A stretch of DNA of 28,328 bases, taken from positions 1 through 28,328 of the IMG/VR virus record IMGVR_UViG_3300025645_000351; one strand, 5' to 3'. Position numbers and translations under genes: made by a program. Each line of letters opens with the position of its first letter. The first letter of the stretch is position 1. Below the pieces are notes generated by a model. It was not told where the DNA came from. It worked only from the letters and a program-made list of their open reading frames with translations, and ran no database searches. Positions 1-28,328 of this stretch are shown piece after piece. The DNA comes from a virus.

Positions 1-87
1 TCTTTCCTCTTTTTTAACATAATGAGAGGGTACTTCTTCTTCTTTTGCTTCTTCTTGCACGGTAAACGTAGGTTTCGTGTCAGTCAT
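1..87 (-). CDS. Partial gene, unknown, acidic N-terminus (runs off left edge)
   Basis: Only the first 29 codons are in the window, beginning MTDTKPTFTVQEEAK and remaining open to base 1. An AGGAG Shine-Dalgarno (in AACAGGAGCATATAG) sits about 7 bases before the ATG. The start overlaps the end of the upstream 67-aa ORF by 8 bases, so the two are probably translationally coupled. The visible part is rich in Glu and Thr with no membrane segment and no domain I recognise. Its position after the lysis genes on the same strand would fit the start of a packaging or head gene, but that is a guess from typical circular podovirus maps. Confidence 0.7.
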   Translation of the reverse strand, partial: MTDTKPTFTVQEEAKEEEVPSHYVKKEER

Positions 88-283
88 CTATATGCTCCTG
101 TTTATCTAGCAGGCTCTGGAGTTCCTGTTTAATAAAATTAATGCCGTCTAATTCGCCCATTAGAGCTTGGTAGGTTTCCATACTTGAAACACCTTTATTC
201 TCCAAAACATCCAATATTTGCTGGCGGCGTTGTTTAATTAGCTTCAATATAAAGCTAGAAGTATCTATAGTATTTATGCCAAT
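80..283 (-). CDS. Small helical protein, apparent ATT start codon
   Basis: A 67-codon frame that is coding-like: helical, charged, with heptad-like leucines and the segments TYQALMGELDGINFIKQEL (residues 37-55) and SLLDKQEHIDD at the end. I recall similar small proteins preceding head or packaging genes in marine phages, but cannot name a function. No ATG, GTG or TTG opens the frame near its 5' end: the upstream in-frame stop is the TAG of the preceding gene (295-293), and the first ATG is only codon 35. A perfect AGGAGG lies 5 bases before ATT at 283-281, so ATT is the best start. The ORF shares frame with the upstream 93-aa gene, so amber readthrough is an alternative. It overlaps the next gene by 8 bases. 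Confidence 0.65.
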   Translation of the reverse strand: MGINTIDTSSFILKLIKQRRQQILDVLENKGVSSMETYQALMGELDGINFIKQELQSLLDKQEHIDD

Positions 284-288
284 TAGTA

Positions 289-294
289 CCTCCT
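289..294 (-). promoter_or_regulatory. Shine-Dalgarno AGGAGG that decides an ATT start
   Basis: The minus strand reads TAGGAGGTACTAATTGGC. AGGAGG overlaps the TAG stop of the 93-aa gene and stands 5 bases before ATT at 283-281. The only standard start at suitable spacing is TTG at 282-280, which meets TAA after two codons. The site therefore argues for initiation at ATT of the 67-aa ORF. Confidence 0.6.
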
Positions 295-574
295 ATGCAA
301 GATTTTGTAGAATTAAAGCTATAATATACCCAAACACAAATCCTGCAAGTATAAAAATACACGTTGTTTTACGAAACTTGTTCCAAACAAAAGAAACCGT
401 GTCTTTTTGCTCTCTTAAATACTTTTCTACATCATCTATTGCATCTAAAGTCTTTTCATCCAAATTAGTTTTATCTAAAACATATTCTTGCAAAATGCTT
501 TTGTCTTTTACAAAAACATCCCTGTCTTTCTTCTTAACCGTTTTTGCTTTCTTAACTGTTTTCTTAACAGCCAT
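293..574 (-). CDS. Small C-terminally membrane-anchored protein, unknown
   Basis: 93 residues. The N-terminus is strongly basic (MAVKKTVKKAKTVKKK), followed by a charged helical middle and one hydrophobic segment at about residues 70-89 (CIFILAGFVFGYIIALIL), giving a tail-anchored arrangement. The RBS AGGAGAG precedes the ATG. It follows the 3TM holin gene, so a lysis accessory role is possible, but no antiholin or spanin signature is visible. Its first five residues (MAVKK) match those of the 63-aa basic protein at 2484-2675, which may be convergence. It ends in TAG, directly followed in frame by the ATT-started ORF. Confidence 0.7.
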   Translation of the reverse strand: MAVKKTVKKAKTVKKKDRDVFVKDKSILQEYVLDKTNLDEKTLDAIDDVEKYLREQKDTVSFVWNKFRKTTCIFILAGFVFGYIIALILQNLA

Positions 575-589
575 TATACTCTCTCCTAT

Positions 590-970
590 TTATTTTTTAA
601 AAAACTTTGCTGCACTTCTTACACCGAAGCTTGCCGCTACGATAACGCCAAGGCTTGCAGTATACCAAGTCGGAGCTTTATCTAAAGCTTCAAACCCTTT
701 CATTACAATCTCAACACCCCTCTCTCCTGTGAAAGAAAGTATTAATGGTATCGACCAGAGTCCTAGTATCCATTCATCTTTCCAAGAGTCTTTTGAGGCT
801 TCAGCCATCGTTTGATCCCAGTCTATCTCGCCTGTTGCCATCTTTGTCTTACGTTTTTCGATAGCAACTTTCAATTCACCTGCTGCTTTTGTTTGTTCTA
901 CTTTATTTTGTAGGTAACTGGTTGCTATGCCACCGACTGCCGATACTATACTTCCAAAGATCATGTCCAA
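590..970 (-). CDS. Probable holin, 3TM gene-transfer-agent type
   Basis: 126 residues. The layout is a short N-terminal hydrophobic helix (about 4-20, Ala/Gly-rich), a charged linker with GEIDWDQTMAEASKDSWKDEW (about 46-66), and two hydrophobic segments (about 66-81 and 102-119), ending in KFFKK. The linker with the W-x-x-x-M-x-x-x-S-x-x-S-W-K-D pattern followed by membrane helices is what I recall for the GTA 3TM holin family of marine phages and gene transfer agents. Such proteins are thought to make the inner-membrane lesion that lets endolysin act. It overlaps the nuclease gene by 10 bases. The lysozyme lies 4 kb upstream on the same strand. The family call is from pattern memory, not a search. 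Confidence 0.65.
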   Translation of the reverse strand: MDMIFGSIVSAVGGIATSYLQNKVEQTKAAGELKVAIEKRKTKMATGEIDWDQTMAEASKDSWKDEWILGLWSIPLILSFTGERGVEIVMKGFEALDKAPTWYTASLGVIVAASFGVRSAAKFFKK

Positions 971-1332
971 GACTCCTTCTTTCCACCATAGTAAGGTCTA
1001 GCGTGACCCTCTGAGATTAAAACCTCACACACATCACGCCCATCTTCTAAGATAGGTCTGCCTAGTATCCTGCCAAACTTTCCTTTTCCATCTTTATATG
1101 TATTCATAATAAATTTTTTGGGCAGGAGTTCTTTGGCTCTTGCTTTTGCAGCCAACCCCAGAGCTTTCTCTTCAAGGTTTCGAGTACGAGATTCGGGAGT
1201 ATCAATACCATAAAAGCGAATATACTGATTGTTGAGATGTACACCGAAGCCGAGATCAATATCAACAACACTGGTATCAGCATCAACAACCCGTACAAGT
1301 TTGCAACGATAACTGTAAATGTTTTCATCCAT
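961..1332 (-). CDS. Staphylococcal-nuclease-like (thermonuclease) endonuclease
   Basis: 123 residues with the SNase catalytic pattern. D17 and D19 in VVDADT match the calcium-binding aspartates. R39 in IRFYGIDTPES matches Arg35 of the staphylococcal enzyme, with D44, T45 and E47 at the Asp40/Thr41/Glu43 positions. R88 in GKFGRILG matches Arg87. The active site therefore looks complete. The protein is a little shorter than the 149-aa mature staphylococcal enzyme and shows no signal peptide. The expected reaction is calcium-dependent hydrolysis of DNA or RNA. In a late phage operon it could act on host DNA or be a virion-associated nuclease; the sequence does not decide. The RBS AGGAG sits 5 bases before the ATG. 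A hydrophobic alternative frame begins 4 bases after this start (see findings). Confidence 0.9.
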   Translation of the reverse strand: MDENIYSYRCKLVRVVDADTSVVDIDLGFGVHLNNQYIRFYGIDTPESRTRNLEEKALGLAAKARAKELLPKKFIMNTYKDGKGKFGRILGRPILEDGRDVCEVLISEGHARPYYGGKKESWT

Positions 1333-1340
1333 ACTAACTC

Positions 1341-1715
1341 CTATAATCCTACACTGCCAGACACTGAACGTACAAACTCTTGCACCCCTGCTACGACATG
1401 AAGTCTATTACCTGTAGCTGCTGTTGCTTTTAATATCTCTGATGGTTGAAGCACTAGATCTCTTGTTAGTAATTCCACTGTGCCGTTAGCTCCTACTGCC
1501 GCTACTTTAAACAAACTAAACACATCGGACCCATTTGTTAATGTGAGGGTGAGAGTATCGGCATTACCAGAATCCTCAGACACTAAGATAGAGTTAACAA
1601 TAACGAAAGAAACTGTAGCAGGTGCAGTGTACAATACAGTAACCCCTGTGCCTGTCAGATCTAGCTTTGCATTAGTAACACGCTGTATATATTGAGGATA
1701 ACTATCTATAAACAT
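1341..1715 (-). CDS. Beta-rich putative virion protein
   Basis: 124 residues, mostly alternating hydrophobic and Thr/Ser/Gly stretches typical of a beta-sandwich: NAKLDLTGTGVTVLYTAPA, then SILVSEDSGNADTLTLTLTN. I recall this LTGTG...LYTAPA...SILV.D arrangement from short phage structural proteins of the decoration or baseplate kind, without a confirmed role. There is no Cys, signal peptide or membrane segment. The ATG overlaps the stop of the preceding basic-protein gene as TAATG, indicating coupled translation. It stands apart from the main virion genes, between the basic-protein cluster and the nuclease. Confidence 0.6.
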   Translation of the reverse strand: MFIDSYPQYIQRVTNAKLDLTGTGVTVLYTAPATVSFVIVNSILVSEDSGNADTLTLTLTNGSDVFSLFKVAAVGANGTVELLTRDLVLQPSEILKATAATGNRLHVVAGVQEFVRSVSGSVGL

Positions 1716-2041
1716 TAACCGAACCTATGCTTCTGAGACTTCGGAGGAGATTTCTTTCTTGCACTTGGACCACCCCAGAATACCTTGTTCGCCCAGTATG
1801 CTGCTGATGTCTTACCCTTCTTAATATTCTTTCCATGCCGGGCTTTGAAAGACTTTCTGGCTTCAGGACTGTAGTTATGCCCCATACCTTTAGCACCAAA
1901 GCGTATAACCTTAACCTTACTACCATCTCGTACAGCGACAACAGCTTTCTTACTCTTGTGTGATGGTGTCATCTTAGGTTTGTTTAAACCTTTAAGACCC
2001 ACCTTCTTTAGTCTGTTCTTTTCTGAATCTGTTAAACTCAT
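1715..2041 (-). CDS. Small basic protein, DUF6321-like
   Basis: 108 residues, Lys/Arg-rich throughout. Recognisable blocks are NKPKMTPSHKSKKAVVAV, KVKVIRFGAKGMGHNYSPEA, and RKSFKARHGKNIKKGKTSAA followed by YWANKVFWGG. These match my memory of a small family common in marine phages and some large viruses and listed as DUF6321. The exact DUF number is unverified. The function is unknown; the charge suggests nucleic-acid binding (inference). The start ATG overlaps the upstream gene's TGA as ATGA. It is the last of four consecutive strongly basic proteins. Confidence 0.7.
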   Translation of the reverse strand: MSLTDSEKNRLKKVGLKGLNKPKMTPSHKSKKAVVAVRDGSKVKVIRFGAKGMGHNYSPEARKSFKARHGKNIKKGKTSAAYWANKVFWGGPSARKKSPPKSQKHRFG

Positions 2042-2292
2042 TTCCTGTACTTCCTAGTTTTCTTGGCAATCTTCTTAGGTTGTTTAGAAACCTGCTTACC
2101 CTTCTTGGTATCTTTCTTTTTCTTCCTAGTCGTAGCAGCGTATTCTGCGTTGCTGAGAGACTTTATAGCCTTCTCAGGTAGGTAGCGTTCACCAGTAGCC
2201 TTCTTGCCCTGTGTGGAGGGCTTTCCAGACTTGGTTCTCCACTTCTGTTTAGTCCACTTATCAAGACTTTTTTGTGACTTTTGTTTTGCCAC
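2038..2292 (-). CDS. Small basic protein, like the C-terminal half of DUF5872 proteins
   Basis: 84 residues, about a third Lys/Arg. Key blocks are KSLDKWTKQKWRTKSGKPS, ERYLPEKAIKSLSNAEYAAT and RKKKKDTKKGKQVSKQPKKI. In bacterial proteins I remember as DUF5872, a similar W-T-x-x-x-W-x-T...RYLP...A...LS block follows a GQWSARKAQ block in one chain. Here that first block is a separate gene (2484-2675) and this gene supplies the second. The role is unknown, perhaps DNA-associated by charge. It overlaps the upstream gene by 32 bases and the downstream one by 4 (ATGA). Confidence 0.65.
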   Translation of the reverse strand: MAKQKSQKSLDKWTKQKWRTKSGKPSTQGKKATGERYLPEKAIKSLSNAEYAATTRKKKKDTKKGKQVSKQPKKIAKKTRKYRK

Positions 2293-2491
2293 TTGCTTTT
2301 CCTTTTGATTTCTTCTTTGGGCTATCTTTTAATTTCTTTTGTACAGAAAGAGAAAGCTCATCTTTATGAAAGAGTCTCTTGCTGTTTGCTGTATGTGTTG
2401 TGCCTGAATGTAGTTGTCCATTAGGCATTTTGTGAAGACCACCCTTGTGTTCTTTACCATCTTTAAAGTAATGCGGTACACCTTTAGCCAC
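2261..2491 (-). CDS. Small basic protein, unknown; start corrected to GTG at 2491
   Basis: 76 residues from the chosen start, beginning MAKGVPHYFKDGKEHKGG and continuing HKMPNGQLHSGTTHTANSKR. The tail is Lys-rich (KKKSKGKASGKTKVTKKS). A longer reading from a GTG at 2500 adds three residues, but that codon overlaps the Shine-Dalgarno AGGAGG (2500-2505). The SD is spaced 8 bases before the GTG at 2491, so the shorter form is preferred. His- and Gly-rich patches in the first half are notable, with no zinc-binding spacing I can name. Similar GVPHYFKDG proteins occur in marine phages (recollection). It sits between the two halves of the DUF5872-like pair. Confidence 0.65.
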   Translation of the reverse strand: MAKGVPHYFKDGKEHKGGLHKMPNGQLHSGTTHTANSKRLFHKDELSLSVQKKLKDSPKKKSKGKASGKTKVTKKS

Positions 2492-2675
2492 GATATCCAC
2501 CTCCTGCTTTTTTATATTGTTGTGCTAACATCTGGGCTTTACGAGCAGACCATTGACCTGCTTTACCACCCTTAGTTCCTGATTTAATTTTACTAAACAA
2601 TCTTTTTCGCATTGCAGGTTTAGTATAATTACCTGCCTCATTTACTTTACTCTTAGCTTTCTTTTTAACAGCCAT
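2484..2675 (-). CDS. Small basic protein, like the N-terminal half of DUF5872 proteins
   Basis: 63 residues: a basic start (MAVKKKAKSK), then YTKPAMRKRLFSKIKSGTKG and GGKAGQWSARKAQMLAQQYK, ending KKAGGGYRG. The G-G-K-x-G-Q-W-S-A-R-K-A-Q...Y...GGGY signature is one I associate with DUF5872 proteins, which in bacteria continue into a second conserved block; here that block is encoded two genes downstream. The function is unknown. The start overlaps the stop of the holin candidate as TAATG. Its C-terminal Gly codons carry the ribosome-binding site of the next gene. Confidence 0.7.
   Translation of the reverse strand: MAVKKKAKSKVNEAGNYTKPAMRKRLFSKIKSGTKGGKAGQWSARKAQMLAQQYKKAGGGYRG
2500..2505 (-). 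promoter_or_regulatory. Shine-Dalgarno AGGAGG inside the upstream coding sequence
   Basis: The minus strand reads GCAGGAGGTGGATATCGTGG. AGGAGG encodes part of the Gly-Gly-Gly of the upstream 63-aa protein and lies 8 bases before the GTG at 2491. It decides against the alternative GTG at 2500, which lies on the SD itself. Confidence 0.65.
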
Positions 2676-2887
2676 TACTTCTTCCTATTAGAAGTGAAAC
2701 CAAAGTATGCACCCACAACCCCTGACATTGCAAGGTATTGCGTCATAATAATACTCTCTGCTTCAGCCATTCGAGCAGGATAAAGAAGAGTTGCTATAGT
2801 CGTTGCTAACATTGCAAGTAATAAACACCAGCACATATACCTGCGATTAGACTGATAGATTTTTTTGTCAGGTATATTCTCATTCAT
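2675..2887 (-). CDS. Two-TM small membrane protein, holin candidate
   Basis: 70 residues with hydrophobic segments at about 18-36 (MCWCLLLAMLATTIATLLY) and 46-64 (IIMTQYLAMSGVVGAYFGF), a short charged turn between them (PARMAEAES), and a basic C-terminal tail (SNRKK). Size, two helices and basic tail fit a class II holin. It lies 1.9 kb downstream of the lysozyme with two genes between. A second holin-like gene exists at 590-970, so this could equally be an antiholin or an unrelated membrane protein. The start overlaps the upstream 49-aa gene as ATGA. Confidence 0.55.
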   Translation of the reverse strand: MNENIPDKKIYQSNRRYMCWCLLLAMLATTIATLLYPARMAEAESIIMTQYLAMSGVVGAYFGFTSNRKK

Positions 2888-3033
2888 TTGAAATACTCTA
2901 ACTTTCCATCTAAATTAATTTTGTTTAGTTGCTTTCTAATTTTTTCGGTTTGTTCTTTTATTATCTGTTCTTGATCAAGTATTTTTTCTTTTTGTTTTTT
3001 AGCCTTCTTTATTAGTTTTTCAACATCAGACAT
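2884..3033 (-). CDS. Short coiled-coil protein, 49 aa
   Basis: A 49-codon gene starting MSDVEKLIKKAKKQKEK and ending DGKLEYFK. Leu/Ile recur at heptad-like spacing within a Lys/Glu/Gln-rich helix, so a single coiled coil is likely. Support for it being real: it exactly fills the space between two genes, its ATG overlaps the previous TAA (TAATG at 3035-3031), and its TGA overlaps the next ATG (ATGA at 2887-2884). No function is recognised. It could assist assembly or regulate the adjacent membrane protein. Confidence 0.6.
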   Translation of the reverse strand: MSDVEKLIKKAKKQKEKILDQEQIIKEQTEKIRKQLNKINLDGKLEYFK

Positions 3034-4820
3034 TAAGCACCTCTTGATGTAGCGTAAGAGTTAAGAGAATCGTAAATCCTTTTGGCTGATGGTGCGTATA
3101 TTCCACCAGCGTTAGATCTTTCTAGCTGTCTAGTAGCTTCTGCCCTTACTTCTTCAGGAGATTTATCTATGTACTGTCTTATTAAAGCACCTTCAAATTC
3201 CATAAATCTAGGACTGTTTACAAAGGCACTCTCTCCACCCTCAAAGGCTGCTGCTTCTTTTGAGAACTGCTGTGTTAAGCTTAAATTATCATCTCCAAAA
3301 GACGTAAGATCTACAGTCCCATCAGAAGCAGATGTATCCACATCAGGTCCTCCTGTATCTGTAGTCTCTTCAGTTGTTTCTTCTTCAGCTTGAGCCGGGT
3401 CATATCCTGTCAACTGAGTAACATCAAAACTTGATGGGAGTTGTACCCCTCCTTCTGGGAAAAAAGCTGACATCTCCTGATTAGTTGGCATATAAGTATA
3501 TGAACCATCTGGGTTCCGAACTAACCCGTCAACTCCGAAAAGACTACCACCCTTTACCGAAGCTATATCAGCTATTTCTTGTGCCGTCTTACCTGTATCC
3601 TGACCACCCGTTACCCCAGTATTTGAAGTGCCTGTAGGAGCATTGTCAATAGATCCTAAACCATAGGTATATGCCCCAGGTGTTGTGCTGTAAAGAGGAG
3701 GACTATTGTATCTCCTTGTATAATAATTAGGAACATTGGCAAACATAGAACTCGCAAATTGATTAGGCGCATTACTAAATCTATTTGACATTCCACCAAG
3801 ACCATACCCCATCATAGGGTTAGATTGATTACCGTATCCCATCCTAGAATTATACTGATTGCCGTAGCCCATTTGAGGGCTAAACTGGTTCCTATACGCC
3901 ATCATTGGGTTAGTATAAGGTTGTGGTTGATATGTATTGTAGTTAGGTCTAAAAGAAGGTGCAGATAAATAACTCTCTTGTCTTCTCGGAGCTTGTTGAA
4001 GAGTATTTATTCTTCTTTGGATAGCGTTTGTCACTCTTTGAGCAGACGGAGAGTAAATGCTACCACTAGCGGCACGATCTCTCTGTGTTAACAGGTCACT
4101 TTCTAATCTACCTCTATCATCTAAAGTAGATATCTGATCTAACAAAACATTTTCAAAATCTTTAAACTGATCTGAATCAACAAACTCTCTTTCAGTTCCA
4201 CCCATTCCTCTGTACGCACGATACATATCTCCATAACCTCTATTAGTGGCATCAAGGTCAGAGGCAGTCGTACCCATAGATGGGGTTGAAGAAGAGTAAT
4301 AAGGCTGTTGGAATCCACCTAGCCCAAGCATACCACCCATTCTTCCAAAGTTACCAGGACCTCCAGAGAATTGAGAAATTCCGTATCTTTGTGGAGATGA
4401 AAATCTCTGTGGACTTAGATACCTTGAAGCAACATTTCTTATGAAATCCATATTCATATTGTTAAACGCTGGAGAAGAAGTGCTTGCTGTTGTAACAGGT
4501 GCTGTGCTTGCCATTGTGTCCATATCAGGTGTTGTGATTGGATCTGCTTCTGGAGGTGAGGTTACATTAGCCCCGGCATTTTCAAGAACTGTTTGCGCTT
4601 CTGGTGAAAGAGATGAAGTAGTGCCAATACCACTAGGTGTCTGCACTGTGAAGTTTTGAGGAGCCATGTATCCATATGATGGTGGTGAATAACTACCACC
4701 CATGCCTGATGTAGGAGGTAAATAACCACCACCACCCATGCCTGTTTGGAATGTTCCTAAATTAGGATTCCCATAACTAGGAGCATTTGAAAAATTATAA
4801 TTGCCACCACCACCTGCCAT
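3033..4820 (-). CDS. Low-complexity virion-type protein with a duplicated C-terminal domain
   Basis: 595 residues. The first 200 are Gly/Tyr/Pro/Ser/Asn-rich (MAGGGGNYNF, GGGGYLPPTS, SYSPPSYGY) and look disordered. A domain of about 70 residues at 206-275 (EFVDSDQFKDFENVLL ... GSIYSPSAQRV) recurs at 525-595 (AFVNSPRFMEFEGALI ... GGIYAPSAKRI) and ends the protein. Between them lie ten-residue repeats (MGYGNQ type, residues about 300-340), a Thr/Glu/Asp-rich acidic stretch (about 470-520) and Tyr/Asn/Pro-rich sequence. There are no Cys, membrane or enzyme motifs. Its place after the giant ejection protein and lysozyme suggests a virion or ejection role, but I do not recognise the family. Confidence 0.75.
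   Translation of the reverse strand: MAGGGGNYNFSNAPSYGNPNLGTFQTGMGGGGYLPPTSGMGGSYSPPSYGYMAPQNFTVQTPSGIGTTSSLSPEAQTVLENAGANVTSPPEADPITTPDMDTMASTAPVTTASTSSPAFNNMNMDFIRNVASRYLSPQRFSSPQRYGISQFSGGPGNFGRMGGMLGLGGFQQPYYSSSTPSMGTTASDLDATNRGYGDMYRAYRGMGGTEREFVDSDQFKDFENVLLDQISTLDDRGRLESDLLTQRDRAASGSIYSPSAQRVTNAIQRRINTLQQAPRRQESYLSAPSFRPNYNTYQPQPYTNPMMAYRNQFSPQMGYGNQYNSRMGYGNQSNPMMGYGLGGMSNRFSNAPNQFASSMFANVPNYYTRRYNSPPLYSTTPGAYTYGLGSIDNAPTGTSNTGVTGGQDTGKTAQEIADIASVKGGSLFGVDGLVRNPDGSYTYMPTNQEMSAFFPEGGVQLPSSFDVTQLTGYDPAQAEEETTEETTDTGGPDVDTSASDGTVDLTSFGDDNLSLTQQFSKEAAAFEGGESAFVNSPRFMEFEGALIRQYIDKSPEEVRAEATRQLERSNAGGIYAPSAKRIYDSLNSYATSRGA
3801..3920 (-). repeat. Four in-frame 30-bp tandem repeats
   Basis: Units begin at 3801, 3831, 3861 and 3891, with accatacccc, accgtatccc, gccgtagccc and cctatacgcc in the same place. 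Each encodes ten residues of the kind MGYGNQ-x-(S/N)-x-x. The copies differ at many third positions, so they are not recent. They lie inside the 595-aa protein. Confidence 0.8.
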
Positions 4821-4824
4821 AATC

Positions 4825-5256
4825 TTATCCTATATAATCTGTGCCAGATTCCATCATCTCTGATAAACGACTAGCTCTGTTACCTACTTGCTCTGCCCAT
4901 TTACTATCAAGCATCTCAACAGCAGCATTCTTCCAAGCCCCTGCTTCTATTGCCTTTAACATATTAGCAAATCCTTTGAGTCTTGGCATCCCTAAATTAA
5001 ACATCATGTCTATAAGAACTCTTTTTCTTATATCATCTAAATCATCGTACCAATCAAAGGTTTGTTCTAATTCTTTAACGCATATATCTATATCATTACT
5101 AAGAAGGTAATCTATTTCATCATCAGATAGACCTCTGTCTTCCAGGTTTCTGCCCACACCAACAGTCTTAATGCCTTCAGTATCTTCATAAACCTTATAC
5201 TCTACACCCTCATGCATTCTAATTTGTTGCCTCAATTTATCTGCTTGATTAACCAT
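4825..5256 (-). CDS. Endolysin, T4-type lysozyme (GH24 muramidase)
   Basis: 143 residues. The T4 lysozyme catalytic triad Glu11-Asp20-Thr26 is matched in spacing and context by E16 (MHEGVEYKVY), D25 (YEDTEGIKT) and T31, followed by GVGRNLEDRG. The C-terminal part has the usual LDDIRKRVLIDMMFNLG and MLDSKWAEQVGNRA blocks. It should cleave the beta-1,4 bond between N-acetylmuramic acid and N-acetylglucosamine in peptidoglycan. There is no signal peptide or SAR anchor, so it would depend on a holin for release. It is slightly shorter than T4 lysozyme (164). The start overlaps the stop of the giant virion protein as TAATG, so lysozyme translation is tied to the ejection block. Confidence 0.95.
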   Translation of the reverse strand: MVNQADKLRQQIRMHEGVEYKVYEDTEGIKTVGVGRNLEDRGLSDDEIDYLLSNDIDICVKELEQTFDWYDDLDDIRKRVLIDMMFNLGMPRLKGFANMLKAIEAGAWKNAAVEMLDSKWAEQVGNRASRLSEMMESGTDYIG

Positions 5257-8200
5257 TACTTTCTTGCCTTTAATTGTTCTTTTATAAACTTAACTCTTTG
5301 TCCCTCTAACCTTCTTGCGAACTCAAGATTTTTTCTTTCCTCATCAACAAACTCTTGAGAGTAATCACCCTTGGATAAACTAAGTAGTTTTAATTTTTTG
5401 TTAATCTTTTGTAGGTTTCTTACAGAACGCCTTATTTCACTTTCAAAAGATAGAATGTCTATATTATCCTCTTCTATTTGATTCGCTCTATCATAATTAC
5501 CCATGTGTTCATTGTCTCTTACAGCACGAGTAATCTTTGTTAAACTATTATTTAATTGATATATTTCACCAGTAACACCTTTAGCACCACTTAGATTATT
5601 AAACACTCTTGATACGAAAGGATACTCTTCAATTCTTCTAGAAGGTTTTGTGATATCATCAGGTAAGACAGTATCTATCATTCTTACTACATGAAAACCT
5701 AACGTGCCAGAGTAACCCCTAATAATGTTATCAACCTCTACAGGAGTAAGTGTGTAGCCTGTAAGAGATGCTACTTTTTGTGCAAGCTCTGATGTTGATG
5801 GTCTAACGACAGTTGAAGGATCTAAGTTCTGCTCATAATCACTCAGTATCTTTCTTCCTGTAAGGAAGTTATAATTAGTCATTGTTTCTAAAATAGGTTG
5901 AATAGTAGTTGGAAAACCAACTCCTAGTGTCCCAAATAAAGCTGAACCAAAAGATCTTTTTAAATCTGCTGATGTATCAGTGCCTAAGTAATAACTTAGT
6001 ATTCTATCAGGAATAGTTTTAGTTAATAAACCTATTTCAAAAGGAATAGGTAAAGATATAAAGCTATCAGGTCTGCCAAAATATTTACCTAATATAATCC
6101 AATTGTTATCTCTTTTAGAATCCTCTATAAGTTCCCATTCATCATCATCGTATTGCATAAACCACAACAGACTTGTAAAACCAATTAAATAAGAAGCCCT
6201 AAAGAATGCTAATTTTTTTACTCTTTCTCTTGTAAGCTCTGCATTTGAAGATGCTGCATCACCAGTGAACCCTCTAAAAAGAATATCTAAACCCTGAATC
6301 CTAGCATTTAAAAATGGAATGATGGCAGTCACTGCCTTCATATACTTTCCACGCCTTCTAAAATTTAATACTTCTTGAGCTTCCCATATAGCTTGAGCCT
6401 CGTTGCCTGTTCTTGCGTACACATCGTTATATACAGCTATTCTTGTTGCAAGGTCAGAGTTCTCAGTTCCCTTATCTAATTTTTCCCAAAGATATCTCAA
6501 AGGAGAAGAAACAGTTTTTAAAGTAGACTTCTTTCTACCGGGAAAAGTTTTATTAATTATTTTTTCTACTTCTTTGATTGCATCACTATCACCAGACTTA
6601 CTCCAATCAAAACCACCTTTAATACCAGCCCTCCTTAAAGCCTCTGCACTTGAATTGTTTCCTACAGCAGATGCTAATCCTTTAATTGAGTCAACTAAAG
6701 GAGCATTAGTTCTACCACTTGTAACATAAGCACTTAAAGAATCACGGAAAAAATTTGCCAACATGAACCCTGGGTCTTTAGTCACAAGCTCTCTTAAAGC
6801 ATTAGCAGGAAGTGTACCTAGCTTAGATAAAAAACCATCACCCAATACGCTTGGATCATCTAATGATGTCAACATCTGAAACAACATAGGGTCATGCATA
6901 ATAAATTTATTTTCTTCACCATTAACATAAACAGAAACAGTGTTGCCTTGATCACCCTTTTTCTTGCGAGTTGCCCCTGCTACTCCTTCGATAACATCTT
7001 CACTGGTGCGAGTTATTGTGTTTAGTTTTAAAGCATCCCTAACTACTCTTTGAGTAGCTATGTTTCTTGCTGATGCTTCAATAGCTTCACTCATATTAAT
7101 AATAAGATTATTAAATATATTAGAAACAGGTTGCCCTGTTTCAACGAGAGACATTTCTTTTACATCAAAATTTCCAGATCCTTTAAGCTCTTTTATGTAA
7201 GCTTCAACTTCTGCCATATTTCTAAAGAAACTACTACTAACATCTCCATTACTAAAGTAGATCCTGTATACTTTCCCGGCTCCTGCTTTTAACTTTCTTT
7301 TACCTGATGGAGCTTTGTAGCTAGAAGGTTGGCTACCTAGTTCAATACTATCTGACAAAATATTAACTGGTTCATCTATTGTTGGATTAAATGTTTTATT
7401 AGATTTATTGCTTACCTCTCTGTACATAGGAATATAGAATAAAGATTGTTTGTATTCCTCTCTTTTACTATTACTTAAAACACCTGCGTTTACTTGAAAA
7501 TCTGCAAGTTTATTAAAATACATATTTAATTTTATTGCTGTTTCTCCAAAGTATGGATGTGTATTATTATATTCATTAATATAAGATTGAGCTTCGTCTG
7601 CACTCATTACATTAAGACGTTGTGTTTCATTACTATTATGAATCTCTAGCTCTCTTTGAGCTACCATGTATAATTGAAAATCTTCTTCAGTGCCATTCTC
7701 TATAACATCATTTAAAACAGTGTCTATCAACCCACCAATATTATATTCTTTACCATCTTTCGTTTCTGTAAAAGGTTGATTACTAATAAAACCTTTTCCT
7801 CTTTGACTAGAAGAAAGATAATTAGGCACACCTATATTTAATGCACCACTTAAAATAGCCGCAGCATTTTTTGCCATCTGCAAAGCAGCATGAGAACTGA
7901 CATCAGCCATTCTATCACCCTCTGCGGAGGCAACCACTTTATCCAATCTAGAAGCGTAATCAAGATCGTTAATAAAAGCTTCTCTAAACCTTAAACCTAT
8001 TTCAGCTATTTTTTTATTCCAAGTATTGCCATAAACTCTATCAAGAATAGTAGACCCTACAGTTTCGGTTGAATTATTTTTTCCTATGCCGAATTTTTTC
8101 TTTGCATTTTTTATAAATCTACTTGTTTCGCTATTAACAACACTATTTCTTTCATTAATTATTTTTTTAGTTTCATCAAATAATTTTCTAATAGAAACAC

Positions 8201-11200
8201 GGCTATTAGGATTATAATCTTTTAATATGTTTAAAGCAGCCTCTCCAGCTTCTTGACTAATTTTTCCTCCATTAATTTTTTCTTGTATTTCTTTTTCAAT
8301 AGGATTTTTAATAGAATTTATTTCTTCTTTTGAAAAAACTACTCCCTCTTTAGTATTAGAAAGATTTATTAATTTATCTACTGCAACTTTTTTATTTCTT
8401 CTAAGTGTAGATGCTTCAATACCGCCATCAACATCAGTAACATCTGATATTCTTTGAAAAATATTTTTTACTTTTGTATTTTTTAAAGCGTCTAAAATAG
8501 ATCTCATGAAAAGTTTTATTTTTCCATACAACATTTCTTCTTTTGCACTACTTATAGAACCATCAGCAATGTATTGAACATAAGCAGCAGCCATAGCTTC
8601 ATCTTCAATTAATTTTTCATTAAGTTTTCCACTTGATTGATACCTATCATTATTTTTATATTTTTCTTTAGCAACATCATAGTAAGTTTTGCTTTTATCT
8701 TGTGGATCTGTTGCTTTTCTTACAAACTTTCTTAAGCTAACTATATCCCCTTTACTTAAAGGTCCCATTTCTCGTTCTGCTAAATCTGTAATAACATGAA
8801 AACCTTCTTCTTGTATTATTTCAGCAATAATCTGTTCTTGTTTTTTAGTGTTGGTTGTACCTAAAGCCCCAGCAGCAATATCAATAATAATTTTACCTTC
8901 CTGCTCCCTTAACAAAGCAGTAGGTTTACTACTATCTGTTCCTTCAATAGACCGAACAAAATTAATTGCAACATCAAAATCTTTATCTGATGTTTCTGAT
9001 GTTGATGTAATAGTTTTAAAGTTTTCTATTAATCTAGGTAAAAAAGTTTCACTAAACTTAGATAAAAATTCTTCATGGTAAAATAATTTGCTGTTAGCAA
9101 TATCTATTGCTTTTTGAGAAAATGATTTATCTAATTTTGATTTGATATTCTCTGAAGAATAAACTTTATCTTCTGGACCTAGTTTATTCACTTTTTCTTC
9201 TAATATAGAATTATCTAATATAGCTTTATATTGTGCGTCAAGAGAATCAGCTGTTTTTTTTGCAGCATCTGCTGCCTTATTTTTTTTATCTCTAACCTCC
9301 TTATCTCTAACCTCATTTTGTTGAGCAAGAATCTCGTCAATTTCTATTTTGAATGTATTTTTTTCTTCAGTAGTTTTAGCAGCTTTACGTAGTTCTGTAA
9401 GCACTCCTACTCTCATACCTCCTGGCAAAGCCCTATAGATTTCTTGAGTGTTTAAATATTTTTTTCTTGATTTTTCAGGTAGACTAGAAATATCTAAAGA
9501 AGGACTGTCGTCATCAAAATATACAGTTTCTTTAGGTCTATTAGAATTTTTTCCTGATTCACCATCTGTACCACCAAGTGTTGTTTGAGAAACTCCTGCA
9601 ACATTTTCTGCGTCAGCCTTTGCAGTAGCCTCTTCAGCAGCCTTTTTAACAGCCTCCTCCATAATTTTTTTTGCGTCTTCATCTATTGTTATTGATTTAT
9701 TTTCTTTCTGTGCAGCTATTAATCCTTCAGCATCTCTGCTAACTGTAAGTTGTTTTTGACCTCTTGGATCAAAAGTTGCATAAACAAAATTACCAGTTTG
9801 TTTTAAAACTCCTTGTAACCTTAACATTTTTTGAATTTGAGTCGATTGTTTATTTGTTAATTCAATACCCTGCTCTTTCATTTTTACTCTAAGAATATTT
9901 CTATCATATTTTTTTTCAGCTATAACTATTTTTCTTGCTTTTTCAAACTCAGTTAAAGTAACCAAAGGTTTTAAAAGCTCCATTCTTTCTTGGATTTCTT
10001 TTTCTGAGATTAATCTAGGGTCAAATTCGTTAAAAGATTTTATTAAATTAAAGTTTTTAGTTTTGCCATCTGCTTTTGCTTTAGCTTTAACCTCTTCTTC
10101 AATCAGTTCATTTCTTGCAGTTATATAATCGTAGTTCCTTTCCTTATCTTTTAAGGAAGTAGTTAAATTTTCATTAATATTTAATGCTGTTTTTTCAGCA
10201 ACATCTTTATTGTTAAACTTTAAATTAGTAAGCTTTCCAAAACTAGCAACTAAATCAAAAGTTCCATCTTCATTATCTTGTACACTTACAGTGTCCGTAT
10301 CAGATTCAAAATTATTTAGATTAGCATTAATAAGGTTAATAGCATTTTGTTCAAATCCACCCACAATATTATTATCAACATCACCATACAATATCGCGTT
10401 TGCACCACCAGTATAATTAGGTATGGACTGCATTATGGCTGCTCCTACTGGAGCGTTTGCATCTGCTTTATCTAGTTCCACACTACTATTGTTAATAACA
10501 TTCTCATCTAATATTTTAGCTTTTTTAAGTTTTGCCATATTTCTTTGGTTTGACATTACACCAACACCTGTTTCCACAGCACCTGATGGTAACTCCGCAA
10601 ACATTTCAAGCAAGACTTCCCCAGGTGATGTTATAGCACCTTCAGAAACTACTTGTGCCGAAGCTTCTCCTGCGCCACCACCAACAGCTTGCACACCAAG
10701 CTCTGCTCCAACACCAACACCTACTGCTAATCTTCCTAAAGATTTTCTTCTTACAGTATCACTAGCTTTAACTTCTGCTCTCGCAGCTATCTTTGCTATT
10801 TGATCGTCAGTCTTTCCTCTTTTCATAAGAAAAGAAGCATTGTCTATAACTTTCTGTCTGGCTTTCCTACCTGCTTCTTTAGCAGCTATCTCAGCACTTT
10901 CAGATAATGCTGAACCTGCAACTATTTTTGAAACAGGCTTTACTAATCTACCTGCAACACCAGCAGTGATGCCATCAAAGACAGCTATTGGTATAGCTCT
11001 ACTTTCTGCAAAAGCACCTGCCTTCTTCATTTTAGCTTCATCGTTTAAAAAGTTTTTAACTTCATCATAGCTATCAAGATCTATGCCTTCTTTCTGCATT
11101 TCTTGAGCTACAGTGCTACCCCACTCAACGCCATAAGATCCTAAACCAGATCCTGAAACGGCTCCTATAGCTGCCCCTATTGGACCACCAACAGCAAAGC

Positions 11201-11711
11201 CAGCTAGACCACCACCAATCATTCCTGCAATAGAGGGTATCGAACTCGCTAAACTTTGAACTGCAACATCAACAACTGCACCGGGATTTTGAATAATAGC
11301 CAAAGCACTATCTCCAAAACCTTCTGCTTTTTGTATCTCCTCTAAACCTGATCCTACAGATTCACTCATAGGATACTGTGCCATATCCTCTGCGTCTTGT
11401 GCTACTTGTTCGGCAGCAGTTTCTGGGCTTATTATACCTGCTCTCTCTGCATTAATAGCAAGACCAGTAGTTAAATGATTAATACCCCTACCAAGAGCGT
11501 TAACAAGTCCTTCACCCATACCGACATCTTGATCTTCTCCTGCATCGTAAGAATAATCTATCTCTTGTTCTTGATCAAAAATACCAGGGTTTTTCTGTTC
11601 AACTAAATTTAAAAAATCTAATCTTTCAGCGTTTGTAGCCTCTAAAAAAGGTTTCCCTGCAATAGTGTCAGGAACATTAAGAAGAGTATTTTTAAAATTT
11701 ATTTGAGGCAT
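5256..11711 (-). CDS. Giant internal virion (ejection) protein, LPD38-type C-terminus
   Basis: 2151 residues, by far the largest gene. An Ala/Gly hydrophobic stretch lies at about 154-190 (SIPSIAGMIGGGLAGFAVGG), then long helical, Lys/Glu/Ala-rich regions including a coiled coil near 660-680 and 780-830. A degenerate zincin-like EEGFH sits at 968-972. The C-terminal quarter has DPGFMLANFFRDSLSAYVTS (about 1643-1662), AIIPFLNARIQGLDILFRG (about 1797-1815) and hydrophobic helices after it, which I recall as LPD38 of large polyvalent phage proteins. By position after gp13/gp14-like genes it is the analogue of T7 gp16, which crosses the envelope during DNA ejection, but I see no transglycosylase motif. 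No Shine-Dalgarno precedes the ATG (A-rich leader ATAAAAAAAACAATT). Its function is inferred from size and place. Confidence 0.8.
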   Translation of the reverse strand: MPQINFKNTLLNVPDTIAGKPFLEATNAERLDFLNLVEQKNPGIFDQEQEIDYSYDAGEDQDVGMGEGLVNALGRGINHLTTGLAINAERAGIISPETAAEQVAQDAEDMAQYPMSESVGSGLEEIQKAEGFGDSALAIIQNPGAVVDVAVQSLASSIPSIAGMIGGGLAGFAVGGPIGAAIGAVSGSGLGSYGVEWGSTVAQEMQKEGIDLDSYDEVKNFLNDEAKMKKAGAFAESRAIPIAVFDGITAGVAGRLVKPVSKIVAGSALSESAEIAAKEAGRKARQKVIDNASFLMKRGKTDDQIAKIAARAEVKASDTVRRKSLGRLAVGVGVGAELGVQAVGGGAGEASAQVVSEGAITSPGEVLLEMFAELPSGAVETGVGVMSNQRNMAKLKKAKILDENVINNSSVELDKADANAPVGAAIMQSIPNYTGGANAILYGDVDNNIVGGFEQNAINLINANLNNFESDTDTVSVQDNEDGTFDLVASFGKLTNLKFNNKDVAEKTALNINENLTTSLKDKERNYDYITARNELIEEEVKAKAKADGKTKNFNLIKSFNEFDPRLISEKEIQERMELLKPLVTLTEFEKARKIVIAEKKYDRNILRVKMKEQGIELTNKQSTQIQKMLRLQGVLKQTGNFVYATFDPRGQKQLTVSRDAEGLIAAQKENKSITIDEDAKKIMEEAVKKAAEEATAKADAENVAGVSQTTLGGTDGESGKNSNRPKETVYFDDDSPSLDISSLPEKSRKKYLNTQEIYRALPGGMRVGVLTELRKAAKTTEEKNTFKIEIDEILAQQNEVRDKEVRDKKNKAADAAKKTADSLDAQYKAILDNSILEEKVNKLGPEDKVYSSENIKSKLDKSFSQKAIDIANSKLFYHEEFLSKFSETFLPRLIENFKTITSTSETSDKDFDVAINFVRSIEGTDSSKPTALLREQEGKIIIDIAAGALGTTNTKKQEQIIAEIIQEEGFHVITDLAEREMGPLSKGDIVSLRKFVRKATDPQDKSKTYYDVAKEKYKNNDRYQSSGKLNEKLIEDEAMAAAYVQYIADGSISSAKEEMLYGKIKLFMRSILDALKNTKVKNIFQRISDVTDVDGGIEASTLRRNKKVAVDKLINLSNTKEGVVFSKEEINSIKNPIEKEIQEKINGGKISQEAGEAALNILKDYNPNSRVSIRKLFDETKKIINERNSVVNSETSRFIKNAKKKFGIGKNNSTETVGSTILDRVYGNTWNKKIAEIGLRFREAFINDLDYASRLDKVVASAEGDRMADVSSHAALQMAKNAAAILSGALNIGVPNYLSSSQRGKGFISNQPFTETKDGKEYNIGGLIDTVLNDVIENGTEEDFQLYMVAQRELEIHNSNETQRLNVMSADEAQSYINEYNNTHPYFGETAIKLNMYFNKLADFQVNAGVLSNSKREEYKQSLFYIPMYREVSNKSNKTFNPTIDEPVNILSDSIELGSQPSSYKAPSGKRKLKAGAGKVYRIYFSNGDVSSSFFRNMAEVEAYIKELKGSGNFDVKEMSLVETGQPVSNIFNNLIINMSEAIEASARNIATQRVVRDALKLNTITRTSEDVIEGVAGATRKKKGDQGNTVSVYVNGEENKFIMHDPMLFQMLTSLDDPSVLGDGFLSKLGTLPANALRELVTKDPGFMLANFFRDSLSAYVTSGRTNAPLVDSIKGLASAVGNNSSAEALRRAGIKGGFDWSKSGDSDAIKEVEKIINKTFPGRKKSTLKTVSSPLRYLWEKLDKGTENSDLATRIAVYNDVYARTGNEAQAIWEAQEVLNFRRRGKYMKAVTAIIPFLNARIQGLDILFRGFTGDAASSNAELTRERVKKLAFFRASYLIGFTSLLWFMQYDDDEWELIEDSKRDNNWIILGKYFGRPDSFISLPIPFEIGLLTKTIPDRILSYYLGTDTSADLKRSFGSALFGTLGVGFPTTIQPILETMTNYNFLTGRKILSDYEQNLDPSTVVRPSTSELAQKVASLTGYTLTPVEVDNIIRGYSGTLGFHVVRMIDTVLPDDITKPSRRIEEYPFVSRVFNNLSGAKGVTGEIYQLNNSLTKITRAVRDNEHMGNYDRANQIEEDNIDILSFESEIRRSVRNLQKINKKLKLLSLSKGDYSQEFVDEERKNLEFARRLEGQRVKFIKEQLKARK

Positions 11712-11735
11712 AATTGTTTTTTTTATCTATTATGA

Positions 11736-13514
11736 TTAAGGTGTATTTTGCAACGATACGACTTCTCCACTATCATTTACTGTAGGAACTGCTCCACCAG
11801 GAGATATGTTTGGTCTACTTATACTAAAAGTGTTTACAAATTCGTTTGTTACATTTTCAACAATCTCTCTCTGTAGTTCATAAAATTCTTTTTTTCCGTA
11901 TTCTGGAGGACCTGAAGGAAATTGACTTTTAGGAAATGCATCTGGGTTTTTCTTTACATACTCTTCCCATTTTTCTGATCCTCCATAAAAATGTGGATAT
12001 CTTTTAATCACATTCTTCTCAATATTTTCTATGCTAGCATTAGTCAACAAATCAGGTTTGTTGATAGAATTTAATTTAGCAACTGCTACTGCAGTAATAT
12101 TTCGCTTATCTGCTATTTGTTTTTGACTCTTTAGTTTCTTTTCTGCTATTTCTTCTGCACTTTCTCGATCTCGTTCTCTTTCGCTTATCGTGTCTTCTCT
12201 ATATTTTCCTAATTGTTTCGTTTGCTGCCTTCTAAGTTCTAAATCATCTGCACTGAGTTGAAGTTTTTTTGCTTCAGATGCAAGTTTCTTTTTACCTTCT
12301 TGAGTTTTAAGATAGCTTCCTAAACTTGATGCAACCCCTTCAGTAAGAGTTTTTGCCCCTAACATACCTTGTGCCATTGAGAATAAATCTTCTCTATCAA
12401 GGTTTCCTAAGAAAGAAGATAGACCTTTACCTTTAGAAGCTTCATCTGTTTTAGTATATAAGTTTTTAAAATATTCTAACTTATCAACTGAAGTGCCACC
12501 TAACCCAGCTAAATCTTCCTCAGTACCTTCAACAAGTTCAATAGGTTTATCAACAGGACCATCATCACTTTTATCTTCAGGAACAACAGTACTAACATCA
12601 TCACTTTTATCTTCAGGAACAACAGTACCACTATCAGGTTTAGAAGCATCAGGACCATCAGTACCTACTCCCTCCAAACCTTTTAGGTTAAGTGCAGTTC
12701 TTGTTTTACCACCACTAGGAACAACAGTACTAGCATCATCACTTTTATCCTCAGTACTAGCATCATCACTTTTATCCTCAAAAATTTCTTTTGTTGCGTC
12801 TTGAATATCTTGAGCATTTTTAGAAGTAAATAACAGATCTCCTAGATCAAATTTATTTTTTTCAATTTCTTGAAAAAATTCTTGACCTAAATTAACACTA
12901 TCACCACCTAAGAAATTTATTTTTTCTTCATCTGTTTTTAAAGTTTGAAAAAATTTGTAGAAATCATTTCGATTTTTAGGATCTAATCCTTGCCCTATCT
13001 TTCTTCTTCTTGATTCTATTTTACTTCTTAATTGCACATCTGAAGGATTAAGAGGACCATCATCAAAATTAAATATACCACCTTCATTCATTCTTATAGG
13101 AGGTCTGTAAGTTTGCATTAACCCTTGCTGCATTCTTGCTTGAGGAGAAAATGCCATAAGACCACCATTCATACTTCTTTCAACTCGTGTGTTAGGAGCA
13201 TTAGTATTGATCATTGCAGTAGATAAATTTTCTTGATTACTATCTAAAGCCTCATATTGAGGTAGTGGACTAGATAAAGACATTGCTATTTGATTGTCCA
13301 TTGCCTGTTGTTTTGCGTCATACACAGTGTTTATAGGTGCATCTTGCTTGGCAAGAATATCATCTACTTCAAACAGTTCTTTTAATCTTTGACTAACAGT
13401 TGCTTTTTGCTTCTCACCCATCAAAGAGCGAAGCATATTATTCAAAGCTGAATCAGTTCTTATCTTAGAATTTAATTGATTAGCAGCGTATAATGCGGAA
13501 TCTGACTCACTCAT
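11736..13514 (-). CDS. Probable internal virion protein with acidic repeats
   Basis: 592 residues. The N-terminus is helical (SALYAANQLNSKIRTDSALN). A segment with RMQQGLMQTYRPPIRMNEGG follows (about 128-147). Then comes a Ser/Asp/Val-rich linker (about 245-325) with four copies of EDKSDD, a helical region (LSSFLGNLDREDLFSMAQGM) and a long charged coiled coil at about 400-470 (SERERDRESAEEIAEKKLK). The C-terminus contains RYPHFYGGSEKWEEYVKKNP. It lies between the gp14-like and giant proteins, which is the slot of gp15 in T7, so an ejection role is inferred by position only. The RBS is GAGG, 8 bases before the ATG, with four bases between it and the previous gene. Confidence 0.7.
   Translation of the reverse strand: MSESDSALYAANQLNSKIRTDSALNNMLRSLMGEKQKATVSQRLKELFEVDDILAKQDAPINTVYDAKQQAMDNQIAMSLSSPLPQYEALDSNQENLSTAMINTNAPNTRVERSMNGGLMAFSPQARMQQGLMQTYRPPIRMNEGGIFNFDDGPLNPSDVQLRSKIESRRRKIGQGLDPKNRNDFYKFFQTLKTDEEKINFLGGDSVNLGQEFFQEIEKNKFDLGDLLFTSKNAQDIQDATKEIFEDKSDDASTEDKSDDASTVVPSGGKTRTALNLKGLEGVGTDGPDASKPDSGTVVPEDKSDDVSTVVPEDKSDDGPVDKPIELVEGTEEDLAGLGGTSVDKLEYFKNLYTKTDEASKGKGLSSFLGNLDREDLFSMAQGMLGAKTLTEGVASSLGSYLKTQEGKKKLASEAKKLQLSADDLELRRQQTKQLGKYREDTISERERDRESAEEIAEKKLKSQKQIADKRNITAVAVAKLNSINKPDLLTNASIENIEKNVIKRYPHFYGGSEKWEEYVKKNPDAFPKSQFPSGPPEYGKKEFYELQREIVENVTNEFVNTFSISRPNISPGGAVPTVNDSGEVVSLQNTP
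12561..12780 (-). repeat. Dispersed repeats encoding EDKSDD-(A/V)ST-VVP
   Basis: Four copies of the plus-strand string atcatcacttttat(c/t)ctca begin at 12561, 12597, 12735 and 12762. The first two include ggaacaacagta directly after, and that string recurs at 12718. They encode an acidic Ser/Asp/Val linker in the 592-aa protein. The near identity at DNA level suggests recent expansion or contraction by slippage. Confidence 0.85.
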
Positions 13515-13518
13515 ATCT

Positions 13519-14571
13519 TTATCCTCTTGTTAAACCTAATCCACCAAGCCCCAACCCAAGAAGAGTTGCTGCTGGGCTAGGAGGGGCAGTGTACTGACTA
13601 ACTTCAGAAGAAGCTGTAATTGGAACACCACGTAATATTGAAGACAAGAACTGTAAGTTCTGCCTTGGGTAATCTCTTTGGTTGATAAAATCTTCGTAAG
13701 CTCTTTCAAGAGATTGTTGTTCTCGCATCCTTACAGACTCACCAACGCCTGCCATTGCTCTTGCTCTGCCTAAACCATACTCTTGTAATGCAGGATCAAG
13801 ACCAGCCGCAAGTTGAGCAGATTGCTGTGCCATTGCTGCTTCTTGTTCTTGTGCGGCAATACGTCTTGCTTGTTGTTCTGCGGCTCTTTGCTGTGCCTGT
13901 GAAAACATTTGCTGTGATAGGTTTGTTCTGAAACTTTGTTGTTGTTCAGCCCTACCCATAGCATCTTGAAATCCTGCTGCTAGATTCTGAGCTTCAAGAT
14001 CCTGTAAATTCTGATCTAGATCTTGCCTAGCAAGTCTATCGACTACAGCCCTTCTGGAGCCACCAAAAGCACCTGCGGATACAGCCTGAGAATCTCTTGC
14101 TGCTTGCCCTTCATTAAATCTATCTTGCGCTCTTCTCTGCTGAACATCAAGAACACCTTCTATATAAGGATTCATATAGGATTGGTACTGGCTTCTCGGA
14201 TCGTACATCTGAGCAATACCTGCTGTGTAAGGATCTTGATACCTACCCATTGTCATAGAAGGATCATAATACTCAGCTATACCTGCTCTAAAAGGATTAG
14301 AACCTTGTGCTTGATTAAGAAATGTTTGATAAGCAGTGTCAATTCCGGGTGCAGGAGCAGCAGATATATCTCTTGTTAACTGTTCTGACGCAAGCGTATC
14401 AGCAGCAGGACCTGACAGTCTTGCGCTTTCATAAGGGATATAATCCTCTAAGGATTGAGACTCCGTTCTTGATAATAGTCTTTCAAAATACGGCCTTGCA
14501 TACTCAGGTAAGTTACTCTGCGTAACTGTTGAGGTTGATTGCATAGGTCTAGAACTACCGCCACCACCCAT
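13519..14571 (-). CDS. Probable internal virion protein, gp14-like
   Basis: 350 residues, Ala/Gln/Arg-rich and mostly helical after residue 130. Three short repeats of PF/PY-x-AGIA-x-x-YDP type occur at about 92-140 (FRAGIAEYYDP, YTAGIAQMYDP, YIEGVLDVQQ). A conserved-looking SAGAFGGSRRAVVDRLA follows, then a Gln/Ala coiled coil (about 210-255). The C-terminus is Gly/Leu-rich (LLGLGLGGLGLTRG), possibly membrane-active. The SAGAFGGSRR block is familiar from phage internal or ejection proteins. Position after the gp13-like gene and before the giant protein matches T7 gp14, a pore-forming ejection protein. The Shine-Dalgarno AAGGAG is formed by the last Lys-Glu codons of the upstream gene. Confidence 0.7.
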   Translation of the reverse strand: MGGGGSSRPMQSTSTVTQSNLPEYARPYFERLLSRTESQSLEDYIPYESARLSGPAADTLASEQLTRDISAAPAPGIDTAYQTFLNQAQGSNPFRAGIAEYYDPSMTMGRYQDPYTAGIAQMYDPRSQYQSYMNPYIEGVLDVQQRRAQDRFNEGQAARDSQAVSAGAFGGSRRAVVDRLARQDLDQNLQDLEAQNLAAGFQDAMGRAEQQQSFRTNLSQQMFSQAQQRAAEQQARRIAAQEQEAAMAQQSAQLAAGLDPALQEYGLGRARAMAGVGESVRMREQQSLERAYEDFINQRDYPRQNLQFLSSILRGVPITASSEVSQYTAPPSPAATLLGLGLGGLGLTRG

Positions 14572-14573
14572 AA

Positions 14574-14942
14574 CTATAACTCCTTAGACATTACAACGGC
14601 TTCTTTTACCAAACCATTTTTTTCAAAAACTTTAGACCAACCCTGCCGACCAGTAATAGAAAGCTTCTTACACCCTGTTTCTCTAGCGAAATTTTCTATA
14701 GACACTCTCATGTCAATCAATCTTTCTAACTTTCCACCACCAAGAAAAACATTTAACACTCTCATCTTGGGGTACTCTACAAACTCAGTAACCAAACATC
14801 CATCAGGTGCGGGCCATAAAATATATCTACCATCTAAAATACCTCGTCTAATGTCAGAAAAATTATGCGTATCTAATAACTTTAAAGCATTCTTAATCCA
14901 TCTTTTACATCGAGATATATCATCCTTTAATTCTGCTCTCAT
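14574..14942 (-). CDS. GNAT-like protein, gp13-type internal virion protein
   Basis: 122 residues. The C-terminal half looks like a GNAT acyltransferase fold: FLGGGKLERLIDMRVSIENF, then the ETGCKKLSITGRQGWSKVFE block and a final strand GLVKEAVVMSKEL. The usual acetyl-CoA-binding Q/RxxGxG/A loop is not evident, so catalysis is doubtful. Small proteins of this type stand between nozzle and ejection genes in T7-like phages (T7 gp13 slot), where they act in virion assembly. Here one gene, the 548-aa protein, separates it from the nozzle. The start overlaps the previous stop as TAATG. The fold call is moderate and the gp13 analogy is by synteny. Confidence 0.65.
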   Translation of the reverse strand: MRAELKDDISRCKRWIKNALKLLDTHNFSDIRRGILDGRYILWPAPDGCLVTEFVEYPKMRVLNVFLGGGKLERLIDMRVSIENFARETGCKKLSITGRQGWSKVFEKNGLVKEAVVMSKEL

Positions 14943-16588
14943 TAAGCAACTGCCTTAACATTTTCAATAAATCTATCAAAAGCATCTGCCCCGGCATCAA
15001 CATTACCACCACCAACAGCCCGTACTACTGGTTCTGGTATTATGTATTCATTTTCTGCAAGGAGGTAAGATTGCTTACCCTCTAAAGAAGCTGGTATAGT
15101 ATCAACAGATCCACCTTTTTTTAATGCTACAGGAGTTCCATCTTCATTTTCTTTAGTGAGTGTTCCTTCCATATCATCGCCTTCTTGTGCGATAGATATA
15201 ACTTCACATATAACTTCATGCAATCTGTCCATACCATACATTTCCACAAACCTTGTTAAGGCTTCTTTTGGTGCTGCGCTTTCACACATAATAGCTTGAA
15301 CACCTTCATTGAAGACATTAGCACTATCTTCTAAAGCTACTTCTGATCTCATAGAGTCATCATCCATAACAGATTCACTTGGAACCATGTCTGTAGGAAT
15401 AGAACCAATTCCTTCTTCAATAACACCACCTTCTTGCATTCTTCTAGCTTTTTTCTTTTCTTTAAGAAGAAGCAATTCCTCGTCACTCAAACCTGAGAAC
15501 CTTCCTAAGTCACTAACACCAAAGAAATTTCCCATTATACCTGGAAGCTTACCACCCCTATCATAAACTTCTTGAGGATCAAATTGCTTCATCATACCAT
15601 CAAAAGATTTTGGTGCATTACCTGCTGTTACTGGATCTATCCTTGATGATAGACTAGGAGATGAACCCCTCAGAGATGGCATTAGCAAACCACCTAAGTC
15701 CATACGGACAGGTCCACCATATTGAGCGTATTTTGTTTCTCTATCTGCTGTTGATCCTTCAGGAAAGAAGTTCCTTGCACTTTCCCCAATTTTTTCTCTT
15801 GCTGGATCTTCAAAGAATCTAAACTCACCTCTATTATTTTGAGCAAAATCGCTAGGCATACTTCTTAATCTGCGTGTAGGAGGTGCAGCTTCTGGTATAT
15901 CATATATCTCACGATTATCATTAAATTCAGGATACTCAGGGAAAACAGCTGCTGTGCCAAGAGATCCTGCTAGTGATTGAAGACCTGGAGCTACCGCACT
16001 TCCTATTCCTGCACCCGTTTCACCAAGGGTTGCACTAAAAGGATTTGTAACAAGTTTAGAAAGAATAGGATTTGTTTCATTAAAACCTGTTGTAAATGCC
16101 TTTTTTGCTGCATCACTTACAAAGGTATCACCAACTGTTTCCCCGAAAGTAGTACCAATCTCCCCTGTTAATTCTGTAAGAGGTGTAAACCCTGTTGTTC
16201 CTGCTTCTGCCGCTTTGTCTGCAAAAGTACCCATAGCTCCTTTAGCTAAACTTCCAATACCATAAGACATAGCACCAGATAATAATGCTTGTTTTAAACT
16301 TCCTGTTTCAGCAAACTTACCAAGACCTGTTCCTATAGCTCCTGCACCTAATGCACCCAATCCACCTAACATCCCTGCTCCACCTAATGCACTTCCTGCT
16401 AATCCACCTAATAAAGGTAACAGAAAAGCAAACGCTTCGGGTTGCCCGGTATCTGGATTGATAGTCATCTTATCGCCACTCATAGCGTTCATGATCCCTA
16501 CTTCAGCAGGGTTCATATGAACAAGCATCGAGTCTCCGTATCGACCCTTACTAGCTAATTGGTTGGCTTGTGGTGCTAATTCGTACAT
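14942..16588 (-). CDS. Putative virion protein with Gly/Ala hydrophobic region
   Basis: 548 residues. An N-terminal segment with SMLVHMNPAEVGIMNAMSGD is followed by a Gly/Leu/Ala hydrophobic stretch at about 53-95 (LLPLLGGLAGSALGGAGMLG). The middle is Thr/Gly/Phe-rich, then a basic patch EKKKARRMQEGG and an acidic helical section. The C-terminus has SYLLAENEYIIPEPVVRAVG and GGNVDAGADAFDRFIENV. The (A/S)-x-x-EYIIP...V...GGG...GA...D tail is one I have seen at the end of phage virion proteins of unknown role. It is placed between nozzle and gp13-like genes. It is the first gene after the longest gap and its own promoter candidate. The RBS is weak (GGA about 10 bases before ATG). Confidence 0.7.
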   Translation of the reverse strand: MYELAPQANQLASKGRYGDSMLVHMNPAEVGIMNAMSGDKMTINPDTGQPEAFAFLLPLLGGLAGSALGGAGMLGGLGALGAGAIGTGLGKFAETGSLKQALLSGAMSYGIGSLAKGAMGTFADKAAEAGTTGFTPLTELTGEIGTTFGETVGDTFVSDAAKKAFTTGFNETNPILSKLVTNPFSATLGETGAGIGSAVAPGLQSLAGSLGTAAVFPEYPEFNDNREIYDIPEAAPPTRRLRSMPSDFAQNNRGEFRFFEDPAREKIGESARNFFPEGSTADRETKYAQYGGPVRMDLGGLLMPSLRGSSPSLSSRIDPVTAGNAPKSFDGMMKQFDPQEVYDRGGKLPGIMGNFFGVSDLGRFSGLSDEELLLLKEKKKARRMQEGGVIEEGIGSIPTDMVPSESVMDDDSMRSEVALEDSANVFNEGVQAIMCESAAPKEALTRFVEMYGMDRLHEVICEVISIAQEGDDMEGTLTKENEDGTPVALKKGGSVDTIPASLEGKQSYLLAENEYIIPEPVVRAVGGGNVDAGADAFDRFIENVKAVA

Positions 16589-16633
16589 ATTAATTATCCA
16601 ATTGTCTTTGTTAAGTTAACTAACATTATCCTT

Positions 16634-16662
16634 AGAATATCATTAGAGTTGAAAATTGTCAC
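16634..16662 (-). promoter_or_regulatory. Candidate sigma70-type promoter for the ejection block
   Basis: On the minus strand GTGACA (16662-16657) and TATTCT (16639-16634) are separated by exactly 17 bases. They match 5 of 6 and 4 of 6 positions of TTGACA/TATAAT. The site lies in the 73-bp gap (16589-16661), the longest intergenic stretch here, with the -35 box on the nozzle stop codon. In A+T-rich DNA chance matches are common, so this is tentative. Nothing else is evident in the gap beyond a short GTTAACTTAAC palindrome-like string. Confidence 0.35.
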
Positions 16663-18548
16663 TATCTTCTACCATCAGGTCTAATATGAACACGAGGTGT
16701 GCCTAATCTCCACTGCACTTCCGTGTCTTCACTGGCTACTTTTAGGGCAAAAGACCTACCTCTTAGACGCATATAGATCTCTTCTGTGTACTGTTCTACT
16801 AATGTTGAAGTCTCTGCTTGTGACTGCGTTACCCCATTAGATTCTGTTTGAAGGTACTCTCCACCAGGATAGTTCCTTGTTTTTAAAGTAAAAGTTGCAC
16901 TTGGAGATGCAGATGATGAGCCATCAAATGTTAAATCTGGTATAACATGTGATACTGAAACAAACCTCTCACCCTCTCCTATACTTAACTGAGAGGATTC
17001 TATATAAGATGATATACCTGAAGCAGGAATTGTGCTTCCATCATCGAGTAAAAACTCGTGATAATACAAGTAGTTATCTGTCCCTGCTGCTCTAGGATAA
17101 TCATCTAAACCACGATCAACCCATGCTGTCCTTGTAAGAGTGCCGTAATACCATATCTGGTCTTGGTAGTTATACGTGACATAGCGATCTATCTCATCAC
17201 TAGATGAAGAACAATAGAACCACATAATCTCATTAAAAGAACTGTTTGATGCCGCAAAGAATTTTTCTGTTTGAGAATTATTAAAGTCATTAAAGACATA
17301 ACTCTTTACAGAACAAGGGATCTTCTGGACACCTCCTCCAGAGAACACATAGAAATCTCTCTTACCCATCCAATATACAGTATCATCAACAGCCTTTGCC
17401 GTCATCGGTCCAATGATTGTTATATTGTTTGATAACTGCGTAATACCAAAAGTAAATGGTGGTCCCAAGTATCGCATAACATGTAAGCTTACATCCGTAA
17501 AAACAAGCACACCTTGCTTTGTTTCTATAGCCGTAACAATCTCAGAACCTGTTCCAAGCTTAATGGAACCTGCTGTATTGCTTGCTTCTGTAGTCCACGT
17601 TGTTAAACTCTCTTGCCCACTAAACCTAATAAGCAAAGGATCTTGTGTTCCTATCGCATCTTCTGGGTCGCAGCCAAAGACAATAATGTGTCTGTCAACA
17701 TCGCTTACTAATACCTGATTCGCTAAAGTTGGAGTTGTAGAATCTGCTCCTGCCAAAGTTGCTAATTCAACAGCCCTGCCAAAAGGAGATCCAGAATTAC
17801 CTGATCTGTCCCAATAGTAAATACCAGCGTTACGTGGGTTTATCAACATATCTTCGCCAAAATTATCGTGACTCCAAAGACGCAAAGACGCTCCAGAAGC
17901 AATAATACTTGAACTAGAACCCCATGTTCCTCGACCCCAGGTTCCTGCTCCCCACCCACTACCTGCAACACTGGTGTCTAAACCAATATTAATTTGATAA
18001 GCTGCAACAGTAGATCCACCACCACTGCCTGTATCAGAGCTATTGGCAGTAGCTGTTGCTGTAAACTTATAACTGTTAGCATTAACTATTTCTGTAATCT
18101 CATACTCTTGATTAAGCACTGCTGCTGTGATAGCACCACCAAGACTAGCCGCATCACTAAAGGTCACAAAGTCACCTTGGATTGCCCCATGTCCTGTTTC
18201 TGAGGTTGTGATAACCGCAGAACCATCGACAGCCGCAAAGGTAGGATCTCCTGCACTTGTTGTAGCTCTAATCGGAGTTATATCGTTTAACGAACCACCC
18301 TCATCAATATAATATTTAAGGTTGGTTCCCAAACCCATATACTGAGTGCCGTCTAATCCAACAAAAGTATGCATAGCCCTAGCAGTTCCCAAGAACTGAT
18401 TGCTGCTTTCTCTTACCCAACCACCTATTTTCTCAGGCACACCTGATCTAAATCGTACCTTATCGCAGTCATACCAACCACCTTCATTAGAATACGATGT
18501 TGTTTCTCTGTTTATCCCTGGTCTAAATTGCAATTTAGTTAATGTCAT
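16662..18548 (-). CDS. Tail nozzle protein (P22 gp10/T7 gp12-like)
   Basis: 628 residues from the chosen start, beginning MTLTKLQFRPGINRETTSYS and GGWYDCDKVRFRSGVPEKIG. This N-terminal pattern (x-F-x-PGI-x-x-E-T-x-x...GGW-x-D-x-DKVRFR-x-G-x-PEKIGGW) is typical of the P22 gp10/T7 gp12 nozzle family, whose hexamer extends the tail below the adaptor and gates DNA. The rest is beta-rich, with DRHIIVFGCDPED, YYWDRSGN and a C-terminal EIYMRLRGRSFALKV. A reading 16 codons longer exists, but its extra segment lies within the previous gene. The shorter ATG at 18548 has GAGG about 9 bases upstream, so I chose it; it still overlaps the upstream gene by 14 bases. It carries GWGAGTWGRGTWG at about residue 197, also seen in the 113-aa protein. 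Confidence 0.85.
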   Translation of the reverse strand: MTLTKLQFRPGINRETTSYSNEGGWYDCDKVRFRSGVPEKIGGWVRESSNQFLGTARAMHTFVGLDGTQYMGLGTNLKYYIDEGGSLNDITPIRATTSAGDPTFAAVDGSAVITTSETGHGAIQGDFVTFSDAASLGGAITAAVLNQEYEITEIVNANSYKFTATATANSSDTGSGGGSTVAAYQINIGLDTSVAGSGWGAGTWGRGTWGSSSSIIASGASLRLWSHDNFGEDMLINPRNAGIYYWDRSGNSGSPFGRAVELATLAGADSTTPTLANQVLVSDVDRHIIVFGCDPEDAIGTQDPLLIRFSGQESLTTWTTEASNTAGSIKLGTGSEIVTAIETKQGVLVFTDVSLHVMRYLGPPFTFGITQLSNNITIIGPMTAKAVDDTVYWMGKRDFYVFSGGGVQKIPCSVKSYVFNDFNNSQTEKFFAASNSSFNEIMWFYCSSSSDEIDRYVTYNYQDQIWYYGTLTRTAWVDRGLDDYPRAAGTDNYLYYHEFLLDDGSTIPASGISSYIESSQLSIGEGERFVSVSHVIPDLTFDGSSSASPSATFTLKTRNYPGGEYLQTESNGVTQSQAETSTLVEQYTEEIYMRLRGRSFALKVASEDTEVQWRLGTPRVHIRPDGRR

Positions 18549-19020
18549 AATAGGCAACCTCACTGCTCTGTACAAAAACAAAACCAAATAAAGCAACAGC
18601 TACGGCAAACATAGCAACAATCAAAACAGCAATACAAATATCTTTGATCATCTTCTTACGCAGTAGTTCTTTTTTAAACTCTCTTGCTTTTTCAGCACGA
18701 ACCCTAGCTATTTCTCCTTGTAACGCTTCCCAAGCCCCAGGCTTCCCGTACAACTGGAATGCGGATCTTAACTCATCTCTTAACTCATCCTGCTCTTTCT
18801 TACGGAAGAACGAGTCTATTGCATCACTCTCAACCATTCCTAGTTTTGCTAACAAACCTTTCTTCTTTACCTCACTATGAGATTGAAGTGCAGCTTCACC
18901 TTTAGCATATTTAGCCGCAGCGTTAGATAAACTACTGACATCTTTCCCAATTTTGACAGCAGTCATTATTGCTGCGTGAGCAGATTTAATTGCAGAAAAT
19001 GCTGTAATAGGGTCTATCAT
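18535..19020 (-). CDS. C-terminally membrane-anchored protein, unknown
   Basis: 161 residues. The N-terminal 45 are Ala/Ser-rich helices (ITAFSAIKSAHAAIMTAVKI), then basic KKKGLLAKLGM, a charged helical region with LYGKPGAWEALQGEIARVRA (about 91-110) and KEFKKELLRKKM-like sequence, and one strong membrane segment at about 128-150 (ICIAVLIVAMFAVAVALFGF) close to the end. Similar proteins with this GKPG-x-WEA motif and a terminal helix occur beside tail genes of marine and other podoviruses (recollection); function unknown. The start overlaps the 58-aa gene as ATGA, and the end overlaps the nozzle by 14 bases. Confidence 0.75.
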   Translation of the reverse strand: MIDPITAFSAIKSAHAAIMTAVKIGKDVSSLSNAAAKYAKGEAALQSHSEVKKKGLLAKLGMVESDAIDSFFRKKEQDELRDELRSAFQLYGKPGAWEALQGEIARVRAEKAREFKKELLRKKMIKDICIAVLIVAMFAVAVALFGFVFVQSSEVAYYDIN

Positions 19021-19193
19021 TTCTCTTTTTCTTTTTCTTTCTCATTGTTGTGAAACACAAACAGTTGTCTCACTTGTTCTTTCAGTGCTTCTACATCCAC
19101 CCATATTTTTGACAAGATAAATATTAAAGTTGTTAACCCTATTATTATCGGGTACAGACTTGATACAACCTGTATTATCTCTGCTGTTTCCAT
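19017..19193 (-). CDS. Small single-TM protein, 58 aa
   Basis: A 58-codon gene beginning METAEIIQVVSSLYPIIIGL, with one membrane helix at about 9-30, then SKIWVDVEALKEQVRQL (short coiled coil) and a Glu/Lys tail (EKEKEKEK). It fills the space between the 125-aa and 161-aa genes, starting 3 bases after the former's TGA and overlapping the latter's ATG as ATGA, which argues that it is real. The layout (N-terminal helix plus charged coiled coil) resembles small inner-membrane spanin or holin-type proteins, but no lipobox partner is visible nearby, so I do not assign a role. Confidence 0.6.
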   Translation of the reverse strand: METAEIIQVVSSLYPIIIGLTTLIFILSKIWVDVEALKEQVRQLFVFHNNEKEKEKEK

Positions 19194-19196
19194 ATA

Positions 19197-19574
19197 TCAC
19201 TCTTCAACTACCCAGCTTGTTGAATCTTCATCCCATCTGTACATCTTAGGTGGATCACCCTCACCTGAATCAGAAGGTAACGCAACAGGAGCTTCCCAAA
19301 CACAAGTGCTTTCATTTAATACCCAAGAGTTAAAAGGTTTTGGTGAATAAAAAGCATTTCTTGTTGAATCATAAGTACTACCAACACCTGCATAATTTTT
19401 GCGGAAGTTGCCGTTGTAAGAGGTCTGAACCCAAGTGCCACCAAATAATTTTTGACAGTGAGCTATTCCAATACTCTCCGTTTCTTTGCCATCAGCAAGA
19501 GCCGTGTCAGCGTTAGATACTACCACTACTCGTAATACTAAACTGTTTGAATCTATCTCTGCAAAATGTGCCAT
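19197..19574 (-). CDS. Conserved MAHF protein of marine phages, unknown
   Basis: 125 residues starting MAHFAEIDSNSLVLRVVVVS. The core has GIAHCQKLFGGTWVQTSYNG and FRKNYAGVGSTYDSTRNAFY followed by SPKPFNSWVLNESTC, and the tail has YRWDEDSTSWV. I recall this as one of the commonest small proteins in cyanophage and pelagic phage genomes, with no assigned function; its neighbours here are fibre genes. It is a compact, aromatic-rich protein without a membrane segment, and might be a virion or fibre-tip component (inference). The usual W-x-x-P...Y-x-W-D-E ending is intact. Confidence 0.8.
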   Translation of the reverse strand: MAHFAEIDSNSLVLRVVVVSNADTALADGKETESIGIAHCQKLFGGTWVQTSYNGNFRKNYAGVGSTYDSTRNAFYSPKPFNSWVLNESTCVWEAPVALPSDSGEGDPPKMYRWDEDSTSWVVEE

Positions 19575-19583
19575 CTTATATCC

Positions 19584-20180
19584 TTATAATTTTAACTCTG
19601 TTAATCTATCGTCACTACCTATCGCTCCTTTTACAAAAGTATTGAACGATAAACTTATCCTTGTTTTTCCTTCTGGAACTTTAAAAACACTGTGTGGCAA
19701 GCTTGAAGGAAATAAATATAAGTCTCCTATGTCCGTTTCGTACCACCAGCTTTGTGAATTATAGGCGTTCCATTCTTTTGTTTCTAACTGAATTATCTTA
19801 TAACCCTCGTTAAAAAAATTAATCCTGTCTCTTTTTGGGTCAGTATCTATATAAAAAACTCCAGAAACTATTGAGTTAGGATGAGCGTGTTTGTGATGAT
19901 ACTCACCTTCCTCTGTATAATTAATCCAAGATTGTGTGATGTATATATCATTACCTTCAACTGGACTTAGTGTATGATCTACATAATCTTTTAAAGATTC
20001 TTCTAAAAATGTATTAAGTTTCAATAACTTAGTGTTTTTTAAAACGTAATGATCTACACTTGTTTTGTTTCCTTCGTTTTGTTTTTTCTCCTGTTTGTTA
20101 ATAAATTTTAATTCTGCTCTGGTTAAATCTCTTTCTATTTTGTAATGCCCAACAGGTGTTGGAAATAAATTATAAATCAT
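19584..20180 (-). CDS. 2OG-Fe(II) oxygenase family protein
   Basis: 198 residues. The N-terminus IYNLFPTPVGHYKI is typical of phage 2OG oxygenases (2OG-FeII_Oxy_5-like). Core: SWINYTEEGEYHHKHAHPNS (84-103), SGVFYID (106-112), a strand pattern RINFF, GDLYLFPSSLPHSV (152-165) and KTRISLSFN (172-180). Probable metal ligands are H98 or H100 and H163, and R174 would bind 2-oxoglutarate. The expected chemistry is hydroxylation with 2-oxoglutarate and O2; the substrate is unknown. Set among fibre genes, it may modify a virion or host surface molecule, but this is speculation. The start overlaps the previous TAA as TAATG. Confidence 0.85.
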   Translation of the reverse strand: MIYNLFPTPVGHYKIERDLTRAELKFINKQEKKQNEGNKTSVDHYVLKNTKLLKLNTFLEESLKDYVDHTLSPVEGNDIYITQSWINYTEEGEYHHKHAHPNSIVSGVFYIDTDPKRDRINFFNEGYKIIQLETKEWNAYNSQSWWYETDIGDLYLFPSSLPHSVFKVPEGKTRISLSFNTFVKGAIGSDDRLTELKL

Positions 20181-20434
20181 TAATGCATAGCTTTTTCAAA
20201 TTTTTCATCTTCTTTCTCTAAAGCTTTAATCTGTTCAGGCAACCAAATAGAATTTATCTTATCTTCAAATTTTTTAGATAACTCCATTACCTCATAAACT
20301 TCTTCGATTGTTGGGCAAGGTCGTGGGTCATCCCATCTAGTAAATACATTGTTAGATATCTCCCACTTTGCTTTTGGTCTTAACAGTTCCATCGCAACAT
20401 CTATCCCGTAAAATCTATATATTTTAGCATCCAT
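20180..20434 (-). CDS. Small conserved protein beside the tail fibre
   Basis: 84 residues starting MDAKIYRFYGIDVAMELLRP, with KAKWEISNNVFTRWDDPRPC, then PTIEEVYEVMELSKKFEDKI and NSIWLPEQIKALEKE. The RFYG...LLRP-x-A-x-x-EISN...W-x-DPRP-x-P-x-x-EE pattern is familiar from short proteins directly downstream of phage fibre genes, where fibre-assembly chaperones often sit. That role is plausible by place and size but not shown. There is no membrane segment. The C-terminal third is a charged helix. Confidence 0.65.
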   Translation of the reverse strand: MDAKIYRFYGIDVAMELLRPKAKWEISNNVFTRWDDPRPCPTIEEVYEVMELSKKFEDKINSIWLPEQIKALEKEDEKFEKAMH

Positions 20435-20444
20435 AAATATTCCC

Positions 20445-22016
20445 CTATTCTTCTAATTTAATAACAACAACGCCAGAGCCACCTGCGTTACCATTGAAAA
20501 AAGTACCCCCACTTCTTCCTCCACCACCACCACCACCACCAGTGTTAGCCGTTCCTGCTACTCCAACTCCTGAATGATTTCCTGCACCACCACCACCAGA
20601 GCCGCCAGCACCTCCACCATTAGCTTGCGATCCTCCACCGCCTCCACCTGCTCTAGTTACAGATGAACCTGATAATGTTGAAGCTGTCCCTGCTCCTCCA
20701 GCACCACCAGCAGTACTGCTTCCATTAACACCTACAGCAGCGGCTCCACCGCCACCTCCTCCACCAAAGGAAGGTGAACTACCATTATTTGTTCCACCAT
20801 TGCTGCCCTGAGAAGGGCTTACGGAAGGCGTGTTTCCCGAACCACCAGCTACACTACCGCCAGAAGAAGAACCTCCCCCACCTGAACCACCATTTGCACC
20901 AGCTTGACCAGCAGAAGGACCATTAGAACCACCCCCGCCACCACCAGAAGAAGTTATGGAAGCTGGGCTACCAATCGAAGAGTCACCCCCTGAAGCCCCT
21001 GCGTTATTTCCAAATGTACCTGTTGCTCCACCAGCACCCACTGTTATTGTGTACTCTGTTCCAGCACTAACACTTAAACTTGTTCCTGTTCTAAAGCCTC
21101 CTGCTCCACCGCCACCACCACAGTTTCCACCACCAGCACCACCTGCGACAACAAGATAAGAAATATCAGTGACACCAACAGGGCAAACCCATTTACCTGT
21201 TGCGTTAAAAGTATAAGAAGCAAGTCCTGAAGTAGTATAACTGACAACAATAACGCCAGATCCGCCAGAAGACCCTAGTCCACCCGTAGATTGACCACCA
21301 CCGCCTCCGCCTCCGCCACCAGTATTTGCTGAAGCCGCACTTGGGGCTGAATCATTTACACTACCTGCGGCTCCTCCACCTGAACCACCTGCTGCAGCTC
21401 CTGCTGGTGAAACGAAAGAACCACCACCTCCACCGCCTGCTCTAGTTACAGAACTACCACTAATGGTTGAAGCTGTTCCATTTCCACCTGCTCCACCAAT
21501 TCCATTATTTGAAGCAGAACCTGCTGCACCTACGGCTCCTGCTCCACCGCCACCACCTGCTGCTCCTATATTTCCTGCATTTGTTGCACCTGCTCCACCA
21601 TTACTTCCCTGAGAGGGACTAACCGAAGGAGTGTTTCCAGAACCACCTGCTCTACCTGTAGTTCCTTGACCACCACCGCCACCAGAACCTCCGTCACGAC
21701 CAACAGTAGCAGAACCTGCTGTTCCACCACCACCGCCACCGCCACCTGCGGAGGATATAGAAGCTGGACTACCAATCGAAGAAGCAACTCCATCGCTACC
21801 AACAGCACCGCCAGCAGGACCATTTGCCCCACCACCTGCTCCGATAGTTAACGTGTAAACTGTGCTAGAGGAAACGGATAAAGCAGTGCCTGTTCTAAAA
21901 CCACCAGCACCTCCACCACCTCCACGATTTGTTCCTCCTCCACCGCCTCCTGCAACTACTAGATAATTAATTTCAGACACACCTGTTGGTGGACTCCAAG
22001 TGGTCGTTGCATTAAA
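20445..22016 (-). repeat. Intragenic duplication of a ~260-residue Gly-rich module
   Basis: Module A spans 22016-21210 and module B 21209-20445, offset by 807 bases (269 codons). A 16-residue block is identical in both, although its DNA differs at many synonymous positions. The duplication is therefore old and maintained at protein level. Confidence 0.8.
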
Positions 22017-22109
22017 TATTTGAATAACAGTTAATTGACCTTCTTGTAGTAAATTCATGCCGTAATTACGAGAAGCTGCGGAACCAAAAGAAGAAAGTAT
22101 AGGAGCCAT
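20445..22109 (-). CDS. Glycine-rich tail fibre/adhesin-like protein, two modules
   Basis: 554 residues, extraordinarily Gly-rich (runs of 6-9 Gly). After 31 leader residues, two homologous modules follow: 32-300 and 301-554. Each opens with FNAT-x-x-W-x-x-P-x-GV-x-x-I-x-YLVVAGG, continues GGGGAGGFRTGT-x-LSVS and T-x-GAGG, contains GSPASI(S/T)S, an identical SGNTPSVSPSQGSNGG, then SGSSVTRAGGGGGGS and TGGGGGGGG, and ends SGV(I/V)V(V/I). The opening matches a glycine-rich domain known from phage receptor-binding proteins. The Gly repeats could form polyglycine-II helices as in S16-type adhesin tips. It probably forms a fibre or fibre tip contacting the host, next to the 528-aa fibre. Confidence 0.75.
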   Translation of the reverse strand: MAPILSSFGSAASRNYGMNLLQEGQLTVIQIFNATTTWSPPTGVSEINYLVVAGGGGGGTNRGGGGGAGGFRTGTALSVSSSTVYTLTIGAGGGANGPAGGAVGSDGVASSIGSPASISSAGGGGGGGGTAGSATVGRDGGSGGGGGQGTTGRAGGSGNTPSVSPSQGSNGGAGATNAGNIGAAGGGGGAGAVGAAGSASNNGIGGAGGNGTASTISGSSVTRAGGGGGGSFVSPAGAAAGGSGGGAAGSVNDSAPSAASANTGGGGGGGGGQSTGGLGSSGGSGVIVVSYTTSGLASYTFNATGKWVCPVGVTDISYLVVAGGAGGGNCGGGGGAGGFRTGTSLSVSAGTEYTITVGAGGATGTFGNNAGASGGDSSIGSPASITSSGGGGGGSNGPSAGQAGANGGSGGGGSSSGGSVAGGSGNTPSVSPSQGSNGGTNNGSSPSFGGGGGGGAAAVGVNGSSTAGGAGGAGTASTLSGSSVTRAGGGGGGSQANGGGAGGSGGGGAGNHSGVGVAGTANTGGGGGGGGRSGGTFFNGNAGGSGVVVIKLEE

Positions 22110-22117
22110 AGTTTTAA

Positions 22118-23704
22118 TTACCCAAATTGTGTTTGTGCTGCTAAAGCTGTGAAAGCGGCATCGCCTGTTTTAATTACTGTGATTGCATACGAATCAATAC
22201 CACTAGCATTTCCTTCACTAAAAGCGGAACCCCCTTGATATTTAGGTGTAACAGAACTGCCGTCTACTGTGAAAGCACTCATGTAATACGCTGTGCTTCC
22301 TTGCGTTGATAAGAAAGCTATTGTTAAAGCATCACCCGTAGCCATTATAGAATTAAGCGTTGTTGATCCATCACCCCGAACATTAATAGTAAAATTACCA
22401 GAAGCGTTTGTTGTGTAATACAAAACACTTTGAGTTACAGCATCAAAATTAATTGTGCCTGTAGACGCTGTAGCAGATATTGTTACCTTCTCTCTGACAT
22501 TGCCACCAAAGAAAGTGTCACCTGTAACGTGAAGAGCCGCCAATGGCGTTGCTGTTTTAATACCAACTCTATCAACTGAAGCATCGCATAAGATTAGATT
22601 GGCATCACTATCGCCTTCAATCCTAAAGTCTTTGTCTGCACCTGCTTCGTTAAAGACAAATGTTCCACCATTAAAAGTAACGTCACTGGTAGCAGATAAA
22701 GTTGTAAAAGCTCCTGTGGTTGCAGAAGCCGCACCTATTGTTGTGCCGTCTATTGCTCCTGCGGCAATATCAACTTTAGATATATCAACTTCGCCTGATC
22801 CGTCAGGTGTAATCGCTATGTTACCATTAGTGCCATCTGTAATTGTAATAACACCAGAGTCTGTTCCTGCATTAGTGCTAAGAGTTAGATCACCCGTTCC
22901 ATTAGAAGTAATGGTAGCTGTCGCTCCTGAGTCTCCAACAACAACTGTATCTGCTACAAGCTTAACATCACCTGTACCATTTGGTGTTAAAGTTATATCG
23001 TTGTTAGCTGCATCTGCAATAACAATCGTACCTGAGTTTGTGCCACTATTTGTACTAAGAGTTAAATCCCCTGTTCCCTGGGTTGTTAGGGTAGCATTTG
23101 CATCATCATCACCAATCATGACTGTATCAGCACCAAGATTAACATCTCCTGTGCCGTTTGGTGTTAAGTTAATCGCTCCGTTACTATCCGTTGAAGTGAT
23201 TGAATTGCCATCTAATAAAAGGTTATCAACCTGATACGAACCCGTGACAGCGAGATTAGCCGCAACTTCTACAACTACAGCACCACTACCTGCCCCATCT
23301 GACCGAACAAGTTTTGTTTTTCCAGCAGGTATCTCTATATCATTTGATGCGTTATAGGTTCCTTGGAACAAAAGAATTGATCGTGAGCCTGATAAAGCAT
23401 TTTCAATCCAGAAATATCTTTCTGCGTCATTCGGAGTAATCTGATAAAAAACTGTTCCACCTAAATCACCACCATCGACTATCTTGATAATCCTGTTTCT
23501 TCCGTTAGACACAGAACCATTTGTAATAGGAAGAGTGTTTGGTGAACCAGAAGAACCTGTGGCTGCGGCTGTGACAGAAATAAATCCATCAAGAGCTTGG
23601 TCTATGAGATCCATATTGGTATTTGTCATAGTTCCCCAAGTGCCTGATCTATCACCCGTGGCTGGTTTTTCTATACCAGTATTAGTTGTGTATGTACTTG
23701 TCAT
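22118..23704 (-). CDS. Tail fibre protein with 59-residue repeats
   Basis: 528 residues, Thr/Ser/Gly/Asn/Asp-rich and nearly all beta. The N-terminus has TSTYTTNTGIEKPATGDRSG and TWGTMTNTNMDLIDQALDGF, the phage fibre start that I associate with virion attachment. Residues about 178-310 hold repeats built on LTPNGTGDV, ADTVM-IGD, TLTTQGTGDLTLSTN. A following region has DFRIEGDSDANLILCDASVD and VGIKTATPLAALHVTG, a motif that often precedes fibre C-terminal domains. There is no S74 chaperone signature at the end (last residues TALAAQTQFG). It likely trimerises and binds the host receptor or carries the Gly-rich protein encoded next to it. Confidence 0.85.
   Translation of the reverse strand: MTSTYTTNTGIEKPATGDRSGTWGTMTNTNMDLIDQALDGFISVTAAATGSSGSPNTLPITNGSVSNGRNRIIKIVDGGDLGGTVFYQITPNDAERYFWIENALSGSRSILLFQGTYNASNDIEIPAGKTKLVRSDGAGSGAVVVEVAANLAVTGSYQVDNLLLDGNSITSTDSNGAINLTPNGTGDVNLGADTVMIGDDDANATLTTQGTGDLTLSTNSGTNSGTIVIADAANNDITLTPNGTGDVKLVADTVVVGDSGATATITSNGTGDLTLSTNAGTDSGVITITDGTNGNIAITPDGSGEVDISKVDIAAGAIDGTTIGAASATTGAFTTLSATSDVTFNGGTFVFNEAGADKDFRIEGDSDANLILCDASVDRVGIKTATPLAALHVTGDTFFGGNVREKVTISATASTGTINFDAVTQSVLYYTTNASGNFTINVRGDGSTTLNSIMATGDALTIAFLSTQGSTAYYMSAFTVDGSSVTPKYQGGSAFSEGNASGIDSYAITVIKTGDAAFTALAAQTQFG
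22785..23170 (-). repeat. 177-bp in-frame repeats of the tail fibre
   Basis: TP(N/D)G(T/S)G occurs at an exact 177-base (59-codon) period: the codon before its ACA starts at 23167, 22990 and 22813. Two units are complete and the third is partial. TQGTGDLTLSTN and SNGTGDLTLSTN also recur at the same period. Confidence 0.85.
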
Positions 23705-23714
23705 TGTCTTATCC

Positions 23715-24056
23715 TTATGCTGCTATTTCTGTCCACTCTGGTGTTTGGCTTGTTGATTCTGCAACCCAGTTTTGATCTGGTTGAGAAGGCGATATGTTTG
23801 CCCACACATTAACATTTCCAACACTACCCGTGGCACTTACACCTGTTACGATTACGTCTACACCGATACCAGCAACAACACTGTTTACATTTGCTGTCCC
23901 GTTAACGCCACTCACTGTTACACTTGCAGCACCACTAACAGATGCTACGCTAGTAATAGCTCCTGTAGCATTAACACCAGAGACAACAACAGGGATTGGC
24001 TCTCCCCACGTTCCGTCACCCCAAGTGCCTCTGCCCCAGCCAGTGACATTTGCCAT
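23715..24056 (-). CDS. Small GWGRGTWG virion-type protein
   Basis: 113 residues. It opens MANVTGWGRGTWGDGTWGEP and continues with a beta-repeat in which VSGVNATGAI, VSGVNGTANV and VTGVSATGSV recur about every 22-24 residues. It ends NWVAESTSQTPEWTEI. I recall this family from marine phages as a small structural protein encoded near fibres or adaptors; its role is unknown. The Trp-rich opening matches a segment of the nozzle protein. The ATG overlaps the upstream stop as TGATG. Confidence 0.7.
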   Translation of the reverse strand: MANVTGWGRGTWGDGTWGEPIPVVVSGVNATGAITSVASVSGAASVTVSGVNGTANVNSVVAGIGVDVIVTGVSATGSVGNVNVWANISPSQPDQNWVAESTSQTPEWTEIAA

Positions 24057-24487
24057 CAGACTATCCTAATAACTGCCGTACTTGCGTCATTAGTAGGAAA
24101 CGTAATTGTAAAATTACCAGCCGTAGCTGTCTTGTCTCCACCAAAATCTAATGCACAAACAGCTTTGTCAGACTGGGATGAGTTATGTATCAAGGCTCCT
24201 CTCGCAGTCAGTGTGACATTAGTAAACGTAAGTGTACTAAAACTTGTAAACGCTACAGTACCACTACCATTTGAAGGAGTAACATTTGTTAATGCCCCTC
24301 CTTTAGCTGTGTAATTTGTAGATGATACTTCATTTGAACTCGTATACGCAGTTGTAGCAGCATTGATTGTTGCACTACTTGTGTACAAAGCTAATTTAAA
24401 AGTATTACCAGAACTGTTTGTAAAGTTATGCGTTCCTGTTAAAAGCTCAGTTTTAAAACTACTGCACATCGCCTGTGTAATAGCCAT
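24056..24487 (-). CDS. Beta-rich small virion-type protein
   Basis: 143 residues: MAITQAMCSSFKTELLTGTH, then FKLALYTSSATINAATTAYT, and a long Thr/Ser beta region with AKGGALTNVTPSNGSGTVAF and GALIHNSSQSDKAVCALDFG. The FK-x-ALYTSSA...TTAY...NE...Y-x-A-G-G-x-L pattern is a common small structural protein in marine tailed phages (recollection). It is likely in the virion near the neck or tail. The start overlaps the preceding TAA as TAATG. Confidence 0.7.
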   Translation of the reverse strand: MAITQAMCSSFKTELLTGTHNFTNSSGNTFKLALYTSSATINAATTAYTSSNEVSSTNYTAKGGALTNVTPSNGSGTVAFTSFSTLTFTNVTLTARGALIHNSSQSDKAVCALDFGGDKTATAGNFTITFPTNDASTAVIRIV

Positions 24488-24774
24488 TATAATTCTCCTA
24501 TATGTTTGGCTATCTCAGAGTAGCCCAATTTTTCTAAATGAACCTTTACTGTTAAACGATCATTTTTAACAGCTTCATTGATATGAGCGTGGACAACACC
24601 TTGAACTACATTTTTAAAAGCTCTAGCTTGCTCACGTATTGCAGGAGGTGCAGAGTCAGCTACATGAATAAGCTTATCTACACACATCTCAGTTATTTGT
24701 TCTGATGTATGCCCTCCGTTATCTGAAGTAACAACACCAACATTTCCAATAGATCCTGTGGATAAATTAAACAT
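24487..24774 (-). CDS. Small conserved helical protein between adaptor and virion genes
   Basis: 95 residues with FNLSTGSIGNVGVVTSDNGG, then HTSEQITEMCVDKLIHVADS, PPAIREQARAFKNVVQGVVH and VKNDRLTVKVHLEKLGYSEI. The G-D/S-IGN-x-x-V-x-T-x-x-x-GG-x-(S/T)-x-EQI...PP-x-IR-x-QA layout is conserved in several phages as far as I remember. The role is unknown. It is mainly helical with no Cys cluster or membrane segment. Both ends are TAATG overlaps with neighbours. Confidence 0.7.
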   Translation of the reverse strand: MFNLSTGSIGNVGVVTSDNGGHTSEQITEMCVDKLIHVADSAPPAIREQARAFKNVVQGVVHAHINEAVKNDRLTVKVHLEKLGYSEIAKHIGEL

Positions 24775-25412
24775 TAGCTTTCCTGTATTCTTAATTTACC
24801 ATTACGATACTGATCTTTTGTTAATCTACCTTCGCCTAAATTCTTCAATCGCATTACTGCTTGGTTAAATCTTTCTTTATACTCAGCAAGTATGTCAGGC
24901 TCGCCCTTCATAAAAGTATACGCTTCTACAAGAGATCCGTAAAGTAATGCATCTGTAGCGTTTGTGCCTAACCAGGTTGTTGCCCCTGTCGTTATACTTG
25001 TTGGCTTCTGTAAGTAATGTATTTCCGCATCATAATTAACATCCGGGGTAGGTCCTAATATAAAATGCGTGGCATCAAACACTGCATAATACTCAGGTCT
25101 GCCTCGTGTTGTTGTGGTAGGAAAAGATTCATGTATAAAATTAACATCTTTCGGTATCAAATAATGAACCACATTAGAAGATGTTACAGATAAACTAAAA
25201 GGAGCTAAAAAATACTCAGGTAAAGCAAGGTATTTGTTATCCGCGCTTACTCTTCCTGTATCGTTCTGTCTAAAATCAGGAAGATCAACAAGATCCATAA
25301 TACGATCTTCTGCCTCTGTAATAAAGGTAGGAAGATTTGTGACAAACGTGCTTTCTGTATTATCTGTGTAATCTTGTATAGCTGTTTTTAATGTTGTTAA
25401 TGTCCAAGCCAT
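24774..25412 (-). CDS. Head-tail adaptor-like protein (SU10-adaptor type)
   Basis: 212 residues. N-terminal helices (TLKTAIQDYTDNTESTFVTN, ITEAEDRIMDLVDLPDF) are followed by a beta part (KYLALPEYFLAPFSLSVTSS, GRPEYYAVFDATHFILGPTP, EIHYLQKP). The C-terminus is a helical pair (DALLYGSLVEAYTFMKGEPD, YKERFNQAVMRLKNL). Phage adaptors of the SU10 and T7 gp11/P22 gp4 type have this helix-beta-helix order and the W/F-x-x-x-P-x-P-D...Y-x-x-x-P signature. A ring between portal and nozzle is the likely role. A second adaptor-like protein is encoded two genes upstream. Confidence 0.7.
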   Translation of the reverse strand: MAWTLTTLKTAIQDYTDNTESTFVTNLPTFITEAEDRIMDLVDLPDFRQNDTGRVSADNKYLALPEYFLAPFSLSVTSSNVVHYLIPKDVNFIHESFPTTTTRGRPEYYAVFDATHFILGPTPDVNYDAEIHYLQKPTSITTGATTWLGTNATDALLYGSLVEAYTFMKGEPDILAEYKERFNQAVMRLKNLGEGRLTKDQYRNGKLRIQES

Positions 25413-25417
25413 ATTAA

Positions 25418-25771
25418 TTACCCACTTAATTCAATAGATATTGTTACTGTTCCTACTTCCCCTGTCATTCCCATAGCCCCATTGCCTACAGGAGGTTCTC
25501 CACCATCACCGACAGGCTCCCAACCAAAGAAATCTCTGCTTGCTTGTATTCCTTGATCAGGTCTAGGATCATACAAAGCTTCTGGATCAAAAACTCTAAC
25601 TTTTCCCAAACTGTTTTGAGGTTGATCTGGGTCATAAACATCCCTACCAACTCTCATACCAGTTCTCACACCATTACTTACCTCATAAATAAGCTCATTA
25701 AGAGGATACCTAAACCCGGTTTTATCACAAAAACCAAAAGCTCTTGATCCTTTTGTATAAGGTCTACTCAT
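25418..25771 (-). CDS. Small protein resembling a zinc ribbon that has lost its cysteines
   Basis: 117 residues. SRAFGFCDKTGFRYPLNELI, then YEVSNGVRTGMRVGRDVYDP and DQPQNSLGKVRVFDPEALYD. The related phage proteins I remember read like FCD-x-CGFRYKL...C-x-x-C-x-(E/D)-x-x-HPQ. Here only C15 remains and the other positions are T, V and R or similar. So the zinc site is probably absent while the fold motif (GFRYPL, DP-x-x-PQ) stays. The tail is Gly/Pro-rich. It is placed between two adaptor-like genes, so a neck role is possible. It overlaps the upstream gene as ATGA. Confidence 0.65.
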   Translation of the reverse strand: MSRPYTKGSRAFGFCDKTGFRYPLNELIYEVSNGVRTGMRVGRDVYDPDQPQNSLGKVRVFDPEALYDPRPDQGIQASRDFFGWEPVGDGGEPPVGNGAMGMTGEVGTVTISIELSG

Positions 25772-26466
25772 GACGTAAAGTAATCCGCTAATGGAACAAA
25801 AGCTAAAGGAGCTTTTTCCCTATCTTCAGACGCTGCTAACTCAAACTGCTCTTCATAAACAGCCTTTAAAACAGGTATCCTTTGCTCTGCTTCTGGTTTT
25901 TTCATAGCTATATAATAAGCTAAACCTGCAACCATAGCAGGTAAAAATCTTGCTGGAATATCAGCAGTGTTGTCTCCTTGAGAACCTGTATCTTGAACTC
26001 TCCTTAATCTCCAATACCTGATAAAGTCTCCGTTGTATGTTGCGCTTGGCACAGGCCATAAATACACAACAGGAGCATCTCTTTGTCTGTCTATATAAAT
26101 CTGTGTTGGCCTTGCTTGACTTAACTTAGATGGTATTTGAGAATAAGTTGTAGAAGAAATTCTTGCCAAATTAAAATCTGATTGATTGGATGTTCCTGAA
26201 TTAGATCTTAAAACATGATCAATTAAATCAATTGTATCGGCTGGCAACGTGTACGCGAATGTTCCTTGTACAAGAGTTACAGAACCTTCTTCAACAGTCC
26301 AGAGATTAATACCTCTGTTTGCCCACTCAAGACACATAAGGTTAAGGCTACGCCTAGCTGTTTTAAGGTCATAGCCAGACCTCATCTCTAAGCCAGCCCG
26401 TTCAAAAGACTCCTCACAAATTTCATTAATATCAAGATTAAATGTTGCCGTATTACTTGTTGTCAT
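25768..26466 (-). CDS. Head-tail adaptor-like protein (P22 gp4/T7 gp11 type)
   Basis: 232 residues. N-terminal helices INEICEESFERAGLEMRSGY, DLKTARRSLNLMCLEWANRG, then INLWTVEEGSVTLVQGTFAY and TLPADTIDLIDHVLR, a beta part with PTQIYIDRQRDAPVVYLWPV and C-terminal helices ending LAFVPLADYF. The E-x-x-x-RAG...A-R-x-x-LN-x-x-x-x-x-WANRG-x-NLW...G-x-x-x-Y-x-LP-x-D order is a hallmark of podoviral adaptor or tail-tube A proteins that join portal to nozzle. This is the first adaptor in gene order, so it is the more likely portal partner. No start conflict: ATG at 26466 follows a 13-bp gap. Confidence 0.8.
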   Translation of the reverse strand: MTTSNTATFNLDINEICEESFERAGLEMRSGYDLKTARRSLNLMCLEWANRGINLWTVEEGSVTLVQGTFAYTLPADTIDLIDHVLRSNSGTSNQSDFNLARISSTTYSQIPSKLSQARPTQIYIDRQRDAPVVYLWPVPSATYNGDFIRYWRLRRVQDTGSQGDNTADIPARFLPAMVAGLAYYIAMKKPEAEQRIPVLKAVYEEQFELAASEDREKAPLAFVPLADYFTS

Positions 26467-26479
26467 TTAACAACCTTTA

Positions 26480-26833
26480 TTAACTTATTTCGCGTTGGCC
26501 TCTTTGTCTTCTTTGACCCATTGATATAGGAGCAGCAGTTTGATTGCTATCTGACATAGCCTTTACCATTGATGCTCTTATTCTTGGATCTTGACTCATT
26601 TGTTTAAGATCTTCAACAAGGCCACCACCTTGCATCTTCATAGGGCAACCAACTTTTCCACCCTTCTTCATTTTTCCAACACCATCGTTGGCGTAAAAAG
26701 GAACGCTTTTTCCGTTCCTATCTACCATTTTTAACTTACCACCATCTTTCATTTTCTTTACTTTACCGCCATACATCATCTTCTTAGGTGGTCCACCAAC
26801 CTTGCTTCCGTAAGTTCCTTTACCCATCGGCAT
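26480..26833 (-). CDS. Lys/Gly/Met-rich basic protein, unknown
   Basis: 117 residues starting MPMGKGTYGSKVGGPPKKMM, with YGGKVKKMKDGGKLKM and VGKMKKGGKVGCPMKMQGGG repeats, a helical tail VEDLKQMSQDPRIRASMVKA and a basic end (RRQRGQREIS). MPMGKGTYG proteins with K-x-GGK repeats are frequent in marine phages (recollection), often in the structural module; function unknown. The high positive charge suggests contact with DNA or with acidic virion parts (inference). The RBS AGGAGA is provided by the last Arg codons of the upstream gene, whose TAA directly precedes this ATG. Confidence 0.7.
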   Translation of the reverse strand: MPMGKGTYGSKVGGPPKKMMYGGKVKKMKDGGKLKMVDRNGKSVPFYANDGVGKMKKGGKVGCPMKMQGGGLVEDLKQMSQDPRIRASMVKAMSDSNQTAAPISMGQRRQRGQREIS

Positions 26834-27082
26834 TTACTTTCTCCTATTTTCAAATAATCTGTCGAGTTTTTTATCCATCTTGTCTAATTGTGCGAGTACC
26901 CTTGAAACATCAGTATCAAGATCTCGTTTAGTAGCGAAATCACGGACAGTTTCTTCTCTTGTTTTGTTAAGAAGAACGTCTATCCGTTTGATTTCTGTAG
27001 CCATTGCTCTACCCCAGTATACAACAGGTCCGACCAAAATGGTTAATATAACATTCCAAAGTATAACCGGGTCTGTATCCAC
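26834..27082 (-). CDS. Small N-terminal TM plus coiled-coil protein, GTG start
   Basis: 82 residues. One membrane segment at about 7-24 (ILWNVILTILVGPVVYWG), then a highly charged helical tail with Leu/Ile at heptad spacing (EIKRIDVLLNKTREE, SRVLAQLDKMDKKLDRLF). The start codon is GTG at 27082, with AAGGA 9 bases upstream inside the final codons of the preceding gene. The layout fits a small inner-membrane anchor such as an i-spanin or holin-like protein, but it lies in the virion gene block, far from lysozyme, so I leave the role open. Confidence 0.65.
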   Translation of the reverse strand: MDTDPVILWNVILTILVGPVVYWGRAMATEIKRIDVLLNKTREETVRDFATKRDLDTDVSRVLAQLDKMDKKLDRLFENRRK

Positions 27083-27087
27083 AAAAA

Positions 27088-27696
27088 TTATCCTTCATAA
27101 AATACAGTTAAGCTTACTAAGTTTGTTTGCGTATACACAACATATGCTCCAGCAGATCCCACAATACCACCATCAGGTATATCTGGATAAACTGTATCGT
27201 CTACATTGTTAGCATCAAACTTATAGATTATTGATCCCGTTGCACCCGTAGTTCTTACTTCAACAGCACCACCTGTGGTGTTACCTACAAATTGTAACCC
27301 ACGAAGCCTCACACGATTGACTGTAACTTGTGCCGCCACAGCCGTACCTGTTCCTGCTTCTACATTACCTGTAGTTGCACCAGAACACGCTATCTGTGTT
27401 ATTGTTGTAAAGTAGCTAGTGCCTGTAGCAACACCAGCGTTAGCACCCGTTATCGCCTCTGTTTGGGCGTTACCTGCTTCATCAGTTCCCGTAACTGTAA
27501 ACGTGTCACCACGATCATCACCTGCACTCGTAATAATAACATTACGTGCATCAGTTAAAGTAACAGACCCACCATCAGCTAAAGCTCCACCAATAGTTAA
27601 GTTTCCTGCTTCAGATAACGTAGCCGCAACAGATATCCCATTATCATCGGATGCTACTGGGGCTATGTATCGGGCTTGTACATCATTTCCTGACAT
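27088..27696 (-). CDS. Beta-rich putative capsid decoration or virion protein
   Basis: 202 residues, dominated by Ala/Gly/Thr/Val: MSGNDVQARYIAPVASDDNG, then GSVTLTDARNVIITSAGDDR, GDTFTVTGTDEAGNAQTEAI, TTGNVEAGTGTAVAAQVTVN, and ending TQTNLVSLTVFYEG. It has regular beta-strand periodicity with no enzymatic motif. The strong Shine-Dalgarno AAAGGAG lies 5-6 bases before ATG. Being early in the block after the 193-aa protein, it is probably a head decoration or head-fibre component; the evidence is composition and position only. Confidence 0.65.
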   Translation of the reverse strand: MSGNDVQARYIAPVASDDNGISVAATLSEAGNLTIGGALADGGSVTLTDARNVIITSAGDDRGDTFTVTGTDEAGNAQTEAITGANAGVATGTSYFTTITQIACSGATTGNVEAGTGTAVAAQVTVNRVRLRGLQFVGNTTGGAVEVRTTGATGSIIYKFDANNVDDTVYPDIPDGGIVGSAGAYVVYTQTNLVSLTVFYEG

Positions 27697-27726
27697 ATCT
27701 CACTCCTTTGTAAGTTGCTAAAATAA

Positions 27727-28308
27727 TTATCCTACTGTAGCAACAGGAGTAGAAGCAGAAGATACTGTCCAAATTTGTTTAGTACCATTGTCCGTGACGC
27801 ATTCTATTCTGCAACGTCCACCAATTCCAGTGTTAGCAACAAAAGTAAAAGTATCACCTGAATTTGTAATAACAGGATTAGCTGCTGTGCCAGCCGCCAA
27901 CTGTGTCTGCCCTAAAAATGTACTACCCGTTGCTGTCGGAATAACAATAGTAGTTGTTTTACCAGAAGCAACTGCTGTGGTAACAACAAAGTCAAAATAC
28001 GCACCTGTGTTAGCACTTGAAGCCGCAGGTATATTAATAACATTGTTTTGTGTTCCGTGGATGTTAACAATACTGCCTGATTGGGCAATTGTTAAAGCAT
28101 CAGTGACAGCACCAGAAGCTTCCCAAGTTGTAATTACAGGTCTGCGAGCAGTAAGCGTTGAAGATGTTGCTATAGATGCAGTAGATGAAATAGCACCAGT
28201 AGATGAAATAGTAATATTGTCAGTAAAAGCACCAGTAGAGGCACTCTTAGTAACACCAATGAAACCATTTTCTGAACGGACTGGTCCGTTAAAAGTTGTA
28301 TTAGCCAT
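27727..28308 (-). CDS. Beta-rich putative virion protein (NGPVRSENGF type)
   Basis: 193 residues. It opens MANTTFNGPVRSENGFIGVT, then SASTGAFTDNITISSTGAIS and low-complexity Ser/Thr/Ala. A more ordered C-terminal part follows: IVNIHGTQNNVINIPAASSA, YFDFVVTTAVASGKTTTIVI, TFLGQTQLAAG, RCRIECVTDNGTKQIWTV. The NGPVRSENGF opening is one I know from head-proximal proteins encoded just after the major capsid gene in marine phages. The capsid gene would then lie beyond the right edge (inference). The RBS CAGGAGA is 5 bases before the ATG, with only 20 bases of window upstream. Confidence 0.7.
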   Translation of the reverse strand: MANTTFNGPVRSENGFIGVTKSASTGAFTDNITISSTGAISSTASIATSSTLTARRPVITTWEASGAVTDALTIAQSGSIVNIHGTQNNVINIPAASSANTGAYFDFVVTTAVASGKTTTIVIPTATGSTFLGQTQLAAGTAANPVITNSGDTFTFVANTGIGGRCRIECVTDNGTKQIWTVSSASTPVATVG

Positions 28309-28328
28309 ATGAATCTCCTGTCTCGGCT

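What the first reader, a model, noticed from the sequence alone, without database searches (positions are those of the whole stretch)
80..295. ATT initiation, or amber readthrough, of a conserved-looking small ORF
Minus strand: the 93-aa gene ends in TAG at 295-293. In the same frame, three codons later, a 67-codon ORF begins at ATT, 5 bases after a perfect AGGAGG. No ATG/GTG/TTG opens this frame until codon 35, and the N-terminal part (IDTSSFILKLIKQRRQQIL) looks like real protein. Two readings: ATT initiation, as in infC, or a 164-aa product by TAG readthrough. TAG ends other genes here (nozzle, 122-aa protein), so wholesale amber reassignment is unlikely.
Basis: partly seen in the sequence, partly recalled or inferred. 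Interest (0 to 1): 0.55.

Follow-up and report, generated by a model that had tools for sequence, protein, structure and literature searches.

The report
Phage gene starting at AUU codon
A small helical protein gene just before the chaperonin (GroES) gene of an uncultured marine phage appears to lack any normal start codon and to begin at AUU behind a strong ribosome-binding site, a rare way of keeping expression low that is known from a few bacterial genes.

Summary
The ORF is real and the observation largely holds. In 12 of 12 close IMG/VR contigs (13 rows with the window, 8 distinct) the AGGAGG and the in-frame ATT five bases later are unchanged, and no ATG/GTG/TTG stands at the N-terminus. 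One detail is wrong: TTG occurs at codons 13, 24 and 27; the one at codon 13 is TTA or CTG in most relatives. The protein belongs to a family encoded directly upstream of phage groES. Of 114 distinct sequences, 90 have ATG in the start region, 15 GTG/TTG, 8 (this clade) none, and one is frame-broken. TAG readthrough is disfavoured: L203-L205, with the same gene order, start the small gene at ATG in another frame, and L012 lacks the 93-aa gene. Best reading: initiation at a non-canonical AUH codon, most likely AUU (spacing 5). The main rival is the ATA two codons on (spacing 11), which aligns with the relatives' ATG. This is a new member of a known kind (infC, pcnB, cvfC1). Side finding: an 11-codon stretch near the gene's end carries a strongly conserved nucleotide motif that includes the groES ribosome-binding site.

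The parts
80..283 (-). 67-codon ORF read from ATT (283-281) to TGA (82-80); two-helix protein of a family encoded upstream of phage groES
281..283 (-). ATT, proposed start codon; same in 13 of 13 rows (8 distinct)
289..294 (-). AGGAGG Shine-Dalgarno sequence, 5 nt before ATT; overlaps the TAG of the upstream gene
275..277 (-). ATA, rival start codon, aligned with ATG of most relatives; 11 nt after AGGAGG
274..282 (-). out-of-frame TTG GCA TAA minigene; TTG is TTA in L012
245..247 (-). TTG at codon 13; TTA in L004-L011, CTG in L012; rejected as start
293..574 (-). upstream 93-aa gene with a hydrophobic C-terminal segment (by eye), ends in TAG
94..127 (-). nucleotide motif CAGGAACTC-N5-CCTGCTAGA-N-AAACAGGAGC, conserved at synonymous sites across the family; contains the groES SD (100-95)
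1..87 (-). 5' end of the groES (Cpn10) gene, ATG 87-85, overlapping the ORF's 3' end; runs off the window

Best explanation
The ORF is a genuine gene, translated from its own initiation site and not by readthrough. In this phage clade the AUG that most relatives have is missing, and the ribosome is placed by a perfect AGGAGG on a near-cognate AUH codon, most likely AUU at 283-281. The strong SD at good spacing offsets the poor codon-anticodon match, so the gene is made at a low level, as shown for cvfC1 AUU in S. aureus. Because the SD overlaps the stop of the 93-aa gene, ribosomes finishing that gene may feed it by termination-reinitiation. Shown: conservation of frame, SD and ATT; absence of a canonical start at the N-terminus; homology and start codons of relatives. 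Inferred: that AUU rather than AUA is used, low yield, coupling, sensitivity to IF3.
For: AGGAGG and ATT in 13 of 13 rows, 8 distinct. Window genes whose SD match of 5 or more letters lies upstream of the start have spacings of 4-7; ATT has 5, with a 7-letter match (AGGAGGT), the joint longest among the starts scored, equal to TAAGGAG at 14571. Codons 4-15 change only synonymously. Of 114 distinct family sequences, 90 have ATG in the start region, 15 GTG/TTG, 8 no canonical start, 1 is frame-broken (L107). The clade without canonical start is one branch with 100/98 support; GTG needs 7 changes and TTG 5 on the same tree (65 columns, many unresolved forks), which fits repeated weakening of the start. 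Model of two helices, 3-31 and 36-67: a start at codon 13 or 35 would cut or remove the first. Precedents, read as passages: PMC13009471 (AUU of the 61-aa cvfC1 with a strong, extended, conserved SD; about 10% of the AUG yield); PMC5472188 (infC ATT; sigR GTC behind AGGAGGTG).
Against: The usual start position of the family is two codons downstream, where this clade has ATA (84 sequences have ATG at that offset; M1 of L203 aligns with this codon). Some relatives have long SD-to-start distances (L257 11, L277 10, L094 9), so ATA at 11 is not excluded. Conservation inside the clade rests mainly on one more diverged sequence (L012, 83% nt identity). No protein or ribosome data.
Confidence: 0.6

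Rival explanations
1. Initiation at the AUA two codons downstream (277-275), at the place of the family's AUG, from the same SD at a stretched spacing of 11.
For: Aligns with ATG/GTG/TTG of relatives; SD spacings of 9-11 exist in L094, L277, L257; the boundary of protein-level selection lies near codon 4.
Against: Spacing 11 lies outside the 4-8 of window genes whose SD match (4 or more letters) lies upstream of the start; an ATT at spacing 5 would compete.
Confidence: 0.25
2. Amber readthrough of the 93-aa gene gives a 164-aa fusion.
For: Same frame; TAG kept in 13 of 13 rows.
Against: TAG is part of the SD stretch, which can explain its conservation. L012 has in-frame stops 21 and 26 codons before the TAG and no 93-aa gene there. 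In L203-L205 the corresponding genes are joined by TAATG in different frames. Codons 0, 1 and 3 change non-synonymously. No tRNA was found in the window, which is a fragment; TAG ends 5 of 35 listed genes.
Confidence: 0.04
3. The out-of-frame UUG at 282-280 (spacing 6) starts a two-codon minigene UUG GCA UAA whose stop overlaps the AUA (AUAA), and ribosomes reinitiate at AUA.
For: Geometry; UUG in 12 of 13 rows.
Against: L012 has UUA there and an intact ORF.
Confidence: 0.06
4. Start at UUG codon 13 or AUG codon 35, with conservation further upstream due to RNA signals.
For: Canonical codons; AUG35 is present in 13 of 13 rows.
Against: UUG13 lacks an SD match and is not kept. The residues before codon 35 form the first helix of the model and are conserved to relatives at about 50% identity.
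Confidence: 0.05

Closest known systems
E. coli infC (AUU) and pcnB (AUU)
   Same: AUU start, low or regulated yield (infC: PMC5472188 passages; pcnB: seen only as a reference title in PMC13009471)
   Different: chromosomal; infC is autoregulated by its own product IF3; here a phage gene of unknown function whose start is not proven
S. aureus cvfC1 (AUU, 61 aa) and ccpN (AUA)
   Same: AUU/AUA start with strong conserved SD; cvfC1 is also a short gene (PMC13009471 passages)
   Different: shown by ribosome profiling and reporters; cellular genes; no sign of homology was looked for
Streptomyces sigR (GTC)
   Same: non-canonical start behind a conserved AGGAGGTG (PMC5472188 passages)
   Different: different codon; tested with IF3 mutants
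Pelagibacter phage HTVC027P gp54, phage 023Pt_psg01, phrog_32603
   Same: homologous small protein directly before groES
   Different: the two phage genes start with ATG at residue 4 of this alignment

Membership tests
AUU/AUH-initiated bacterial genes (infC, pcnB, cvfC1 type) | no AUG/GUG/UUG at the N-terminus of a conserved protein | tested here: met
   8 of 8 distinct clade sequences
AUU/AUH-initiated bacterial genes (infC, pcnB, cvfC1 type) | strong SD at good spacing before the AUH codon, conserved | tested here: met
   AGGAGG, spacing 5, 13 of 13 rows
AUU/AUH-initiated bacterial genes (infC, pcnB, cvfC1 type) | the AUH codon at the homologous start position of relatives | tested here: inconclusive
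   the ATT is two codons upstream; the ATA is at the homologous position
AUU/AUH-initiated bacterial genes (infC, pcnB, cvfC1 type) | initiation shown by peptide, toeprint or footprint; reduced yield against AUG; IF3 sensitivity | not testable with these tools
   no wet data
stop-codon readthrough genes | upstream gene and extension in one frame in relatives | tested here: not met
   L012 and L203-L205; the same frame is seen in the other clade rows whose upstream frame was read
phrog_32603 / small gene before phage groES | profile match and groES next door | tested here: met
   E 1.3e-5; Cpn10 E 1.8e-11 for the next gene in L001; hhalign 97.4% to HTVC027P gp54

The most novel reading that the evidence does not exclude
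The small gene is a translational governor of phage GroES: its weak start codon (AUU here, GUG/UUG in other clades) sets how many ribosomes run through its 3' end, where a strongly conserved RNA motif (CAGGAACTC-N5-CCTGCTAGA-N-AAACAGGAGC) offers the groES SD two exclusive pairings, so that translation of one gene meters the other across many marine phages.
Probability: 0.2. Interest if true: 0.7.

Novelty: new member of a known kind. Interest (0 to 1): 0.45.

Why it matters
To my knowledge natural AUU starts are proved in only a few bacterial genes. A phage clade that keeps one, inside a family whose other members have ATG, GTG or TTG, is a natural series for measuring how initiation strength evolves. 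It is also a gene that callers limited to ATG/GTG/TTG would truncate or miss. Five searches of the held paper library listed 12 entries (10 different papers); I saw no natural phage gene with an AUU start in the titles, abstract starts or the passages that I opened (PMC13009471, PMC5472188, PMC2268962, PMC11040787, the last on an engineered AUU start). This says nothing about papers not held. The motif before groES, if functional, would be a control element of phage chaperonins shared by many marine phages.

Tried and rejected
Assembly error: very unlikely, 12 contigs from differently numbered datasets agree. Amber reassignment or suppressor tRNA: TAG ends 5 of 35 listed genes, and no tRNA was found in the window, a fragment. 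SD-sequestering 5' hairpin: predicted in the window, L002, L004 and L008 but not in L005, L006 and L012, dropped. RNA hairpin, pseudoknot or switch in the 3' motif: the pairings exist in about 95% of cells, but there is almost no covariation (one weak pair), and four folds of the tail gave z from -0.47 to 0.05; the motif is sequence conservation and its structure is unproven. Rfam: no match up to E 1 in window 1-700. Pfam and NCBIfam: no match for the small protein. Genome contigs: one relative, L198, with ATG. DNA pattern for the start region: 74 stretches, of which the 12 known contigs and no further family member by my filter. Last scan with the L012 protein: the same 12 contigs and two distant ones, L343 and L344, not read. 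The PHROG scan of distant relatives failed on wrong coordinates and was not repeated.

Limits of the counts: one search kept 80 of 142 relatives. The 114 sequences include these motif-found rows, so they serve for start codons, not for motif frequency. Rows with less than 240 nt before the anchor or not matching the regular expression were dropped there. In one search the regular expression missed L044, L058, L064, L065, L067 and L068 (6 of 99). The 'groES' row used a wrong coordinate (91 instead of 87) and is not used. In that call three rows give a spacing of -1, where the match touches the start (4820, 2500, 2041); these and rows without a match are left out of the stated ranges.

Full report
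What is there. On the minus strand the 93-aa gene ends in TAG (295-293). The AG of that stop opens a perfect AGGAGG (294-289), and after TACTA comes ATT (283-281), the first codon of a 67-codon frame that ends in TGA (82-80) and overlaps the ATG (87-85) of a GroES gene (the gene is Cpn10 in relative L001, E 1.8e-11).

Is it coding and conserved? A protein scan of IMG/VR examined 41 stretches and gave 12 contigs with 86-100% identity. With the window these are 13 rows and 8 distinct sequences. All 13 keep TAG GAGG, ATT and the open frame. Over codons 2-68, 32 are invariant, 21 vary only synonymously and 14 non-synonymously (my count from the table; residue 2 is the ATT). The variable codons just upstream (-3, 0, 1) and codon 3 are non-synonymous; those from 4 to 15 (5, 9, 11, 14, 15) are all synonymous, so protein-level selection begins at about codon 4. 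The TTG at codon 13 of the ORF is TTA in L004-L011 and CTG in L012.

Family. Wider scans gave 29 and 142 (80 kept) relatives, and two named phages, HTVC027P and 023Pt_psg01. Starts were compared on the conserved Q of residue 54: of 114 distinct sequences 90 have an ATG in the start region (84 at residue 4), 8 GTG, 7 TTG, and 9 none. Eight of the nine are the window's clade; the ninth, L107, has its ATG in another frame and is probably an indel. A 65-column tree of 99 proteins puts the clade on one branch (100/98) and needs 7 changes for GTG and 5 for TTG (many unresolved forks). AlphaFold2 on an alignment of nine family members gives two helices, 3-31 and 36-67, mean pLDDT 86.

Readthrough. 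A scan with the 93-aa protein gave seven relatives, four of them clade contigs (the pattern search is not exhaustive). In the other three, L203-L205, the gene ends in TAA that overlaps the ATG of the next small gene (TAATG), so the two lie in different frames, and groES follows. For L203 that small gene is a true relative: hhalign 96.8%, its M1 facing residue 4 here. In L012 in-frame stops lie 21 and 26 codons before the TAG and the frame further up does not resemble the 93-aa protein by eye. A fusion is therefore not the general state, and conservation of TAG can be explained by the SD that contains its last two bases.

Which codon? For ATT: spacing 5 to AGGAGG; window genes with an SD match of 5 or more letters upstream of the start have spacings of 4-7. 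For ATA at 277-275: it stands where relatives have ATG, GTG or TTG, and L094, L277 and L257 show SD spacings of 9, 10 and 11. I put 0.6 on AUU and 0.25 on AUA. Both are AUH codons, so 'non-canonical initiation' is firmer (about 0.85) than the choice of codon. The out-of-frame TTG (282-280) could start a two-codon minigene whose TAA overlaps the ATA, but L012 has TTA there.

How it may work. In S. aureus an AUU-started 61-aa gene with a strong, extended, conserved SD gives about 10% of the AUG yield (PMC13009471, passages). infC in E. coli uses ATT, and sigR in Streptomyces GTC behind AGGAGGTG; both are repressed by IF3 (PMC5472188, passages). The present site has the same design. The GTG/TTG starts elsewhere in the family suggest that low initiation of this gene is favoured. 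Overlap of the SD with the upstream stop makes reinitiation plausible (PMC2268962, passages on IF2, IF3 and SD in reinitiation). These steps are inference.

Side finding. A stretch of codons near the gene's end is constrained as nucleotides. Among 45 distinct tails, Q is CAG 43/45, E GAA 45/45, L CTC 43/45, the next conserved L CTG 40 of 43, Q CAG 45/45, whereas the Leu twelve codons before the first Q uses all six codons; CTC and CTG are 2.5% and 2.7% of Leu codons in 16 genes of the window. Of 28 distinct tails found without use of the motif, 22 have CAGGAACTC-N5-CCTG exactly; L014, L015, L100 and L111 have variants, and L084 and L087 lack it. An exact-pattern scan hit its limit at 120 stretches; of the 80 that I examined, 77 are this gene family by my reading, 3 (L211, L227, L238) are not, and 68 show a GroES-like signature within 420 nt. 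CAGG-N10-CCTGC is also seen in HTVC023P gp35 and L203-L205. The motif ends in the groES SD. CCTG could pair with the CAGG before it or with the CAGG of the SD, but there is almost no covariation and no excess stability. It may be an RNA control element, a protein-binding site or a DNA-level boundary; I cannot tell. A small gene of 62-67 codons precedes groES also in DSL-LC04, HTVC023P, CRP-901, Caulobacter phage RW and Planktothrix phage Pag-Yong1; homology is supported for DSL-LC04 (95%), not for HTVC023P gp35 (10%), and was not tested for the other three.

Verdict. A real gene with a probable AUU (possibly AUA) start: a new phage member of a known, rare kind. Interest is moderate. The motif before groES deserves its own study.

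Noticed in passing
window 127-94 (minus strand) and the same place in relatives among L028-L124 and L206-L285: Strongly conserved nucleotide motif near the end of the small gene, using otherwise rare Leu codons and ending in the groES SD; almost no covariation and no excess folding stability.
   Followed up: partly
L235, L243, L245, L246, L260, L274, L275: GTG/TTG starts of the family here are preceded by TAATG, with an out-of-frame ATG opening a short frame that overlaps the weak start; possible coupling.
   Followed up: no
L057, L059-L063, L066, L283: Group in which the gene starts with TTG at residue 3, five bases after AAGGAG, also directly behind an upstream stop.
   Followed up: partly
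L012 1-240: The 93-aa gene is absent, but the last 40 or so bases up to TAGGAGG still resemble those of L004 by eye.
   Followed up: partly
L326-L330 (DSL-LC04, HTVC023P, CRP-901, RW, Pag-Yong1): A protein of 62-67 aa is encoded directly before groES in all five named phages fetched.
   Followed up: partly
L107: Family member with its ATG out of frame relative to the rest of the gene: indel or decay.
   Followed up: no
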